DNA of 64,000 nt, from NCBI RefSeq assembly GCF_900446695.1, contig NZ_UAVP01000003.1, positions 186,001 to 250,000 on the forward strand, in the 5' to 3' direction. Below are positions 1 to 64,000 of this stretch, one piece after another. Position numbers and translations under genes: made by a program. This stretch comes from Capnocytophaga sputigena. GTDB lineage: Bacteria > Bacteroidota > Bacteroidia > Flavobacteriales > Flavobacteriaceae. A model generated the notes under the pieces. The model saw nothing but the letters and a program-made list of their open reading frames with translations. It made no database searches and was not told the origin of the DNA. Positions within the stretch are counted from its first letter, which is position 1. Every line of letters begins with the position of its first letter.

Positions 1-66
1 GATTTCTTATTTCTTGTGAAGTCATATATTTTCGATTAACAGTTGATAATTAACTTTTTCAGGGCG

Positions 67-74
67 CAAAAGTA
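67..74 (-). promoter_or_regulatory. Leftward -7 box for a gene off the window
   Basis: Read on the minus strand this is TACTTTTG, a perfect TAnnTTTG Bacteroidota -7 element, followed by GC. It points left, away from recG, so a divergent gene probably begins beyond the left edge. No -33 element was checked for it. Confidence 0.5.
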
Positions 75-98
75 ACAATATTTTTTTCAATTAGCAAA

Positions 99-130
99 TT
101 TGCTCATTTACTAATTATTCACTACTTTTG
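99..130 (+). promoter_or_regulatory. recG promoter
   Basis: A -33 TTTG (99-102) is separated by 20 bases from a -7 TACTTTTG (123-130), the Bacteroidota consensus. The recG ATG begins only 6 bases after the box, so the transcript should start at or almost at the initiation codon. Confidence 0.65.
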
Positions 131-135
131 CCCTT

Positions 136-2250
136 ATGATTTCAGAAAATATCCTACATACTTCTATAAGTCATCTACGCGGGGTGGGCGCTCAGCGAGC
201 TGAACTCCTGAAAACGGAACTCGGTATTTATGAGTATCAAGATTTGTTGAACCTCTTCCCTAATAGGTATATCGACCGAACTAAGTTCTACAAAATCAAT
301 GAGCTACAAAACAATAATGCTGAGGTACAACTCGTGGGTAAAATAGTAAATCTACGTACTGTAGAGTCGGCTCATCAAAAAAGCAACCGCCTTGTCGCTA
401 CCTTTGTAGACGAGACAGGAACTATGGAACTCGTGTGGTTCAAAGGGCTAAAATGGTTGCGTGATTCTCTAAAAATCAACGAGCCTTATGTTATTTTTGG
501 CAAGTTGAATTTCTTTGGAGGAACTTTTTCTATGCCTCACCCCGAAATGGATTTACTCAGCGAGTTCAAAAAAACAGGACATAACAGCATTCAGCCCGTT
601 TATCCATCTACTGAAAAATTAGCTAAACGCAACATCACCAATAGAGTAATGCGCCAATTAGTACAAACTGTTTTTGAAGAAATAGGGTATAATTTCACAG
701 AGAATCTACCCGATACAATACTCACTGCTATGAATCTCATTTCTAAGCAAGAGGCGATGTGTAATATTCATTTTCCTACCAACCAATCCTTGCTTACCAA
801 AGCCTCTATACGATTGAAATTTGAAGAACTCTTTTATATACAAGTACAGTTAGTACGCAAAAATCTGTTACACAAACAGAAATTTCAAGGACAACCTTTC
901 AAAAAAGTAGGTGATGCTTTTATGAACTTCTACAACTATCACCTCCCTTTTCCTCTCACCAATGCCCAAAAGCGAGCACTGAAAGAAATACGTGCTGATG
1001 TAGGCTCCAATGCCCAAATGAACCGTTTGTTACAAGGCGATGTTGGGTCTGGAAAAACAATTGTTGCTCTAATGACAATGCTTTTGGCAGTAGATAATCA
1101 TTGTCAAGCTTGTTTAATGGCTCCTACCGAAATTCTCGCTAACCAGCATTATCAAACCATTAGTGAGTTGCTAAAAAACACTGGGATAACGGTTGCTCTA
1201 CTCACAGGCTCCTCTAAAACAAAAGAACGCAGAATATTAGATGAACAATTACAATCTGGAGAACTTTCTATTCTCATAGGCACTCACGCTCTATTAGAAG
1301 AGAAGGTTCAATTTCAGAATTTAGGACTTGCTATTATTGATGAACAACACCGTTTCGGGGTAGAACAAAGAGCAAAACTATGGCGTAAAAACACTATACC
1401 TCCTCATATTTTGGTAATGACAGCTACTCCCATTCCGCGTACTTTAGCAATGAGTGTATATGGCGATTTAGATGTATCGGTAATTGATGAACTTCCTCCG
1501 GGGCGTAAACCTATCAAAACCTTACACCAATATGAAAACCGACGTGCAGAGACTTATGAATTTATCAAAAGAGAAATAGATAAAGGCAGGCAGGCTTATG
1601 TGGTATATCCTCTCATAGAAGAATCAGAAGCTCTAGATTTTAAGAATCTTACTGAAGGTTATGAGTATATCACAGCAAGTTTCCCATTACCCAAATACAA
1701 AGTATCGATTGTGCACGGCAAACTTAAACCCGCTGAAAAAGATGCTGAAATGGAGCGTTTCCTGCGCAATGAAACACAAATAATGGTAGCTACCACTGTA
1801 ATAGAAGTAGGTGTAAATGTACCTAATGCTTCAGTAATGGTAATTGAAAGTGCTGAACGTTTTGGTCTTTCACAACTACACCAATTGCGCGGGCGTGTAG
1901 GCCGTGGTAGTGAACAGAGTTATTGCATATTGCTCACAGGTAACAAAATGAGTAACGAAACTCGCATCCGTATGGAAACAATGGTGCGCACTAATGATGG
2001 TTTCGAAATTGCTGAAGTAGATCTTAAACTGCGAGGTCCTGGCGACCTGATGGGAACTCAACAAAGTGGAGTGCTTGCCTTAAAAATAGCCGATCTCGTG
2101 AAAGACCAAGATATACTAAAAGCTGCTCGCTTTCAAGCTATCGACCTAGTCAAAGCTGACCCTAATTTAGAATTACCTCAAAACCAACGGGTTGCTTATA
2201 CTCTTAATCAGTTACAACGACACAAGAATTTATGGACATATATTTCATAA
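136..2250 (+). CDS. recG: ATP-dependent DNA helicase RecG
   Basis: RecG is a superfamily 2 helicase that regresses stalled replication forks and branch-migrates recombination intermediates in the cytoplasm. The 704-residue length is normal for the family. An N-terminal wedge/OB region (about 60-140) is followed by a helicase core with Walker A GDVGSGKT near residue 300, a DEQHR box near 401 and the TATPIPRTLA motif. The C-terminal lobe has the VVEVGVNVPNA-type and QLRGRVGRG motifs. The start is supported by the promoter immediately upstream, which implies a leaderless or nearly leaderless mRNA. It is followed by an unrelated small-gene cluster. Identification is firm. Confidence 0.97.
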   Translation: MISENILHTSISHLRGVGAQRAELLKTELGIYEYQDLLNLFPNRYIDRTKFYKINELQNNNAEVQLVGKIVNLRTVESAHQKSNRLVATFVDETGTMELVWFKGLKWLRDSLKINEPYVIFGKLNFFGGTFSMPHPEMDLLSEFKKTGHNSIQPVYPSTEKLAKRNITNRVMRQLVQTVFEEIGYNFTENLPDTILTAMNLISKQEAMCNIHFPTNQSLLTKASIRLKFEELFYIQVQLVRKNLLHKQKFQGQPFKKVGDAFMNFYNYHLPFPLTNAQKRALKEIRADVGSNAQMNRLLQGDVGSGKTIVALMTMLLAVDNHCQACLMAPTEILANQHYQTISELLKNTGITVALLTGSSKTKERRILDEQLQSGELSILIGTHALLEEKVQFQNLGLAIIDEQHRFGVEQRAKLWRKNTIPPHILVMTATPIPRTLAMSVYGDLDVSVIDELPPGRKPIKTLHQYENRRAETYEFIKREIDKGRQAYVVYPLIEESEALDFKNLTEGYEYITASFPLPKYKVSIVHGKLKPAEKDAEMERFLRNETQIMVATTVIEVGVNVPNASVMVIESAERFGLSQLHQLRGRVGRGSEQSYCILLTGNKMSNETRIRMETMVRTNDGFEIAEVDLKLRGPGDLMGTQQSGVLALKIADLVKDQDILKAARFQAIDLVKADPNLELPQNQRVAYTLNQLQRHKNLWTYIS

Positions 2251-2263
2251 TCCTATAAAATAA

Positions 2264-2344
2264 ATGAAAACATTCAGCATAAAAGAAACTACTGATAACT
2301 CATTTGAAGCACTAAAGATATTTGGAAATAGTTTACCTTATTAA
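2264..2344 (+). CDS. Tiny ORF, possible gene remnant
   Basis: An ATG-started frame of 26 codons begins 14 bases after recG and ends inside the 5' part of the next gene's longest reading frame. The peptide begins MKTFSIKETTDNSFEALKIF and looks like an ordinary protein N-terminus that stops early. It may be the stub of a deleted gene, for example the start of a lost toxin or immunity gene, or it may be non-coding. No family was recognised. Confidence 0.25.
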   Translation: MKTFSIKETTDNSFEALKIFGNSLPY

Positions 2345-2351
2345 AAAGAAA

Positions 2352-2933
2352 ATGAACAAAATAAAAATTTGGATAGGTACTTTCGAAGGTACTAATGAGG
2401 AGTTTCAATCTTATTTTGATGAAGATAATAACTGCCTTTTTTGTAAAGATATTAACGAAGAAGAATATGACCCCGACTTTATAGGTATCATTCCTTTATT
2501 TGATAGGGTTTTAGATGTAGAATTCTTAGCAAAAGAAACACCTTTGGGAGCTAAAAATAGAACTTTATTAGTAGAAAAATGTAAAGAAATGGGTATTTAT
2601 CAAGGGAATGCTGTTTTTTTCTATTCAGGAGATACTCGCGATATTGTAGAAGGTGAAATTTTTAATCAATTAGTATATGTAGGACAATATGATTTTAATA
2701 AGGAACCTATTAAAATAGAAGAAATTACAAGAGGAAATATTATAGTATCTTACAAAGGTAATTACTATAAAATTTTAGGAGAAGGATTGTTGTTATCAGC
2801 AAAAAACATTTACAGTTATGTTATTTATCGCAATTCAATAGATAATACCCTCTCTTATATAGAACAAGAAGAAATATTACAAGCTATTATAGATTATTTT
2901 TCAAAGCAAGGACAAAAAATAATAGTTGAATAG
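2352..2933 (+). CDS. Imm22-like (DUF4284-like) immunity protein
   Basis: This 193-residue protein opens with IWIGTFEGTNEEFQSYF, followed by an acidic D-rich stretch and a later NAVFFYSGD segment. That pattern resembles the Imm22/DUF4284 family of polymorphic-toxin immunity proteins, which are cytoplasmic and bind a cognate toxin. The assignment rests on motif resemblance only. An in-frame ATG lies 30 bases upstream at 2322, but the segment from 2352 matches the expected family N-terminus better. No toxin gene is adjacent. It heads a cluster of three short AT-rich genes with near-contiguous spacing, probably cotranscribed. Confidence 0.5.
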   Translation: MNKIKIWIGTFEGTNEEFQSYFDEDNNCLFCKDINEEEYDPDFIGIIPLFDRVLDVEFLAKETPLGAKNRTLLVEKCKEMGIYQGNAVFFYSGDTRDIVEGEIFNQLVYVGQYDFNKEPIKIEEITRGNIIVSYKGNYYKILGEGLLLSAKNIYSYVIYRNSIDNTLSYIEQEEILQAIIDYFSKQGQKIIVE

Positions 2934-2937
2934 TGCA

Positions 2938-3246
2938 ATGAATGTAGATAAATATACACCATTTAAAGACTTTGGCTTCTATTTAATAGTAGCCCTCTTA
3001 TTATTGCTCACCAGTTATATAACACTCTTTCCTTATCTGCTACAATATGAGGAAAGTAACCATCCCTCAAAAAGAGCAATCTTGAGCAATAGTATTTTTG
3101 AGATAGTTTTTTTCTCTTATAACTTCTTGGAAAAGATTACTATTTATGCTCTACCATTGGCTTTTATCACCTCTTTGTTTTCAATAGCGACATTACTATC
3201 AATTTTAGCAAATCTGATAAAATATGTATACCATAAAAACAACTGA
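2938..3246 (+). CDS. Small hypothetical membrane protein
   Basis: A 102-residue protein with two clear hydrophobic helices, about residues 14-34 (YLIVALLLLLTSYITLF) and about 70-95 (LPLAFITSLFSIATLLSIL), and a basic C-terminus. It belongs to no family I recognise. The frame can be extended to a TTG at 2926, but the ATG at 2938 lies 4 bases after the preceding stop and is preferred. Its end overlaps the next gene by 23 bases, suggesting translational coupling in the small cluster downstream of recG. Confidence 0.6.
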   Translation: MNVDKYTPFKDFGFYLIVALLLLLTSYITLFPYLLQYEESNHPSKRAILSNSIFEIVFFSYNFLEKITIYALPLAFITSLFSIATLLSILANLIKYVYHKNN

Positions 3247-3658
3247 TTTCTTTACAAGTAAAGGCATAAATAAAGTATTATACAACAAAACTTTTATTCA
3301 AACTATAGCCGATGTATGGTCTGAAAACGAAAATCTTTTAGCTATCTACCATACTCATTACAAGATAGAGTTTAGTTTTACTAAAAACAACACACTTCAT
3401 TATGTAATGATTGAAGAAATAACTCCTCAAGAGCAAAAACAGTCTACTCAGTGTGAGTTTATTGACGATATAGCTATCTTTCAAAAGAGTTTAAACAATA
3501 TTAAAACACTTTTTAAACTAACTTCTACTGATAACAACATTACTATAGATAAAGTTCTTATTCATTTTGAAGATGGAAAAGTAGATAGCTTGTACTATTT
3601 TCCTTATTCTGCAAGTATAACAAACACTGAAATTAGAACAACAGATGCACCACTGTAG
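3224..3658 (+). CDS. Hypothetical protein (immunity-like cluster)
   Basis: A 144-residue soluble, mildly acidic protein with no signal peptide or membrane segment. It starts at an ATG inside the end of the preceding membrane-protein gene. Its 3' end overlaps the convergent lrgB gene by 26 bases. No family was recognised. Size, composition and company with an Imm22-like gene suggest an orphan immunity or accessory protein, but this is guilt by association only. Confidence 0.55.
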   Translation: MYTIKTTDFFTSKGINKVLYNKTFIQTIADVWSENENLLAIYHTHYKIEFSFTKNNTLHYVMIEEITPQEQKQSTQCEFIDDIAIFQKSLNNIKTLFKLTSTDNNITIDKVLIHFEDGKVDSLYYFPYSASITNTEIRTTDAPL

Positions 3659-4325
3659 GAGCTAATACAGCTGTAAAAATACCATTGAATATCATCCCCA
3701 AACTCGCATATACAGCATATTTTTCACTGAGGTTAAACGCTGCCATTATACCCAATGCGTGAGAAGCTGTACCTAAGGAAATGCCTTTTGCCATCGGACT
3801 CTTGATACGAAACCAATTGAGAAAAGTAATTCCAAAAATATTCCCCAAAAAGCCCGTAGTCATCACTGCCATCACGGTGATAGGCTCTATGCCGTGGAGC
3901 ACACGTGATACTTCTAATGCAATAGGAGTTGTTACTGATTTTGGTGCTAAAGAAATAGCTATATCATTGGAAAGTCCTAACCATTTGGCTATTAGACACA
4001 CTGTTATAATCCCTACTAAACTACCAGCAAACTGAGAAACTACTAACGGAATCAGTTGTTTTTTTATCTTAGAAAGTTGGAGATAAAGAGGCACTCCTAA
4101 GGCTACAATAGAAGGTTTGAGCCAAAAATCAATATACTGTCCTGCTTCTTCGTATTTTTCTGGAGATATTCCAAAAATAATAAGATATGAAACTAATACC
4201 AAAACTGTAATGAGTACAGGGTTTAAGAATACTGAATTATATTTTTTTTGTAGTAGCAATACCCCATAATAAAGAATAAAGGTAATACCTAATAATACTA
4301 CTTGATTTTCTGCGAGTGCTTTCAT
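3633..4325 (-). CDS. lrgB: LrgB/CidB-family membrane protein
   Basis: LrgB proteins are inner-membrane partners of the holin-like LrgA. They are implicated in control of murein hydrolase activity, programmed lysis, and export of small carboxylates such as pyruvate. The 230-residue sequence is hydrophobic with about six to seven helices. It carries the conserved SLAPKSVTTPIALEVSR segment near residues 125-142 and the SHALG/GMIFNGIFTA region near the end, both diagnostic of the family. It follows lrgA on the same strand with a one-base gap, a classic two-gene operon. Its 3' end overlaps the convergent gene ending at 3658. Confidence 0.93.
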   Translation of the reverse strand: MKALAENQVVLLGITFILYYGVLLLQKKYNSVFLNPVLITVLVLVSYLIIFGISPEKYEEAGQYIDFWLKPSIVALGVPLYLQLSKIKKQLIPLVVSQFAGSLVGIITVCLIAKWLGLSNDIAISLAPKSVTTPIALEVSRVLHGIEPITVMAVMTTGFLGNIFGITFLNWFRIKSPMAKGISLGTASHALGIMAAFNLSEKYAVYASLGMIFNGIFTAVLAPTVVHLLF

Positions 4326-4326
4326 T

Positions 4327-4671
4327 TTATTTGAGACGTTTACGGAAAAATTGATATATGTGACCAGTAACTACAATCACTACTACAGTACTGATAATGA
4401 TGGAGATGAAGATAGCCCAAAAGTTTTCTCCTATCTGTTTAAAATAGGCCATAATGCCTATACTTGGAGGAACAAAAAAGAGACCTAAATTAGAAATTAG
4501 CAAATCGGAGAGGGCTTTAATTGATTGCAGTTTTATCCATCCGAGTTGCAAAAATAAGGTGAGAAAAAGCATTCCAATGATACTAGAAGGAAAAGGAATG
4601 TGTGTAAGGGTTACAATCAATTCACCTATACCTAAACAGCCAAAAATAATAGCAAAATAACGTATTAACAT
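4327..4671 (-). CDS. lrgA: LrgA/CidA holin-like protein
   Basis: A 114-residue protein with four predicted membrane helices, the size and topology of the CidA/LrgA family. The segment IPFPSSIIGMLFLTLFLQLG (about 26-45), followed by SDLLISNLGLFFVPPSIGIM, is the family hallmark. These proteins oligomerise in the cytoplasmic membrane and modulate lysis or metabolite transport together with LrgB, encoded immediately downstream. A TAATTTTG -7 box lies 27 bases upstream. No LytR/LytS-type regulator is nearby. Confidence 0.92.
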   Translation of the reverse strand: MLIRYFAIIFGCLGIGELIVTLTHIPFPSSIIGMLFLTLFLQLGWIKLQSIKALSDLLISNLGLFFVPPSIGIMAYFKQIGENFWAIFISIIISTVVVIVVTGHIYQFFRKRLK

Positions 4672-4697
4672 AACTCTTCTACATTAAAAAACGGTGG

Positions 4698-4705
4698 CAA
4701 AATTA
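4698..4705 (-). promoter_or_regulatory. lrgAB promoter -7 box
   Basis: The minus strand reads TAATTTTG followed by CC, matching TAnnTTTG, and lies 27 bases before the lrgA start. No clear -33 TTG is present at the usual spacing. It is divergent from the promoter at 4745-4777. Confidence 0.5.
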
Positions 4706-4744
4706 CAACTTCTTTTTCTAAAGTGAATAAAAAAATGTGAAAAA

Positions 4745-4777
4745 TTTGCATTGTATACATTTTTATTACTACATTTG
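4745..4777 (+). promoter_or_regulatory. Promoter of the coiled-coil membrane protein gene
   Basis: The -33 TTTG (4745-4748) and -7 TACATTTG (4770-4777) are separated by 21 bases and lie 25 bases before the ATG at 4802. Confidence 0.6.
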
Positions 4778-4801
4778 CAAGATTATTAAAAATAATGTCT
4801 T

Positions 4802-5782
4802 ATGAGCAATAACTACGACAAACCCCTTTTTTTAGAACAAGCTAACAATAGTTTAACGGAAAGAGGAAGTGATCACTCTCTTCCTGCTTATGGAATCCCT
4901 GAAGACGACAAGCCCAGAGGAGGAGGTGTTTTATCAAAGATACTTATCGCTATATTAGCTATTGCTACTAGCGGTTTAGGGTATTACACTTACTCTCTCA
5001 ATAAGGATAGGCAAATTACTGAAAACGAACTCACTACACAAAAGAAACAAGTGATGAGCGATTTAGAATTACTACGTGACAGCTATGACAAAGTAGTAAT
5101 TGAAAACAAAGATGTAAAAGAAGATTTATTGCAAGCCCGCAATAAAATTGACCAATACATTGACTCTTTACAAAATATGAAAGTGAGTATTTCATCTTTA
5201 GCTCGCTTCAAAAGTCAGGCATTTGCTTTAGCTAAAGAACGTGACCTTTTGATTAGAAAGAATGACTCACTAATGCGTGCCAATTCAGCTATCAAAAAAG
5301 ATTTAGATAGTATGAGTGTAAAATTAGATTTAGCTAGTGCCAAAGTAGACTCTCTTGCTCGTCAAACTAATCAACTGAAGAAGGTAGTTGAAACAGGATC
5401 AGCTTTGCAAATTAGTAAACTCATTGCCGAAGCTGTAAAAGGTTCTAAAAACAAAACTACTGATAGAGGTAGAGCTGCCAATAAATTGAAAATATGTTTT
5501 ACTGTAGGTGCCAATAAGATAGCTAAATCAGGATCTAGATATTTCTATATACAAGTAACAAATCCTTCAGGAAATATTTTAGGCAGTAACGAAAGTTTTT
5601 CTGCTGGTGAAGAAAAAGTGAATTATAGTATAGCCACTCACTTTATTTACGACAATAAAAGTGTAGATATTTGTGACTTTATTGCTAAAGTAGGTAAAGA
5701 GTTTGAAAAAGGTACCTATAAAATAACTGTTTATGATGACAAACTTAACCAAGTAGGTACTACAGATCTACTATTGAAATAA
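4802..5782 (+). CDS. Single-pass membrane protein with coiled coil
   Basis: A 326-residue protein. About 40 polar residues containing a GGG stretch precede one membrane helix (about residues 43-64, VLSKILIAILAIATSGLGYY). A long periplasmic coiled coil follows (about 70-200, heptads rich in L, K, D and E). The C-terminal domain of about 110 residues is a predicted beta-rich module. Similar architectures are widespread and uncharacterised in flavobacteria. The repeated DSL and SMS tracts fit an alpha-helical stalk. It has its own promoter and lies 16 bases ahead of the GH95 gene, so the two may be cotranscribed. Function is unknown. Confidence 0.75.
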   Translation: MSNNYDKPLFLEQANNSLTERGSDHSLPAYGIPEDDKPRGGGVLSKILIAILAIATSGLGYYTYSLNKDRQITENELTTQKKQVMSDLELLRDSYDKVVIENKDVKEDLLQARNKIDQYIDSLQNMKVSISSLARFKSQAFALAKERDLLIRKNDSLMRANSAIKKDLDSMSVKLDLASAKVDSLARQTNQLKKVVETGSALQISKLIAEAVKGSKNKTTDRGRAANKLKICFTVGANKIAKSGSRYFYIQVTNPSGNILGSNESFSAGEEKVNYSIATHFIYDNKSVDICDFIAKVGKEFEKGTYKITVYDDKLNQVGTTDLLLK

Positions 5783-5798
5783 TACAGCCTTTTAAATT

Positions 5799-8219
5799 AT
5801 GAAAACTATTAGTTTTTTTATATCCTTATTTATTGGATTATCTCTTTATGCTCAACCTCAAGATGTTTCAGTAGTATTTCACAAACCTGCTGAACATTTT
5901 ACTGAAAGCCTACCTATTGGTAATGGACGATTAGGAGCTATGTTCTTTGGTAAAACTGATGTTGATAGAATTGTACTCAATGAGATTTCACTTTGGTCAG
6001 GAGGAACACAGGATGCTGATGATCCTAATGCTCATATACATCTAAAAACCATACAACAATTACTATTAGAAGGTAAAAATTTAGAAGCTCAAGCCCTTTT
6101 GCAAAAACACTTTATCGCTAAAGGTGAAGGGTCTTGTAAGGGCAATGGGGCAAATTGTAGCTATGGCTGTTATCAAATATTAGGTGAGTTACTATTAGAT
6201 TGGAAAAGCACCCTCCCTACAGAGAACTACCAACGTATTCTTCGTTTAGACCAAGCTACAGCTTTTACTTCGTTCAAGCGAGGCAATAACTATATTCAAC
6301 AAATTGCTTTCGCTGATTTTAAAAACGACCTTATTTGGATTAGAATTACAGCTTCTCAGCCCTTAGATATAGATATTTCTCTACATCGCAGAGAAAATGC
6401 TACAACATCTTATAAATCAAACAAAATTACACTATCAGGGGTACTTCCTAATGAAAACACTGAAGGAATGCAATTTGCTTCGGAGATAGACGTTCAAACA
6501 GATGGAAATCTTCAAAATACAACCAATGCTACCTCTATACAAAAAGCTAAAGAAATAGTACTTAAAATAAGTGCTGCAACTAATTATAATTTTACTAAAG
6601 GGGGACTTACACAAAACGATGTGCTGCAAAAAGCTAATGATTACCTACAAAAAGCAACTATCCCTTTTGAGAACGCAATTATAGAAAGCCAAAAGGCTTA
6701 TCAAGTGTTTTTTAATCGTAATCGCTGGTATAGTGAAGCTAATACTGATACAAGCTCTCTTAGCACCTTTGAACGACTACAACGATTTTACAAAGGCAAA
6801 AAAGACGCTCTGCTTCCTGTATTATATTACAATTTTGGTAGATATCTACTTATTTCTTCCTCTCGTGAAGGTCTTCTTCCCGCTAATCTGCAAGGCTTAT
6901 GGGCAGAGGAATACCAAACCCCTTGGAATGGCGATTACCATTTGAATATCAATCTACAAATGAACTATTGGTTAGCCGAAAGCACAAACCTTTCTGAACT
7001 CACAACACCTTTACATAAGTTCACTAAAAACTTAGTTGCTAACGGACGCAAAACTGCAAGAGCTTATTACAATGCCAATGGCTGGATGGCACACGTGATT
7101 AGTAATCCTTGGTTTTACACCTCCCCTGGTGAATCGGCTGAATGGGGCTCAACACTTACTGGAGGTGCGTGGCTATGTGAGCACATCTGGCAACATTACC
7201 TCTACACCCTCAACACTGATTTTTTAAGAGAATATTATCCCGTACTAAAAGAAGCAGCCGATTTTTTCCAAAGTTTGTTAATCAAAGATCCTAAAACGGG
7301 CTATTGGGTAACAGCTCCCTCTAACTCACCCGAAAATGCTTATATAATGCCTCAGCTAAAAGATGGTAAAAAGCAAATAGGTAACACTTGTATTGCCCCT
7401 ACTATGGATATGCAAATAGTGCGAGAGCTCTTTAGCAACACTCTACAAGCTGCCAAAATATTAGGTGTAGATAATGAACTTTACTCTCAATGGCAAGAAA
7501 TAATAACTCATACCGTTCCTAACCGTATTGGAAAGAAAGGAGACCTCAATGAATGGTTAGATGATTGGAAAGATGCTGAACCGAATCATCGCCACATATC
7601 ACATCTCTATGGACTATATCCATACGACGAGATTACCCCTTGGGATACACCTGCTTTAGCCACAGCTGCTAAAAAAACACTCAAAATGCGAGGAGATGGA
7701 GGTACTGGTTGGTCACGTGCATGGAAGATAAATTTCTGGGCGCGCTTACATGATGGCAATCATGCTCTAGTATTATTACGACAATTGTTACATCCTGTAG
7801 ACCCCAATAGTACTAGCGGACAAAATGGTGGTACTTATCCTAATCTATTTTGTGCTCACCCTCCTTTTCAAATAGATGGCAATTTAGGAGGAGCAGCAGG
7901 TATTGCTGAGATGCTTTTGCAAAGTCATGGAAAAAACTATACTATTCGCTTTTTACCAGCACTCCCCTCCCACCCCGATTGGAAAAATGGTACTATGCAA
8001 GGAATGAAAGTTCGCAATGGTTTTGAAGTAAGTTTCGATTGGGAAAAACACCGTCTAAAAACAGCTACTATCACCTCTCTCAATGGTACTGATTGCAGCG
8101 TTTTACTCCCTGCAGGTAAAAGCATTTACTACAAAAAAACTTTATTAATACCTTCTAAAAAGAAAGAACAAATAGTGAGTTTCCCTACTGAAAAAGGTGC
8201 TACTTATAGTATTCAATAA
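5799..8219 (+). CDS. GH95 alpha-L-fucosidase, secreted
   Basis: GH95 enzymes are inverting alpha-1,2-L-fucosidases (some act on galactosides) that trim fucose from mucin, milk or plant glycans. The 806-residue protein has a signal peptide (residues 1-19, ending LYAQ). The N-terminal GH95 beta-sandwich has the LPIGNGRLGAM and LNEISLWSGG motifs. An (alpha/alpha)6 catalytic barrel follows. The catalytic asparagines sit in NINLQMNYW (about 380-390), the acid Glu in SPENAY (about 510) and the Asp in FQIDGNLGG (about 690), as in the Bifidobacterium AfcA family. No SusC/SusD pair is adjacent, so it is not in an obvious polysaccharide utilisation locus. Confidence 0.93.
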   Translation: MKTISFFISLFIGLSLYAQPQDVSVVFHKPAEHFTESLPIGNGRLGAMFFGKTDVDRIVLNEISLWSGGTQDADDPNAHIHLKTIQQLLLEGKNLEAQALLQKHFIAKGEGSCKGNGANCSYGCYQILGELLLDWKSTLPTENYQRILRLDQATAFTSFKRGNNYIQQIAFADFKNDLIWIRITASQPLDIDISLHRRENATTSYKSNKITLSGVLPNENTEGMQFASEIDVQTDGNLQNTTNATSIQKAKEIVLKISAATNYNFTKGGLTQNDVLQKANDYLQKATIPFENAIIESQKAYQVFFNRNRWYSEANTDTSSLSTFERLQRFYKGKKDALLPVLYYNFGRYLLISSSREGLLPANLQGLWAEEYQTPWNGDYHLNINLQMNYWLAESTNLSELTTPLHKFTKNLVANGRKTARAYYNANGWMAHVISNPWFYTSPGESAEWGSTLTGGAWLCEHIWQHYLYTLNTDFLREYYPVLKEAADFFQSLLIKDPKTGYWVTAPSNSPENAYIMPQLKDGKKQIGNTCIAPTMDMQIVRELFSNTLQAAKILGVDNELYSQWQEIITHTVPNRIGKKGDLNEWLDDWKDAEPNHRHISHLYGLYPYDEITPWDTPALATAAKKTLKMRGDGGTGWSRAWKINFWARLHDGNHALVLLRQLLHPVDPNSTSGQNGGTYPNLFCAHPPFQIDGNLGGAAGIAEMLLQSHGKNYTIRFLPALPSHPDWKNGTMQGMKVRNGFEVSFDWEKHRLKTATITSLNGTDCSVLLPAGKSIYYKKTLLIPSKKKEQIVSFPTEKGATYSIQ

Positions 8220-8224
8220 TACAA

Positions 8225-8262
8225 AAAAAGGCTGTACAGCAATCCGCTATACAGCCCTTTTT
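8225..8262. terminator. Bidirectional terminator between GH95 gene and nrdA
   Basis: An 11-base stem (GGCTGTACAGC at 8230-8240 with GCTATACAGCC at 8246-8256, one mismatch) has a 5-base loop. It is flanked by an A-run on the left and a T-run on the right, so it can terminate both convergent genes. Confidence 0.85.
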
Positions 8263-8281
8263 GCAAACAAATTAATCTATG

Positions 8282-9937
8282 TTATGCTTCGCAACTACTA
8301 CAGTTCACAAAGTTCATTATCATCTCTTTAGCTACTGATTGACTACGTTGATAGTACAAACTCTTCACTCCTAACTTCCATGCTTCTATCATCACTTTGT
8401 TCACATCTTTGATAGGCATCACCGATGGAATATTTAAGTTCAAACTCTGCGTTTGATCTATATACGCTTGGCGTTGTGCAGCCTGCGATATAATTTCCAT
8501 AGGAGATATTTCTTTAAAAGTTTTAAACACGTTCTTCTCTTGTTGTGTAAGCTCTTGCAAGTGTTGCACCGAACCATTATTCAAACGAATAGAACGCCAT
8601 ACATCCTCGTTGTTAAGTCCTTTTTCTTCTAACAGTTGAGTGAGGTATTTGTTTTTGCGCATAAAGTTTCCTTTGGAAAGTCCTACCTTATAGTAATTAC
8701 TTGAATAAGGTTCAATACCAGGAGAAACTTGCCCTAAAATAGCCGAACTAGAAGTAGTAGGAGCAATTGCCATAGTAGTAGTATTACGTCTGCCATATCC
8801 TTTTAGCACCTCAGGTTCTCCATAAATATGTGCTAACTCTTTAGTTGCTTTTTCTGCTTCTTCACGAATATATTTAAAAGCACGTGCATTGAATTGAGTA
8901 GCTTCAAAACTTTCAAAAGGTATCATATTGCGTTGCAAATACGAATGATAGCCTAATACTCCTAAGCCCAAAGCACGGTGGCGAATAGCAAAATTGCGCG
9001 CTGCCTGCAAATAGTAATTCCCTTTTGTTTTCTCAATAAATTCTGAAAGTACAGCATCTAAGAAGAAAACTGCCAATTTCACGGCTTTAGTATCTTTCCA
9101 TTCATCAAAAAGTTCTAAGTTCATTGATGAAAGGCAACAGATAAATGATTCGTCTTCACTTGAAGGCAGCATAATCTCACTGCACAAATTACTTGAGCGA
9201 ATAATCATATCTTTATCTTTATATACCTGAGGACGATTGCGATTGGCATTATCTGTAAAGATAATATAAGGCAAACCTTTTTGTTGGCGAGATTCTAATA
9301 CCCGAGCCCACAAACGGCGTTTTTCTACATCTCCATCTATCATCTCCTGCATCCAATAATCAGGTACGCAAATCCCGAAGAAAAGGTTTTGAATAGGGAA
9401 CTCTACATCTTTAATCTGCAAAAATTCTTCAGCATCAGGATGGTCGATATCGAGATAAGCCGCAAAAGCACCGCGTCTTACCCCTCCTTGTGACACCACA
9501 TCCATAGCCGAATCGAACAATTTCATAAAGCTCACTGCCCCACTTGATTTACCATTATCAGTAACTGCCGAACCGCGACTACGCAATTCACCAAAATAAC
9601 CAGAAGTCCCCCCCCCTATTTTGGTTTGCATAATCACCTCGCCAAGTTTGTGAGTAATTCCCTCAATACTATCAGGCACGTGTACATTAAAACACGAAAT
9701 AGGTAAGCCGCGCTCAGTACCCATATTTGCCCAAATAGGTGACGAGAAACTAATCCAGCCTTTAGTGATCATTTCTTTAAAAGCTGGCTGTAACTCAGGC
9801 TTATACAAGCGTTGTGCAGCAGCGCGTGTGATGCGATCTATTGCTCCTTCCACGCTCTCACCTTTTAATAAATAGCCTCTATTGAGGATTTGTTCAGACT
9901 CTTCGTTGAGCCACCAAATATCTTTTTCTTCGTTCAT
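8282..9937 (-). CDS. nrdA: Ribonucleotide reductase class I large subunit, no ATP cone
   Basis: NrdA reduces ribonucleoside diphosphates to deoxynucleotides using a radical delivered by NrdB. The 551-residue protein has the substrate-site Cys in PISCFNV, the active-site NLCSE triad (Asn, Cys, Glu), the second redox Cys in ICCLSSMNL, the radical-transfer tyrosine pair in LYYQRSQS and the C-terminal CSSC thioredoxin-reducible pair. It lacks the N-terminal ATP-cone. In related flavobacteria such as Leeuwenhoekiella the ATP cone is instead on NrdB. No nrdB is in this window, whereas the subunit genes are often adjacent. The upstream -7 (minus strand TTACTTTG, 9965-9958) is near-consensus. Confidence 0.95.
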   Translation of the reverse strand: MNEEKDIWWLNEESEQILNRGYLLKGESVEGAIDRITRAAAQRLYKPELQPAFKEMITKGWISFSSPIWANMGTERGLPISCFNVHVPDSIEGITHKLGEVIMQTKIGGGTSGYFGELRSRGSAVTDNGKSSGAVSFMKLFDSAMDVVSQGGVRRGAFAAYLDIDHPDAEEFLQIKDVEFPIQNLFFGICVPDYWMQEMIDGDVEKRRLWARVLESRQQKGLPYIIFTDNANRNRPQVYKDKDMIIRSSNLCSEIMLPSSEDESFICCLSSMNLELFDEWKDTKAVKLAVFFLDAVLSEFIEKTKGNYYLQAARNFAIRHRALGLGVLGYHSYLQRNMIPFESFEATQFNARAFKYIREEAEKATKELAHIYGEPEVLKGYGRRNTTTMAIAPTTSSSAILGQVSPGIEPYSSNYYKVGLSKGNFMRKNKYLTQLLEEKGLNNEDVWRSIRLNNGSVQHLQELTQQEKNVFKTFKEISPMEIISQAAQRQAYIDQTQSLNLNIPSVMPIKDVNKVMIEAWKLGVKSLYYQRSQSVAKEMIMNFVNCSSCEA

Positions 9938-9957
9938 AACTTTTTATTTTCGGGCTG

Positions 9958-9965
9958 CAAAGTAA
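9958..9965 (-). promoter_or_regulatory. Possible nrdA -7 box
   Basis: The minus strand reads TTACTTTG, one base off TAnnTTTG, and lies 20 bases before the nrdA start. No -33 element or NrdR box is evident. Confidence 0.35.
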
Positions 9966-10050
9966 CGGCTTTCTATTCGATTTTCACACCCTCTCACGAA
10001 TAAGTTATTAACAAAGTTTTCAACAATCGATAAAAATCAGTGATTTTGAG

Positions 10051-10081
10051 TTGGGTATTCCAATTGAATACTATACCTTTG
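10051..10081 (+). promoter_or_regulatory. Promoter with inverted repeat in the spacer
   Basis: A -33 TTG (10051-10053) and -7 TACCTTTG (10074-10081) are separated by 20 bases. A perfect inverted repeat, GTATTC-CAATT-GAATAC (10055-10071), fills the spacer and could be an operator. It drives the gene starting at 10102. Confidence 0.55.
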
Positions 10082-10101
10082 CAGTCTCATTCTCATCAAA
10101 T

Positions 10102-10899
10102 ATGAAAATCATCACTCTTACCACCGATTTTGGTTTGCGCGACTATTCGGTTGCCGCTGTGAAGGGAGCTCTCTACAACAAGTGTCCTAATGCCACTATT
10201 GTAGATATTTCTCATTATATTTCTCCTTTCAATATTTTAGAAACTTTTTATATCCTCCAGAATAGTTATATGCACTTCCCAAAAGGGAGTATTCATATTA
10301 TAGGAGTAGATACTGAGCGCACTGCTACAAAAAAACATCTGCTAATGTCACTCAATGGTCATTATTTTATAGGTGCTGATAATGGTATTTTTCATCTACT
10401 TTCTGAAAATTGTACTAATGTAGCTCTATATGAGTTTGATACCCAACCTTCTACACCTCTTTTTCCCACACTTTATAGTTTTACTTCAATAGCTGAGCAA
10501 ATTTACAAAGAAACTCCTCTTAATCAAATAGGTATTCCTATTGAAAAATGTAATTCAGTATCATATTTCAAACCAGAAGTATCCACAGACGAAAATTTTA
10601 TTCACGGGATAATTATCTATATAGACCATTACGGCAATGCAGTGAGTAACATTTCACATTCTCTCTTTGAAGAAACAAGAAAAGGGCGAAATTTTGAAGT
10701 AATATTCAATTTGTACTCTTTCAAAAAAGTATATAACAACTATAGTGAAATAAACGATGATGGTAAAATGATGATTCTCTTCAATGAACTGAACTTGCTG
10801 CAATGTAGCATCTACAAAAGTGATACCCGTTCAGTAGGAGGTGCTTCTTCTTTATTAGGTATCAATTGCCTCGATAGAGTAATTGTTCAATTCAAATAA
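10102..10899 (+). CDS. SAM hydroxide adenosyltransferase (DUF62 family)
   Basis: DUF62 proteins hydrolyse S-adenosylmethionine to adenosine and methionine and are homologous to fluorinases. The 265-residue sequence has the N-terminal ITLTTDFGLRDYSV motif (residues 3-16), the DISHYISPFNI segment and the conserved ADNGIF loop near 93. The C-terminal domain carries IIYIDHYGNAVSNIS. The ATG at 10102 is chosen because the -7 box TACCTTTG (10074-10081) lies downstream of the longer frame's start at 10051. It begins exactly at the conserved N-terminus. It stands alone, divergent from nrdA. Confidence 0.88.
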   Translation: MKIITLTTDFGLRDYSVAAVKGALYNKCPNATIVDISHYISPFNILETFYILQNSYMHFPKGSIHIIGVDTERTATKKHLLMSLNGHYFIGADNGIFHLLSENCTNVALYEFDTQPSTPLFPTLYSFTSIAEQIYKETPLNQIGIPIEKCNSVSYFKPEVSTDENFIHGIIIYIDHYGNAVSNISHSLFEETRKGRNFEVIFNLYSFKKVYNNYSEINDDGKMMILFNELNLLQCSIYKSDTRSVGGASSLLGINCLDRVIVQFK

Positions 10900-10921
10900 A
10901 AAATAATTTTTGGAAACTTTT

Positions 10922-10953
10922 TTTGTTTATTAAGTTTTTTTATCGTACCTTTG
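10922..10953 (+). promoter_or_regulatory. Promoter of efflux adaptor gene
   Basis: The -33 TTTG (10922-10925), a 20-base spacer and -7 TACCTTTG (10946-10953) are all consensus, 39 bases before the ATG. Confidence 0.65.
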
Positions 10954-10992
10954 CCCCCGATTTAGAACACTTAATATATTATTGTAAGAAAA

Positions 10993-12045
10993 ATGAAAAA
11001 AGTAATTACTATAGTTGTAATAGTAGCCCTTATGGGATTAATGGCTTTCCGCCTATATTCTAACAAGCAAAAGAATGCTGAAGAAGTGGCTATCGTTGCC
11101 CAAAAAGAAGCTCAAGTAGCCGTTCGAGCTGCTAAGGTAGCAGAAGAAAAAGTAGCTGACCTTTTTACAGCTAATGGTACTTTTGTAGCTGAACAAGATT
11201 TGAATGTTTCTTCAGAAATGGGAGGACAAGTAATAAAAATCTACGTAAAAGAAGGTGATTTTGTAAGAGCAGGACAAGTATTGGCTCAAACAAAAGCCGA
11301 CAGAACTAATGTTCAATTAGATAATGCTAAAGCAGCTCTCGAGACAGCTAAATCAGATTTAAAACGATTTGAAAGTGCTTTCCAAACAGGAGGAGTTACT
11401 GCTCAACAATTAGAACAAGCGCGCTTGCAACTCAAAAATGCACAAGCTAACTACAATTCAGCTGCTATTGCCTCGGGAGATACAGCAATTCGCAGTAAAA
11501 TCAACGGAATTGTGACCAGCAAAGAAGTGGAAGAAGGAACACTTGTAGCAGCAGGACAAACACTTTTTAATGTAGTAAATATTGACAATCTAAAATTGAA
11601 AATTACAGTAGATGAAAGTCAAGTAGGGCAACTAAAAGTGGGGGATGTTGTTAAAATTAAACCTAGTACCTCTACTGAATTAGTAGAAGGAAAAATTACT
11701 TTTATTGCTCCCAAATCTAACAGTGCTCTCAAATTTCCTGTAGAAATATTAGTAGCTAACAAAGATAAAAAGCTAAAAGCAGGTATGTACGCCTCTGCTC
11801 AATTTGGTAATGACAACAATGAAATTACAGCTCTTGTAGTACCTCATTCTGCTTTCGTAGGTAGTGTTAGTCAAAACAAAATCTTCAAAATTGTAAACAA
11901 CAAAGCCGAAATGGTAAATGTAAAAAGTGGTCGTAACTTTGGCGATAAAGTGGAAATCATCAGCGGACTTACAGCTGGTGATGAAGTGATTACCAGTGGT
12001 CAAATAAATATCGATAATGGTACTCCTATAAAAATAGTGCAATAA
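10993..12045 (+). CDS. Efflux RND-type periplasmic adaptor (HlyD/MFP family)
   Basis: Membrane-fusion proteins bridge an inner-membrane pump and an outer-membrane TolC channel. The 350-residue protein has an N-terminal membrane anchor (about 4-22) and a lipoyl/biotinyl half (SSEMGGQVIKIYVKEGDFVRAGQVLA, about 73-100). An alpha-hairpin (about 105-155), the returning lipoyl half (IRSKINGIVTSKEVEEG), a beta-barrel and a membrane-proximal domain ending near residue 348 follow. It lacks a lipobox. It is usually followed by an RND permease gene, but here the next gene is convergent tsaC, so it is an orphan adaptor. It is AT-rich like its neighbours and has its own promoter. Confidence 0.9.
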   Translation: MKKVITIVVIVALMGLMAFRLYSNKQKNAEEVAIVAQKEAQVAVRAAKVAEEKVADLFTANGTFVAEQDLNVSSEMGGQVIKIYVKEGDFVRAGQVLAQTKADRTNVQLDNAKAALETAKSDLKRFESAFQTGGVTAQQLEQARLQLKNAQANYNSAAIASGDTAIRSKINGIVTSKEVEEGTLVAAGQTLFNVVNIDNLKLKITVDESQVGQLKVGDVVKIKPSTSTELVEGKITFIAPKSNSALKFPVEILVANKDKKLKAGMYASAQFGNDNNEITALVVPHSAFVGSVSQNKIFKIVNNKAEMVNVKSGRNFGDKVEIISGLTAGDEVITSGQINIDNGTPIKIVQ

Positions 12046-12056
12046 CTGTACTATTT
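12032..12056. terminator. Hairpin across the convergent stops of adaptor and tsaC
   Basis: AAATAGTGCA (12032-12041) can pair with TGTACTATTT (12047-12056) around a 5-base loop, with one wobble. The stem contains the adaptor stop region and touches the tsaC stop. There is no strong T-run, so termination strength is uncertain. Confidence 0.45.
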
Positions 12057-12612
12057 ATCTCAATATTAAAATCTCTCCGTCTGCATCAAAACGTATCAGT
12101 CGTGAGGGATTTTTTATTTGGGTATCATCTTGACGATAGGGCACTACATAATCACATTGTGCAATAATTTTAGGGTCAATCAACTGATAATACAAAGGTG
12201 TTGGTTCTCCACTGATATTAGCAGATGTAGAGACTATAGGCTTGCCAAAATCAGCAATCATTTGTTGGCAGAAAGCATCTTGTACAACTCTAATGGCTAC
12301 AGTATCATCAGCAGCTATTACATTTTTAGCCAAATGCAAAGGGTGACTATAGATGATAGTGGTAGGTTCTTGCAAAGTTTGAAGATAAGCGAGTACCTTA
12401 GAAGGAACAGCTGTTACATATTGTTGCAACATTTGTATATCACTCACTAAAATGATAAGACTTTTGCTTTCACTCCGCTGTTTTATTTGGAAAATTTTGG
12501 CTACTGCTTCAGGATTTGTAGCATCACACCCCAACCCCCAAACTGTATCAGTGGGGTATAGAATTATCTTCCCTTCCTTTAATATTTCAGTTATCAGATG
12601 GTTATTTGCCAT
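12055..12612 (-). CDS. tsaC: Threonylcarbamoyl-AMP synthase (TsaC/YrdC/Sua5 family)
   Basis: This enzyme makes L-threonylcarbamoyladenylate from threonine, bicarbonate and ATP, the first step of the t6A37 modification of ANN-decoding tRNAs. The 185-residue length is that of the short TsaC form without a Sua5 extension. The ILYPTDTVWGLGCDA motif (about 17-31), the KQRSESKSLIILV nucleotide-binding segment and the KPIVSTSANISGEPTP loop (about 129-144) are present. It is convergent with the efflux adaptor and divergent from the FUSC gene. Assignment is firm. Confidence 0.93.
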   Translation of the reverse strand: MANNHLITEILKEGKIILYPTDTVWGLGCDATNPEAVAKIFQIKQRSESKSLIILVSDIQMLQQYVTAVPSKVLAYLQTLQEPTTIIYSHPLHLAKNVIAADDTVAIRVVQDAFCQQMIADFGKPIVSTSANISGEPTPLYYQLIDPKIIAQCDYVVPYRQDDTQIKNPSRLIRFDADGEILILR

Positions 12613-12628
12613 TAGTTTTGTAATTTTG
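12613..12628 (+). promoter_or_regulatory. Tandem -7 boxes before the FUSC gene
   Basis: TAGTTTTG (12613-12620) is directly followed by TAATTTTG (12621-12628). Both match TAnnTTTG and lie 20-28 bases before the ATG at 12649. Either could be used. Confidence 0.5.
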
Positions 12629-12648
12629 CCTGCAAATATATGTAAAAA

Positions 12649-14841
12649 ATGTATACCTCCATCATATCTTTCTTTAAAAGTTTTTCTTTTTTCAAAGGCT
12701 GCCTGAAAACTATTGCGGTGCTTATTCCCTTAGGATTAGGTCTTTGGCTTGACTTATTGGATATTGGTATCCCTATGGCTTTGAGTGTGATTGCCATTTC
12801 TCCCAGTGATATCCCAGGAAATCAAAAACATCTCTATGGAGGGCTTTTTATAGCAACATTGCTAGCAACTCTCAGCTGTGTTTTAGTAAACCTTACTGCT
12901 CCTTATGAGTACTTGTTACTGCCTACTATTTTTCTGCTCACCTTTGGCAATGCTTACATTTCGTTATATGGACATCGCGCTACAATGGTAGCTTTTGCAG
13001 GTTTGTTTGAGATAGCCTCTACTTTAGCCCACTTACAAACAGGATGGGGCATTGTGTTATACAGCAGTTGTGTGCTATTAGGAGGCTTATGGTACAGTGT
13101 GTTAGTATATATATTCTTAAAAATACGTCCGCGTTTATACAGCGAACAGTTATTAGGAAAATGCTTTGCTCTCACAGCGGAGTTTTTTTCAATAAGAGCT
13201 GATTTGCTTATTGCTAAAGACAGGACTGAAGGTTTAAAAAAACTCATCAATCTACAAACAAGTCTCAACGAAAATTATGAAAAGCTACGTGAAGCTGTAC
13301 TTGATTCGCGTAGCAAATCAGGTAAAACTGATTACCTACAACGCCAATTTTTGATGTTTATAGAGTTGGTAGATATCTTTGAATTAGCCTTAGCTAACCC
13401 CGTACAATACGAAAAAGTAGACAAGGCTTTTGCTAAACATCAAGAATATTTACAAACTTATGTAGATTTCCTCAAAGAACTATCAAGGCAGTTGCACCAA
13501 ATGGCAGAATATATTGGTTCACGCAAGAAGATACAATTAGACAACTGTTTGAAAGACTTATTAGCACAAACTAAAGAAAAAAACGAAAAATTAAAAGTAC
13601 TTTCAGAAGTATCGGAAGAAGATAAAGAGCGCACCTTGCTATTGCGAAATTTTTATATCTATATAGAAAGTCAGTATCATTCTATTGAAAATATCCGACA
13701 TATTTTTGAAAATTATTACAGCAACGATGCAGGGGTGCGTGATGAGAGTACTTATCGCAAGTTTGTGAGTTACCAAAACTATTCGTGGCGACGTCTCAAA
13801 GACCATATATCTTTAAAATCAACCTTTTTTAGGCACGCTATGCGTCTATCTATTGTAGTAATTTTAGGTTACCTCATAGGTGATATATTTCCTATCAACA
13901 ATGCCTACTGGATTATCCTTACCATCTTCATCATTATGCGCCCTGGTTTTGGTATCACCCAAGAACGTTCGCTTAGTAGAGTATATGGTACTATCATTGG
14001 AGGGGTTGCTTCTTTTGCTGTAATCTACCTACTCCCCTACCCCAGTTTATATCTATACGTTGCTATTTTGTGTATGCCTATTGCTTTTGGATTAATCCAA
14101 GAGAATTATATGTATGCGTCTATATTTATCACTATTAGTGCAATATTTATTTTTGCACTGATTACCCCTAATGTTTACAGCCTTATTTACGACCGCCTAT
14201 TGGATACTGTCATAGGAGTTGGGCTATCGTTTGCAGGAAATTATCTCATTTTACCTACTTGGGAACATAGTACTTATAGAGAAGCTGTTACCAAGTCGAT
14301 AAAAGCTAATATTGCTTATTTACAACAAGTAAAAGAAATTTTTAATACTGAAGAAGGAATTACTACTGCCTATAAAGTATCACGCAAAGAAGCTGTGTTA
14401 GCACTTTCTAACCTAAATACCACCTTCCAACGAATGTTACAAGAGCCAAAATTTATGCAATATAAAAATCCATCGGTATACGGAATTATTGTGATACAAC
14501 AAACTTTCTTAGCTTCAGTGGCGTCGTTTGGTATTAGGTTGAACAGCAAGAAAGTAACCTTTCCTAAGGCAGTATTCAATGAGGCAATTGAGAGTCTTAT
14601 AGCTGCTTTACAACACGCTTTAACATTGCTTACTAACCCTACAACTACCATTCAAACTGATTATAAAACGCCTATTGAGAAATTCAATCAAGTGATTAAA
14701 GAAATTATGGATACCTCTCAAAATACAAATAATTCTTTACCAATTTCAAGGCGTGAGATACAATTCTATGGAGAGCAGTTTAATTATTTATTTGGATTAG
14801 CAAAGAACTTAGAACAAAGTATTAAAACAATTAACAATTGA
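12649..14841 (+). CDS. FUSC family (YccS/YhfK-like) membrane protein
   Basis: A 730-residue inner-membrane protein of the FUSC (fusaric-acid-resistance-related) superfamily. An N-terminal bundle of about five to six helices (residues 18-160) is followed by a long cytoplasmic helical region (about 165-390). A second hydrophobic bundle (about 400-545) opens with the LRLSIVVILGYLIGD and NAYWIILTIFIIMRPGFG segments typical of FUSC_2, and a final soluble domain follows. Duplicated membrane halves and length match YccS. The substrate is unknown; aromatic acid or drug efflux is proposed for relatives. The C-terminus (KTINN) comes from an AT-rich dispersed repeat at the gene end. Confidence 0.88.
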   Translation: MYTSIISFFKSFSFFKGCLKTIAVLIPLGLGLWLDLLDIGIPMALSVIAISPSDIPGNQKHLYGGLFIATLLATLSCVLVNLTAPYEYLLLPTIFLLTFGNAYISLYGHRATMVAFAGLFEIASTLAHLQTGWGIVLYSSCVLLGGLWYSVLVYIFLKIRPRLYSEQLLGKCFALTAEFFSIRADLLIAKDRTEGLKKLINLQTSLNENYEKLREAVLDSRSKSGKTDYLQRQFLMFIELVDIFELALANPVQYEKVDKAFAKHQEYLQTYVDFLKELSRQLHQMAEYIGSRKKIQLDNCLKDLLAQTKEKNEKLKVLSEVSEEDKERTLLLRNFYIYIESQYHSIENIRHIFENYYSNDAGVRDESTYRKFVSYQNYSWRRLKDHISLKSTFFRHAMRLSIVVILGYLIGDIFPINNAYWIILTIFIIMRPGFGITQERSLSRVYGTIIGGVASFAVIYLLPYPSLYLYVAILCMPIAFGLIQENYMYASIFITISAIFIFALITPNVYSLIYDRLLDTVIGVGLSFAGNYLILPTWEHSTYREAVTKSIKANIAYLQQVKEIFNTEEGITTAYKVSRKEAVLALSNLNTTFQRMLQEPKFMQYKNPSVYGIIVIQQTFLASVASFGIRLNSKKVTFPKAVFNEAIESLIAALQHALTLLTNPTTTIQTDYKTPIEKFNQVIKEIMDTSQNTNNSLPISRREIQFYGEQFNYLFGLAKNLEQSIKTINN

Positions 14842-14847
14842 TAATTA

Positions 14848-15297
14848 TTAACGGAACTTAAAGATAATACGAGATTGAAAATAAGAAGGTATTGGTCTGC
14901 CTCTGTGTTGAGCTGGTATTAACTTAGGAAGTTTTTGAACTGCAAGAATAGCCTCTTTACGAGCATATTCAGTAGTGCCTCTACAACTAAGTACCTTCAC
15001 AGATCCATCAGTGTTTACACAAAATTGAATAACAGCTTCACCAGCATCCTCAAAAGGTCTTTCAAGATGTACTACCGATTGCAAATGCTTGTTATAATAT
15101 TCATTAAAACACTTATCTTCTTCAGATTTAGGAACAGCTTTACATTCCATAAATCTAACTTTTTGAGTAATCAATGGATAGTTACAAGCTGCCATTTCAG
15201 ATACTTCAAAAACAGAAGAATCAACTATAATTTTATCTTTGAATTGAGCATAATTTTTAAGACTCAAAAAACAACATAAACATATAAAGAATCTCAT
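14848..15297 (-). CDS. Secreted TonB C-terminal-like domain protein
   Basis: A 149-residue protein with a signal peptide (residues 1-17, MRFFICLCCFLSLKNYA). The C-terminal domain carries GEAVIQFCVNTDGSVKVLSC and ends RIIFKFR, typical of the TonB C-terminal fold used by many small periplasmic Bacteroidota proteins. The frame extends 51 bases further upstream, but the Met at 15297 starts a proper signal sequence and is preferred. Without an N-terminal proline-rich spanning region it cannot be a full TonB. It is divergent from recO, and its promoter was not identified. Confidence 0.75.
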   Translation of the reverse strand: MRFFICLCCFLSLKNYAQFKDKIIVDSSVFEVSEMAACNYPLITQKVRFMECKAVPKSEEDKCFNEYYNKHLQSVVHLERPFEDAGEAVIQFCVNTDGSVKVLSCRGTTEYARKEAILAVQKLPKLIPAQHRGRPIPSYFQSRIIFKFR

Positions 15298-15363
15298 AGT
15301 AAAGCATTTTTTAAAACTATGAACAAGGAATATCCAAGAATTATACAATCATAAAGGAGATAT

Positions 15364-16080
15364 ATGTACGAAAAAGTTGAAGCTATTGTAATATCAAACT
15401 TAAAATATAGTGATAACAGCCTCATTGTAAAGTGTTTTACTAAAACACTTGGCACACGTAGTTATCTACAACAAGGTATTCTTTCTGCTAAAAAGAACAG
15501 CCAAACCATAGCACTTTTTCAGCCTTTTACCCTCTTAGAACTCGTTGCTACTCATAAGAGTAATGGTTCCTTAGGTCGTATCAAAGAAGCAAAAGTAACT
15601 ACCCCTTATCTCTCACTCCATACTGATATATACAAAAGTACAGTAAGCCTTTTTCTTTCTGAAATATGTGCAAATATATGTACTTCTGAGGCTCCTGATA
15701 TAGAACTTTTCAACTACTTAGAAGAAAAACTTATCTATTTAGACCGCAATGAGTTTTCTGCTAATTTTCATTTAAAGTTCTTGCTTGACCTTAGTAAGTA
15801 TCTCGGTTTTTACCCCGATGATAACGATTCACATCTCCCTTTTTTCAATTTGGAAGAAGGTCATTTTACAACTATTGAAAGCAGTTCAACAGTTATTTCG
15901 GGAACTATACTTGCTCTATTTAAAAGTATTTTAATAACAGATTATCCATCTCTAAATCATATTAAAACTAATAAAAACGAACGCAATGCACTATTACATC
16001 AACTACTAAAGTACTACGAATGGCACTTCCCTAACTTTAAGAAAGTAAAATCTTTAGAAGTTTTACAAGTACTTTTTTAA
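15364..16080 (+). CDS. recO: DNA repair protein RecO
   Basis: RecO binds single-stranded DNA and, with RecR and RecF, loads RecA onto SSB-coated gaps. The 238-residue protein has the N-terminal OB domain (EAIVISNLKYSDNSLIVKCFT, then the LGTRSYLQQGI segment) and a helical C-terminal half with the conserved NFHLKFLLDLSKYLGFYP motif. The zinc-binding cysteines seen in some RecO proteins are absent, as in other flavobacterial homologues. An AAAGGAG stretch (15353-15359), four bases before the ATG, is one of the few good Shine-Dalgarno matches in the window and supports this start. Confidence 0.9.
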   Translation: MYEKVEAIVISNLKYSDNSLIVKCFTKTLGTRSYLQQGILSAKKNSQTIALFQPFTLLELVATHKSNGSLGRIKEAKVTTPYLSLHTDIYKSTVSLFLSEICANICTSEAPDIELFNYLEEKLIYLDRNEFSANFHLKFLLDLSKYLGFYPDDNDSHLPFFNLEEGHFTTIESSSTVISGTILALFKSILITDYPSLNHIKTNKNERNALLHQLLKYYEWHFPNFKKVKSLEVLQVLF

Positions 16081-16146
16081 ATCTGCTATCTATATTGATT
16101 TATAGAATTTTACAATAGTCTATAAGAAGTTTGTATCAGCAAAAAA

Positions 16147-16176
16147 TTGTCAGTTTATAAAAAAGTAGTACTTTTG
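16147..16176 (+). promoter_or_regulatory. lipA promoter
   Basis: TTG (16147-16149), a 19-base spacer and TACTTTTG (16169-16176) lie 29 bases before the lipA ATG. Confidence 0.6.
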
Positions 16177-16205
16177 AAAAATTTTTAGTTTAAAGATTAA
16201 AAACA

Positions 16206-17096
16206 ATGAATGCAGAATCACTTGCTATCAATAATATAGAAACAGATATAACCCCTACTAAAAAACCTGAGTGGATACGCGTAAAACTACCTACTGGAAA
16301 GAAATACACTGAACTGAGAAGTGTTGTAGATCGTTACAATCTTCATACGATTTGTACTTCTGGTAGTTGCCCTAATATGGGTGAATGCTGGGGAGAAGGT
16401 ACTGCTACCTTTATGATTTTAGGAAATATTTGTACTCGTTCTTGTGGATTTTGTGGTGTAAAAACAGGTCGACCTGAAAGTTTAGATTGGGAAGAACCTG
16501 AAAAAGTAGCACGCTCTATCAAATTAATGAACATCAAACACGCAGTACTCACTTCAGTAGACCGCGATGATTTGAAAGATATGGGAAGTATTATTTGGGC
16601 AGAAACTGTAAGAGCAGTACGCCGTATGAACCCCAACACTACTATGGAAACCCTCATTCCTGATTTTCAGGGAGTAGAACGTAATTTAAACCGCATTTTA
16701 GATGTTGCTCCTGAAATTATCTCTCATAATATGGAAACTGTACGCCGATTAACGCGTGAAGTACGCATTCAAGCTAAGTATGACCGAAGTTTAGGAGTAT
16801 TGCGCTATTTAAAAGAAAATGGAGCTAATCGTACTAAATCAGGAATTATGTTAGGGTTAGGTGAAAAGGAAGAAGAAGTAATAGAAACCCTTCACGACTT
16901 AAAAGAAGCTAAAGTAGATATTGTAACTATAGGTCAATATTTGCAACCTTCTAAAAAACACTTACCTGTAAAACAATTTGTAACTCCTGAACAATTTGCT
17001 AAATACAAAGAAATAGGCTTAGAATTAGGATTCCGTCACGTAGAGAGTGGAGCATTAGTTCGTTCGTCCTATCGTGCTCACAAACACTTGTTATAA
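16206..17096 (+). CDS. lipA: Lipoyl synthase
   Basis: LipA is a radical-SAM enzyme that inserts two sulfurs into protein-bound octanoyl chains to make lipoyl groups. The 296-residue protein has the auxiliary-cluster motif CTSGSCPNMGEC (about 49-60) and the radical-SAM motif CTRSCGFC (about 75-82). The C-terminal RSSYRAH serine motif, which ligates the auxiliary cluster, is also present. It is transcribed towards the pyruvate dehydrogenase E1-alpha/E2 operon, whose E2 carries two lipoyl domains, so product and substrate genes are neighbours. Identification is certain. Confidence 0.98.
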   Translation: MNAESLAINNIETDITPTKKPEWIRVKLPTGKKYTELRSVVDRYNLHTICTSGSCPNMGECWGEGTATFMILGNICTRSCGFCGVKTGRPESLDWEEPEKVARSIKLMNIKHAVLTSVDRDDLKDMGSIIWAETVRAVRRMNPNTTMETLIPDFQGVERNLNRILDVAPEIISHNMETVRRLTREVRIQAKYDRSLGVLRYLKENGANRTKSGIMLGLGEKEEEVIETLHDLKEAKVDIVTIGQYLQPSKKHLPVKQFVTPEQFAKYKEIGLELGFRHVESGALVRSSYRAHKHLL

Positions 17097-17114
17097 TAAG
17101 TATGATATAAACAA

Positions 17115-17150
17115 AAAAGGCTGCTCTTTGAAAGGGCAGCCTTTTCTTTA
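17115..17150. terminator. Terminator between lipA and the E2 gene
   Basis: AAAAGGCTGCTCTTT and AAAGGGCAGCCTTTT form an almost perfect stem, one wobble, bounded by A- and T-rich flanks. It lies between the convergent genes and can serve both. Confidence 0.85.
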
Positions 17151-17164
17151 TAATAACATTTCTC

Positions 17165-18781
17165 TTATGCGAGCATCGTTACAGGGTTCTCAATGTATGC
17201 TTTGAGAGTTTGCAAGAATTGAGCACCAGTAGCACCATCAATAGTACGGTGGTCGCAAGCAAGGGTTACTTGCATAGTATGACCTACTACTATTTGTCCA
17301 TTTTTCACTACGGGTTTCTCTACAATTGCACCTACTGAGAGGATAGCTGAGTTAGGCTGATTGATAATAGAAGTAAATACATCTACACCAAACATACCTA
17401 AGTTAGACACAGTGAATGTGCTACCTTCCATTTCAGCAGGAGTCAATTTTTTATTACGTGCTTTGCCTGCCAAATCTTTTACTAATGCACCTATTTGAGT
17501 AAGTGTTAATGAATCAGTAAATTTGATAACAGGAACTACTAAACCATCTTCAATAGCTACTGCGACCCCTACATTCACGTGTTTGTTGTACACAGTAGTA
17601 TCTCCTTTCCAAGAAGTGTTTACTTGAGGATGTTTTTTAAGTGCCATTGCACAAGCTTTCACTACCATATCATTGAAAGATATTTTTGTATCAGGCAAGT
17701 TGTTGATTTGAGCACGTGATGCCATTGCATTTTCCATATCAATTTCAATTGCTAAATAGTAGTGAGGAGCCGTAAATTTAGATTCTGACAAACGTTTTGC
17801 AATTGTTTTGCGCATTTGTGAGTTCTTCACTTCCTCAGTTACTTCTACACCCACAGGAATTACTGTTGGGATAGCTGAACTTGCTGAAACTGAAGCCGTA
17901 GTAGGAGCTGCTGCAGCCTTTGCACTTGGAATAAAGTTCTCTACATCTTTCTTCACAATACGTCCATTTTCTCCACTTCCTTTTACTTCAGTAAGGTTAA
18001 TACCTTTATCTTGAGCAATTTTCTTAGCCAAAGGTGAAGCAAACACACGGTCGTTAGCATTAGCTACTGGAGCAGCAACTGGAGCTGCTGTTTCAGCAGG
18101 TTTACTTTCAGCTTTAGGAGCTGCAGCTGCTGCTGGCGCACTACCACCTCCTTGTAATGCAGCTAATACTGTATTCACATCAGTACCTGCAGGACCTATG
18201 ATTGCCAACAATGAATCTACTGATGCACTTTCTCCCTCTTTCAAACCTACATATAATAAAGTTCCTGAGTAGAAAGATTCAAATTCCATTGTAGCTTTAT
18301 CAGTTTCGATTTCAGCTAAAATATCACCTTCTTTTACTGTATCTCCTACTTTTTTAAGCCAAGAAGCTACAGTACCTTCAGTCATTGTATCGCTAAGTCG
18401 AGGCATTGTTACCACTTCTACACCTGCAGGCATAGTAGCACCTGCAGCAGGAGCTGTAGCTACCTCAGCAACAGGTTTTGCTTCTTCAACTTTAGGAGCT
18501 GTTGCAGGAGCACCACCTCCAATAAGTGCTGAGATATCTTCACCTTCTTTACCAATGATAGCCAAAAGTGTATCTACTTTAGCTCCTTCACCTTCTTGTA
18601 ACCCTATATATAATAAGGTACCTGAGTGAAATGATTCAAACTCCATTGTAGCTTTGTCAGTTTCGATTTCAGCTAAAATGTCGCCTTCATTTACTTTATC
18701 GCCTACTTTTTTAAGCCACTTTGCAACAACACCTTCTTCCATAGTGTCGCTAAGACGTGGCATAGTAATAATTTCTGCCAT
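17165..18781 (-). CDS. Pyruvate dehydrogenase E2, dihydrolipoamide acetyltransferase
   Basis: E2 forms the core of the pyruvate dehydrogenase complex and transfers acetyl groups from lipoamide to CoA. The 538-residue protein has two tandem N-terminal lipoyl domains, each with the modified lysine in ETDKATMEFES (about residues 43 and 166). Alanine/proline linkers and a peripheral-subunit-binding domain (ASPLAKKIAQDKGINL, about 250-265) follow. The catalytic domain ends with the active-site CDHRTIDGATGA motif (about 510). The two lipoyl domains are nearly identical, indicating a recent internal duplication. It is cotranscribed behind E1-alpha with a 35-base gap. The E1-beta gene is not nearby. 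Confidence 0.95.
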   Translation of the reverse strand: MAEIITMPRLSDTMEEGVVAKWLKKVGDKVNEGDILAEIETDKATMEFESFHSGTLLYIGLQEGEGAKVDTLLAIIGKEGEDISALIGGGAPATAPKVEEAKPVAEVATAPAAGATMPAGVEVVTMPRLSDTMTEGTVASWLKKVGDTVKEGDILAEIETDKATMEFESFYSGTLLYVGLKEGESASVDSLLAIIGPAGTDVNTVLAALQGGGSAPAAAAAPKAESKPAETAAPVAAPVANANDRVFASPLAKKIAQDKGINLTEVKGSGENGRIVKKDVENFIPSAKAAAAPTTASVSASSAIPTVIPVGVEVTEEVKNSQMRKTIAKRLSESKFTAPHYYLAIEIDMENAMASRAQINNLPDTKISFNDMVVKACAMALKKHPQVNTSWKGDTTVYNKHVNVGVAVAIEDGLVVPVIKFTDSLTLTQIGALVKDLAGKARNKKLTPAEMEGSTFTVSNLGMFGVDVFTSIINQPNSAILSVGAIVEKPVVKNGQIVVGHTMQVTLACDHRTIDGATGAQFLQTLKAYIENPVTMLA

Positions 18782-18816
18782 TTATGTTCTTGTATTTAAT
18801 TAGTGTTTTTATTTTA

Positions 18817-19815
18817 TTAGAGTCTACTTGGCAAGAAAGGATAATTTTCTTGATCGTAAACCACGTCGTACATAATATGTTTTTCTGGGTAAGGTGATTC
18901 TTCAGCGAATCTCTCACACTCTGCCACACGTTCTTTTATACGTTCTTCAATCGCTTCTAACTCTGCATCGGTAGCGTATTTTTTCTTTTTGATAACTGCA
19001 AGTACATTAGTGATAGGGTCTTGTTTTTTATACTCCTCTACCTCTTCTTTTGTACGATAGTGTTGTGCATCCGACATAGAGTGACCACGATAACGATAAG
19101 TACGAATATCAAGTAAAGTAGGACCATCGCCACGGCGAGCTCTTTCTATAGCTTCGTATACTGCTTCTGCTACTGTTTCAGGGTGCATACCATCTACTGC
19201 TTGGCAAGGCATTTCATAACCTAAACCAAGTTTCCAAATATCTACGTGGTTTGCTGTTCTTTCTACTGAAGTCCCCATTGCGTAATGGTTGTTTTCCACA
19301 ATGAAAACTACTGGCAATTTCCATAACATCGCTAAGTTAAGCGTTTCATGAAAAGCACCTTGTCGCACAGCACCATCCCCCATAAAAGTAAGAGTTACTG
19401 CATCACGATTGAAGTACTTATCGGCGAAAGCCAAACCTGCCCCAAGAGCAATTTGTCCCCCTACAATACCGTGACCTCCATAAAAATGGTGTTCTTTAGA
19501 GAAAATGTGCATAGACCCTCCTAAACCAAGAGAAGTACCTGTAGCTTTGCCATATAATTCTGCCATAATACGTTTAGGATCAACACCCAAACCTATAGGT
19601 TGTACGTGGCAACGATAAGATGTAATCATCTTGTCCTTAGTCAAATCCATTGCGTGAAGACAACCTGCAGCCACAGCCTCTTGTCCGCTATAAAGATGCA
19701 AGAAACCTCTTACTTTTTGCTGAATATAAACTGCTGCAAGTTTATCTTCAAACTTTCTCCAAAAAAGCATATCCTCGTACCATTTTAGGTACACTTCTTT
19801 ATCAAATTTTTTCAT
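18817..19815 (-). CDS. pdhA: Pyruvate dehydrogenase E1 component, alpha subunit
   Basis: The alpha subunit of thiamine-diphosphate-dependent E1 decarboxylates pyruvate together with a beta subunit. The 332-residue protein has the TPP/Mg motif GDGAVRQGAFHETLNLA (about 148-164), ending with the downstream VFIVENN. The phosphorylation-loop region YRYRGHSMSD (about 252-262) is also visible. It begins an operon with E2 on the minus strand. Branched-chain E1-alpha is the main alternative, but the SGQEAVAAG and FYGGHGIVGGQIALGAG segments favour the pyruvate enzyme. Confidence 0.95.
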   Translation of the reverse strand: MKKFDKEVYLKWYEDMLFWRKFEDKLAAVYIQQKVRGFLHLYSGQEAVAAGCLHAMDLTKDKMITSYRCHVQPIGLGVDPKRIMAELYGKATGTSLGLGGSMHIFSKEHHFYGGHGIVGGQIALGAGLAFADKYFNRDAVTLTFMGDGAVRQGAFHETLNLAMLWKLPVVFIVENNHYAMGTSVERTANHVDIWKLGLGYEMPCQAVDGMHPETVAEAVYEAIERARRGDGPTLLDIRTYRYRGHSMSDAQHYRTKEEVEEYKKQDPITNVLAVIKKKKYATDAELEAIEERIKERVAECERFAEESPYPEKHIMYDVVYDQENYPFLPSRL

Positions 19816-19908
19816 TTGTTAATGTATATAAAAGTCTATTCGTTTTAAAAATATTTGCAAAGGTGCAAAAAAAAAATAACGTAACCAAAAAATATTTAAA
19901 AAAATTTA

Positions 19909-19916
19909 TACCTTTG
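19909..19916 (+). promoter_or_regulatory. -7 box of the GH20 gene
   Basis: TACCTTTG lies 27 bases before the ATG at 19944. No convincing -33 TTG is visible at normal spacing in the A-rich upstream stretch. Confidence 0.5.
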
Positions 19917-19943
19917 TCCCATTAATTCAAATTTATAAACGTA

Positions 19944-22283
19944 ATGAAGATAAAATTAACTTCCGCACTTTTGTTATTGATGACGATGATTTCTTGTAAA
20001 TCAACGACTACCAATGGAGAAGGGAGTACTGCAAACTATGAAATAGTTCCTGCTCCTGAAATGATTACTAACCCTCAAACTGAAGCTGATAAACCTTTTG
20101 TTCTTACAGCTGATACCAAGCTCATTTATCCTGAAGGTGATACTGCTTTACAACAGTACGCTGGATTCTTGCAAGAGTACATCAAAAAACAAACAGGAAT
20201 AGAAGTGAAAGTAGCCCCTAACCAAAACGATGAAGCGAATATTATTTCTCTATCACAAAACTACTCTAACGACAATAAAGAGGCTTACCAAGTAACCATT
20301 ACTGCCAACAACATTACTATAAATGGAGCTTCTAAAGCTGGAACTTTCTATGGAGTACAATTTTTAAGAAAATCAATCCCCGTACAAAAGGTAAGTAAAG
20401 TAACTTTCCCTGCTAAAATAATAACTGATAAACCCTTTTTTGCTTATCGTGGAGCTCATTTAGATAGTGCTCGCCACTTCTTCTCTGCCGACTCTGTACG
20501 CATCTATATAGATATGCTCGCTCTTCACAATATCAACAAATTCCATTGGCATCTCACTGATGACCAAGGTTGGCGTTTTGAATCTAAAAAATATCCTGAA
20601 CTCACTGTGGTAGGTAGTACCCGTAGCCAAACGATGTTAGGTAAAGAATGGGATAAGTTCGACGGCAAACCTCACAGTGGTTTTTATACTCAACAAGAGA
20701 TGAAAGAGCTTGTAAAATATGCTGCAGAACGCAATATTACCATCATCCCTGAAATTGATCTTCCTGGTCACATGGTAGCTGTTTTAGCTACTTATCCAAA
20801 ATTAGGCTGTACTGGAGGTCCCTACAAAGTAAGAGAAACTTGGGGAGTTGCTGAAGATGTACTTTGTGCAGGTAATGACGAAACTTATGATTTTATCAAA
20901 AACATATTAGAAGAAGTAACCGAAATATTCCCTTCTGAATATATTCATATCGGGGGAGATGAATGCCCTAAAAACAGTTGGAAAAAATGTTCTAAATGTC
21001 AAGCTAAAATAAAGGATTTAGGTATCAAGGGTGATGCTAAACATACTGCTGAAGAATATTTGCAAAGCCACATAATCACCTTTGCTGAAGAAGTGTTAGC
21101 TAAAAAAGGTCGCAAGATGATTGGTTGGGATGAAATTCTCGAAGGTGGTTTAGCTCCTAATGCTACTGTAATGTCTTGGAGAGGTATTGGCGGTGCTATT
21201 GAAGCTGCTAAATCTAACCACGATGCGATTATGACCCCTATGTCATTCTGCTATTTTGATTTTTATCAAACTGATAAAACTGATAAAGAACCTCTTGCTA
21301 TAGGTAATTATCTTCCTGTAGAACGTGTATACTCTTTCAATCCTTATCCTGAAGCTCTAAATAAAGAACAACAAAAACATATTTTGGGAGTTCAAGCTAA
21401 TATTTGGACAGAATATATTCAAACTTTTAAACACGTTGAATATATGGCGTTGCCACGTATGGCTGCTTTAGCTGAAGTTCAATGGGTAGCTCCTACTAAA
21501 CCTAAAAATTATCAAGAATTTTTACAACGTTTAATGCGCTTGCTTCCTATTTATGAAGTGGAAGGTTATACTTATGCTAAACATATTTTTGATCTTCGTG
21601 CTGAAGTAAAACCTGGTGTAGATGAAATCAATGTTACTTTCTCTTGTTTGCAAGACACTCCTATTTATTATACTACTGATGGCAGTGAACCTACTAAAAA
21701 TTCTAATGTATACAAAGAACCTTTAAAACTTACTCAAAACACAAATTTGAAAGCCAAAGTATTTGGCAAAGAAGGTGAAAGTGAGTTCAACCAAGAGTTC
21801 TTTTTTAATAAAGCAACTGTACGCCCTATAGAATTCCTTAGCAAGCCTACACAAAATTACGCCTATAATGGTGCTATCACCTTAGTAGATGGAAGAAAAG
21901 GAGGTACAAACTCTCGCTCTAGTGAATGGTTAGGTTTTAGTGAAGCTCCTTGTGAAGCACTTATCACCTTAAAAAATAATACTTTAGTAAAAGAAGTGAG
22001 TTTCAATGCTTTCATTGAAACTGGTGATTGGATTTATCCTCCTACTAATTTTGAAGTGTGGGGGTCTAAAGATGGCAAAAACTATGAGTTACTCGGTAAA
22101 GAAAGTTACGCTCTACCTAAAGAACATTTTAAAGAAATAAAAACTTATACGCTATCTTTTCCTGAAAAAGAAGTTACTTATCTAAAAGTAAAAATCAATG
22201 AAGTAAACAAGATTCCTGCTTTTCACGAAGGAGCTGCAGGCAACCCCGGTTTCCTTTTTATTGATGAAATACAAGTAAACTAA
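19944..22283 (+). CDS. GH20 beta-N-acetylhexosaminidase lipoprotein
   Basis: GH20 exo-hexosaminidases remove terminal GlcNAc or GalNAc by substrate-assisted catalysis. The 779-residue protein begins with a lipoprotein signal (lipobox MISC, Cys at residue 18), so it is membrane-anchored, probably at the outer membrane or cell surface. A GH20b domain (about 35-160) precedes the catalytic barrel. The Asp-Glu pair lies in HIGGDECPKNSW (about 338-339), and FHWHLTDDQGWR is typical. A chitobiase-like C-terminal segment (YYTTDGSEPTKNS) and a discoidin-like F5/8 domain complete the protein. With the GH95 fucosidase it suggests use of host glycoprotein glycans. Confidence 0.94.
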   Translation: MKIKLTSALLLLMTMISCKSTTTNGEGSTANYEIVPAPEMITNPQTEADKPFVLTADTKLIYPEGDTALQQYAGFLQEYIKKQTGIEVKVAPNQNDEANIISLSQNYSNDNKEAYQVTITANNITINGASKAGTFYGVQFLRKSIPVQKVSKVTFPAKIITDKPFFAYRGAHLDSARHFFSADSVRIYIDMLALHNINKFHWHLTDDQGWRFESKKYPELTVVGSTRSQTMLGKEWDKFDGKPHSGFYTQQEMKELVKYAAERNITIIPEIDLPGHMVAVLATYPKLGCTGGPYKVRETWGVAEDVLCAGNDETYDFIKNILEEVTEIFPSEYIHIGGDECPKNSWKKCSKCQAKIKDLGIKGDAKHTAEEYLQSHIITFAEEVLAKKGRKMIGWDEILEGGLAPNATVMSWRGIGGAIEAAKSNHDAIMTPMSFCYFDFYQTDKTDKEPLAIGNYLPVERVYSFNPYPEALNKEQQKHILGVQANIWTEYIQTFKHVEYMALPRMAALAEVQWVAPTKPKNYQEFLQRLMRLLPIYEVEGYTYAKHIFDLRAEVKPGVDEINVTFSCLQDTPIYYTTDGSEPTKNSNVYKEPLKLTQNTNLKAKVFGKEGESEFNQEFFFNKATVRPIEFLSKPTQNYAYNGAITLVDGRKGGTNSRSSEWLGFSEAPCEALITLKNNTLVKEVSFNAFIETGDWIYPPTNFEVWGSKDGKNYELLGKESYALPKEHFKEIKTYTLSFPEKEVTYLKVKINEVNKIPAFHEGAAGNPGFLFIDEIQVN

Positions 22284-22299
22284 GTTTTTTATACTCATA

Positions 22300-22341
22300 A
22301 AAAGAAGCTGTCTGAATAGTTTTTTAGGCAGCTTTCTTTTT
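22300..22341 (+). terminator. Terminator after the GH20 gene
   Basis: A hairpin pairs GAAGCTGTCT with AGGCAGCTTTC (one bulge, one wobble), followed by a TTTTT run. Confidence 0.7.
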
Positions 22342-22455
22342 GTCACAAACAATCAAACTTTATAATTTTTCTCCAAAACCTTAAAAAACACCAACTTTAC
22401 TTTCGTAACGGCACAATATTTGTACAATAGATAAACACTAAAAATAATTTATACT

Positions 22456-23457
22456 ATGGAACAAAGAACATCTGTAGATATCAGTCAGATAAACGAAAAA
22501 ATAGAGCGTGAAAGCGTATTCATTGATGCTCTCACCAATGAAATGAATAAAGTAATTGTAGGGCAAAAGCATATGGTTAACGCCCTACTTATTGGTTTAT
22601 TAGGTAAAGGGCATATCCTTTTAGAAGGAGTACCTGGGTTAGCTAAAACGCTTTCTATCAATACTCTTGCTAAATCAGTACACGGGTCATTTAGCCGTAT
22701 CCAGTTTACTCCCGATTTGTTACCTGCCGATGTGATAGGTACAATGACCTACAACATCAAGCAAAATGAATTCTCCATTAAAAAAGGACCTATCTTCGCA
22801 AATTTTGTCTTAGCCGACGAAATCAACCGTGCTCCTGCTAAAGTACAATCTGCTCTATTAGAGGCTATGCAAGAACGACAAGTAACCATAGGTGACTCCA
22901 CTTTTAAACTCGATGCTCCTTTTATGGTTATGGCTACTCAAAACCCTGTAGAACAGGAAGGTACTTATCCTCTTCCTGAAGCCCAAGTAGACCGTTTTAT
23001 GCTCAAAACAGTTATTGATTATCCTAAATTAGACGAGGAGCAACAGATTATGCGCGATAATCTTAGCAATAGTTATGCAGTAGTAAATCAAACAGTGAGT
23101 TTAGAGCAAATTCTCAAAGCTCAATCAGCAGTACGTGAAGTGTATATGGATGAAAAGATTGAAAAGTATATCTTAAACATCATTTTTGCAACTCGTTATC
23201 CTGAAAAGTATAATTTGGCTGAACTTAAGCCTCTTATTAGCTTTGGGGCATCACCTCGTGGTAGTATCAATTTAGCTATGGCTGCTAAATGTTATGCTTT
23301 TATCAAACGTCGTGGTTATGTAATTCCTGAGGATGTACGAGCTGTAGTGTTTGATGTATTGCGCCATCGTATTGGTATCACCTATGAAGCAGAGGCTGAG
23401 AATATTACCTCAGTGGAGATGATTCACAAAATAGTAAATACAATAGAAGTACCTTAG
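22456..23457 (+). CDS. MoxR-family AAA ATPase
   Basis: MoxR ATPases act as chaperone-like partners of von Willebrand A proteins. The 333-residue protein has Walker A in LEGVPGLAKTL (about 55-65), Walker B LADEINRAPAKVQSALLEAM (about 117-136) and sensor/pore motifs ATQNPVEQEGTYPLPEAQVDRF (about 158-179). It heads an operon with DUF58, BatD-like and BatA genes, a widespread Bacteroidota arrangement linked to envelope stress or aerotolerance. The gap to the DUF58 gene is 59 bases. Confidence 0.95.
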   Translation: MEQRTSVDISQINEKIERESVFIDALTNEMNKVIVGQKHMVNALLIGLLGKGHILLEGVPGLAKTLSINTLAKSVHGSFSRIQFTPDLLPADVIGTMTYNIKQNEFSIKKGPIFANFVLADEINRAPAKVQSALLEAMQERQVTIGDSTFKLDAPFMVMATQNPVEQEGTYPLPEAQVDRFMLKTVIDYPKLDEEQQIMRDNLSNSYAVVNQTVSLEQILKAQSAVREVYMDEKIEKYILNIIFATRYPEKYNLAELKPLISFGASPRGSINLAMAAKCYAFIKRRGYVIPEDVRAVVFDVLRHRIGITYEAEAENITSVEMIHKIVNTIEVP

Positions 23458-23516
23458 CAGGTAAAGTCAACAAACTGATAAGGGTATGTAAGTAATAAAT
23501 TAATCGCTTATTTATT

Positions 23517-24383
23517 TTGGATACTAAAGAAATATTAAAAAAAGTACGTAAGATAGAGATAAAAACACGTAAACTCTCCGATAATATTTTTGGAGGAGAA
23601 TATCACTCTACCTTCAAAGGTCGTGGTATGACCTTCAGTGAAGTGCGCCCCTACCAGTTTGGCGATGATATCCGTAATATCGATTGGAATGTAACAGCTC
23701 GCTACAACGAACCTTTTGTTAAAGTTTTTGAAGAAGAGCGTGAACTTACTCTAATGTTGATGATAGATGTGAGTGGTAGTGAGCTCTTTGGTACCGAACA
23801 GCAATTCAAAAGTGAACTCATCACTGAAATAGCAGCTACTTTAGCTTTTTCAGCCCTACAAAACAACGACAAAACAGGTTTGATTCTCTTCTCCGACCAA
23901 ATAGAGTTGTATATACCTCCTAAAAAAGGTAAATCTCACGTACTACGTATTATCAGAGAACTTATAGAGTTTCAACCCAAAAGTTTGAAGACAAATATTT
24001 CTGAAGCCTTACAATTTCTCAGCAGAGTAAGCAAGAAAAAAGCGATTGTGTTTATGCTCTCCGATTTTATGGATAAAGGTTATGAGAAACCTATACAAAT
24101 AGCTGCTAAAAAACACGATATTACCGGCATTCGCATCTATGACAAAAAAGAAACTGAATTGCCTAATTTGGGATACATAATGGTAAAAGATGCTGAAACA
24201 GGAATGCTAATGCGCGTAAATACTTCTTCAGCTGCAGTACGAAAAGAGTATGCAAAGCAATATCGCGAAACAGTAAACTACTTTGAGACTCTTTGGCAAA
24301 AATCGGGTGCTGGCGTAGTAAGCTGTAGAGACGATGAGAGTTACACCCAAAAACTATTAGGATACTTCAAAAATAGGAGTTAG
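23517..24383 (+). CDS. DUF58 domain protein (TTG start)
   Basis: A 288-residue cytoplasmic protein with the DUF58 signature RPYQFGDDIRNIDWNVTAR (about 41-59) and a VWA-like metal-site segment IDVSGSELFG (about 83-92). Such proteins are encoded next to MoxR and are thought to be its substrates or adaptors. The start is a TTG, because the conserved segment from KKVRKIEIKTRKLSD onward lies upstream of the first ATG (residue 38). A rare initiation codon may limit expression. The second gene of the bat-type operon. Confidence 0.9.
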   Translation: MDTKEILKKVRKIEIKTRKLSDNIFGGEYHSTFKGRGMTFSEVRPYQFGDDIRNIDWNVTARYNEPFVKVFEEERELTLMLMIDVSGSELFGTEQQFKSELITEIAATLAFSALQNNDKTGLILFSDQIELYIPPKKGKSHVLRIIRELIEFQPKSLKTNISEALQFLSRVSKKKAIVFMLSDFMDKGYEKPIQIAAKKHDITGIRIYDKKETELPNLGYIMVKDAETGMLMRVNTSSAAVRKEYAKQYRETVNYFETLWQKSGAGVVSCRDDESYTQKLLGYFKNRS

Positions 24384-24409
24384 GATTTAGAAAGATAAAG
24401 GACTAAAAA

Positions 24410-26050
24410 ATGAAACAAATATTATATTTCATATTAATATTATTTGTATTCCCTACTCTTCACGCACAAGAAGTGAAAGTAGCAACTAGTACAAAAAACA
24501 TAAAGATAGGAGAACAAATAGAGTATAAAATATCTGTACAAGCTCCTGCCGATGCCACTGTGGTATTCCCTGAAGGTCAAACTTTTGGAGCTTTGGAAAT
24601 GGTAAAAACTAATCCTACCGATACCTTGAAAGAGGCAGGTAAATTCCGTTTGGAAAAAGCCTATTACCTCACTCAATTCGACGAGGGTAAATACACCATC
24701 CCACAACAAAAAATACAGATTAGCCATAAAGATTTTTATACTGATTCACTACTCGTAGAAGTACATAATGTAGCCGTAGACACGCTCAAACAGCCTTTAT
24801 ATGACGCTAAACCTATTGCCGATGTAACCTCTCCCTCCTCTTCTCTCCTTTGGCTATGGATTGTTTTAGGTATAGTTGCTCTTCTTTTAACTGCTGCCGC
24901 TTCATACTTTTTTGTATTTCGCAAGAAAAAACTATCCGCTGAAGAAGAACGTAAAAAACTACCTCCTTTTGAACGTGCTATTCAGGATTTAAAAGATTTA
25001 CAAAATTCTAAATACCTTATAGAATCTCAACACAAAGCCTATTATACACGACTTACAGATATTGTAAAAGAATATTTGGAAGACGAGGTACACATTTTAG
25101 CTAAAGAAAGTACTACCGATGAACTCTTAGCTAAAATCAACGATTTACAACAAAATGGAAAATTACATTTATCGGCAGAAACTATCAGTAACCTCAAACG
25201 CGTATTACAAAATGCCGACTTGGTGAAATTTGCTAAGAGTAAACCTTCTGATAGCAACGCTGAATACGACCGTGAAACTATTGAAAATGTAGTTATCAAA
25301 ACTAAGGAGGCCATCCCTATAGTAGTTGCAGAAGGAGAAACCCCTGCTCAAGACGCTTTTGTGATGAGTGTACTAAAAATAAGAGAACGCAAGAAAAAAC
25401 GCAATCGCATAGCCTTGATAGCTTCCCTCTGCTTTATATTGTCAACTCCTGTACTCCTTATTGGATATAATCTATTGAAAAATAAATATTTCAATACTTA
25501 TGCAAATATCAATCGCAGTGAGTGGGTAACAAGTGATTATGGCTATCCTATTACTGAACTTACTACTCCTGAAGTACTCATTCGTAAGCAAATAGTAGAT
25601 ATTACCGAATACAAATCTATCATAGATAAACAATATACGTTCTATTATGGTAGTATTAATTCACCTCTCTACATAATGACGAATATCATTACTTTTAAAA
25701 AAGATACTCAAAATACAACACCTCAACAAGAAGGACAAGACGGCGGACTTACTTTAGACCCGAAAAAAGTGAATGAAATTGTGCTTTCACAATTAGATAA
25801 AGCTAAGGCAAAGAATATTTCTACCTTGGCAGAAGAATATACCTCGCCCAGTGGTGCTAAAGGTATGAAAGTATTTGGTAAAATGAGTATTCCTGATGAA
25901 AAAGGCAATTATTTTAATGCTTTGTATGAACTCTATAGTTTTACTGAAAATGGTGCTCTGCAACAAGTACTTATCACTCATATAGACGAACCTAACGCCG
26001 GAGAAATAGCTCAAAAGGTCATCAATTCTATAGCTTTTAAAACAGAATAG
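24410..26050 (+). CDS. BatD-like membrane protein
   Basis: A 546-residue protein with a signal peptide (1-19, ending LHAQ) and a periplasmic beta-sandwich of BatD type (about 20-135). A membrane helix (about 147-170), a cytoplasmic helical domain (about 180-300), a second membrane helix (about 332-355) and a C-terminal domain of unknown fold follow. It sits between DUF58 and BatA genes as expected for the Bat operon. The domain after the second helix looks like a lineage-specific addition, so the protein may combine BatD with another module. Confidence 0.75.
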   Translation: MKQILYFILILFVFPTLHAQEVKVATSTKNIKIGEQIEYKISVQAPADATVVFPEGQTFGALEMVKTNPTDTLKEAGKFRLEKAYYLTQFDEGKYTIPQQKIQISHKDFYTDSLLVEVHNVAVDTLKQPLYDAKPIADVTSPSSSLLWLWIVLGIVALLLTAAASYFFVFRKKKLSAEEERKKLPPFERAIQDLKDLQNSKYLIESQHKAYYTRLTDIVKEYLEDEVHILAKESTTDELLAKINDLQQNGKLHLSAETISNLKRVLQNADLVKFAKSKPSDSNAEYDRETIENVVIKTKEAIPIVVAEGETPAQDAFVMSVLKIRERKKKRNRIALIASLCFILSTPVLLIGYNLLKNKYFNTYANINRSEWVTSDYGYPITELTTPEVLIRKQIVDITEYKSIIDKQYTFYYGSINSPLYIMTNIITFKKDTQNTTPQQEGQDGGLTLDPKKVNEIVLSQLDKAKAKNISTLAEEYTSPSGAKGMKVFGKMSIPDEKGNYFNALYELYSFTENGALQQVLITHIDEPNAGEIAQKVINSIAFKTE

Positions 26051-26051
26051 T

Positions 26052-27053
26052 ATGCTTAAAAATATTACATTTGCGAATCCTCAATTCTTTTGGTTACTAT
26101 TAGTTTTACCACTAATGGTAGTGTGGTATGGTTATTGGAATAAAAAATCTAAACCAAATGTTACTTTATCCTCTACAATCGCGTTTAAAAAGATGAGTTC
26201 GTGGAAGGATTACTTATACCATTCTCTTTTTGCTTTCCGTTTGTTTGCTGTTACTTTAATTATTATAGCCTTAGCGCGCCCTCAAACACATTCCGAAAAT
26301 GCACAAACTAAAATTACCGATGGAATAGATATTGTAATGGCAATAGATGTCTCATCAAGTATGCTTTCTCAAGACCTAAAACCTAACCGTTTTGAAGCCT
26401 TGAAAAAAGTAGCCTCCCAGTTTGTAAAAGACCGCCCTAACGATCGTATAGGTTTAGTGGTATACGCTGGAGAAAGTTATACCAAAACACCTGTAACTAC
26501 AGATAAGGGCATTATTCTTAGTTCATTAGCTGAACTTACTTATGGACAAGTAGAAGATGGCACCGCTATAGGTATGGGGTTAGCCACGGCTGTAAACCGT
26601 CTTAAAGAGAGCAAAGCTAAAAGTAGAGTGATTATCCTCCTTACTGATGGGGTAAACAACACAGGAGTAATTGATCCTCTCATTGCTGCTGAATTAGCTG
26701 CTGAATATGGTATCAAAGTGTATACCGTAGGCATTGGCACTAATGGTATGGCTCTTTCTCCTTATGCACTCAACCCCGATGGCAGTATAATGTACCGAAT
26801 GTTACAAGTGGAAATTGATGAATCATTGATGAAAAAAATCGCACAAGTAACTCACGGACGTTATTTCCGCGCTACTAACAACCAAAAACTCCAACAGATT
26901 TACGATGAAATCAACAAATTAGAAACCTCTAAAATAGAAGAGTTTAAATATACTGAAGTAGACGAAAAATTCCGCTTGTTAGTAATCATCGCTACTGCTC
27001 TATTGTTCCTTGAGTTCCTTTTAAAACATACTGTTTTTAGGAATGAAATATAA
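26052..27053 (+). CDS. batA: BatA-type von Willebrand factor A membrane protein
   Basis: A 333-residue inner-membrane protein with an N-terminal pair of helices (about 8-25 and 58-75). A VWA domain has an intact MIDAS motif DVSSSM (about 97-102) and the LLTDGVNNTG Walker-like strand, and a C-terminal helix (about 310-326) follows. In Bacteroides the Bat proteins aid aerotolerance. Normally batB and TPR genes batC/batE follow, but here the next gene is nth, so the operon is shortened. It starts one base after the preceding stop. Confidence 0.92.
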   Translation: MLKNITFANPQFFWLLLVLPLMVVWYGYWNKKSKPNVTLSSTIAFKKMSSWKDYLYHSLFAFRLFAVTLIIIALARPQTHSENAQTKITDGIDIVMAIDVSSSMLSQDLKPNRFEALKKVASQFVKDRPNDRIGLVVYAGESYTKTPVTTDKGIILSSLAELTYGQVEDGTAIGMGLATAVNRLKESKAKSRVIILLTDGVNNTGVIDPLIAAELAAEYGIKVYTVGIGTNGMALSPYALNPDGSIMYRMLQVEIDESLMKKIAQVTHGRYFRATNNQKLQQIYDEINKLETSKIEEFKYTEVDEKFRLLVIIATALLFLEFLLKHTVFRNEI

Positions 27054-27058
27054 TACAA

Positions 27059-27688
27059 ATGAAAAAAGCTGAAAAAGTAAAATTTATCATCGATACACTC
27101 GAAAGTATCTATCCAGAAATTACTATACCTCTACAACACAAAGATCCTTATACACTACTGATAGCTGTACTCCTATCGGCTCAAACTACCGATGCTCGTG
27201 TGAACCAAATCACACCTATTCTATTTAGTAAAGCTGACAATCCTTATGATATGGTACTGCTTTCGGTAGACGAAATACACGAAATTATCAAACCATTAGG
27301 GCTTGCCCCTATGAAATCTAAAGGTATTCACGGACTTTCACAAATACTCATTGATAAGTACAATGGCGAAGTCCCTCAAACCTTTGAAGCCTTGGAATCT
27401 CTTCCCTCTGTAGGACATAAAACTGCTAGTGTTGTACTTGCTCAAGCTTTTGGCATCCCTACTTTTCCCGTAGACACTCACATACACCGCCTAATGCACC
27501 GCTGGAAACTCTCCGATGGTAGTTCGGTTATACAAACTGAAAAAGATGCTAAACGCCTCTTTCCTAAAGAGAAATGGAACAAGTTACACGTACAAATCAT
27601 CTTGTACGGACGTGAGTATAGCCCTGCACGAGCTTGGGATATAGAAAAGGATATCATAACCAAAACCATCATACAATCAAAAAAATGA
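27059..27688 (+). CDS. nth: Endonuclease III without iron-sulfur cysteines
   Basis: Nth is a base-excision glycosylase/AP-lyase acting on oxidised pyrimidines. The 209-residue protein has the helix-hairpin-helix LPSVGHKTASVV with catalytic Lys near 120, and the catalytic Asp in VDTHIHR near 138. The C-terminal four-cysteine Fe-S loop of the E. coli enzyme is replaced by REYSPARAWDIEKDI with no cysteines, so no cluster can form. I believe this is common in the flavobacterial lineage. It follows batA by 5 bases and overlaps the bioA start (ATGA), so it is likely cotranscribed with both. Confidence 0.94.
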   Translation: MKKAEKVKFIIDTLESIYPEITIPLQHKDPYTLLIAVLLSAQTTDARVNQITPILFSKADNPYDMVLLSVDEIHEIIKPLGLAPMKSKGIHGLSQILIDKYNGEVPQTFEALESLPSVGHKTASVVLAQAFGIPTFPVDTHIHRLMHRWKLSDGSSVIQTEKDAKRLFPKEKWNKLHVQIILYGREYSPARAWDIEKDIITKTIIQSKK

Positions 27689-28962
27689 ATTTACAACAGC
27701 GAGACGAAAAACATTTGTGGCACCCGTATACCCAACATCAAACGGCTGCCAAACCCCTCGGAATTGTGAAAGGAAAAGATGCCCTCCTTTGGGATGAAAA
27801 CGGCAAAGAATACATTGATGCTATTGCCAGTTGGTGGGTAAATCCTTATGGACATAGCAACGAGCGATTAGCTCAAGCTGCCTACAAACAGCTCACTCAA
27901 TTGGAGCACGTACTTTTTGGAGGCTTCACTCATCAGCCTGCTGTAGAACTTGCTGAAAAACTTATCTGTATTTTGCCTAAAAACCAGCAAAAGGTATTCT
28001 TTTCTGACAATGGTTCTACTGCCGTTGAAATAGGCATTAAAATGGCATTACAGTATTTCTTCAACAAAGGTGAAAAACGCTTTACTGTAATTGCTTTTGA
28101 AGATGCTTTTCACGGCGATACCTTTGCCGCTATGGCTGCCTCGGGTATTTCTTTTTTCACCGAAGCCTTTAAAGAACACTTACTCAAAGTAGTTCGTATC
28201 CCTTTACCTAAAAAAGGAAGTGATGAAGCGGCTAAAAAACTCAAAGAGGTAATTGCTGAACATCACCCTGCTGCCTTTATTTTTGAAGCCTTAGTACAAG
28301 GTGCTTCTGGAATGCAAATCTATGAGCCTGAGGCTTTAGATGAACTTATTCACATCGCTCAAGAAAATGGCGTAATTACCATCGCTGATGAGGTAATGAC
28401 AGGATTCGGTCGTACTGGGCGCACTTTTGCTTCAAATTATCTCACCCATAAACCCGATATTATGTGCTTATCAAAAGCACTTACGGGAGGAACAATCCCA
28501 TTGGCAGTAACAACAGCTACGCAAGAGATATTTGATGGTTTTTACAGTGAGGACGTAAATAAGGCTCTCTTCCACGGACATACCTTTACAGCCAACCCTA
28601 CAGGATGTGCCATTGCCTTAGAAGCTATTCGCATTTTAGAAAGTGATGAAATGCAAGCTAATTTACAGCGCATTGCACGCCGCCATCAGGAATTTTTAGC
28701 ACGTATTGCCAAATATCCATCGGTGGAAAATGCACGTACTTTAGGCGTTATTTTAGCTTTCGATCTCAAAACTACTCAAAACACCGATTACTACGGGTCG
28801 TTTAGAGATAAATTGTACAATTTCTTTATCTCTGAAGGCGTGATATTGCGTCCAGTGGGCAACATTATCTACATTTTACCTCCTTACATCATCACCGATA
28901 AGCAATTAGACCGAGTGTATAATGTTTTAGAGCAAGCAATACAAAAATTCTCTAATCAATAG
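27685..28962 (+). CDS. bioA: Adenosylmethionine-8-amino-7-oxononanoate aminotransferase
   Basis: BioA transfers an amino group from SAM to 8-amino-7-oxononanoate in biotin synthesis, using PLP. From the ATG at 27685 the protein has 425 residues and begins MNLQQRDEKHLWHPYTQH, the BioA N-terminus. DEVMTGFGRTGRTFA (about 235) and the PLP lysine in LSKALTGG (about 264) are present. The frame extends 51 bases upstream into nth, but that start would not fit the family. It overlaps the nth stop (ATGA). Other bio genes are not in the window. Confidence 0.95.
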   Translation: MNLQQRDEKHLWHPYTQHQTAAKPLGIVKGKDALLWDENGKEYIDAIASWWVNPYGHSNERLAQAAYKQLTQLEHVLFGGFTHQPAVELAEKLICILPKNQQKVFFSDNGSTAVEIGIKMALQYFFNKGEKRFTVIAFEDAFHGDTFAAMAASGISFFTEAFKEHLLKVVRIPLPKKGSDEAAKKLKEVIAEHHPAAFIFEALVQGASGMQIYEPEALDELIHIAQENGVITIADEVMTGFGRTGRTFASNYLTHKPDIMCLSKALTGGTIPLAVTTATQEIFDGFYSEDVNKALFHGHTFTANPTGCAIALEAIRILESDEMQANLQRIARRHQEFLARIAKYPSVENARTLGVILAFDLKTTQNTDYYGSFRDKLYNFFISEGVILRPVGNIIYILPPYIITDKQLDRVYNVLEQAIQKFSNQ

Positions 28963-28968
28963 ATGCAC

Positions 28969-29018
28969 ACTTTGCCAAAGGAATTATTATTTAATATAAG
29001 AAACTCCTTTGGCAAAGT
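28969..29018. terminator. Palindromic hairpin after bioA (CTTTGCCAAAG family)
   Basis: A 14-base perfect stem pairs ACTTTGCCAAAGGA (28969-28982) with TCCTTTGGCAAAGT (29005-29018) around a 22-base AT-rich loop, followed by CTTTTTG. It probably terminates bioA. The same 12-base arm is reused at 53178-53209. Confidence 0.65.
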
Positions 29019-29032
29019 CTTTTTGTGTATCA

Positions 29033-29064
29033 TTTGTTTAAGTGAAAAAAAAAGAGTATTTTTG
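29033..29064 (+). promoter_or_regulatory. Promoter of the L,D-transpeptidase gene
   Basis: TTTG (29033-29036), 20 bases, then TATTTTTG (29057-29064), both consensus, 30 bases before the ATG at 29095. It decides the start choice for this gene. Confidence 0.65.
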
Positions 29065-29094
29065 CCGCCTAATTGTAACATTTTTTTTCATTCA

Positions 29095-30786
29095 ATGAAA
29101 ATTAAATTCTATTTTTTAATAGCTACTCTTGCTATACTCCAAAGCTGTAAGAAAAATCCTGCTTCACACCCTGATTCATCACTGAGAGAAAATGGTGAAG
29201 AAATTTATACTGAAGCTCTTACTATAGCAGTAGATACTACAGCTGCTACCTTTGAAAATCTTCCTATCTTGGATACTCACTACAAAAAGGGTATCCAATC
29301 TGAAACTTATACCTATTATATACAAAATGGAGGCAAAACACGTTGGCTCTACAAAGATATTCCTTCACGCTTGTTTAAAGAGTATCTTTCTGTTCTAGAC
29401 AGCGTTGCTAACGATGGCTTAGTACCTGAAACTTATAGACGTACTGCTCTAAAAAAAGCAGTAGATAGTAGCTATGCTCACCAGTTATCCGATGATTACA
29501 AAGCTTCCTTAGACAAGGAAATCACTGCCTCATTCTTATTGTTTACCAAACATCTCACCAGCGGTAGATTTACGAGAATTGCTTATGGTAAACACACTTG
29601 GCGCAAACCTAAATATGATGCTCAGAAAAATATCAACCTATTACTACATATAGGTGATAAAACTTCTTTAGCAGGCATTATTACTCCTCTATTTCCTCAT
29701 AACAAGCAATATGAGCAAATGAAAGCACTCTACAAGCAGCTCAAACAACAAGTAGTTGATACTTTTATTACTGTTGATTTTCCTGCAAAGGATTTTGTAT
29801 ATGGCTACACTGCTCCCATAGTGGTACAATTGCGCAACAGCCTTAAACAAAAAGGATTTGAAGCAGCCCCTGAAATTGAGGCTCAAATGGTAGATAGTAC
29901 TCTTATCAGAACAGTACAGCGTTTCCAAAAAAGCAACGGACTCACAGCTGATGGTTTATTGGGAAAACAAACCCTTTATTTCCTAAATATGAACAAAACT
30001 CGCGAACGTGATTTGTTACAACTCAATATGGAACGTATGCGTGTGTTCAACAACGATTTAGGTGAACACTATGCTTTGGTGAATATCCCCGATTTTAAGC
30101 TATCACTCTTTCACAAGGACTCGTTGCAATTCCAAACACGTGTAGTTGTAGGTAGAACAGAAACCTCTACCCCTATTTTTACTGATACCATTCGCTACGT
30201 AGAGTTCCGTCCTACGTGGTCGGTACCACAAAGTATTATCAAAAAGGAGATGTTACCACAAATCATATCACAAGCCGACCCTGAAAAATACCAAAAGAGA
30301 GGCTATACTATGTATGAAAAGGGTAAAAAAGTAGATCCTACAACCATTGATTGGACAGACCCTTCTGTTCACAAACGCGGTTTTCACTTTGTAGAAGCTC
30401 CATCAGCTAATAACTCCTTGGGATTAGTAAAATTCATACTCACTAATGATATGAGTATTTACCTGCACGACACTCCCTCTAAATATTTCTTTCAGCGTGA
30501 TGATCGCGCCTTAAGTCACGGTTGTGTGCGTGTGCAAAACCCTAATGAATTAGCTTATCATCTATTAAAAAATGAAGCTACTGAAACACCTTGGACTTTA
30601 GAAAAAGTAAATGAAGCAATGAATGGAAAGCGCTCTCAATATCGCATTGCTTTAAAAACGAAGTACAAAATAAATATTCTTTACTACACCGCTTTTATAG
30701 ATGAAAACGGCGAATTGACTTTGAAAAACGATATCTATGATCTCGATAACGAACAACTAAAAGAAATAAAGCGATTTGAAAGTTAA
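29095..30786 (+). CDS. L,D-transpeptidase lipoprotein (YcbB/LdtD-like)
   Basis: L,D-transpeptidases form 3-3 crosslinks in peptidoglycan or attach proteins to it. From the ATG at 29095 the protein has 563 residues with a lipobox (LAILQSC, Cys about 16). A peptidoglycan-binding helical domain (VQRFQKSNGLTADGLLGKQTL, about 270-290) precedes the YkuD catalytic domain with SHGCVRVQNP (Cys near 475). The architecture resembles E. coli YcbB. The frame is open back to the bioA stop, but the promoter and lipoprotein signal place the start here. Its last codons and stop sit inside a hairpin shared with dapA. Confidence 0.92.
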   Translation: MKIKFYFLIATLAILQSCKKNPASHPDSSLRENGEEIYTEALTIAVDTTAATFENLPILDTHYKKGIQSETYTYYIQNGGKTRWLYKDIPSRLFKEYLSVLDSVANDGLVPETYRRTALKKAVDSSYAHQLSDDYKASLDKEITASFLLFTKHLTSGRFTRIAYGKHTWRKPKYDAQKNINLLLHIGDKTSLAGIITPLFPHNKQYEQMKALYKQLKQQVVDTFITVDFPAKDFVYGYTAPIVVQLRNSLKQKGFEAAPEIEAQMVDSTLIRTVQRFQKSNGLTADGLLGKQTLYFLNMNKTRERDLLQLNMERMRVFNNDLGEHYALVNIPDFKLSLFHKDSLQFQTRVVVGRTETSTPIFTDTIRYVEFRPTWSVPQSIIKKEMLPQIISQADPEKYQKRGYTMYEKGKKVDPTTIDWTDPSVHKRGFHFVEAPSANNSLGLVKFILTNDMSIYLHDTPSKYFFQRDDRALSHGCVRVQNPNELAYHLLKNEATETPWTLEKVNEAMNGKRSQYRIALKTKYKINILYYTAFIDENGELTLKNDIYDLDNEQLKEIKRFES

Positions 30787-30801
30787 TCTTTCAAATCGCT
30801 T
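30769..30801. terminator. Hairpin built from overlapping stops of two convergent genes
   Basis: AAGCGATTTGAAAG (30769-30782) and CTTTCAAATCGCTT (30788-30801) are perfectly complementary with a TTAAT loop. Both stop codons lie within or beside the loop, and the coding ends form the stem arms. Confidence 0.8.
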
Positions 30802-31655
30802 ATTGCTTTTTTCAATTCTTCTGATGCCTCTACTAAAGGCAAACGCACATAAGGTTCGCACAAACCTTTAACGGCTAACATAGCTTTAATACCTATTGGA
30901 TTTCCTTCTTTAAAAGCTAATGCTGTTCTAGGGAGCAATTTATATTGAAGTTTATTAGCTTCAACTGTTTTTCCTTGTCGTCCTAAACGCACCATTTCTG
31001 AAAATTCTTTAGGATAAGCAATTCCTATCACCGAAATAGCTCCACTACCTCCCATATATACTGCTGGCAAAGTAGTAGCATCATCACCAGAGAGCAAGAT
31101 GAAATCCTTAGGCATATCTTTGATGATATTCATATCAAGTAACAAATTCCCCGAAGCTTCTTTAATCGCTACAATATTCTGGAAATCATTTGCTAAGCGC
31201 ACAACAGTTTCAGCTGTCATTGATACTCCTGTACGTCCTGGTACATTGTATAAGATAATAGGGAGTGTACTTTCTTTAGCAATAGCAGCAAAGTGTGCAT
31301 ACAAGCCGTTTTGCGAAGGTTTGTTGTAATAAGGCGTTACCGATAAAATTGCTACAAAAGGTGATAAATCGGTTTGTTTGATTTCATCAATCACATTTTG
31401 GGTATTGTTCCCGCCTATACCTAAAACCAAAGGTAAACGCCCTTTATTAGCTTTGATAATCGTTTCGCGTACAATGCGTTTTTCATCTTTAGTAAGTGTT
31501 GGGGCTTCACTGGTAGTACCTAACACTACAATAAATTCAACTCCCCCTTCGGTTACATAGTCCACAATGCGGGTAAGAGCTTCGGTATCCACCTGATTGT
31601 CTTTTGTGAAAGGTGTAATGAGAGCTACACCTGTTCCTATTAGTTGGTTTGTCAT
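30783..31655 (-). CDS. dapA: 4-Hydroxy-tetrahydrodipicolinate synthase
   Basis: DapA condenses pyruvate with aspartate semialdehyde in lysine and diaminopimelate synthesis. The 290-residue protein has the GTTSEAPTL motif (about 45-53), catalytic Tyr in ILYNVPGRTG (about 133) and the Schiff-base Lys in AIKEASG (about 162). The length is normal. It ends in the shared hairpin with the convergent L,D-transpeptidase gene, so two cell-wall-related genes meet tail to tail. dapB is found about 10 kb away. Confidence 0.96.
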   Translation of the reverse strand: MTNQLIGTGVALITPFTKDNQVDTEALTRIVDYVTEGGVEFIVVLGTTSEAPTLTKDEKRIVRETIIKANKGRLPLVLGIGGNNTQNVIDEIKQTDLSPFVAILSVTPYYNKPSQNGLYAHFAAIAKESTLPIILYNVPGRTGVSMTAETVVRLANDFQNIVAIKEASGNLLLDMNIIKDMPKDFILLSGDDATTLPAVYMGGSGAISVIGIAYPKEFSEMVRLGRQGKTVEANKLQYKLLPRTALAFKEGNPIGIKAMLAVKGLCEPYVRLPLVEASEELKKAISDLKD

Positions 31656-31661
31656 AACTTT

Positions 31662-32180
31662 TTATTTATGAATAATGGTTCCTAATACTTTTTTTACTTC
31701 TTCAGTAAAAATCTTTTCTTCAGTCAGCTTACAAGCAATAGTAATATCGTTGTATTGCATATCAATTCCTTGAAAGCCTATTCTCAGTTTAGCTCTAATA
31801 GATGAGGAAAGTAAGAGTAAGGGTAATTTAGGCTCATTAAAGTAATTGATGAGCAAATCGTATTCTTGTTCTGCTAAACGATCAGCGTGATAATTTCTTA
31901 TATTTCCTTGCCAATTAATTTCTTTATCTACTAAAAAAGGTACTCCATTAGTATGAGTCTCTTCTGAACTGCGTTTATATCCTAAAACAATATAGTTTTC
32001 AGGACGTATGGAATAGTGTTTCATTAGTTCTAACAATGGATTTACTTCGTTCACTGCATCCATATCCACAATACAGCCTACTTTCACTAAGTCGCTGTCT
32101 AACCTTTTGTTATATTTTTCTAAGGCTTTAAAATTCTTGCGAATTTTATTTTTTAGATAAAAATTTTTTATAATGTCCAA
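31662..32180 (-). CDS. DUF6913-like hypothetical protein (TTG start)
   Basis: A 172-residue cytoplasmic protein with a basic N-terminal helix (IIKNFYLKNKIRKNFKAL) and an alpha/beta body (VGCIVDMDAVNEV, YIVLGYKR, YDLLINYFNEPKLPLLLLSSSIRAKLRIGF). It resembles small conserved flavobacterial proteins of the DUF6913 type located next to dapA; function is unknown. No ATG is available. The TTG at 32180 is chosen because the longer TTG start at 32210 lies inside the minus-strand -7 box (32215-32208). It ends 6 bases before dapA, so they are likely cotranscribed. Confidence 0.7.
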   Translation of the reverse strand: MDIIKNFYLKNKIRKNFKALEKYNKRLDSDLVKVGCIVDMDAVNEVNPLLELMKHYSIRPENYIVLGYKRSSEETHTNGVPFLVDKEINWQGNIRNYHADRLAEQEYDLLINYFNEPKLPLLLLSSSIRAKLRIGFQGIDMQYNDITIACKLTEEKIFTEEVKKVLGTIIHK

Positions 32181-32189
32181 AATATATTG

Positions 32190-32197
32190 TAATTTTG
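32190..32197 (+). promoter_or_regulatory. -7 box for the 5'-nucleotidase genes
   Basis: TAATTTTG, consensus, lies 48 bases upstream of the ATG at 32245. It faces the minus-strand box at 32215-32208, with start points predicted at nearly the same base. Confidence 0.5.
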
Positions 32198-32207
32198 CGT
32201 GTGATTG

Positions 32208-32215
32208 CAAAGGTA
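32208..32215 (-). promoter_or_regulatory. -7 box for the DUF6913-like gene and dapA
   Basis: The minus strand reads TACCTTTG followed by CAA. It lies 27 bases before the TTG start at 32180 and only 10 bases from the plus-strand -7 box. Confidence 0.5.
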
Positions 32216-32244
32216 AAAATAATTTTTAAATTAAAAACATATTT

Positions 32245-33030
32245 ATGAGAAAGTTTGACATAATGAAGCATTATTTTTTTGTATTATTTGTAACATTTGT
32301 TTTTTTAGCTTCTTGTACCCCTGCTAAATACACTGTTACAAAAGAACGTGGCAAAAATATTCCTGTTACTGAATCTATATCTCAAAAAACTGATATAGAT
32401 AACTTTATAAGCCCGTATAGAGAGCGTATCAAAGCAGAAATGTCTACTGTTTTAGCTGAAAATGCTCGCGATTTAGTAAAGGATAGAAAAACCACCTTGC
32501 TCAACACAGGAATTAGCAATTTTATGGCTGATGCTACCTTTGAAATGGTATCCGAGGCATACAAAAAGCGCACAGGTAAGGAGGTTGATTTTGTGATGCT
32601 CAACTGGGGAGGTATCCGCTCCGATTTGCCTAAAGGCACTATCACAATGGAATCAGCATTCAACCTGATGCCTTTTGAAAATGAGGTAATTGTACTCACT
32701 ATGCCAGGAACTAAAGTAAAAGAACTCGCCGATTACCTCATACAACACCGTCTCCCCCACCCTCTTTCTAAACAAGTGTCGTTACAAATCACTAAGGATG
32801 GTAAAATCACGCACTTCACCATTAACGGACAACCTTTTGACCCTAACAAAACTTATGTAGTTGTCACTTCTGATTACCTATACAATGGAGGCGATGAAAT
32901 GTACTTTTTTAAAGGCGCTTTAGACGCTGATAAAATAGGTTATAAACTCCGCAACGTACTTATCGATTACTTCAAAAAAATAGATGTTTTAAACGCTACT
33001 GAAGACCATCGTTTTGAATATAAACCTTAA
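32245..33030 (+). CDS. 5'-Nucleotidase C-terminal domain lipoprotein
   Basis: A 261-residue lipoprotein (lipobox FLASC) that contains only the C-terminal substrate-binding domain of UshA-type 5'-nucleotidases. Visible are the NWGGIRSDLPKGTITMESAF core (about 133-150), then MPFENEVIVLTMPG and the aromatic-stacking YLYNGGDEMYFF segment. The catalytic metallophosphatase domain is encoded separately in the next gene, 6 bases downstream. The two proteins probably act together in the periplasm. An alternative start at 32263 gives a cleaner signal peptide. Confidence 0.88.
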   Translation: MRKFDIMKHYFFVLFVTFVFLASCTPAKYTVTKERGKNIPVTESISQKTDIDNFISPYRERIKAEMSTVLAENARDLVKDRKTTLLNTGISNFMADATFEMVSEAYKKRTGKEVDFVMLNWGGIRSDLPKGTITMESAFNLMPFENEVIVLTMPGTKVKELADYLIQHRLPHPLSKQVSLQITKDGKITHFTINGQPFDPNKTYVVVTSDYLYNGGDEMYFFKGALDADKIGYKLRNVLIDYFKKIDVLNATEDHRFEYKP

Positions 33031-33036
33031 TATATT

Positions 33037-33951
33037 ATGGAAAGAAGAACTTTTTTAAAACACATAGGCGCTTCCTCTCTATTGGTAGGAATGGGAGGAT
33101 TGGGTTCCTTATCAATGAAACCCGCTAATACCAAGCAAATTACTATCTTGCACACTAACGATGTGCACAGCCATATTGACCCACTACCTACTACCGACCC
33201 CTTTAGTCCTAACAAAGGAGGTGTAGCACGCAGGGCTGCCCTCATAGACCAAATACGCGAAGAAAACCCTCATACTCTCCTGTTTGATGCGGGAGATATT
33301 TTTCAAGGCACTCCTTATTTCAACTTCTACGGAGGGGAATTAGAGTTCAAACTGATGTCAATGCTCAAATACGACGCGGCAACTCTTGGCAATCACGATT
33401 TTGACAATGCTCTCGAAGGTCTTTATGCGCAATTACCTCACGCTAAATTCGATTTTATCATCTCTAATTATGATTTTAGCAATACCATTTTAAATGGACA
33501 TACGCTCCCTTATAAAATTTACCATCTAAATGGTATCAAAATAGGTGTTTTTGGTATAGGAGTAGAGTTAGAAGGCTTAGTTAATAAACAAATGTACGGC
33601 GAAACTGTATATCTCAACCCTATAGAAGTTGCGCAAGATATGGAACGCAAATTGCATAATGAAGAACATTGCGACCTCATTATCTGCCTTTCACACATAG
33701 GCTATGAATACAAAGATAATCCTAACAAGGTATGCGACCTAAAAGTGGCAGCACAAACATCATATATCGATTTGATTATTGGCGGACATACACACACTTT
33801 CTTGCCAAAACCTACTTTGGTAACCAATCGCCGTGAAAAAACAACTTTAGTAAACCAAGTAGGATGCTATGGTATCAATTTAGGGCGTATTGACTTCTTT
33901 TTTGAAGATGAAAAGCTGGTGAAAAATAAATCTGTTAGCATTGAAGTTTAA
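33037..33951 (+). CDS. 5'-Nucleotidase metallophosphatase domain (Tat signal)
   Basis: A 304-residue calcineurin-like metallophosphatase. The N-terminus MERRTFLKH is a twin-arginine (Tat) motif followed by a hydrophobic stretch, so export in folded form is likely. Metal ligands are visible in HTNDVHSH (about 39-46), DAGD (about 84), GNHDFDN (about 115) and GGHTHT (about 243). It lacks the C-terminal nucleotide-binding domain, which is the preceding gene. The pair is a split UshA with the halves in reversed order. Confidence 0.92.
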   Translation: MERRTFLKHIGASSLLVGMGGLGSLSMKPANTKQITILHTNDVHSHIDPLPTTDPFSPNKGGVARRAALIDQIREENPHTLLFDAGDIFQGTPYFNFYGGELEFKLMSMLKYDAATLGNHDFDNALEGLYAQLPHAKFDFIISNYDFSNTILNGHTLPYKIYHLNGIKIGVFGIGVELEGLVNKQMYGETVYLNPIEVAQDMERKLHNEEHCDLIICLSHIGYEYKDNPNKVCDLKVAAQTSYIDLIIGGHTHTFLPKPTLVTNRREKTTLVNQVGCYGINLGRIDFFFEDEKLVKNKSVSIEV

Positions 33952-33989
33952 TAAGTTAAAAAATATTTAGCAAAAAAGTTAGGCTTTTT

Positions 33990-34020
33990 TTTGCATATTC
34001 AAAAAACTTATGTACCTTTG
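33990..34020 (+). promoter_or_regulatory. tRNA-Leu promoter
   Basis: TTTG (33990-33993), 19 bases, then TACCTTTG (34013-34020), consensus, 19 bases before the tRNA. Confidence 0.65.
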
Positions 34021-34039
34021 CACCCGATTTAAAAAGCAA

Positions 34040-34119
34040 GCCTGAGTGGCGGAATTGGTAGACGCGCACGACTCAAACTCGTGTTCTTCGGAGTGAGGGT
34101 TCGATTCCCTCCTCAGGTA
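34040..34119 (+). tRNA. tRNA-Leu (anticodon CAA)
   Basis: The acceptor stem GCCTGAG pairs with CTCAGGT, with a terminal G-T wobble. The D-loop (TGGCGGAATTGGTAGACGC), the anticodon stem CACGA/TCGTG with loop CTCAAAC (anticodon CAA, reading UUG), a short variable arm and the T-arm GAGGG-TTCGATT-CCCTC are all seen. The discriminator is A. CCA is not encoded, as is common in this phylum. It is an independent unit with its own promoter and terminator. Confidence 0.95.
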
Positions 34120-34130
34120 CAACAAAAAAA

Positions 34131-34157
34131 GCTATCCTAATAGGATAGCTTTTTTTA
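34131..34157 (+). terminator. tRNA-Leu terminator
   Basis: GCTATCCTA (34131-34139) and TAGGATAGC (34141-34149) are perfectly complementary, preceded by seven A and followed by a run of eight T including the stem edge. A strong intrinsic terminator. Confidence 0.85.
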
Positions 34158-34178
34158 TAACGATTAACTTTCAATACA

Positions 34179-34937
34179 ATGAATATCCATTTTATAGTAG
34201 CCCCCAGCACTCACTTGCGCCCCTTGATGATGGCTCTAAATGAACGGCACCACATCACTACCTTACCAGAAGAATTGTCTTCTGAAATTCATTATGTAAT
34301 TGCTGATCCTCACCTATCACCTACTCACCCCGATTTGTTATTGGCTCAAAACTTAGGGCTTTCACCTATATCACCTAATGCTTTTCTATATGAATATTTC
34401 AAAAATAAAACCCGTGTAGTACTCAGTGGTGATAAGGGTAAGAAAGAGTGTTTGGCACGTGTGCTACACACTATGGATTTTTATAACCAACCTTTGAGTT
34501 ATTGTTTAGAAACTCCTATTAATGGCAAACAAGTACATTTTGTAGATACCGAATTTGTTCTTTTTGAAGGAGGAGACAACAGTGCCGCGCTACATCCTAC
34601 CATTGCCCTCATCAGTGATATCAATAATGAAAAAGTAGAAGAATATCACAACTTTATAGAATCGATTACTAAAGGAGGTATCCTTATTTACAACGAAGAA
34701 GATGAAGCTCTCAAAACACTTGTAGAAAACAACGAGAGAGCGATACGTAAAATGGAATACCGCACCCCTCTATTTGAAACGCACAATGGCGAAACTTTTC
34801 TTATTACTCTCGAAGGAGAATTGCCCTTAGGCGATGCTTCGGCTACCCAAATAAGCTACATTGAGGCTGCTAAATGGGTATGCCAAAATATGGGCATTGA
34901 TGAAGCTGATTTCTACGAAGCTATGGTGAGTTTCTAA
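34179..34937 (+). CDS. Degenerate, truncated Mur-ligase-like (Mpl/MurC-type) protein
   Basis: A 252-residue protein that can be followed along flavobacterial Mpl/MurC-type ligases (usually about 450 residues): NIHFI N-terminus, FLYEYFKNKTRVV, ITKGGILIYNEED, YRTP, and a C-terminal AAKWVCQNMGIDEADFYEA. Every catalytic element is altered. The P-loop position reads SGDKGKKE (residues 83-90) instead of a GxHGKTT motif. The acidic metal site reads EGGDNSA. The whole C-terminal ligase domain is missing. The reading frame is clean and codon use is normal, suggesting a maintained pseudoenzyme rather than fresh decay. It is convergent with rsmE. Confidence 0.7.
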   Translation: MNIHFIVAPSTHLRPLMMALNERHHITTLPEELSSEIHYVIADPHLSPTHPDLLLAQNLGLSPISPNAFLYEYFKNKTRVVLSGDKGKKECLARVLHTMDFYNQPLSYCLETPINGKQVHFVDTEFVLFEGGDNSAALHPTIALISDINNEKVEEYHNFIESITKGGILIYNEEDEALKTLVENNERAIRKMEYRTPLFETHNGETFLITLEGELPLGDASATQISYIEAAKWVCQNMGIDEADFYEAMVSF

Positions 34938-34939
34938 TC

Positions 34940-35665
34940 CTATTGGAGTTCATTAAGTACGGCTACTGTATGGCAAGCTACTACGGCTGCTGTTTCGGTA
35001 CGCAAACGCGTATCACCCAATGATATAGGCACAAACGCCTGTTGTAAAGCGGTGTTGAGTTCAGTTGTTGAGAAATCACCTTCAGGACCTATTAGTACTG
35101 TGATACGCTCAGGGAACGGAGTGAGTGTTCGTGAGAACAACCGCTTCTCATTTTCGTAACAATGGGCTATATATTTAGCTGAAGTATCTGTCTTCATCGC
35201 TTTAAAAAACTGACTTGAAGCAATAGGAGCATTGAGTTTAGGCAAATAACATTGCAGCGATTGTTTCATCGCCGAAAGAAGTATCTTCTCAAAACGCTCT
35301 ACTTTAATAGTCGTACGCTCAGAATGTTCACAAATAATAGGTGTAATTTCATCTACCCCTATTTCAGTAGCTTTCTCTAAAAACCATTCATAACGTTCAT
35401 TCATTTTGGTAGGAGCTACTACCAAGTGTAAATAATAAGAACGCGGTGATTGGGTAGTGCATTTCAGTATTCTTACTTCGCATTGTTTAGGAGACGCAAA
35501 ATCTAATTGTGCTTCAAAAAGTTGCCCCTTACCATTAGTAATATGTAACACATCACCCACTTTTTTGCGCAATACCTTTACTATATGCTGACTTTCTTCC
35601 TTATCAAAAAAGCAATTTGTACTATCTAATTGCAGTGCTGGGTGATAAAATAATTGTATACTCAT
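34940..35665 (-). CDS. rsmE: 16S rRNA m3U1498 methyltransferase
   Basis: RsmE is a SPOUT methyltransferase that methylates U1498 in 16S rRNA using SAM. The 241-residue protein has the N-terminal PUA-like domain with KEESQHIVKVLRKKVGD (about 21-37). The C-terminal SPOUT knot has YEWFLEKATEIGVDEITPI, VLIGPEGDFS and LGDTRLRTETAAV (about 213-226). Length and motifs are normal. The -7 box TATCTTTG lies about 40 bases upstream on the minus strand. Confidence 0.95.
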   Translation of the reverse strand: MSIQLFYHPALQLDSTNCFFDKEESQHIVKVLRKKVGDVLHITNGKGQLFEAQLDFASPKQCEVRILKCTTQSPRSYYLHLVVAPTKMNERYEWFLEKATEIGVDEITPIICEHSERTTIKVERFEKILLSAMKQSLQCYLPKLNAPIASSQFFKAMKTDTSAKYIAHCYENEKRLFSRTLTPFPERITVLIGPEGDFSTTELNTALQQAFVPISLGDTRLRTETAAVVACHTVAVLNELQ

Positions 35666-35704
35666 AGTTTAATTTTCTTAGAAATAATAACCTTTTTTAG
35701 AGGG

Positions 35705-35712
35705 CAAAGATA
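35705..35712 (-). promoter_or_regulatory. rsmE -7 box
   Basis: The minus strand reads TATCTTTG followed by CC, matching TAnnTTTG, 39 bases before the rsmE ATG. Confidence 0.45.
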
Positions 35713-35742
35713 CTACAAATTAAAAAAAAATACGTTTTTTAT

Positions 35743-35772
35743 TTTGTAATTATAAAATTTAACTTACTTTCG
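35743..35772 (+). promoter_or_regulatory. Probable promoter of the acidic-tail protein gene
   Basis: TTTG (35743-35746) and TACTTTCG (35765-35772, one mismatch in the final TTTG) are 18 bases apart and 22 bases before the ATG at 35795. Confidence 0.4.
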
Positions 35773-35794
35773 CCCCGTGAAAAGTAATATTAAT

Positions 35795-36097
35795 ATGAAA
35801 CGCGTAATAGTAGACTACAACAAACTAACCAATGAGATTCTCTCTATGTTAGTAGAAAAATACCCAGATGGGTATACTGATGCAGATGTAATTCGTTTTA
35901 AAAACGCCAAAAATGAGACCGTTGATGCCTTAGAAGTACGCACCGAGGACACTATCTATTTAGTGAAAGTAAGTACTCGTTTAGCCGATACAATGGAAAA
36001 CTTCGACGAGGACGACGACTTTATGAACAATAATGACGATGAAATAGGGGTAGGCGGTTTAGACATCCCCGACGATTCTTCATTAGACGACGAATAA
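35795..36097 (+). CDS. Conserved acidic-tail protein, flavobacterial
   Basis: A 100-residue cytoplasmic protein with a compact N-terminal domain (MKRVIVDYNKLTNEILSMLV, then DALEVRTEDTIYLVKVS) and a strongly acidic tail from about residue 62 (NFDEDDDFM onward). It belongs to a conserved flavobacterial family of unknown role. I recall relatives mislabelled as DNA primase, but no primase motif is present. A GTG at 35777 would extend it by six residues, but it lies too close to the predicted promoter. It precedes bshC by 15 bases. Confidence 0.78.
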   Translation: MKRVIVDYNKLTNEILSMLVEKYPDGYTDADVIRFKNAKNETVDALEVRTEDTIYLVKVSTRLADTMENFDEDDDFMNNNDDEIGVGGLDIPDDSSLDDE

Positions 36098-36112
36098 AAA
36101 CACTTCAAGCGT

Positions 36113-37714
36113 ATGATTTCCGCTTATATTCCTTACTCCAATATTCGGTTTTTCTCTACGCTCATCACTGATTATGTAGATGAGCAAGAAAAACTACGCC
36201 CTTTCTACAATCACTTTCCTTCAATAACAGAATTTGAAAAGCAAATAACTGAAAAAGAAGCTGATTTTAGTCAAGAAAAACGCAATGTTTTAGTAAGTAG
36301 CTTAAAAACACAATACGCCGAGCTAAAAACGACCCCTAAAGTACTCAAAAATATAGAACTTTTAGCTCAGAGTAATACGTTCACAGTTACTACAGGACAT
36401 CAGTTGAGTCTTTTTACAGGGCATCTTTATTTTATTTTCAAGATAATTTCAGTAATTAATACTGTTAGACAGCTCACTGAAAAGTACCCCAATAAACATT
36501 TTGTTCCTGTGTATTGGATGGCTACAGAAGACCACGATTTTGAGGAAATCAACCATTTTCACCTCAGCAATCGCACCATCTGTTGGAATAGCGACCAAAC
36601 AGGAGCAACGGGCAACTTTTCCACCAATACACTCAAAGCGGTATTTCAAACGTTTGACAGAGCAATAGGATTGGGTAAAAATGCAGATGAATTGCGAGCT
36701 CTCTTCCGCGATAGTTATCTAAAAAACAATAATTTAGCTGAAGCTACTCGCTATTTAGTAAATGCCCTATTTGAAGATTATGGAGTGGTGGTAATCGATG
36801 GTAACGACAAAGCTTTAAAAAAGGAATTTATCCCCTATATAAGCAATGATTTGTTACACAGTGTTGCTCATCGTGAAGTAACTAAAAGTATTGAGGCTTT
36901 ACAAAAGGTGAATAGCACTTATCCTGTGCAAGTAAACCCACGTGAGGTGAATATGTTCTACCTCACCCCTAACGGCAGACACCGCATCATACGTACCACC
37001 GAAGTTTTTGAAGTACATGATACAAATATTCGCTTCTCTAAAGAAGCTATTTTAGAAGAACTCAATACCTATCCTGAACGATTTTCTCCTAACGTTATCT
37101 TGCGCCCTTTGTATCAAGAGGTGATATTGCCTAATTTGGCTTATATAGGCGGTGGTGGAGAAATAGCTTATTGGTTAGAATTAAAAGGATTTTTTAATAA
37201 GGAAAAAGTACCCTTCCCCATACTGATGTTGCGCAATTCGGCAATCCTCGTTTCACAACGACAAGCTGAGAAAATTGAAAAACTACAGCTTTCTCTAAAC
37301 GATTTATTCTTAAAACCAGAAGAGTTAAAGAATAAAAAAGTACGACAACTCAGTGAATTTCCTATAGATTTTACTCCTGAAAAGGAATTACTCCAAAAGC
37401 AATTCAATCATCTATATCAATTAGCTGAACGTACTGACATTACCTTTAAGAATGCCGTAAAAGCCCAAGAAGTCCGACAGTTAAAAGGTTTAGAAAAACT
37501 TGAAAAACGACTTTTAAAAGCCCAAAAAAGGAAGTTTAGTGAGGAATTAGAGCGCACTACTATTTTGCAAAGCGAACTATTCCCTAATAACATCTTACAA
37601 GAACGCTTTGCTAACTTCACCGATTTCTATTTGCTGAAAGGTAAGGAATTCATCCCTGAATTAGTGAAAGACTTCAATCCCTTTGATTTTAGATTTGTAG
37701 TCATACAATACTAA
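36113..37714 (+). CDS. bshC: Bacillithiol biosynthesis cysteine-adding enzyme BshC
   Basis: BshC is thought to add cysteine to glucosaminyl-malate in the last step of bacillithiol synthesis. The 533-residue protein shows TTGHQLSLFTGHLYFIFKI (about 94-112), PVYWMATEDHDFEEINHF (about 131-148), and a long C-terminal helical coiled coil followed by NILQERFANFTDFY. These match the family in sequence and length. BshA and BshB are not in the window. It is followed by a strong terminator. Confidence 0.92.
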   Translation: MISAYIPYSNIRFFSTLITDYVDEQEKLRPFYNHFPSITEFEKQITEKEADFSQEKRNVLVSSLKTQYAELKTTPKVLKNIELLAQSNTFTVTTGHQLSLFTGHLYFIFKIISVINTVRQLTEKYPNKHFVPVYWMATEDHDFEEINHFHLSNRTICWNSDQTGATGNFSTNTLKAVFQTFDRAIGLGKNADELRALFRDSYLKNNNLAEATRYLVNALFEDYGVVVIDGNDKALKKEFIPYISNDLLHSVAHREVTKSIEALQKVNSTYPVQVNPREVNMFYLTPNGRHRIIRTTEVFEVHDTNIRFSKEAILEELNTYPERFSPNVILRPLYQEVILPNLAYIGGGGEIAYWLELKGFFNKEKVPFPILMLRNSAILVSQRQAEKIEKLQLSLNDLFLKPEELKNKKVRQLSEFPIDFTPEKELLQKQFNHLYQLAERTDITFKNAVKAQEVRQLKGLEKLEKRLLKAQKRKFSEELERTTILQSELFPNNILQERFANFTDFYLLKGKEFIPELVKDFNPFDFRFVVIQY

Positions 37715-38132
37715 CGATACGAAAAAGACGCTCTTTAGCGTCTTTTTTTTGTTATAAATAGGCATAAAAAAAGCTCCCTAATTTCTTAGAGAGCCTTTTT
37801 CACAATGCATATAAATACTACTACTAACTCCAAAATGAAGAAAATTTTTCCAGTTTAGAAAAATGTTATTTTATTACCATTGAGTAATAAAGTCTTTTTC
37901 ACAAGATTTGTTTTAATGAGTATCACACTTAAGGTGATGATGTTTAATTTAGCATTTTTCTGTTTAGTATATAGAAAAATCTGTGCCAAACTTCCTGTTT
38001 AATTCATTAAACTATTCAATACACTGATTATCAATAACTAAAATAAAAATCAACCATAATATTTATTTCAATAACCTATAATAAAACGTGTAATTACACA
38101 CTTTTAAATGTATAGTTGCACACTTTATTACA
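37715..38132. other. 418-base intergenic region without a gene
   Basis: A very AT-rich gap between two convergent genes. It holds the bshC terminator and a second imperfect hairpin with a T-run (37766-37800). A perfect 12-base palindrome GTGTAATTACAC (38088-38099) is followed by two copies of a TTRCACACTTT repeat. No convincing ORF longer than a few codons was seen. A small RNA or a decayed gene is possible. Confidence 0.5.
37724..37750 (+). terminator. bshC terminator
   Basis: AAAGACGCT (37724-37732) pairs perfectly with AGCGTCTTT (37737-37745) across a CTTT loop, followed by a T-run. Confidence 0.9.
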
Positions 38133-38756
38133 CTATACTATTACTTTCGCCAAATAGTCTTGGGTATTAGGTCCTTCGTGGAACAATAAATCCAATATTG
38201 ATAAGTTAGGAATAAACCCATATTTATCTGAGAATATTTGATGATAGGAAGGCATTGTTATAGGGTATTCTTTTTTAGCGCTACTTAAAAAGCGATAGTC
38301 TTTTACTTCTTGAGGCTCGGCTTCATACCCTTTTGTTTTATCAAAATTGATATGTACCAAGAGGCACGCTAAAATAGTTTCAATAGTATCAAGATTTACA
38401 TCGAGCAAATAAGTGTATTGTTTTTCAAAAATACGTGCCAAATCGTCCTCGTAATACTCAAAATAAGGTGAAGTGCGATAGGCAGTTTCTAAGCTCTTCC
38501 AATGCAATCGTTGCCAAGGAAAATTATTTTCTACCTTTACATCTTTAAACAGCTGTCTGCCAGTATCCCCTCCTACGTGTTTGATAGGTAAATTAAGGGC
38601 TTGTTTACCATTCGCACCATAAATATAAGCCCTATTGCGCAAAGTTTGCTTCTGATAATTATCCGAAACTTCTAATACACAAGGGTTGTTCAATATCAAA
38701 TGAAATTGAGCTATTGAAGGAAAATAAGTGGGGTGCAATAATACTTGTGTTACCAT
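38133..38756 (-). CDS. WbqC-like family protein
   Basis: A 207-residue protein of the WbqC-like family, recognisable from LLHPTYFPSIAQFHLIL near the N-terminus, NRAYIYGANGKQALNLPI (about 42-59) and the WQRLHWKSLETAYRTSPYFEYY segment (about 81-102). Members are found in surface-polysaccharide clusters and, in flavobacteria, next to lepB. The biochemical role is unclear; an acyl- or sugar-modifying function has been suggested. It follows lepB directly (no gap), so translational coupling is likely. Confidence 0.85.
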   Translation of the reverse strand: MVTQVLLHPTYFPSIAQFHLILNNPCVLEVSDNYQKQTLRNRAYIYGANGKQALNLPIKHVGGDTGRQLFKDVKVENNFPWQRLHWKSLETAYRTSPYFEYYEDDLARIFEKQYTYLLDVNLDTIETILACLLVHINFDKTKGYEAEPQEVKDYRFLSSAKKEYPITMPSYHQIFSDKYGFIPNLSILDLLFHEGPNTQDYLAKVIV

Positions 38757-40310
38757 TTATTCTTTTTCTTTTTTCTTTTTCAGCAAACTATAAGCTAACC
38801 ACAAACCGAGCAAAGCAAACACGATATAACGATACGATACGGGCTCTCCATCACCATTCACAGTGGTGAACAGACGATTCCAACGTATTTTCTTAAAGCC
38901 TGAAGCGTTTTGGTCTAAACTCATCCAAACGAGTACTGGTTTTCCTAATACGTGATCTTCAGGTACAAAACCCCAAAAACGGCTATCTTCAGAATTATGA
39001 CGATTATCACCCATCATCCAATAATAGTCTTGTTTAAAGGTATAGCTATTAGCTTTTTGTCCGTTGATATAAATCTCATTACCTTTTACTTCCAATTGGT
39101 TGTGTTCATACACGCTGATAATGCGTTTATACAAAGGTAAATTCTCAATAGTAAGTATTACACTTTTTCCTTTAGCAGGGATGGTAATGGGACCATAATT
39201 ATCCTCATTCCAAGGGAATGCAGGACTATGAGGGAAGATAGCCTTATTGTACACTCCCGCCTTATTCACATTGCGAGTTACAGATACAATATTAGGATTA
39301 GCAGCTAATGCTTTTGCCACATCGTCAGTAAGAGAAGAAAAAATATAGGTATCGTTATTGATAGGATAAGCACGATCGGTCACACCAAATTGTTGGTACA
39401 TAGCACTCCATACTTCTTCTATAGAGTTAAACAAATTAGGCTGTGTCACCACTATATACGATGTTTGTAGTTTAGCACGTACAGGGTAAATTTCTTTTTT
39501 GCCATTGATCCATACATCACCATCTTTTATCTCAAGTACATCACCTGGGATAGCTACCGTGCGTTTCACATAGTTTGATTTCTTATCAATAGGTTTATCA
39601 ACGTGAATACCCGAATTATCGCGGAAGTATCTTACCGTATCAGTAGGCCAGTTAAATACTGTAATATCATTTCGTTGTACTTTTTGCAAAGCAGGCAAAC
39701 GCAAATAAGGTAATTGTGGTGTTTTGATGTATGATTTTGTACCTATTATAGGAATAGAATCGTGTACCATAGGTAATGATAAAGGCGTCATAGGCACACG
39801 CACTCCGTAATGGAACTTGCTCACAAAGAGGAAATCACCTACTAACAGTGTTTTTTCTAGGGAAGAAGTAGGAATCATATAAGGCTGTATGAAATAGGTG
39901 TGAATACCCGAAGCTGCTACCACAGCAAAGAGTACAGCACTTACCCACGATGATACGTTTTTCTTGATTACCTCTACATCCTTACCTACATATTGTGTAG
40001 AGGGCAAATAAGTTACGTAGGCAGCAAACAAGCCTAAAGTCACTATCGAAAGCAAGGTATAGCGTTTTTTGCGATAGTTAAACACGTGTAACCATTCGTA
40101 GGTCATCACTACTACCATAATATTGCTTATTACAGGTAAGTACAACAAGAAGACCCACCACCACGGACGTGAGATGATACGCAAAAAAATGACAGTATTA
40201 TAAAAAGGCACAAAGGCTTGCCACGCTCTGTAACCTGCTTTTTCATAACCTTTCCAAAAAAATAGCCCATTGATGAGTTGAGCAATAATTAAAATGTATA
40301 AATATACCAT
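38757..40310 (-). CDS. lepB: Signal peptidase I (long flavobacterial type)
   Basis: LepB cleaves signal peptides at the outer face of the inner membrane with a Ser-Lys dyad. The 517-residue protein has three N-terminal membrane helices (about 1-115, a DUF5684-type region) and a fourth at about 125-142. The catalytic Ser is S150 in IPTSSLEKTLL and the catalytic Lys is K249 in YVKRTVAIPGD. The box E motif MMGDNRHNSEDSRFWGFVP (about 435-453) and a C-terminal membrane helix (about 490-508) are also visible. It is far longer than E. coli LepB because of a large insertion between boxes D and E, typical of the lineage. Confidence 0.95.
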   Translation of the reverse strand: MVYLYILIIAQLINGLFFWKGYEKAGYRAWQAFVPFYNTVIFLRIISRPWWWVFLLYLPVISNIMVVVMTYEWLHVFNYRKKRYTLLSIVTLGLFAAYVTYLPSTQYVGKDVEVIKKNVSSWVSAVLFAVVAASGIHTYFIQPYMIPTSSLEKTLLVGDFLFVSKFHYGVRVPMTPLSLPMVHDSIPIIGTKSYIKTPQLPYLRLPALQKVQRNDITVFNWPTDTVRYFRDNSGIHVDKPIDKKSNYVKRTVAIPGDVLEIKDGDVWINGKKEIYPVRAKLQTSYIVVTQPNLFNSIEEVWSAMYQQFGVTDRAYPINNDTYIFSSLTDDVAKALAANPNIVSVTRNVNKAGVYNKAIFPHSPAFPWNEDNYGPITIPAKGKSVILTIENLPLYKRIISVYEHNQLEVKGNEIYINGQKANSYTFKQDYYWMMGDNRHNSEDSRFWGFVPEDHVLGKPVLVWMSLDQNASGFKKIRWNRLFTTVNGDGEPVSYRYIVFALLGLWLAYSLLKKKKEKE

Positions 40311-40312
40311 CT

Positions 40313-41137
40313 TTAATTGTTTTTATTAATTGTTAATTGTTTTAAGAAAGCCGCTACTCCATCTTTAGTATGATGTAGTGTTATATGTTTGGCAACTGCT
40401 TTCACTTCTTCGTGTGCATTATCCACTGCGACTCCACAACCTACTCCTTTTAGCATTTCTAAATCGTTGTAGTTATCACCAAAAGCAATTGCTTCACTTA
40501 GTGGCAAATGATATATTTCATCTAAAACTACCTTCACACCTGTGAGTTTAGAAATACTTATATCCGATACTTCTATATAAGTTTCTTTTGCACGATAAAT
40601 TTGCATTGTGTGAGCATACTTTTCATTCAATAACTGAAACATTTGGTCTATAAGAGGTTCTTCTCCCATCAACATTAGTTTATGAGCTCCATGTCCCGCT
40701 TGTTGCCATTGAGTAAGCACTTCGCGATTAGAACGCACTATAGGAGTTACTAATGTATTTCGTTCTTCTCGTTCTGCCCATTGGTCGTATTGAGGTACAT
40801 ACCACTCATCATTATAATAGAAACTAATATGTATTTGCGATGAAAACTCTTGTTCATTTAGTGTAACAAGTTCTTCTAATATCTGGAGAGAGATAGCTGC
40901 AGAGTGCAACACTTTTTCTCCATTGAGTACCAACCCACCATTATAAGCAATAAGAGGTAAGCCCATAATGCCTAAATCTTTTTGTAAGTGGTACATTTGT
41001 TTGGGCATACGTGATGACACCAAAATAAAAGGGATTTTCTCATTGAGTAGCTTCACCTCTGTAATAGTAGCTTGAGATAATGTTCGCAAACCACTCAAGA
41101 GAGTGCCATCAATATCCGAAAAGATAATTTTATACAT
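40313..41137 (-). CDS. HAD-superfamily Cof-type phosphatase
   Basis: Cof-type HAD hydrolases dephosphorylate sugar phosphates, flavin or pyridoxal phosphates. The 274-residue protein starts MYKIIFSDIDGTLLSG with the nucleophile Asp in DIDGT (about 8-12). It has the VSSRMPKQM motif II region, the C2 cap domain, and the AFGDNYNDLEML motif III/IV (about 214-225). The frame extends to 41185, but the -7 box (41178-41171) lies downstream of that point, so 41137 is the start. The C-terminus (TINKNN) derives from an AT-rich repeat. Confidence 0.9.
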   Translation of the reverse strand: MYKIIFSDIDGTLLSGLRTLSQATITEVKLLNEKIPFILVSSRMPKQMYHLQKDLGIMGLPLIAYNGGLVLNGEKVLHSAAISLQILEELVTLNEQEFSSQIHISFYYNDEWYVPQYDQWAEREERNTLVTPIVRSNREVLTQWQQAGHGAHKLMLMGEEPLIDQMFQLLNEKYAHTMQIYRAKETYIEVSDISISKLTGVKVVLDEIYHLPLSEAIAFGDNYNDLEMLKGVGCGVAVDNAHEEVKAVAKHITLHHTKDGVAAFLKQLTINKNN

Positions 41138-41170
41138 TCTTTTAGTTAAAAGTTCTGAGTTTTTAGGTTG

Positions 41171-41178
41171 CAAAGATA
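41171..41178 (-). promoter_or_regulatory. -7 box of the HAD phosphatase gene
   Basis: The minus strand reads TATCTTTG followed by C, 34 bases before the ATG at 41137. Confidence 0.5.
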
Positions 41179-41313
41179 ATACCATTTTCTCAAAGAAAAC
41201 TGGTTTATTCTAAAAAATTATTGAGTTCTTCTATTAAAGTTATTTTATTTTTATAAGGTTCTTAGTTATAGAATATTAAAGTATTGAGTAATTATACTCT
41301 ATAATCATCTTTA

Positions 41314-42018
41314 TCAATTACTTATTCCAAGTACATCACTCATTTCAAAGACGCCTTGCTTTCCTACAATCCATTCAGCTGCCAGCACAGCACCAAGAGC
41401 AAAACCATTGCGATTGTGAGCCGTATGTTTAATTTCTATAGTATCCACCTCACTGCTATAAGTGATGATGTGAGTACCAGGGGTATTATCAATGCGTTTG
41501 GCTACGATAGGAATTTCGTTTTCCCCAGCAGTATCTAAATGCCAGCCAGTTTTATCTGTCTCTGCTATGATACCTTCAGCCAAAGTAATTGCCGTACCAC
41601 TGGGTGCATCGAGTTTTTGAGTATGATGAATTTCCTCAATAGCTACCTCATACTCCTTAAGTCCTAACATTAGTTTAGCTAAAGTTTTATTGAGAGCAAA
41701 AAACACATTCACCCCTATACTGAAATTAGATGCATACAAAAAAGCGGTTTGTTGTGCTTTACACAATGCCACCGCCTCGTTATATTGGGATAACCACCCT
41801 GTAGTACCTGCTACTACAGGCACTTTATATGTCAAACTATTGCTAATATTTGCAAAAGCACTATTGGGTGTGCTGAACTCTATAGCCACATCGGCTATAG
41901 TAATGTCGTAAGGTGTTTCGGCATTATCTATTTTCAAAACAATCTCGTGACCACGCGCAACAGCTATTTGTTCAATAGTCTTGCCCATTTTACCATATCC
42001 TAATAAAGCAATCTTCAT
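41314..42018 (-). CDS. dapB: 4-Hydroxy-tetrahydrodipicolinate reductase
   Basis: DapB reduces the DapA product with NAD(P)H in lysine and diaminopimelate synthesis. The 234-residue protein has the N-terminal nucleotide fold LLGYGKMGKTIE (about 4-15), EFSTPNSAFANI, VAGTTGWL, and the catalytic EIHHTQKLDAPSGTA motif (about 128-142). Length is slightly short but usual for flavobacteria. It follows the NlpC/P60-like gene on the same strand with a 45-base gap. Confidence 0.95.
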   Translation of the reverse strand: MKIALLGYGKMGKTIEQIAVARGHEIVLKIDNAETPYDITIADVAIEFSTPNSAFANISNSLTYKVPVVAGTTGWLSQYNEAVALCKAQQTAFLYASNFSIGVNVFFALNKTLAKLMLGLKEYEVAIEEIHHTQKLDAPSGTAITLAEGIIAETDKTGWHLDTAGENEIPIVAKRIDNTPGTHIITYSSEVDTIEIKHTAHNRNGFALGAVLAAEWIVGKQGVFEMSDVLGISN

Positions 42019-42063
42019 AGAATTAACATTTTATAATTAATATTTCACCTTCTTGAATTATAG

Positions 42064-42828
42064 TTACTTAAAAACAATTCTTTTTAAAAGTCGCAACTGA
42101 TGTGTGTAATTTCTGAGTTCATCATTAAAAATCCCAATATGATCCAAACGATCAATTCGCACTTTCCCAAAAGAATGAATAATTTTATTATCGCCTAACA
42201 GAATTCCTACGTGGATGATATTTCCTTCTTCATCATCAAAAAAAGCCAAATCGCCTGCCTCACATTCTTCTATGAAACTAATGAGTTCGCCGTATTTCGC
42301 TTGTTTCTCAGCAGTGCGAGGTAGATGTATATTGTTGAGTTTAAACACCATTTGTACCAAACCAGAAGCATCTATGCCAAAAGGAGTTTTTCCTCCTGCC
42401 AAAAAAGGAACATTGAGATATTCTAAAGCGGTGGAAACTACCCCTTGATGAGGAGTTCTTTGGGTAGATTGAGAAGTGTGTAAAAGATGATTATGAGAGA
42501 AAGTCGCCCCTTTGGGTATGTGCAAAAAGAGATCATCTCCTGTTTTCAAACGGAGTTTAGTAAGCCATCGATGTGCGTATTTCTCTTTCTTCTTAAGACA
42601 TTTTTTGTAGTCCTTATCCGAAATTTCTGTAAACTGACTGTTATCTACCCAGCCTTCTACATTGTCGAATAACAAGCGCACATAGCTCCAATGTTCTTCT
42701 TTATCAATCACTTGTAGCAATTCACCGAATAGTAATTGCGTAATCATCTCGGCTCCTTCAAGGGGCTCTAAGCGTACTGGAACAACGCTCAAATGGCATA
42801 TTCCATAAGGGGTTTCTAATATTTTCAT
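42064..42828 (-). CDS. NlpC/P60-family protein with catalytic Cys replaced by Ala
   Basis: A 254-residue protein with an N-terminal SH3-like domain (about 1-75) and a C-terminal NlpC/P60 domain. Family members cleave gamma-D-Glu-diamino acid bonds in cell-wall peptides with a Cys in a DCSG motif. Here the motif reads GIDASGLVQ, with Ala154 encoded by GCT, so the nucleophile is missing, while the expected histidines (H206 in IIHVGI, H218 in IIHSFG) remain. The rest of the domain is well preserved, pointing to a binding or regulatory role. The start at 42828 fits the family; ATG 42834 is also possible. No signal peptide. Confidence 0.85.
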   Translation of the reverse strand: MKILETPYGICHLSVVPVRLEPLEGAEMITQLLFGELLQVIDKEEHWSYVRLLFDNVEGWVDNSQFTEISDKDYKKCLKKKEKYAHRWLTKLRLKTGDDLFLHIPKGATFSHNHLLHTSQSTQRTPHQGVVSTALEYLNVPFLAGGKTPFGIDASGLVQMVFKLNNIHLPRTAEKQAKYGELISFIEECEAGDLAFFDDEEGNIIHVGILLGDNKIIHSFGKVRIDRLDHIGIFNDELRNYTHQLRLLKRIVFK

Positions 42829-42842
42829 ACTCATCACGCGCG

Positions 42843-42873
42843 CAAAGGTACGAATAATTTGTCAATTAGCAAA
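42843..42873 (-). promoter_or_regulatory. Promoter of the NlpC/P60-like gene
   Basis: On the minus strand TTTG (42873-42870), 19 bases, TACCTTTG (42850-42843). It is very close to the start codons, implying a short or absent leader. Confidence 0.55.
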
Positions 42874-42980
42874 TTAGCAAACTATAGAATTAGTAAATAT
42901 GATGATTCTACTACAAGAGTTCACCTTCTCTATCAAATATACTATTTAAGTTAAAATACACAATTAACAAAAATTTAACA

Positions 42981-42996
42981 TTAACCATTTGGTTAA
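42981..42996. promoter_or_regulatory. TetR operator 1, over the tetR -33 element
   Basis: TTAACCATTTGGTTAA has perfect TTAACC/GGTTAA arms. It contains the TTTG that serves as the -33 element of the tetR promoter. Its reverse complement matches operator 2 at 43697-43712 in 15 of 16 bases. Confidence 0.75.
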
Positions 42997-43019
42997 TACA
43001 AATGTTTAACTTACCTTTG
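42988..43019 (+). promoter_or_regulatory. tetR promoter
   Basis: TTTG (42988-42991), 20-base spacer, TACCTTTG (43012-43019), 20 bases before the ATG. The -33 lies inside operator 1. Confidence 0.65.
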
Positions 43020-43038
43020 CCCCCGAAATCAAACAACA

Positions 43039-43668
43039 ATGAGTAACACTAAAGACACATCCACTGAAGATCGCATCAAAGTTGCTGCCCGCAAAGTCTT
43101 TCACCAGAAGGGCTATGCAGGCACTCGCACCCGCGACATTGCCGAGGAAGCAGGTATCAATCACGCGATGCTCAACTATTATTTCCGCAGTAAAGAAAAG
43201 CTCTTTGAGATTGTAATGATGGAAACAATGGGGCAATTCTTTAAAGGTGTAGGTGTTATCCTCAATGATGAAAGTACCTCTTTAGAGGAGAAAATAGAGC
43301 AAGTTGTGGCTAACTATATTGATTTGCTCTTGGAAGAACCTGACCTGCCAACCTTTATACTCAACGAGGTGCGTCCTAATCCGCAATTCTTTGTAGAGCA
43401 AAGTCCTATAAGAGAAGTACTTACTAACTCGGCGCTCACCCGTCAATACGCTGAAGCTGTAGCCCGCGGCGAAATCAGCGAGCCTAATTTAATGCACGCT
43501 ATCCTTAACGTCATTGGACTGGTGATATTCCCTTTTGTTGCCAAGCCTATATTAAGTGCAATTACTAACCTACCTGAGGAACAGTATAAAGCCTTAATGC
43601 TTCAGCGCAAAACCCTTATCCCACAATGGATTAAAGCGATATTGTTCCTCCCAAATAGGACTGAATAA
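43039..43668 (+). CDS. TetR/AcrR-family repressor (CecR-like)
   Basis: A 209-residue repressor with an N-terminal helix-turn-helix: DRIKVAARKVFHQKGYAGTRTRDIAEEAGINHAMLNYYFRSKE spans about residues 11-54. The ligand-binding half is helical and ends in a hydrophobic region. It stands at the head of a TolC-adaptor-ABC exporter cluster, like CecR (YbiH) before YbhGFSR in enterobacteria. Two matching palindromes (42981-42996 and 43697-43712) suggest it represses itself and the exporter genes. The inducer is unknown. Confidence 0.92.
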   Translation: MSNTKDTSTEDRIKVAARKVFHQKGYAGTRTRDIAEEAGINHAMLNYYFRSKEKLFEIVMMETMGQFFKGVGVILNDESTSLEEKIEQVVANYIDLLLEEPDLPTFILNEVRPNPQFFVEQSPIREVLTNSALTRQYAEAVARGEISEPNLMHAILNVIGLVIFPFVAKPILSAITNLPEEQYKALMLQRKTLIPQWIKAILFLPNRTE

Positions 43669-43696
43669 AGAGGAGATATATTTTTTTATCTATACC

Positions 43697-43712
43697 CTAA
43701 CCAAATGGTTAA
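43697..43712. promoter_or_regulatory. TetR operator 2, before the exporter genes
   Basis: CTAACCAAATGGTTAA is the near-exact inverse copy of operator 1. It sits 32 bases before the tolC-like ATG, between tetR and the exporter genes. Confidence 0.7.
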
Positions 43713-43743
43713 ACACACTGTATAACGTAAACAACATCTATAT

Positions 43744-45024
43744 ATGAGATTTATAGCATTACTTTTACTCTTCCCCATCATAGGTATCGCACAAGAAACG
43801 ATTACCTTGGAGGATTGTTATCGCTTAGCGCGAGAGAATTACCCTACCGTCAAAAAGCTCGATTTGGTAGCCAAAACCGAAGGCTATACCCTTGCCAATG
43901 CCAATCGTGCTTACCTCCCGCAGGTCTCTATCTTGGGGCAAGCCACTTACCAGTCTGAAGTAACCGACCTCTCCAAGTCTGTAGCGGGGGTACTTCCATT
44001 ACCGCCCAATGTTTCTTTGCCTACCATCGACAAGGAGCAATACAAGGTGGTAGGCGAGGTAAGCCAACTGCTCTATGGGGGTGGTGCAATTCACAGTCAG
44101 AAGGCAGTCGCCAAAGCCCAGAATGCCGTACAAGCGCAAGCGGTCGAAACGCAGTTATACACCCTAAAACAGCGTGTGAGCAACCTATATTTTGGGGTGC
44201 TCCTCATCAATGCCCAGTTATCGCAAAACCGCCTCAATATCGAAACGCTCGAGTCGCAACTCAAAAAGGCGGAAGTAGCCCTGCAGAACGGAACTACCCT
44301 CCCCAGCAATGTCAATGAGCTCAAAGCCGAAATCCTCCGCGTAGCAATGCAGACCACCGAGTACGAAGCCGCCCAAGCTACCTACTTGCAAATGCTGTCT
44401 ACCTTTATAGACAAAGAGCTCACCAGCGCTTCCCAGCTCACACAGCCTGCGCCTCAGTACCAGTCTCAAACCCTATCCACCGAAGTTTTTCGCCCTGAAC
44501 TCAAGGGATTTCAGCTACAGGAATCGTTGCTCAAAGCCCAAGAAAAACAGCTCAACAGCGAATATATGCCTAAGCTCAGTGCGTTTTTCCAAGGCGGTTA
44601 CGGGCGTCCCACGCTCAATATACTCAACAATCAAGCGGATTTCTACTACATCACAGGGCTTCGTTTGCAGTGGAATTTAAGTCCACTATACAACCTGTCG
44701 AGTAAGAGACACATCTTGCGCCTGAATCGCGAAAGTATCGCAACCGACCGTCAAGCCTTCTTGCTCAACACAAAACTCGAACTTACCCAGCAGTCCGAGC
44801 AACTCAAAAAGCTACAAAAGCTAATAGAACAAGACGAAACATCGGTAACCCTGCGCCATTCCGTCGCCAAAGCAGCCGAAGTACAGTTAGACAACGGGGT
44901 CATCACTACCCACGAATACCTGCAGAAAGTCAATGCTTGGCATCTTGCACAACAAACGCTATCGCTTCACAAAATACAACTCTTGCAAGCTCAAGAGCAA
45001 CAACAATTAATCATAGGAAAATGA
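43744..45024 (+). CDS. TolC-family outer-membrane efflux protein
   Basis: A 426-residue outer-membrane channel with a signal peptide (1-16, ending GIAQ) and two outer-membrane-efflux repeats of long helices (about 40-200 and 260-420). LEDCYRLARENYPTVKKLD near the N-terminus is typical. TolC proteins form trimeric ducts for tripartite pumps. Codon use is visibly richer in G and C than in the housekeeping genes around it. Its stop overlaps the next gene's start (ATGA), indicating one operon with the adaptor. Confidence 0.92.
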   Translation: MRFIALLLLFPIIGIAQETITLEDCYRLARENYPTVKKLDLVAKTEGYTLANANRAYLPQVSILGQATYQSEVTDLSKSVAGVLPLPPNVSLPTIDKEQYKVVGEVSQLLYGGGAIHSQKAVAKAQNAVQAQAVETQLYTLKQRVSNLYFGVLLINAQLSQNRLNIETLESQLKKAEVALQNGTTLPSNVNELKAEILRVAMQTTEYEAAQATYLQMLSTFIDKELTSASQLTQPAPQYQSQTLSTEVFRPELKGFQLQESLLKAQEKQLNSEYMPKLSAFFQGGYGRPTLNILNNQADFYYITGLRLQWNLSPLYNLSSKRHILRLNRESIATDRQAFLLNTKLELTQQSEQLKKLQKLIEQDETSVTLRHSVAKAAEVQLDNGVITTHEYLQKVNAWHLAQQTLSLHKIQLLQAQEQQQLIIGK

Positions 45025-45950
45025 AAAAGATAACACTCATCACCGCCCTTGCAGCTCTTATCGCCTGCAACAACAAACCTCAGTTCGATGCTTCTGGCAA
45101 CTTCACTGCCGACGAAGTCATTGTTTCCGCCCAGCAAACAGGGCAACTCATCGCCTACGAGGTAGAAGAAGGCAAGACCCTCACCGAAGGACAGAAGGTA
45201 GGGCAAATAAACGTCGAAGTCCTCAAGATCCAAAAAGAGCAGGTCGAGGCTACCATTTCTTCCCTCAAAGAGAAGACCCTAAACCCTGCCGACCAAGTAG
45301 CGCTCATCCGTAGCCAATACGAAGTACAGAAAGCACAACTCGAACAGCAGGAGCGCGAGCTTACCCGTGTGCGACAACTCGTAGCGGGAGGCGCTGCTAC
45401 CCAAAAGCAATTGGACGACCTCATCGCTTTAGTCGACCAGCTCCGCAAGCAACTTGCCGTTACTCAGAACCAACTCAAGGTCAGTCTCACCAACATCAAC
45501 ACCCAGAACCGCAATGTGCTCAGCCAAGAAGCTCCCTTGCAAAAGAATGCTCAGGCTGTTCAAGAGCAAATCAACCAAGGGGAAATTATCAACCCCATAG
45601 TGGGAACAGTACTCGTCAATTACGCTCTCAAAGGGGAAATGCAGACTTTTGGGAAGCCTCTGTACAAAATCGCTAATACCGATGTCCTAACCCTAAAAGC
45701 CTACATCACTGGCGACCAGCTGACCCAAATCAAGTTAGGACAGCAAGTTACCGTCCGTACTGATGCCGGCAAAGGCGAATATCGCACCTATCAAGGCGAA
45801 ATCACTCATATATCTAATAAAGCTGAGTTTACCCCTAAAACCATACAAACCAAATCCGAACGTGCCAACCTGGTCTATGCTATCAAGGTCAAAGTAAAAA
45901 ATGATGGTTATTTAAAGATAGGAATGTATGGGGAAGTGGTGTTTAAGTAA
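45021..45950 (+). CDS. HlyD/YbhG-like membrane-fusion lipoprotein
   Basis: A 309-residue adaptor with a lipobox (ALIAC, Cys about 15). It has a biotinyl-lipoyl half (VIVSAQQTGQLIAYEVEEGKTLTEGQKVGQI), a long helical hairpin (about 65-165) and the returning lipoyl half (GEIINPIVGTVLVNYALKGE). A beta-barrel ends KIGMYGEVVFK. It resembles YbhG, the adaptor of the YbhFSR exporter. The longer frame from 44937 lies within tolC and lacks a signal sequence, so the ATG at 45021, overlapping the tolC stop, is used. GC-rich like tolC. The matching ABC genes start only at 47623, after an insert. Confidence 0.92.
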   Translation: MKKITLITALAALIACNNKPQFDASGNFTADEVIVSAQQTGQLIAYEVEEGKTLTEGQKVGQINVEVLKIQKEQVEATISSLKEKTLNPADQVALIRSQYEVQKAQLEQQERELTRVRQLVAGGAATQKQLDDLIALVDQLRKQLAVTQNQLKVSLTNINTQNRNVLSQEAPLQKNAQAVQEQINQGEIINPIVGTVLVNYALKGEMQTFGKPLYKIANTDVLTLKAYITGDQLTQIKLGQQVTVRTDAGKGEYRTYQGEITHISNKAEFTPKTIQTKSERANLVYAIKVKVKNDGYLKIGMYGEVVFK

Positions 45951-46000
45951 AAAATAAAAAGTGAAGCCACTGAATACGATGAAATAAGCAAACAAATTCA

Positions 46001-46008
46001 TATATTTG
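46001..46008 (+). promoter_or_regulatory. -7 box before the broken DUF1016 gene
   Basis: TATATTTG matches TAnnTTTG and lies 38 bases before the ATG at 46047. It is a relic promoter that may still drive downstream genes. Confidence 0.4.
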
Positions 46009-46046
46009 CATTTTATTAGAGTATCACTTTTTTAATATATGTTGTT

Positions 46047-46369
46047 ATGAATAGTTTAGTGTCATACGATAATGCTGTTAAGACAATAAAGACCGCTATC
46101 TTACAAGGGCAGTATGAAGCCGCAAAGGATGTAAACCGAGTACAACTTGTTTTGTATTTTGCTATTGGCAAATACCTATCACAGCACACCCGTAATCGCA
46201 GTTGGAGGGAAGGCGCCTTAGTGGTTATCAGTGATATGTACGGGAACGCTACTATATCAAGCTTATGGGAGTAGCTACCTATAAGACTTTGGACGATATG
46301 CCTGAAAAATTGCGCAAGGCTTTGCCTGATGTAAATAAAATGATAGAAATTTTAAAAAAGAAAGAATAA
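46047..46369 (+). pseudogene. DUF1016 (YhcG-type PD-(D/E)XK nuclease) remnant
   Basis: Two pieces of one gene remain in different frames. The first (46047-46274) encodes an N-terminal DUF1016 segment (NRVQLVLYFAIGKYLSQHT, then SWREGALVVISD). The second (frame of 46265-46369) encodes the family C-terminus, MGVATYKTLDDMPEKLRKAL with LPDVNKM. The roughly 200 residues containing the nuclease core are deleted and the junction is frameshifted. Intact DUF1016 proteins (about 330-350 residues) are often linked to restriction or mobile loci, so this is a relic of foreign DNA inside the exporter operon. Confidence 0.75.
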
Positions 46370-46422
46370 TTGTTTAAGGATTTCTACCCCTAAACAGCCT
46401 TTCTTATCTAAAAAACACACTA

Positions 46423-46743
46423 ATGAAAAAACGTCTTTTATACCTAAGTATCACGTTTTTATCCGCAGCCATACTCGCACTTATTATAGTAGCAACGCGC
46501 TCACTATGCAACAGTTACTACCATTCACCCCTTGCGACAATCCTATTCAAAGCCGTTTTTATCATAACTTATATCATATTCCCACTATTTTTCATCTATT
46601 TAATAATAGCCGAAACCAACCTTAATTTTATGTACCAACACAGCCTTAGAAAGAGGCAACACAAGCGCACAAGCAGTTTCACCCTATCGCTCATCACCTT
46701 AGCACTCGTGCTCCTGAGCCTTCTCGCCCGCCTCTTCCTCTGA
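46423..46743 (+). CDS. Small hypothetical membrane protein
   Basis: A 106-residue protein with three hydrophobic segments (about 5-25, 40-66 and 86-105) and a strongly basic loop (LRKRQHKR). No family was recognised. It lies in the insert between the membrane-fusion gene and the ABC genes, following the broken DUF1016 gene. No specific function can be inferred. Confidence 0.55.
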   Translation: MKKRLLYLSITFLSAAILALIIVATRSLCNSYYHSPLATILFKAVFIITYIIFPLFFIYLIIAETNLNFMYQHSLRKRQHKRTSSFTLSLITLALVLLSLLARLFL

Positions 46744-46788
46744 GATTAATAACATATAAATTAAATTAGTAACAATTATAAAAAAAAT

Positions 46789-47190
46789 ATGATACGTAAT
46801 TATTTCTACCTTGTAGTAGGAGTACTTTGCTTACTCTCTGCCGTTACTCACGAGATGAACGGCTTCACAACCCTTTTCCCTGCCTTGTCAAACACCAACA
46901 TCGATGCCGAAAGCAAGGTAACATTCAATTATCTTTGGCATATCATAGCCACCGAAAACGTGGTAATGGGTATTGCTTTAGTGCTTATAGCGCTGCGCAA
47001 AAACGACAACGCAGGCAAATATATTGCTCAGTTTGTAATGGCTTTATTAGCAGTACGTTGGGCAAGTATTGCATTTAGTACCCTAACAAGTGATGAAGGT
47101 AACCTTACCAAAATACTTCCTGAAAGTGTTATAATGTGGCTACTTATATTCCTATTGTGGTTAGGAGCAAGAAAAAAAGAGGAAAAATAA
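46789..47190 (+). CDS. Hypothetical four-helix membrane protein
   Basis: A 133-residue protein with about four membrane helices (5-20, 47-66, 77-98, 110-127), short loops and a C-terminal RKKEEK basic tail. It looks like many small integral-membrane proteins of unknown function in Bacteroidota. Composition is AT-rich compared with the flanking exporter genes. It is convergent with the SMR transporter gene, 8 bases away. Confidence 0.65.
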   Translation: MIRNYFYLVVGVLCLLSAVTHEMNGFTTLFPALSNTNIDAESKVTFNYLWHIIATENVVMGIALVLIALRKNDNAGKYIAQFVMALLAVRWASIAFSTLTSDEGNLTKILPESVIMWLLIFLLWLGARKKEEK

Positions 47191-47198
47191 AAAGAAAA

Positions 47199-47528
47199 TC
47201 AGTGTCCGCTCGCTTTTGAAAAAAGGTTAATTACCACCACCCCAGCGATGATAAGCAGGGAACCCAATACAAAAGGCAGATCTATTTTGTTCTTAAAAAC
47301 AAGAATACTCACGATAGCTGTCAGTACAATCCCCACCCCCGACCAGATAGCATAGGCTACCCCCAACGGAATATTCTTGAGGGCTAAGGATAAAAAATAA
47401 AAACAAACTCCAAATGAAAGTAGAGAGCCAACGGTAGGTAACCATTTAGAAAACCCCTCCGATTTTCCCAAAAGAGAAGTGCCCAGTACTTCCAAAACAA
47501 TAGCTAAGGCTAAATACAGATAGTACAT
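47199..47528 (-). CDS. SMR-family multidrug transporter (EmrE/QacE type)
   Basis: Small multidrug resistance proteins are four-helix dimers that exchange protons for cationic drugs. The 109-residue protein has the essential Glu13 in LAIVLEVLGTSLL, PLGVAYAIWSGVGIVLTAI in helix 3 and the IIAGVVVINL segment in helix 4. A guanidinium-exporter (SugE/Gdx) role is an alternative. It is on the opposite strand to the exporter operon that flanks it and has its own consensus promoter, so it is likely independent and part of the insert. Confidence 0.92.
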   Translation of the reverse strand: MYYLYLALAIVLEVLGTSLLGKSEGFSKWLPTVGSLLSFGVCFYFLSLALKNIPLGVAYAIWSGVGIVLTAIVSILVFKNKIDLPFVLGSLLIIAGVVVINLFSKASGH

Positions 47529-47555
47529 ATAAGTATATTATTTATTAATTTGTGG

Positions 47556-47585
47556 CAAAAATACAACTTTTTTAACAATAAAAAA
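47556..47585 (-). promoter_or_regulatory. SMR transporter promoter
   Basis: The minus strand has TTG (47585-47583), 19 bases, then TATTTTTG (47563-47556), 28 bases before the ATG. Confidence 0.55.
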
Positions 47586-47622
47586 AAAAAACAGCCTGCG
47601 TGGCTCACACCTAATTAATAAA

Positions 47623-48528
47623 ATGACAAGCATAAGTATACATAACCTCACCAAGTCCTATGGCACAGTCCAAGCCGTGCAACACCTTTCCTTAGAAGTT
47701 AAAAAGGGCGAACTTTTCGGGCTCATCGGTCCCGATGGGGCAGGCAAAACCACCGTCTTTCGTATGCTCACCACCCTCCTTTTGCCTGATGAGGGTACAG
47801 CAAGCATCGAGGGCTGGGATATTGTAAAAGATTATAAGGAGATCCGCAAGCACGTGGGCTATATGCCTGGGCGATTCTCTCTGTACCAAGATCTCACTGT
47901 CGAAGAGAACCTCTCCTTCTTCGCTACTATTTTTGGCACGACCATCGTCGAGAATTACGACCTTATCAAGGATATTTACGAGCAGATAAAGCCGTTCAGC
48001 AACCGTCGTGCGGGCAAGCTCTCAGGGGGTATGAAGCAGAAGTTAGCCCTTTGTTGCGCTCTCATTCACAAGCCCAAAGTTCTTTTGTTAGACGAGCCCA
48101 CCACAGGGGTAGATGTGGTTTCGCGCAAAGAGTTCTGGGAGATGCTGAAGAAACTGAAGGAGCAAGGCATCAACATACTGGTTTCCACCCCTTATATGGA
48201 CGAAGCCAGCTTGTGCGACCGCATAGCCTTAATACAATCAGGCAAGGTGCTTTCCACCAGCACCCCCGAGCAAATCATAGCCCAGTACCCCACCGCTCTC
48301 TATGCTATCAAGGCTCCCGACCTATACGCACTGCTCCAGCACCTGCGCGAAGACCCCCACATTGATAGCTGTTACCCCTTTGGCGAGTACCTACACCTTA
48401 CTCTCAAAGAAAACACCAACATTCCCATATTCGAGCAACAGCTGAAAACCACCTTCCCCCACCTCGAATGGGAAGCCATTACCCCCACCATCGAGGATAG
48501 TTTTATCCGCCTAATGGAAGAAAATTAA
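47623..48528 (+). CDS. ABC exporter ATPase (YbhF N-half-like)
   Basis: A 301-residue ATP-binding protein with Walker A GPDGAGKTT (about 37-45), Q-loop, signature LSGGMKQKLALC (about 136-147) and Walker B VLLLDEPTTGVD (about 156-167). A long C-terminal extension follows. With the next gene it corresponds to the two halves of enterobacterial YbhF, here as separate proteins. The partner permeases follow. Strongly GC-biased relative to housekeeping genes in this window. It may once have continued directly from the membrane-fusion gene at 45950. Confidence 0.93.
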   Translation: MTSISIHNLTKSYGTVQAVQHLSLEVKKGELFGLIGPDGAGKTTVFRMLTTLLLPDEGTASIEGWDIVKDYKEIRKHVGYMPGRFSLYQDLTVEENLSFFATIFGTTIVENYDLIKDIYEQIKPFSNRRAGKLSGGMKQKLALCCALIHKPKVLLLDEPTTGVDVVSRKEFWEMLKKLKEQGINILVSTPYMDEASLCDRIALIQSGKVLSTSTPEQIIAQYPTALYAIKAPDLYALLQHLREDPHIDSCYPFGEYLHLTLKENTNIPIFEQQLKTTFPHLEWEAITPTIEDSFIRLMEEN

Positions 48529-48590
48529 AGCATAATAATTCAATAAATAAACACCCCTAAGAAGCAATGCAAATCGCTTTTGCGGTATGC

Positions 48591-48626
48591 GCTCCCCTCT
48601 CCTTGGGAGAGGGGCAGGGGGAGAGG
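48591..48626 (+). repeat. GC-rich REP-like palindrome before the second ATPase gene
   Basis: CCCCTCTCC (48594-48602) and GGAGAGGGG (48606-48614) form a perfect 9-base stem with a 3-base loop, followed by a G-rich CAGGGGGAGAGG tail. This sequence type is common as a dispersed element in many bacterial genomes. It lies between two ABC genes. Confidence 0.65.
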
Positions 48627-48632
48627 AACACT

Positions 48633-49367
48633 ATGAACGCAATCCACTGTCATAACCTAACAAAGCAATTCGGCGATTTCAAAGCCGTCAACAGCATATC
48701 CTTATCCGTCAAGAAAGGCGAAATCTTCGGCTTCCTTGGCGCTAACGGAGCGGGCAAAACCACCGCTATACGCATCTTCTGCGGGCTTTCCTACCCCACC
48801 TCGGGCGAGGCTACCGTAGCAGGCTTCGATGTCTATCGAGAGCAAGAGCAGATAAAAAAGCACATCGGCTATATGAGTCAGAAGTTTTCGCTCTACGACA
48901 ACCTCACCGTGCAGGAAAACATCACTTTCTACGGAGGTGTCTATGGCTTGAGTCGCAAGGAAATCAAAACCCGCAGTACCCAGCTTATCACCAAGCTCGG
49001 CTTGGAGGCTGAAGCCAACAAACTCGTAGGGTCGCTACCTCTGGGCTGGAAGCAGAAGCTCGCCTTCTCAGTGGCTATCTTCCACCGTCCCGAAATCGTG
49101 TTCCTCGACGAGCCCACCGGTGGCGTAGACCCGATAACGCGCCGTCAGTTCTGGGATATGATATACGAAGCCTCCGCACAGGGCATCACCGTATTCGTTA
49201 CCACTCACTATATGGACGAAGCCGAATACTGCCACCGCATCAGCATAATGGTAGACGGCAAAGTGGAAGCAATGGATACGCCCACCCACCTTAAATCACA
49301 GTTTAACACTCATTCAATGGACGAGGTGTTCTACCAACTCGCCCGTAAAGCAAAACGTAATGAATAA
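48633..49367 (+). CDS. ABC exporter ATPase (YbhF C-half-like)
   Basis: A 244-residue ATPase with Walker A GANGAGKTT (about 38-46), a degenerate signature LPLGWKQKLAFSVA (about 135-148, where LSGGQ is expected) and Walker B IVFLDEPTGGVD (about 156-167). The LPLGWKQ form is characteristic of the second half of YbhF. The longer frame starting at 48567 would translate the upstream REP-like repeat, so the ATG at 48633 just after it is preferred. Fourth gene of the exporter set. Confidence 0.93.
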   Translation: MNAIHCHNLTKQFGDFKAVNSISLSVKKGEIFGFLGANGAGKTTAIRIFCGLSYPTSGEATVAGFDVYREQEQIKKHIGYMSQKFSLYDNLTVQENITFYGGVYGLSRKEIKTRSTQLITKLGLEAEANKLVGSLPLGWKQKLAFSVAIFHRPEIVFLDEPTGGVDPITRRQFWDMIYEASAQGITVFVTTHYMDEAEYCHRISIMVDGKVEAMDTPTHLKSQFNTHSMDEVFYQLARKAKRNE

Positions 49368-49395
49368 CCCCGTAGGGGCGAATGGCAATTCGCCC
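49368..49395 (+). repeat. GC-rich REP-like palindrome before the first permease gene
   Basis: GGGCGAAT (49376-49383) and ATTCGCCC (49388-49395) form an 8-base stem around a GGCA loop, preceded by CCCCGTAG. It starts directly after the ATPase stop codon. It resembles a widespread dispersed bacterial repeat with a GGGGCGAA core. Confidence 0.65.
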
Positions 49396-49405
49396 ATCAT
49401 TAGAT

Positions 49406-50512
49406 ATGAAACAGTTAATAGCCTTTATACGCAAGGAATTCTATCACGTATTCCGCGATCGTCGCACGCTACTGATACTCTTCGGTATCCCCATAGCGCA
49501 GATTATCCTTTTCGGTCAAGCCCTCAGCAGCGAGGTCAAGAATATTGGTATCGCTGTATTAGATGAGGCTAACAATACTTATAGCCAAGAAATCACACAC
49601 CGATTGCAGGCAAGTCCGTATTTTAAGCTAAAGGAGCCTCTGTACCATTACAATCAAGTAGAAGACCAATTCAAGCGTGGCTCCATAAAAGCAGCGCTTA
49701 TCTTCCCTCCCGATTTCGGTAAAGACCTCTACACCTCCAGTGGCACCTCGCTACAACTCATCACCGATGGGAGCGACCCCAATACGGCTAAAACGGTGCA
49801 AAACTACTTCTCAACTATGGTAGCGAGCTATCAGCAAGAGCTGAACCCTACTATGCAACTACCCTACCAGATAACCGTTGAAAACCGAATGCTGTACAAC
49901 GAGGAGCAAAATGGCTCTATGAACTTCGTCCCTGGGGTGATTGCGCTCGTCTTTATGATAGTGAGCACTGCCCTCACCTCGGTAGCGGTCGTGCGTGAAA
50001 AAGAGTTAGGTACTATGGAAATCCTCTTGGTATCGCCTTTCAAACCTATAATGATACTCATTGCCAAAGCCGTGCCTTATCTTATTCTCTCGCTCATCAA
50101 CTTCACCGTGATACTCCTGCTATCGGTCTATATGCTCGATGTCCCGATACGTGGCAATTTACTACTGCTTTACGCCGAGAGCACTTTGTTTATCATCATC
50201 TGTTTGTCGTTGGGACTACTCATTTCCACAAGCACTTCATCACAACAAACCGCTATGCTCATCGCTATGATGGGGATGATGTTACCTACGGCTTTCTTTA
50301 CCGGCTTTATGTTCCCCATAGAGAATATGCCCCTTATCTTTCAGGGAATATCCAAAGTCTTCCCCTCAAGTTACTACTACGCTATCGTAAAGAAAGTAAT
50401 GCTCAAAGGATTGGATTTCACTTACGTATGGAAAGAAACGCTGATATTAATAGCAATGGCGGTAATTTTCTTAAGCCTTGCAATGAAGAAGTTTAAGATT
50501 AGATTACAATAA
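49406..50512 (+). CDS. ABC-2 type permease (YbhS-like)
   Basis: A 368-residue permease with an N-terminal helix (about 22-42), a large extracytoplasmic domain (about 45-170) and a five-helix C-terminal bundle. The bundle begins MNFVPGVIALVFMIVSTALTSVAVVREKELGTMEILLVSP, the family hallmark. The frame is open to an ATG at 49382 inside the REP-like repeat, but the Met at 49406 matches the usual MKQLIAFIRKEFYH start. Together with the next gene it forms the membrane channel of the exporter. Confidence 0.92.
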   Translation: MKQLIAFIRKEFYHVFRDRRTLLILFGIPIAQIILFGQALSSEVKNIGIAVLDEANNTYSQEITHRLQASPYFKLKEPLYHYNQVEDQFKRGSIKAALIFPPDFGKDLYTSSGTSLQLITDGSDPNTAKTVQNYFSTMVASYQQELNPTMQLPYQITVENRMLYNEEQNGSMNFVPGVIALVFMIVSTALTSVAVVREKELGTMEILLVSPFKPIMILIAKAVPYLILSLINFTVILLLSVYMLDVPIRGNLLLLYAESTLFIIICLSLGLLISTSTSSQQTAMLIAMMGMMLPTAFFTGFMFPIENMPLIFQGISKVFPSSYYYAIVKKVMLKGLDFTYVWKETLILIAMAVIFLSLAMKKFKIRLQ

Positions 50513-50520
50513 AGAAGAAA

Positions 50521-51639
50521 ATGAAAGTATTAAGCTTTATACTACAAAAAGAATTTAAGCAGATATTTCGAGATAAGACGATCTTGGCAATGATGCTTGT
50601 GGCACCTATGATGCAACTGATTATACTGCCTTTGGTTGCCAATTTCGACGTGAAGAACATCAACCTTGTGTATATCGACCACGACCAGAGTACCTATTCT
50701 CACCAGCTCATACAGAAGATTACTGCGTCAGGGTACTTTAAGCTCGTAGATGCTCCTTTCTCTTATAAGGAAGGTATCGCCCTGATAGAAGACGGCAAAG
50801 CTGATGTAGTTTTGGAAGTCCCCGAAGGTTTTGAGCGCAACCTCGTACGCGAAGGAAAACAACCTCTCGGTGTCTCTATCGATGCCATTAACGGGAGTAA
50901 GTCGTCGTTAGGAGGGGCTTATTTGCTTTCGGTGATACGCGACTTCAACACTCAGCTCGATGTAAATGTAAAAACACCTCAGCGCATAGGTAATGTAGCC
51001 AAACTCAACGTGGAGAGTACCCATTGGTACAACCCCTATATGCAATACACGCGCTATATTGTTCCAGGCATTTTAGCTATATTACTCACCATTATCGGGG
51101 GCTTTCTTTCAGCTCTCAATGTAGTTAAAGAAAAGGAAATAGGTACTATCGAACAGATTAATGTAACACCTATCAAGAAGTGGCAGTTTATCTTGGGCAA
51201 GCTCACTCCTTTTTTGGTAGTAGGGTTGATCCTCTTTACCTTGGGGCTTGTGGTGATGTATGTAGTCTATAGTATCTTCCCCGCAGGGAATCTACTCACC
51301 TTATACGCCTTTGCGATAATGTACCTCATCGCAATTCTCGGCTTCGGACTTCTGGTCTCCACTTATGCTAATTCGCAGTTGCAAGCTATGTTTATCGCCT
51401 ATTTCTTTATAATGATATTCCTACTGATGAGCGGTTTCCTCACCAGCGTAGATAGTATGCCTGCGTGGAGTAGGCAGGTGAGTAATGCCATTCCGGTAAC
51501 CCATTTTGTCAATGCAATGCGCCTTATTGTGCTCAAAGGCAGTAGTTTTGCACAACTCAGTACTGAGTTCTTATATTTAGTAGGCTTTGCAATACTGCTG
51601 AACAGCTGGGCAATTTGGAACTATAAGAAAACGAGTTAA
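50521..51639 (+). CDS. ABC-2 type permease (YbhR-like)
   Basis: A 372-residue permease, paralogous in layout to the previous one: N-terminal helix (about 22-42), extracytoplasmic domain, then a bundle starting YIVPGILAILLTIIGGFLSALNVVKEKEIGTIEQINVTP. It starts 8 bases after the preceding gene and closes the exporter operon. Its stop codon is embedded in an AT-rich dispersed repeat that also supplies the end of the convergent gene. Confidence 0.92.
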   Translation: MKVLSFILQKEFKQIFRDKTILAMMLVAPMMQLIILPLVANFDVKNINLVYIDHDQSTYSHQLIQKITASGYFKLVDAPFSYKEGIALIEDGKADVVLEVPEGFERNLVREGKQPLGVSIDAINGSKSSLGGAYLLSVIRDFNTQLDVNVKTPQRIGNVAKLNVESTHWYNPYMQYTRYIVPGILAILLTIIGGFLSALNVVKEKEIGTIEQINVTPIKKWQFILGKLTPFLVVGLILFTLGLVVMYVVYSIFPAGNLLTLYAFAIMYLIAILGFGLLVSTYANSQLQAMFIAYFFIMIFLLMSGFLTSVDSMPAWSRQVSNAIPVTHFVNAMRLIVLKGSSFAQLSTEFLYLVGFAILLNSWAIWNYKKTS

Positions 51640-51667
51640 TTACGAATAACGAATTACAAATGACGAG
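51639..51667. repeat. AT-rich dispersed repeat (TACGAATAACGAATTAC type)
   Basis: The stretch contains TACGAATAACGAATTACAAA and TGACGAG units. It covers the permease stop and the last codons and stop of the convergent gene. Similar units occur near 57025, 61826 and 63460. Confidence 0.5.
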
Positions 51668-52127
51668 TATACTTTTCATACTCAAATAGGTAATATTCTT
51701 CATCTGAAAAATACTGATAACACCCTTTAGTTTCGTTGCTATAACCTATATCCCAACCTACAAATTCAGTTTCACATTGCGCTATCTCGTTAAGGAAAAA
51801 TGAAGACACTTCAGTTAAGCACAATCTTATACCAAAATCGTGGAATGGAAGTATAATTACATCCCCTACTGTAGTAATAGATTGTATTTTAGAGAGCATC
51901 CATTCTTTCTTTTTAACTGAAGTTAGTTCTTCATTCAACGACAACCTATCGTTATAAGGGGTATTGTTCTCATATCGTATAGCCTCTCGTACAAAATCAT
52001 AAAAAGATATTAGCGTTTCGGCATTTACCAATCCTAATACTTCACAGTAAGGATTAGCTTTATAAGAAATTATTTGTGCTTTTTGAGCAAGTTCTATTCG
52101 CTTTTGCTCAATACGATCTTGTAACAT
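51654..52127 (-). CDS. Hypothetical protein of the accessory block
   Basis: A 157-residue soluble protein with a helical N-terminus (RIEQKRIELAQKAQ) and a beta-rich C-terminal half containing FVGWDIGY and an acidic-aromatic end (YFSDEEYYLFEYEK). No family was recognised. The final codons (RHL) and the stop come from the AT-rich repeat. It lies downstream of a membrane-protein gene on the same strand and may belong to an immunity-like gene group. Confidence 0.55.
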   Translation of the reverse strand: MLQDRIEQKRIELAQKAQIISYKANPYCEVLGLVNAETLISFYDFVREAIRYENNTPYNDRLSLNEELTSVKKKEWMLSKIQSITTVGDVIILPFHDFGIRLCLTEVSSFFLNEIAQCETEFVGWDIGYSNETKGCYQYFSDEEYYLFEYEKYTRHL

Positions 52128-52146
52128 CTTAATATATCAATTTTAA

Positions 52147-52740
52147 CTAAAAAAAAGGAAGAATTATACGACAAACAATAAAGATAATGCCATAAAATAA
52201 AGGAGGAATGAACATCAATAGAAATCCTTTTTCTGTTTTAAAAATTCTTTCATAATAGTTTATCACAAGCACATTTAACAAAAACACAGCATAGTTGACA
52301 AAAGTTTCATAAAACTCCATAATTTCCACAAAGAGGTGGTGGTAACTTACGGGCTTCCCTTCTGTAGCAACACCTATGAGTTTAGGCCTATCAGAAAGAC
52401 TTGTCTTATAGACAAAATCATCTTCTAACTCGTAATAGGTAATTTTATCTCTAAACTTTATTTCAGGGATGTCTACAAAGTTGAACTTCTTTAACCTTAA
52501 ACTAATGTCCGCATCACCCTCTCTGCTAGGCTCTTTCATTTGTTTTACCTCCTGTTCTGAAGCCAAATAAATATTTAAATTTTTCTTTTTCCCCATTCCC
52601 CAGTACTCATATCCCTTTACCCAACCTGTTTTTTTAGGTAGGGAATCAAGGTTGTCTAACACATTAAAAGTCTTATAAAGAATGAAAATATTGGGCAAAC
52701 AGAAAATAATAACAACAAGATAGATAAGTAGTTTTTTCAT
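52147..52740 (-). CDS. Hypothetical membrane protein
   Basis: A 197-residue protein with an N-terminal membrane helix (about 3-22), a soluble domain (about 30-130) and two C-terminal helices (about 143-160 and 172-194). The soluble part contains KKTGWVKGYEYWGMGKKKNL and KLIGVATEGKPVSY. Not recognised. It sits 19 bases upstream of the 157-residue gene on the same strand, so they may be cotranscribed. Confidence 0.55.
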   Translation of the reverse strand: MKKLLIYLVVIIFCLPNIFILYKTFNVLDNLDSLPKKTGWVKGYEYWGMGKKKNLNIYLASEQEVKQMKEPSREGDADISLRLKKFNFVDIPEIKFRDKITYYELEDDFVYKTSLSDRPKLIGVATEGKPVSYHHLFVEIMEFYETFVNYAVFLLNVLVINYYERIFKTEKGFLLMFIPPLFYGIIFIVCRIILPFF

Positions 52741-52761
52741 TCTTATTTTTAACTTTTGAAA

Positions 52762-53079
52762 TTACTCATTCCACTTTCTAGCATTGATGCTGTCCAATAG
52801 CGGTTGGAAACCGTCAGCAAGGTCGAATTGAGTGCCTATGGCATCAAAAATAGCATCTTGAGTAAGTACCCATTGTGGTACCTCGTCTGGAATTTTGCCA
52901 TCGTTGCTATCGAAATAGTCTTCACGCCATTGAGGGCTGTCGTAATACGCCTCCAAAGCCTCATACTCGGGTTGTATGGCTTTCCATTCTTCTAAAAGAG
53001 TTTCAGCTTTGCTAAGAATACCCTCCAATCGCAAGAGGATATCGTTCATTTTCTTAATGTTTTCGTATCGTTCATTCAT
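52762..53079 (-). CDS. DUF4298 family protein
   Basis: A 105-residue cytoplasmic protein: an N-terminal helix pair (ERYENIKKMNDILLRLEGIL) followed by YEALEAYYDSPQWREDYFDS, then VPQWVLTQDAIFDAIG. This pattern matches DUF4298, a small family of unknown function often found among polymorphic-toxin immunity genes. It begins a minus-strand group with the two genes downstream of it. No toxin gene is seen nearby. Confidence 0.7.
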   Translation of the reverse strand: MNERYENIKKMNDILLRLEGILSKAETLLEEWKAIQPEYEALEAYYDSPQWREDYFDSNDGKIPDEVPQWVLTQDAIFDAIGTQFDLADGFQPLLDSINARKWNE

Positions 53080-53177
53080 TTTAATATTATTTTTAGCTAT
53101 ATTCTACTTCAAACTTATTATTTCTATATCACAGAAAGGCTATTTAAAAAGTCTCAAAATCGTATTTGTATCGCTAC

Positions 53178-53209
53178 ACTTTGCCAAAGTTTTTAGACTT
53201 TGGCAAAGT
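53178..53209. repeat. Palindromic repeat, second copy (CTTTGCCAAAG family)
   Basis: ACTTTGCCAAAGT (53178-53190) and ACTTTGGCAAAGT (53197-53209) form a perfect 13-base stem with a TTTTAG loop. The arm shares 12 bases with the hairpin at 28969-29018. It lacks a following T-run, so it is not an obvious terminator. Confidence 0.6.
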
Positions 53210-53254
53210 TAAACCTAAAAAGAACACATTTTCTTATTAAACTCATATTAAAGA

Positions 53255-53662
53255 CTAAATTTCAGGAAAAATAATCTCTTTAGGAATGAAACTATAGTCT
53301 TCTTTATTGATAATTTGAACCTCTTTTAAGTAATTTTCTTTAGAAAACTTAAAACAATAAGGTTTGTCCCTCAAAAAATCCCATTGAACAATAGCTTCTG
53401 AATGTGTTACCTTAATTGTTGCCCATCCTCCATCGTCTGCAACACCACAAGCACAAGTAAATAATAGATATTCACCACTTTGTAAGCTACTTTTGTATAA
53501 TTCAGTGGGGACTATCAGTATATCTTCAAAATCAGGATAAGTAGTTATATCCTCATCGTCAATGAAAAGTTGTAGATAACTACAATTTTCAAAACGAATA
53601 CTATCGCGAATAAGGTATTCATCTTCTTTTAGTGTAACTACATTGATTTTGAGTCTATTCAT
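53255..53662 (-). CDS. Hypothetical protein downstream of NADAR
   Basis: A 135-residue acidic beta-rich protein with two close cysteines in LFTCACGVADDGGWATIKV (about 68-86) and a WDFLRDKPYCFKF segment. It has no membrane helices or signal. No family was recognised. It follows the NADAR gene by 5 bases on the same strand, so it is probably the last gene of that operon and may share its role. Confidence 0.6.
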   Translation of the reverse strand: MNRLKINVVTLKEDEYLIRDSIRFENCSYLQLFIDDEDITTYPDFEDILIVPTELYKSSLQSGEYLLFTCACGVADDGGWATIKVTHSEAIVQWDFLRDKPYCFKFSKENYLKEVQIINKEDYSFIPKEIIFPEI

Positions 53663-53667
53663 TTCTT

Positions 53668-54519
53668 TTATTTTAACAAATCTACATTCTGATATACCTT
53701 TCTAATTTCATCCCTTACTTCCATTAGCGCAAAACCCAAGAGGTTCTTGCCACGCCACGAAGCGATGTTATGTGCTTTCTCATTGTCTTTCCCCAAGCCT
53801 ATCCCCCAAATGGTATCCATCGGACTTGCTTCTACTAATATTTTATCACCAGTAGAGAGCAAAAAGTCCATCATTTCCTTATTCTGAGTGAATTTGTAGT
53901 AATTTCCATTCAGTACAATGCTGTATTTGGCTCTGTCCCACACCTGAGGGTCAAAGTTGCGCACTTTTCTTCCCAAGGCTTTCATCAGTTTAGGGTCGGA
54001 GGTGTTCATTATTTCTTCCTCCACCTCTTCATCACCAAACAAACGCGCTTTTTCAGCCATCATATACTGCTCAGCACAATAATATTTATCACCATCTACA
54101 GAAAAAGGTGAGGGTTGCCATTGCGAAAAACAAGATTCATCTACTACCTCTGCATTGGGCTTCCAAAAGAATAGAAAATTGAGTTCTTTTGCTGAGTTTA
54201 AAAAAAATGTCAGAGAGTATCTGTAGGTTCCTTTAGCCTGCCAAAAGGGAATACGATTATCCCCATAATAGTAATCATTCTTCCCAGAACTTAATTCTTC
54301 TATCGTAACTCTTGGCTTCCAAGTATTTAAATGCCAAAAGCAAGGACGAGGATATAGCTCTTGATACTCTTGCTGTTGTGCAGGGGTAAGTGCCCTATAC
54401 CATTTCCAAAAATCATAAGCATAGGCTTCACCATAGCCCATACGCCAGCCTATGGTAAACTCTGAAAGCTCTGGAAACTTAATCCAAGGAGGGGTCTTAA
54501 GTTCAAATGTAGGTTTCAT
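53668..54519 (-). CDS. NADAR-family (YbiA-like) protein, copy 1
   Basis: NADAR proteins bind NAD or ADP-ribose-like ligands. YbiA cleaves riboflavin intermediates, and others reverse guanine ADP-ribosylation by DarT-type toxins. The 283-residue protein has a divergent N-terminal domain (about 1-110, TPAQQQEYQELYPRPCFWH). The NADAR domain (about 120-280) has YYCAEQYMMAEKARLFGD and DTIWGIGLGKDNEKAHN. The ATG at 54519 overlaps the stop of the upstream gene (ATGA), so translational coupling is likely; 54534 is an alternative. The NADAR half is almost identical to copy 2. Confidence 0.88.
   Translation of the reverse strand: MKPTFELKTPPWIKFPELSEFTIGWRMGYGEAYAYDFWKWYRALTPAQQQEYQELYPRPCFWHLNTWKPRVTIEELSSGKNDYYYGDNRIPFWQAKGTYRYSLTFFLNSAKELNFLFFWKPNAEVVDESCFSQWQPSPFSVDGDKYYCAEQYMMAEKARLFGDEEVEEEIMNTSDPKLMKALGRKVRNFDPQVWDRAKYSIVLNGNYYKFTQNKEMMDFLLSTGDKILVEASPMDTIWGIGLGKDNEKAHNIASWRGKNLLGFALMEVRDEIRKVYQNVDLLK
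53701..54170 (-). repeat. About 470-base direct repeat, copy 1
   Basis: This stretch aligns without gaps to 56141-56610, offset 2440 bases, with only scattered base differences. It covers the NADAR domain of copy 1, while the sequence beyond 54170 diverges abruptly. Confidence 0.85.
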
Positions 54520-56102
54520 TTTTTCTTCTCCCAATTTTTGCCATATACGGCATAATACATCGCCTCTTGGTAGTAATCCTCTTTGTCTTTCAAAAAGTCG
54601 TTGAGGAGTGCTTTGTTTTCAGGATTTTTCATCGCCTCTGTAAGCGACTTGAATATCACATCATCTTGTGAAGAAATCACTCCCTCATATATCGTAGGCA
54701 AGGTCTCTACGCTAAACCCATGCCTTTTTATCAGCGCATTCACAAAATTTATGTGTATCATCATCTGGTCCTCATCATCTACTAGCTTAAAGTATTGCTC
54801 AACCAAAGGAAAATACTTCTTGCTGGTGAGTCCTAAGCAAAATATAGCATAACTTCCTGTTGCACAACTATTTTCAATATATTCCGTATCGGTATACCAT
54901 TCAAGCTCTTTTATCGCTACCTTCGCATATTCCTCTAATTTAGGATGCAAGGTCTCATATTGCAATGCCTGTGCAAAAAAGCGATGAGTGCTTGATTTTA
55001 CAAGACCTTTTATATCCAAAAACTGTTTAGGAGCTTTAGAACTCAGCTTGATTTGATAACTATGGTGGAATCCTGCTTTAAACAGCGCAATGATAAAGTC
55101 TAATGCCTTACCATAAGCCTCAGCAGTCTCTTGCTTGATTTTAAGGCTAATAGTAGCAAATACATCATTGGCATCAGCTTCCAATTGGCTATCTTTGTAG
55201 TGAATAAGGTCATCGGGTAGCTCGCCCGTACCTTTTTTAAGATATTGCTTAGCTTTCTCCGACCCCAGTTCATTGGCTGCTCGTTCTAAATCTTCTTGAG
55301 CAGACTTTACATCCCAACTGTATTGTTTGTATTTGATTTTCCAAAGGGCTTGTTGTATATAGAGGGTTAGCTTATCAGTATCAATTTTTTCAGGGGTGAT
55401 ACCTTCTTTGAGTGTATATTTAGTATTCCATTGAGATCCTTTTTCATCATAGTACAATGGATAGAAAACTTCATACTTCCAATATTTAGCCTTAAAAGTA
55501 AGCCATCTTGCACTTTCTTTTAGCCAATCTTTTTTACCAGCATAAAGTTTTAATGTTTTTTCAGCAATAGCTATGATTTGGCTCGCTGTATAGCCATTGA
55601 GCTCTGTATCAAATAACTTATCTAAAAAGCTAACTATCTCTCCATCCTCCATTTCTCTACTGGGGTGGTTGATTACCTCTTCCATAAAAGTATCAAAACG
55701 ATTCTTAAGCTCTGCTTTGCGTGCTTCGTGTACCAGTTTGAACTGTAGTGTGTAATCTTCAAATTCAATATTTACAGATATTTTGTACCGAAACTTTCCA
55801 AAAAAAGCTTCTGTAAAGAACATCTTAGTAATTTTCTCTTGCAAAGTATGGGCTATAGCTTCCTTCTCTTTTTTAGAAAGTGTAGAGAAATTAGAGATTA
55901 CTACTTCCTCAGGGGTACTATACTTTTTAAGTGAAGTATAAAAGAGGATAGTATTATCACGATTTTCATCTTGCTCAATTAAAATATAGTTAGCATAGCC
56001 TTCCACAAGGTAGCGATACTGATAAGGAGTTTTTATTTCACTTCCTATCTTTTCTAATATGCCTTGTAGAATTTCTTTAGCGTATTTTTCTGCTGTATTC
56101 AT
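54516..56102 (-). CDS. Large helical protein between two NADAR genes (DUF6138-like)
   Basis: A 528-residue cytoplasmic protein, mostly alpha-helical, with no membrane segment or signal. It has repeated aromatic-rich helices (KESARWLTFKAKYWKYEVFYP, about 197-217; EYAKVAIKELEWYTDTEYIENS, about 405-426) reminiscent of helical-repeat folds. I tentatively connect it with DUF6138 proteins of Bacteroidota; this is not certain. It lies between two NADAR genes, overlapping the start of copy 1 by four bases and following copy 2 by 2 bases, so the three are cotranscribed. It could be the ADP-ribosylation-related partner, but no catalytic motif was recognised. Confidence 0.7.
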   Translation of the reverse strand: MNTAEKYAKEILQGILEKIGSEIKTPYQYRYLVEGYANYILIEQDENRDNTILFYTSLKKYSTPEEVVISNFSTLSKKEKEAIAHTLQEKITKMFFTEAFFGKFRYKISVNIEFEDYTLQFKLVHEARKAELKNRFDTFMEEVINHPSREMEDGEIVSFLDKLFDTELNGYTASQIIAIAEKTLKLYAGKKDWLKESARWLTFKAKYWKYEVFYPLYYDEKGSQWNTKYTLKEGITPEKIDTDKLTLYIQQALWKIKYKQYSWDVKSAQEDLERAANELGSEKAKQYLKKGTGELPDDLIHYKDSQLEADANDVFATISLKIKQETAEAYGKALDFIIALFKAGFHHSYQIKLSSKAPKQFLDIKGLVKSSTHRFFAQALQYETLHPKLEEYAKVAIKELEWYTDTEYIENSCATGSYAIFCLGLTSKKYFPLVEQYFKLVDDEDQMMIHINFVNALIKRHGFSVETLPTIYEGVISSQDDVIFKSLTEAMKNPENKALLNDFLKDKEDYYQEAMYYAVYGKNWEKKK

Positions 56103-56104
56103 TT

Positions 56105-56932
56105 CTATTTTTTCAGCAAATGTACGTTTTTATAAAGTTTTCTAATCTCATCTCTCACTTCCATCAGGGCAAATCCCAAAAGGTTCTTGCCACGCCACGA
56201 AGCGATATTATGTGCTTTCTCATTGTCTTTGCCTAAGCCTATCCCCCAAATAGTATCCATCGGACTCGCCTCTACTAATATTTTATCACCGGTAGAGAGC
56301 AAAAAGTCCATCATTTCCTTACTCTGAGTGAATTTGTAGTAATTCCCATTCAGTACGATGCTGTATTTGGCTTTGTCCCACACCTGAGGGTCAAAGTTGC
56401 GCACTTTTCTTCCCAAGGCTTTCATCAGTTTAGGGTCGGAGGTGTTCATTATTTCTTCCTCTACCTCTTCATCTCCAAACAAACGCGCTTTTTCTGCCAT
56501 CATATACTGCTCAGCACAATAATATTTATCACCATCTACAGAAAAAGGTGAGGGTTGCCATTGTGAAAAACAAGATTCATCTACTACCTCTGCATTGGGC
56601 TTCCAAAAGAAAACAAACTTGAGCTTCTTTGCCGAATGGATAAAGGTCGCTTTAGAATACTTATAAGCACCTTTGGGTTGCCAAACCGGAATTCCTTCGT
56701 AGTAATAATCCTCCTCGTCATCTATATCTTGGTCATCCTCTTCCCATCTGTTGTAATGCCAAAAACAAGGATACGGAAAAAGTGCTTGGTACTCTTTTTG
56801 TTGTGCTGGGGTAAGGGACTCATACCAGTCCCAAAACTTGGATTTATAATCTTCGCCAGCGCCCATACGCCAGCCTATCGTAAATTCAGTATAAGCAGGG
56901 AACGCAATCCACTGCGGTGCCATATAATTCAT
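56105..56932 (-). CDS. NADAR-family (YbiA-like) protein, copy 2
   Basis: A 275-residue paralogue of the protein at 53668-54519. The N-terminal domain (about 1-105: PQWIAFPAYTEFTIGWRMG, TPAQQKEYQALFPYPCFWH) shares the same plan but differs much more. The NADAR half is nearly identical, with the same YYCAEQYMMAEKARLFGD, SPMDTIWGIGLGKDNEKA and SWRGKNLLGFALMEVRDEIRK segments. First gene of the operon, with a consensus -7 box 37 bases upstream. Confidence 0.88.
   Translation of the reverse strand: MNYMAPQWIAFPAYTEFTIGWRMGAGEDYKSKFWDWYESLTPAQQKEYQALFPYPCFWHYNRWEEDDQDIDDEEDYYYEGIPVWQPKGAYKYSKATFIHSAKKLKFVFFWKPNAEVVDESCFSQWQPSPFSVDGDKYYCAEQYMMAEKARLFGDEEVEEEIMNTSDPKLMKALGRKVRNFDPQVWDKAKYSIVLNGNYYKFTQSKEMMDFLLSTGDKILVEASPMDTIWGIGLGKDNEKAHNIASWRGKNLLGFALMEVRDEIRKLYKNVHLLKK
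56141..56610 (-). repeat. About 470-base direct repeat, copy 2
   Basis: Gapless partner of 53701-54170, encoding the shared NADAR domain. Outside it the two genes diverge strongly, although they remain homologous. Confidence 0.85.
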
Positions 56933-56968
56933 AACTAAACTATTAATTATTAATGATTAACAATGGGG

Positions 56969-56999
56969 CAAAAATAACAATAATTAGTCAATTAGCCAA
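56969..56999 (-). promoter_or_regulatory. NADAR operon promoter
   Basis: The minus strand has TTG (56999-56997), 20 bases, then TATTTTTG (56976-56969), 37 bases before the ATG at 56932. Confidence 0.55.
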
Positions 57000-57024
57000 C
57001 TTTCTGATTAGCAAATTAGTAAAA

Positions 57025-57055
57025 ATTCGTCATTCGTTATTCGTATTTCACAATT
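57025..57055 (+). repeat. AT-rich dispersed repeat (ATTCGTCATTCG type)
   Basis: Contains ATTCGTCATTCGTTATTCG units, the same type as at 51639, 61826 and 63460. It lies in the divergent gap upstream of yraN. Confidence 0.5.
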
Positions 57056-57061
57056 ATTTTC

Positions 57062-57069
57062 TACTTTTG
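57062..57069 (+). promoter_or_regulatory. yraN -7 box
   Basis: TACTTTTG followed by CC lies 41 bases before the yraN ATG. The leader is a degenerate CCTAAA/CCTGAAA-rich tract. Confidence 0.5.
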
Positions 57070-57110
57070 CCTCACCTAAACCCTAATACCTGAAACTTAA
57101 CACCTAAACT

Positions 57111-57470
57111 ATGGCAGCACATAATGATTTTGGAAAAGAAGGCGAGCAAGATGCTGTAAACTTCCTTATAGAAAATGGTCATACTATTTTAGAACGCAAT
57201 TTTAGATTCGGTCACGCCGAGATTGATATAATTTCTCGAAAGGACAATATTTTGCATATTGTAGAGGTAAAAACGCGTAATTCAAGTGCTTATGGCGAAC
57301 CCGAATCGTTTGTGAACCAACAAAAAATCGACCTTTTAGTAAGAGCAACCAACTACTATCTGGAAAAAACCGATTTAGATTTAGAGGTTCAATTTGATAT
57401 CATTTCTATTGTAAAAAACAATGTTGAGTTTACTATCAATTATATTGAAGATGCTTTTTACCCATTCTAA
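57111..57470 (+). CDS. yraN: YraN/UPF0102 family endonuclease-like protein
   Basis: A 119-residue protein of the YraN (UPF0102) family, which has a PD-(D/E)XK-nuclease-like fold. The motif GHAEIDIISRKDNILHIVEVKTRNSSAYGEPES (about 34-66) contains the expected Asp and EVK residues. Length is typical. Members are presumed to act in DNA repair or recombination, but the role is unproven. It has its own promoter. Confidence 0.9.
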   Translation: MAAHNDFGKEGEQDAVNFLIENGHTILERNFRFGHAEIDIISRKDNILHIVEVKTRNSSAYGEPESFVNQQKIDLLVRATNYYLEKTDLDLEVQFDIISIVKNNVEFTINYIEDAFYPF

Positions 57471-57503
57471 AAATGTTAAATAAATATAATTTTTTACCCT
57501 ATA

Positions 57504-57535
57504 TTGTTATAGAATTATTTTTTTTAGTACTTTTG
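57504..57535 (+). promoter_or_regulatory. Promoter of the ACT-domain gene and gltX
   Basis: TTG (57504-57506), 21 bases, TACTTTTG (57528-57535), 23 bases before the ATG at 57559. Confidence 0.6.
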
Positions 57536-57558
57536 TAACAATTTTAAACCTCAGCAAA

Positions 57559-58221
57559 ATGAAAACAGTAGCCTCAGCCGTTGAACAATACATCAAATCA
57601 AAACCTTTTTTGCAAACTGCCCTCTCTCAAGGGATTATCAACCTCACGTCGCTCGCAAGGGTGATTCGCAAAGATATACAAAGCGAAACTACCACACGCG
57701 AAGTCCGTAATGGGGCTATAGTAATGGCTCTCAAACGATTATCGGTAGATATGGAGTTCCGTTCTACGCATCGTATCGTTAAAGTATTAAAAAATATAGG
57801 CGATATTATCGTGCGATCAAACCTTATTGACTATACTTTCTTACTATCGGATACTTTTATGAACAATCAGGCTGAATTGCTTCAAAAGATTCAAAACAAC
57901 AAAGATGTGTTCTATGCTGCTACTCGTGGGGTAAATGAAACAAATCTCATTGTAAGTAGTACAATGGAGAGTATTGTGGAAGATATTTTCAAGAAAGAAC
58001 GCTTATTGCACAAGTTTCCTAATTTAGGGGCTATCAGTGTGAAATTACCTGAAGAAAATATATCAGTACCAGGTATTTATTATTTTATCTTCCAACGCTT
58101 AGCGTGGGAAGGTGTGAGTATGAACGAGGTGATTTCCACCGCCAATGAATTTACTATCGTAATCCCCGAATACCACGTGGATATTGCTTTTAAAGTGATT
58201 AAAGATTTAAAATTATTATAA
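57559..58221 (+). CDS. ACT-domain protein (aspartate-kinase-C-like)
   Basis: A 220-residue protein with a helical N-terminal half (AVEQYIKSKPFLQTALSQGI) and a C-terminal half of paired ACT-like modules (NKDVFYAATRGVNETNLIVSS; VPGIYYFIFQRLAWEGVSMNEVISTANEFTIVI). Similar proteins in flavobacteria are often labelled aspartate kinase, but no kinase domain is present. It may be an amino-acid sensor or regulator. It is 6 bases upstream of gltX and likely cotranscribed. Confidence 0.75.
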   Translation: MKTVASAVEQYIKSKPFLQTALSQGIINLTSLARVIRKDIQSETTTREVRNGAIVMALKRLSVDMEFRSTHRIVKVLKNIGDIIVRSNLIDYTFLLSDTFMNNQAELLQKIQNNKDVFYAATRGVNETNLIVSSTMESIVEDIFKKERLLHKFPNLGAISVKLPEENISVPGIYYFIFQRLAWEGVSMNEVISTANEFTIVIPEYHVDIAFKVIKDLKLL

Positions 58222-58227
58222 AAATAA

Positions 58228-59730
58228 ATGGTTAGAGTTAGATTTGCTCCAAGTCCTACAGGAGCATTGCATATCGGAGGCGTACGTACCGCCTTATTCA
58301 ATTATTTATTCGCCAAAAAACACGGTGGCGACTTCTTACTTCGCATTGAAGATACCGACCAAAATCGCTATGTACCAGGCGCTGAGCAGTACATCATCAA
58401 CTCACTGAACTGGTTAGGGCTTACTTACGACGAGGGAGTAGGCAAAGAGGGCAAACACGCTCCCTACCGCCAAAGTGAACGCAAGCCGCTCTACAAACAA
58501 TATGCCGATGCTCTTATTGAGAATGGTTGGGCGTATTACGCTTTTGATACTGCTGAGGCACTCGATATTGCGCGCAAAGAGGCTGAAGCCAAAGGGGAAA
58601 CCTTTATATACAATTGGGCAACACGCGATACTTTGCAAAACTCTCTATCGCTGAGTGCTGAAGAAGTACAACAACGCCTACAACGCGGTGATGAATATGT
58701 AATTCGATTCAAAATGCCCCACAACGAACAGTTGAAAATGAACGATATGATTCGCGGGGAAGTAACTATTGATACGAGTACCTTAGACGACAAAGTGCTC
58801 TTCAAAAGTGACGGAATGCCTACTTACCACTTAGCAAACATCGTAGACGACCACCTTATGGAAATTACTCACGTAATACGCGGTGAAGAATGGTTGCCTT
58901 CTATGGCTTTGCACCTAATGCTCTACCGTGCTTTTGGTTGGCAAGCTCCCGCTTTTGCTCATTTGCCTCTTATCCTCAAACCTGTAGGTAATGGCAAACT
59001 CAGCAAACGCGATGGTATCAAACTCGGTTTTCCTGTCTTCCCAATGGATTGGACAGAGAATGGCGAAACGCTAAAAGGATTTAGTGGAGAAGGTTATTTT
59101 CCTGAAGCTCTTATCAACTTTTTAGCACTTTTAGGGTGGAATCCAGGGAATGATGAGGAGATTTTTTCAATGGAACAACTCATTCAACTATTTGATTTAG
59201 AAAAAGTACACAAGGCTGGGGCTCGCTTCGACCCTGAGAAAATCAAATGGTTCAACCACCAATATTTGCAAATGAAACCCAATGGTGAATTGGCTACCCT
59301 TTTCCAAAAAGACCTTACCGAAAGAGGTGTAACTGCTCCAATTGCTACCGTAGAAAAAGTAGTTGGACTCATCAAAGAACGCGCTTCCTTTGTAAGTGAT
59401 TTCTGGGAACTCAGCAAATTCTTCTTTGAAGCACCTACCCAATACGACGAAAAGGCAATTAAAAAACAATGGAAAGAACAAACTCCTACCATTGTGAAAG
59501 AAGTAGCTGAAGTACTCCAAAATACGGCTAATTTTACTTCAATTGCCTTAGAAGAGGCGGTAAAGCAATATATGGAAACAAAGGGTTTAGGCTTTGGTCA
59601 AGTAATGCCTCCATTGCGCTTGGCATTAGTGGGTGAACTCAAAGGTCCTCACATATTTGATATTATAGAGGTTATAGGTAAAGAAGAAACACTAAGCCGT
59701 TTGGACGCAATTCTTTCTGCTGAAAAATAA
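58228..59730 (+). CDS. gltX: Glutamyl-tRNA synthetase
   Basis: GltX charges tRNA-Glu with glutamate. The 500-residue class I synthetase has the HIGH motif as [18 protein letters not shown] (about 5-22) and the KMSKS motif as [14 protein letters not shown] (about 255-268). The C-terminal anticodon-binding domain and length are normal. It follows the ACT-domain gene in the same operon and precedes the cysteine attenuator. Confidence 0.97.
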
Positions 59731-59757
59731 AAAAATGAAATAATTTTTCACTTTTTA

Positions 59758-59788
59758 TTTGGTAGTTAGAAAAATATTCTTAACTTTG
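59758..59788 (+). promoter_or_regulatory. cysE-cysK promoter
   Basis: TTTG (59758-59761), 19 bases, TAACTTTG (59781-59788), ending 24 bases before the leader-peptide ATG at 59813. Confidence 0.65.
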
Positions 59789-59812
59789 CCCCATCAAATA
59801 GAACAATATTAT

Positions 59813-59890
59813 ATGACATTGTACACTTTAAACATAATGACGATGTGTTGCACACTCAATTTGAGCAGTGCAAGGCTCGTTATTTCTTAA
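59813..59890 (+). CDS. Cysteine leader peptide with tandem Cys codons
   Basis: A 25-codon ORF between the cys promoter and a terminator. Codons 12 and 13 (59846-59851) are TGT and TGC, two adjacent cysteines in the context MTMCCTL. A second ATG at 59837 gives a 17-residue version. The Cys codons overlap the 5' arm of hairpin 59848-59873, so a ribosome paused there for lack of Cys-tRNA would open that hairpin. This is the expected geometry for attenuation control of cysE and cysK. It has no homology of its own. Confidence 0.75.
   Translation: MTLYTLNIMTMCCTLNLSSARLVIS
59848..59873 (+). promoter_or_regulatory. Attenuator hairpin 1 and antiterminator arm
   Basis: TTGCAC (59848-59853) pairs with GTGCAA (59868-59873), and CTCAA with TTGAG inside it. 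The segment AGCAGTG (59864-59870) in its 3' half is a perfect complement of CACTGCT (59935-59941) in the terminator's 5' arm, so the two structures are mutually exclusive. Confidence 0.7.
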
Positions 59891-59929
59891 AGATATGTCA
59901 GTTACTATATTTTAACAAACGAAATAACA

Positions 59930-59968
59930 ACCCCCACTGCTTTATAAAGGTAGTGGGGGTATTTTTTT
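59930..59968 (+). terminator. Attenuator terminator in front of cysE
   Basis: ACCCCCACT (59930-59938) pairs perfectly with AGTGGGGGT (59952-59960), extended by wobble pairs, followed by seven T (59962-59968). It lies only 6 bases before the cysE ATG, too close to end gltX alone. Confidence 0.9.
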
Positions 59969-59974
59969 ATAACG

Positions 59975-60817
59975 ATGACAAAAATAAATTGTACTGAGAG
60001 TCTTATTAATGAACTCTATCGCGAAAGTAGAAACATCAAACACCACGTAAGCAAACAGCGTATTACACGCTTTGTAAACGACCTTTTTCAGTTCTTATTT
60101 CTTATTGACGAACGCACCTGCTTATCAAAAGTGAGTATAGAAGCCCGCTATGAAGAATTGCGTTGGGACTTTATCAATATTGTAGACGATTTTCTACAAA
60201 ACGAATCTCAAAAAGCAAAAACAACTGATTATTACGATTGTATTTTGCCTAATATCTATCAGCAATTGCGAGAAGATGCTCAGTATTTTATTGATAGCGA
60301 CCCTGCTGCAACTTCTATCAGAGAAGTACAAATCACCTACCCTGGCTTCTTTGCTATTATGGTATATCGCATTGCTCACGAATTGTGGTTGCGCAAAGTA
60401 CCTCTCTTGCCGCGTATGCTCACTGAATACGCTCATAGCAAAACGGGTATCGACATTCACCCAGGGGCAAGCATCGGAGTCCCTTTTATGATTGACCACG
60501 GTACAGGTATTGTAATTGGAGAAACTACAGTAATAGGCAACTATGTAAAAGTATATCAAGGGGTTACTTTGGGAGCTCTATCGGTATCAGTAGATAAGGC
60601 TCATACCAAGCGCCACCCTACCATTCAGGATAATGTGGTGATATACTCTGGTGCTACTATTTTAGGTGGCGAAACCGTAATAGGACACGATAGTATCATC
60701 GGCGGGAATGTATGGCTCACCAATAGCATCGAACCTTTTACTAAGGTTTTCCACAAAAGTCAGATTATTGTAAAGGACAACGAAGTATATGAAGAACCGA
60801 TTAATTTTGTTATCTGA
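59975..60817 (+). CDS. cysE: Serine O-acetyltransferase
   Basis: Serine acetyltransferase makes O-acetylserine from serine and acetyl-CoA, the entry to cysteine synthesis. The 280-residue protein has a helical N-terminal region and a C-terminal left-handed beta-helix of hexapeptide repeats. The repeats include GIDIHPGASIGVPFMIDHGTGIVIGETTVIG (about 166-195), the loop LGALSVSVDKAHTKRHPTI and SGATILGGETVIGHDSII. It starts 6 bases after the attenuator terminator and is followed by cysK after 34 bases. A feedback-resistant or sensitive form cannot be told from sequence. Confidence 0.93.
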   Translation: MTKINCTESLINELYRESRNIKHHVSKQRITRFVNDLFQFLFLIDERTCLSKVSIEARYEELRWDFINIVDDFLQNESQKAKTTDYYDCILPNIYQQLREDAQYFIDSDPAATSIREVQITYPGFFAIMVYRIAHELWLRKVPLLPRMLTEYAHSKTGIDIHPGASIGVPFMIDHGTGIVIGETTVIGNYVKVYQGVTLGALSVSVDKAHTKRHPTIQDNVVIYSGATILGGETVIGHDSIIGGNVWLTNSIEPFTKVFHKSQIIVKDNEVYEEPINFVI

Positions 60818-60851
60818 TTCCTAAACAAGTAACTAATAAATAATTTATATA

Positions 60852-61760
60852 ATGGCGTACAAAAATGTTTTAGAAGTCATCGGGCATACTCCCGAGGTGA
60901 AAATCAACAGATTGTTTGGCAATGATGCCAACGTATTTATCAAATTAGAGCGCTTGAACCCTGGCGGTAGTATCAAAGACCGTATTGCGCTCGCTATGGT
61001 TGAAGATGCCGAAGCTAAAGGCATCCTCAAAAAAGATAGTGTGATTGTAGAGCCTACCTCTGGCAACACGGGAGTGGGCTTGGCATTAGTAGCGGCTGTA
61101 AAGGGCTATAAACTCATCGTGGTAATGCCTGAATCAATGAGTATTGAACGCCGCAAGTTGGTAGCTACTTATGGTGCCGAAGTAGTACTCACGCCTAAAG
61201 AAAAAGGTACGGGCGGAGCTGTCGCTAAAGCTTTGGAAATAGCCGAAGACAAACCTAACTATTGGGTACCTCAACAGTTTAAAAATCCTGCTAATCCTGA
61301 TGTACACGAAAAAACAACTGCTCAGGAAATACTAAAATCTTTCCCCGAAGGTTTTGACTATTTCGTAACGGGAGTAGGTACTGGCGGACATATCTCTGGG
61401 GTATCAAAAGTGCTTAAACAACACTTCCCTAACCTCAAAACTGTAGCTGTAGAACCCGATCAATCGGCAGTGTTGAGTGGTGGTGCTCCAGGTCCTCACG
61501 CCCTGCAAGGATTGGGCACTGGCTTCATACCCGATAACTATAACCCTGCTGTAGTAGATGAAGTTATCCCTATCTCTAAAGAAGAAGCCTTTGATTACGC
61601 TCGCCGATTGGCTAAAGAAGAAGGTATTTTAGGAGGTATCTCTACTGGTGCTGCTTTAGCTGCCGTTGCTAAAGTACTCAAAAGAGACCCCAAAGCGCGT
61701 ATCCTCACTGTAAATTACGACACAGGAGAACGCTACTGGTCAGTAGAAGGACTTTTTTAG
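60852..61760 (+). CDS. cysK: Cysteine synthase A (O-acetylserine sulfhydrylase)
   Basis: CysK combines O-acetylserine with sulfide to give cysteine using PLP. The 302-residue protein has the PLP lysine in [11 protein letters not shown] (about 37-47), the substrate loop [13 protein letters not shown] (about 67-79), the glycine-rich phosphate loop [14 protein letters not shown] (about 176-189) and GISTGAAL near 268. It follows cysE in the cysteine-attenuated operon, so both steps from serine are under the same control. Cysteine also feeds BshC-made bacillithiol. Confidence 0.97.
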
Positions 61761-61785
61761 TAAAAAGTGAAAAGTCCTAATAACT

Positions 61786-61825
61786 AAAAAGCAGTTGGAT
61801 ACTTATTTTATCCAACTGCTTTTTT
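61786..61825. terminator. Terminator between cysK and the DUF4139 gene
   Basis: A 16-base perfect stem (61786-61801 with 61809-61825, core GCAGTTGGATA) with a 7-base loop is bounded by A5 and T6 runs. It serves both convergent genes. Confidence 0.9.
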
Positions 61826-61860
61826 CGTAATTTGTATTTCGTCATTCGTCATTACAAATT
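61826..61860 (+). repeat. AT-rich dispersed repeat at the DUF4139 gene end
   Basis: Contains TTCGTCATTCGTCATTAC units. It overlaps the stop codon region of the DUF4139 gene, encoding its final residues. Confidence 0.5.
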
Positions 61861-63453
61861 TCCGATTACTTCATTTTTAGGGTATTTTACCTTATAACTA
61901 ATGCGGAATTTTTTAGTTTCACCTGCTTTGAGGTTGGTATCCCAAGTGAGTATACCCGTTTCCTTATTCACTTCAGCTTTTGAGGTTTCTAAAAGTTCTA
62001 TTTGTATCTTATCATCAGAGGTAAGTGGATATTGATCTTTTAGTTTCAGGTCTATAGCCTCTTTTTTATTGTTCTTAACGGTAATTTCGTAAGTAAAAGT
62101 CTGCTCTTTATAGCTGGAAATAAACTTAGTTGCCGATTTGTCAGCTATTTTTTCGCGTTTTACACTTATCTTCTTATCATTGCCCACAGTGAGTTGCATA
62201 CTCTCTGAGGTTTGATTAGGGTCTATCAATGTTTTGCCTACATACATATCTTCAAAAATCACATTTGCCTGACCTGTAAGCAGGTTATACTGCGAATAAT
62301 CATCAACCGAAGCTACCAAATACACTCCATTATCTATGCGTGGTGCAGTGTAATACTCATATTTAGCTTTAATTTTAAGCTCTTTGAGTGATACACTATG
62401 CTCTTTGTTGTTAGAGAGTATATCATAAGGCGTAGTAATCTCAAATGAAGTATTGAGTTGATTTTCGTTTAGATTTGTATAATTGGAAATAGTAGCTTCT
62501 TCTTGTATCTGTTCTACCATTGCTTCTTTTTTTACTGCTCCTGAACGATAGACATTAGCTCTCACGTAGTCATAGTCGTCATCATATCGCCTGCCAAAAT
62601 AGAGATACCACGCTTTTAGTAGCGTAAACTGATTATTCTGATTAGGGTTACCACTAGAAAGACTCAGTTTGATATGTTTCCAATCTACCCCAGTGTTTTG
62701 TCGCACTTGCGCCTTATACACCAAATTGATAGGTTGAGAGATATTGTCAGCACGCAGATCGTAAAAAGGCACCCACGACGCATTGGGGGTTATATAACTC
62801 ACACTGAAATCGGCTTTAACAGCTGCATCAGTCATCACTTGCAACACCAATTTGCCATCAGAAAGCGTTTCTTCTTTAGTAACTTCTCCTTTAAGACGTT
62901 GTTCCAAATTGTAACGAAGGCTACGCAATTTGTTTTGCTTATCAGTCATCGTATCTATTTTGTCGAGAGAAGTGGTCATTTTATCTTTAGAATAGTCGAG
63001 AAACTTAGCGTACTCAGCTACATTGAGTCCCGTACCACCTCCTAACACCGATTTGTTTTCTTTGATAAGCTCTACCACCTGTTTTTCAGCAGCAATTTGG
63101 TTGCTGAGTTTATCGATTTGAGAAGTCAGCAAGTCGATACTATCTTTCACTTGTTTCGATTTAGGCAAAAGGTTGTCACCATCAGTAGTATACTGAGTGG
63201 TAAATTGAGCCGAAAGTACCGTTACATTTTTAGGAGCTACAATGCGAAGCATATTCTCATTCAGTCTATTAGCAACGTTTTTCACTACAATTTCATTCGT
63301 ACCCTTGTTAAGGTTCGCACTAAAATAATGAGTAAGTTCAGCTGAATTGAAATATACTGTAGCTGCATCGAGTTTAGCATTAGCGAACTGCGCTTTTTGC
63401 GCTAACACAAAAGCTGAACTAAACAATAAAATATAGGTAATAAACTGTTTCAT
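61852..63453 (-). CDS. DUF4139 domain protein (mucoidy-inhibitor MuiA type)
   Basis: A 533-residue exported protein with a signal peptide (1-18, ending FVLAQ). An N-terminal DUF4140 domain (about 20-120, ATVYFNSAELTHYFSANLNKG) precedes a coiled coil (about 105-195). The C-terminal DUF4139 beta-domain contains ASWVPFYDLRADN (about 229-241) and VRQNTGVDWKHIKLSLSSGNPN. MuiA-type proteins are widespread and of unknown biochemical function. It begins directly after the flotillin stop (no gap), so the two are coupled. Confidence 0.88.
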   Translation of the reverse strand: MKQFITYILLFSSAFVLAQKAQFANAKLDAATVYFNSAELTHYFSANLNKGTNEIVVKNVANRLNENMLRIVAPKNVTVLSAQFTTQYTTDGDNLLPKSKQVKDSIDLLTSQIDKLSNQIAAEKQVVELIKENKSVLGGGTGLNVAEYAKFLDYSKDKMTTSLDKIDTMTDKQNKLRSLRYNLEQRLKGEVTKEETLSDGKLVLQVMTDAAVKADFSVSYITPNASWVPFYDLRADNISQPINLVYKAQVRQNTGVDWKHIKLSLSSGNPNQNNQFTLLKAWYLYFGRRYDDDYDYVRANVYRSGAVKKEAMVEQIQEEATISNYTNLNENQLNTSFEITTPYDILSNNKEHSVSLKELKIKAKYEYYTAPRIDNGVYLVASVDDYSQYNLLTGQANVIFEDMYVGKTLIDPNQTSESMQLTVGNDKKISVKREKIADKSATKFISSYKEQTFTYEITVKNNKKEAIDLKLKDQYPLTSDDKIQIELLETSKAEVNKETGILTWDTNLKAGETKKFRISYKVKYPKNEVIGNL

Positions 63454-64000
63454 CTACGCATTATTCGTTTTTTGTTTCTCGTCATTCGCAATTCGTCCCT
63501 CGTCATTCGTAATTTGTTTCCCTTCTTTAGCCAAATAAGTAGGGAGATTCAATCCTGCCATATTAAAGAGGTCGTTGAGAGGTGGGACAGTTTTCATCAT
63601 CCCCGATACGAAATTGGCAGTAGAGTTATTGCCATCTTCACCTTTGCCAGAATCCCATACTGTAATCTTATCGATTTTGATATTCTTAACAGCTTCCACT
63701 TGGGTTTTAACGAGTTCAGGCAACTTCTCAATAAGGAGCAATTGGAATGCCTTGGTAGGGTCGCCCCCTGCTGCACTAACCACATCTTTATAACCTTCAG
63801 CTTGTTTGGTAAGGATTTGGAAGAGACCTTTTGCTTCAGCTTCCATTTTAGCGTAAATAGCATCGGCTTCCCCTTTAGCTTTCTCACGAAGGCGTTCAGC
63901 TTCGGCTTGTGCCTCGATAATAGCGCGTTGTTTGTCAATTTCAGCAGGGACAATGATATTTGCCACTTGGGTAGCACGTTCGCGTTCAGAACGAGCAGTT
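63454..64000 (-). CDS. Flotillin-family protein, C-terminal part (partial)
   Basis: The gene continues beyond the right edge. The visible 182 residues read ARSERERATQVANIIVPAEI near the cut, then a long heptad-rich coiled coil and the segment AAGGDPTKAFQLLLIEKLPEL (about 77-97), the conserved end of flotillin (FloA/YuaG-like) proteins that organise membrane microdomains. A GTG at 63966 is internal, not a start. The last about 20 residues (QITNDEGRIANDEKQKTNNA) are encoded by AT-rich dispersed repeat DNA, replacing a normal tail. It abuts the DUF4139 gene. Confidence 0.88.
   Translation of the reverse strand, partial: TARSERERATQVANIIVPAEIDKQRAIIEAQAEAERLREKAKGEADAIYAKMEAEAKGLFQILTKQAEGYKDVVSAAGGDPTKAFQLLLIEKLPELVKTQVEAVKNIKIDKITVWDSGKGEDGNNSTANFVSGMMKTVPPLNDLFNMAGLNLPTYLAKEGKQITNDEGRIANDEKQKTNNA
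63460..63525 (+). repeat. AT-rich dispersed repeat inside the flotillin gene end
   Basis: Contains TCGTCATTCGCAATTCG and CTCGTCATTCGTAATTTG units, the same family as at 51639, 57025 and 61826. It encodes the last about 20 residues of the flotillin protein. Confidence 0.55.

Follow-up and report, generated by a model that had tools for sequence, protein, structure and literature searches.

The gap between gltX and cysE in Capnocytophaga sputigena holds a promoter, a short reading frame with two adjacent cysteine codons and an intrinsic terminator, and this arrangement raises the question of what decides whether transcription reaches the genes for cysteine synthesis that follow. In the 64,000-nucleotide stretch analysed here (the window), gltX lies at 58228-59730, cysE at 59975-60817 and cysK at 60852-61760; both cys genes and all features of the leader element, which lies in the gltX-cysE gap, are on the forward strand. 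The cysE product, a serine O-acetyltransferase, has TIGR01172 (cysE) as its top NCBIfam match (E 2.9e-48), at 163.9 bits, under the model cut-off of 210.65, and it is 99% identical to CysE of C. periodontitidis, its closest named relative. The cysK product, cysteine synthase A, matches TIGR01139 with 410.8 bits, which exceeds the cut-off, and cysK follows cysE in all 15 Capnocytophaga loci compared. We hold it to be very probable that the gap encodes a ribosome-mediated transcription attenuator that would couple cysE-cysK to the supply of charged tRNA-Cys, a reading for which the parts, their conservation, their geometry and the co-variation of the inner antiterminator helix all argue, and in which the response to cysteine itself is presumed.

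Reading from the 5' end, the promoter (59758-59788) consists of TTTG (-33) at 59758-59761 and TAACTTTG (-7) at 59781-59788 with a spacing of 19 nt, a combination that we take to be the -33/-7 promoter type of Bacteroidota. The leader ORF that follows, MTLYTLNIMTMCCTLNLSSARLVIS, has 25 codons (59813-59890, stop codon at 59888-59890) and contains the putative regulatory codons TGT TGC (Cys-Cys) at 59846-59851. These overlap the 5' arm of hairpin 1 (segments 1:2, 59847-59873), which would sequester AGCAGTG (segment 2, 59864-59870). AGCAGTG and CACTGCT (segment 3, 59935-59941) are exact reverse complements, and the 2 form the outer arms of an antiterminator, segment 3 being at the same time part of the 5' arm of an intrinsic terminator (59930-59968) with the stem ACCCCCACTGCTTT/AAGGTAGTGGGGGT and seven T at 59962-59968. 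Nine Watson-Crick pairs make up the terminator stem ACCCCCACT/AGTGGGGGT, which grows to 14 pairs when further ones, including G-U, are counted; 6 nt separate the end of the terminator from the cysE ATG (59975), and the end of the stem at 59960 is 14 nt from that codon. The promoter, leader ORF, hairpin, alternative pairing and terminator had all been placed by an earlier note on this DNA, and its coordinates agree with the sequence. Absent from that account is a perfect 8-bp helix nested within the AGCAGTG/CACTGCT pairing, formed by GTTATTTC at the end of the leader ORF (59879-59886) and GAAATAAC (59921-59928). Since the outer and inner helices nest, the antiterminator comprises about 15 bp instead of 7 and is stronger than was first described.

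We infer the start site, the translation of the leader, termination and the response to cysteine from this arrangement, which would operate as follows. RNA polymerase would start near 59794 with a ribosome trailing on the leader ORF. If Cys-tRNA is scarce, the ribosome would wait at TGT TGC and mask the 5' arm of hairpin 1, and the freed AGCAGTG and GTTATTTC would pair with CACTGCT and GAAATAAC as those emerge, using up the 5' arm of the terminator and allowing transcription into cysE-cysK. If Cys-tRNA is ample, the ribosome would reach the stop codon at 59888 and cover GTTATTTC, and the terminator would form just ahead of cysE. In the absence of a ribosome, hairpin 1 would hold AGCAGTG, and the terminator would again form.

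The leader RNA (59790-59974) folds to -54.7 kcal/mol as against a mean of -29.6 kcal/mol for dinucleotide shuffles (z -6.8; 0 of 200 shuffles as good). For the separate states, predictions were made on a transcript cut at segment 3, and their outcome is given as the probability of 2:3 pairing. When the ribosome sits on one or the other Cys codon, this probability is 0.84-1.00 in all nine cysE leaders, and that a ribosome stall would open the antiterminator is well supported by these models. In the ribosome-free state it is 0.00-0.02 in seven of the nine, where hairpin 1 wins, 0.99 in genome G009 and 0.62 in G018, and the closing of hairpin 1 is thus predicted to hold in most of the nine Capnocytophaga genomes compared. 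Predictions for a ribosome at the stop codon are mixed: with a realistic footprint, which permits pairs across the ribosome, the values run from 0.00 to 0.99 for a 15-nt trailing edge and from 0.00 to 0.75 for one of 18 nt, and a first prediction that blocked all RNA 5' of the ribosome was trivially near zero.

How far is this design kept among relatives? When 20 Capnocytophaga genomes were searched with CysE, 16 gave a match, of which one (G019) has two weak partial matches only, and the other 15 were compared. The leader element is present upstream of cysE-cysK in 9 of the 20 genomes, and these are all nine of the genomes with a close CysE (68-100% identical to that of the window). Three of them (G010, G015 and G018) have the leader although gltX could not be found in the upstream flank retrieved for them, which ties the leader to cysE-cysK. 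Over the leader, G011 hardly differs from the window, and the nine leaders therefore amount to at most eight distinct lineages. The -7 box reads TAnnTTTGC in all nine related leaders (TAnnTTAGC in G015), a stem and a run of at least five T precede cysE in every case, and between promoter and cysE each has a short ORF with two to four Cys codons. These are adjacent as CC in eight of nine leaders, the exception being G008, which has four Cys codons, none adjacent as CC; the chance of CC in a random 24-codon ORF is about 0.0009 at the window's Cys frequency of 0.64%. The peptide MTLYTLNIMTMCCTLNLSSARLVIS is common to G000 and G011, and the others are MKLYAFQIMMMCCTFPVSGARLVIS, MKLAIYMMTMCCTLQKGSALLIIS, MRQYTFEIMMMMCCTLGTSSARLVIS, MYSICNIMCMWCTPKASSAACVIY, MILYILNTTAMMMCCMLDKSSAASVVVENIA, MEIYTNKNMMCCTTCKSSAYIVL and MMNYTNNNMMMCCTSQKAVSASLCH. 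Almost all leaders have Met codons crowded immediately 5' of the Cys codons, which may mean that Met is sensed too or that the ATGs are kept for pairing.

The sequence 5' of the Cys codons is variable; what stays constant is the frame of the ORF and the distance from the Cys codons to segment 2. In 9/9 leaders the first ATG past the promoter shares its frame with the Cys codons, standing 10-13 codons ahead of the Cys position. Counted from the second Cys codon's first base, segment 2 starts after 15 nt in eight leaders, the window's among them, and after 14 nt in one. A distance of 14-15 nt is about that to the leading edge of a stalled ribosome. With this geometry, a ribosome waiting at the Cys codons would cover the 5' arm of hairpin 1 and leave segment 2 free. 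The Cys-codon attenuator proposed in the earlier note is still the best explanation of the locus. The note would have given it up had relatives lost the Cys codons or the alternative pairing, and within Capnocytophaga both are kept in all nine genomes with a close CysE, allowing for a mismatch of the outer pairing in G011 and for the lack of CC in G008.

Antiterminator and terminator exclude one another, and co-variation backs the inner helix of the antiterminator. The RNA 3' of the stalled ribosome folds as the outer and inner antiterminator helices in 9/9 leaders, each better than its shuffles (p 0.000-0.027). Counted by alignment column, 97% of cells are paired in the outer helix, 75% in the inner helix and 86% over both, and sliding the partners against one another lowers this last value to 36-62%. 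Covariation in the MAFFT alignment is weakly above shuffles, its score being matched by 29 of 500 and its two-sided pair changes by 136 of 500, in our reading partly because the inner helix shifts register. A better test was obtained by pairing the 5' inner arm of every species with the 3' arm of every species, for 8 of the 9 leaders (G011 left out) and with 20,000 permutations. Native arms pair at a mean of -9.1 kcal/mol and swapped arms at -6.3 kcal/mol (permutation 0.0003; 0.001 with one or two close relatives removed). The native partner ranks 1-3 in every row and first in two of eight rows, or in five of six once two relatives are dropped. The earlier note had proposed a test for covariation in hairpin 1 and in AGCAGTG/CACTGCT. 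Hairpin 1 gives no signal in the same swap test (8 leaders, 0.26). Beside its high level of pairing, the outer helix shows one two-sided change, from A-U to G-C in G018 (GGCAGTG/CACTGCC), together with G-U intermediates in G009 and G010 and the mismatch in G011.

The remaining Capnocytophaga loci look different. In the six genomes with a divergent cysE (CysE 49-54% identical), no Cys leader was found in the 420 nt before the CysE match. Five of these have a promoter-like box, with no stem-plus-T between it and cysE; the sixth, G003, has no promoter-like box, and its stem-plus-T is 131 nt upstream. These divergent loci (L080-L085) suggest, from sequence comparison, that two distinct cysE-cysK lineages may exist within Capnocytophaga.

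Beyond the genus, leaders of this type had been sought across Flavobacteriaceae at the suggestion of the earlier note, and no convincing relative outside Capnocytophaga emerged from the loci examined, in which leaders of other sequence may be missed. A covariance model, R1, was run on 397 Flavobacteriaceae genomes (237 genera), with three Capnocytophaga among them, under stricter filters by which weak relatives may be lost. It matched the two Capnocytophaga leaders in the draw and four other genomes (E 0.003-0.009), where about four chance matches would be expected at E 0.01 per genome, and in none of these four, each read singly, does a Cys leader precede a sulfur gene. The best match outside Capnocytophaga (L090:1470-1700, in G041, of another Flavobacteriaceae genus) has a leader-like ORF, MTIIYTNNKAMKMRYQKVQGLLFV, and a terminator, with a possible alternative pairing AAGGCTT/AAGCCTT and then a second Met-rich short ORF, MKNFYRRNMIMMNKCMKMYQLFYGQKRKS (both peptides translated by eye); the next ORF there has no Pfam match. 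Of 66 loci (L005-L070) scanned for CC or CxC ORFs, eight were flagged, and none of the eight combines AGCAGTG with CACTGCT; L037 contains both motifs and has no CC or CxC ORF. Among 28 cysE loci outside Capnocytophaga (of 111 matching genomes), 8 have a C-rich short ORF, with no stem stronger than -8.9 kcal/mol. A check of cysD covered 30 loci, 28 of them outside Capnocytophaga (81 of 100 genomes match), and its candidates were rejected, L196 and L201 as lying within a long upstream reading frame and L200 as being about 1.5 kb away. TonB-receptor loci outside Capnocytophaga, of which 30 of 63 were inspected, yielded 4 with a CC short ORF and no terminator stem below -9.

Within Capnocytophaga, a weak R1 match in G013 (E 0.081) led to a second kind of gene, which encodes a TonB-dependent receptor and has MFLIQRNNMMMCCPMPYPCKTS and a terminator in front of it (leader L101:1477-1640, receptor L103:3296-6250). 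Four of the 20 Capnocytophaga genomes have an orthologue of the receptor (E 1e-30; further loci L105, L107 and L106), each with a Met/Cys leader, namely MSIIRRNNMMCCSMAYP in G007, MEFILPAYQPTIMCCRFQPSGRNVV in G018 and MTFTSKNMMMLCSMVSP, which has one Cys, in G011. A promoter motif precedes the leader in three of the four genomes, with none seen in G013. The pairing segments (ACATCAT/ATGATGT in G013 and G007) are unlike those of the cysE leaders. For a ribosome positioned on the Cys codon, 2:3 pairing is predicted at 0.85-0.99 in all four receptor leaders; without one it is predicted near zero in G007 and G011 and at 0.96 in G013 and 0.95 in G018, values so high that hairpin 1 would give no protection in the latter two. 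The receptor adjoins gamma-glutamyltranspeptidase in G013, G007 and G011 and comes directly after cysE-cysK in G018, and the six genomes with a divergent, leaderless cysE include G007 and G013. Gamma-glutamyltranspeptidase itself has no such leader on its own strand in any of nine loci, and an ORF flagged near it (L130) was rejected as lying on the opposite strand with no promoter.

We raise, tentatively, the possibility that Capnocytophaga has a regulator-free sulfur-amino-acid regulon, in which re-invented leaders with Met/Cys runs and unrelated pairing sequences attenuate cysE-cysK as well as a TonB receptor, neighbour of gamma-glutamyltranspeptidase, that imports a thiol peptide, for example a product of host glutathione; the import of such a substrate is suggested by the gene neighbourhood. 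If the receptor gene is induced by shortage of Cys-tRNA beside gamma-glutamyltranspeptidase, it may import a cysteine source, which would be a lead to its substrate. For specialists, the surprise is likely to lie in these receptor leaders and in the Met/Cys runs.

Several other explanations draw on the same evidence. Intergenic intrinsic terminators are common, and this one might be a plain gene-boundary terminator beside a chance ORF, with cysE-cysK expressed through incomplete termination. We give that almost no credence, since a promoter between gltX and the terminator puts the terminator within the leader of the cysE transcript itself, since the order of promoter, ORF, Cys codons, segment 2 and terminator is kept in nine genomes, including the three where gltX was not found upstream, and since the inner antiterminator arms co-vary. 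The alternative pairing by itself would suit any antitermination switch, and a riboswitch, a T-box or a protein-bound antiterminator might sense cysteine, O-acetylserine or tRNA-Cys directly, the ORF being incidental. This is very improbable given that positions 59000-61000 contain no Rfam match at a family's cut-off, and nothing up to E 1 except a Streptococcus sRNA (E 0.36), and that the ORF frame is kept and the Cys codons stand at a fixed spacing from segment 2 in spite of a variable sequence ahead of them. If the hairpin instead acted on translation, blocking the access of ribosomes to the cysE start through the same alternative pairing, the mere 14 nt between stem and ATG would be accounted for, but the T run after the stem, present in 9/9 leaders, is needed by a transcription terminator and needless for a translational block, and we regard this explanation as improbable.

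A different question is whether cysteine is the only amino acid sensed. If the Met codons before the Cys codons are also stall sites, then shortage of either Met or Cys would relieve termination, a form of joint sulfur amino acid sensing that is possible though rather unlikely. The longest Met/Cys runs in the cysE leaders (MCC, MCC, MMMCC, MCC, MMMMCC, MCM, MMMCCM, MMCC and MMMCC) and in the four TonB-receptor leaders (MMMCC, MMCC, MMM with LC next, and MCC) speak for it, runs of at least three M or C being absent from 15,588 background residues, as does the prediction that a ribosome placed one codon or two short of the first Cys still gives 2:3 pairing of 0.83-1.00 in 9/9 leaders. Against it, the ATG repeats also make the lower stem of hairpin 1 in several leaders and may serve pairing or provide spare starts, a ribosome three codons back drops G011 to a predicted 0.03, and 18 metE loci include no convincing Met leader, four having short ORFs with at least three Met/Cys (the one in G013 ends in CCF) with no terminator seen by eye.

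As a probable attenuator governed by Cys codons, the Capnocytophaga leader joins a known class. The enterobacterial trp, his and leu attenuators combine a leader peptide carrying regulatory codons with 1:2, 2:3 and 3:4 pairing and a T-run terminator; the Capnocytophaga leader differs in amino acid, genes and phylum, and its antiterminator is built of two nested helices that enclose a long AU-rich loop. Cys-codon attenuators are already in print for other phyla. Mycobacterial Cys leader ORFs are reportedly cysteine-responsive, going by the title of a 2020 study by Canestrari. The mycobacterial cys operons, as far as the accessible part of the article describes them, have polycysteine leader ORFs and no conserved terminator hairpin (PMC1262725), and such leaders are cited, in the accessible text of another article, as a case of translation attenuation (PMC13236596). 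They resemble the Capnocytophaga leader in placing a short Cys-codon ORF before cysteine-synthesis genes, whereas Capnocytophaga, on these partial descriptions, has in addition an intrinsic terminator and an explicit antiterminator.

Similar in design is the uORFC-8-2 motif before cysS in Rhodobacterales, for which ribosome-mediated attenuation is predicted and which, in the accessible sections of its description, likewise has a uORF whose two tandem Cys codons fall within the first stem, and a U-run terminator (PMC8632094). By that description, it belongs to Alphaproteobacteria and to cysteinyl-tRNA synthetase, whereas the Capnocytophaga leader belongs to Bacteroidota and to cysE-cysK, with separate copies at the TonB receptor. 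In Flavobacterium psychrophilum, also of the Flavobacteriaceae, reported strong clues to leader-peptide attenuation before amino-acid operons point to the same proposed mechanism, with no amino acid or cysteine gene named in the accessible part of the text (PMC9723704). We found no case of a cysteine leader in Bacteroidota or Capnocytophaga in the open-licence literature, and the leader described here would extend cysteine-sensing leader-peptide attenuation to this phylum and to cysE-cysK, with a full terminator and antiterminator.
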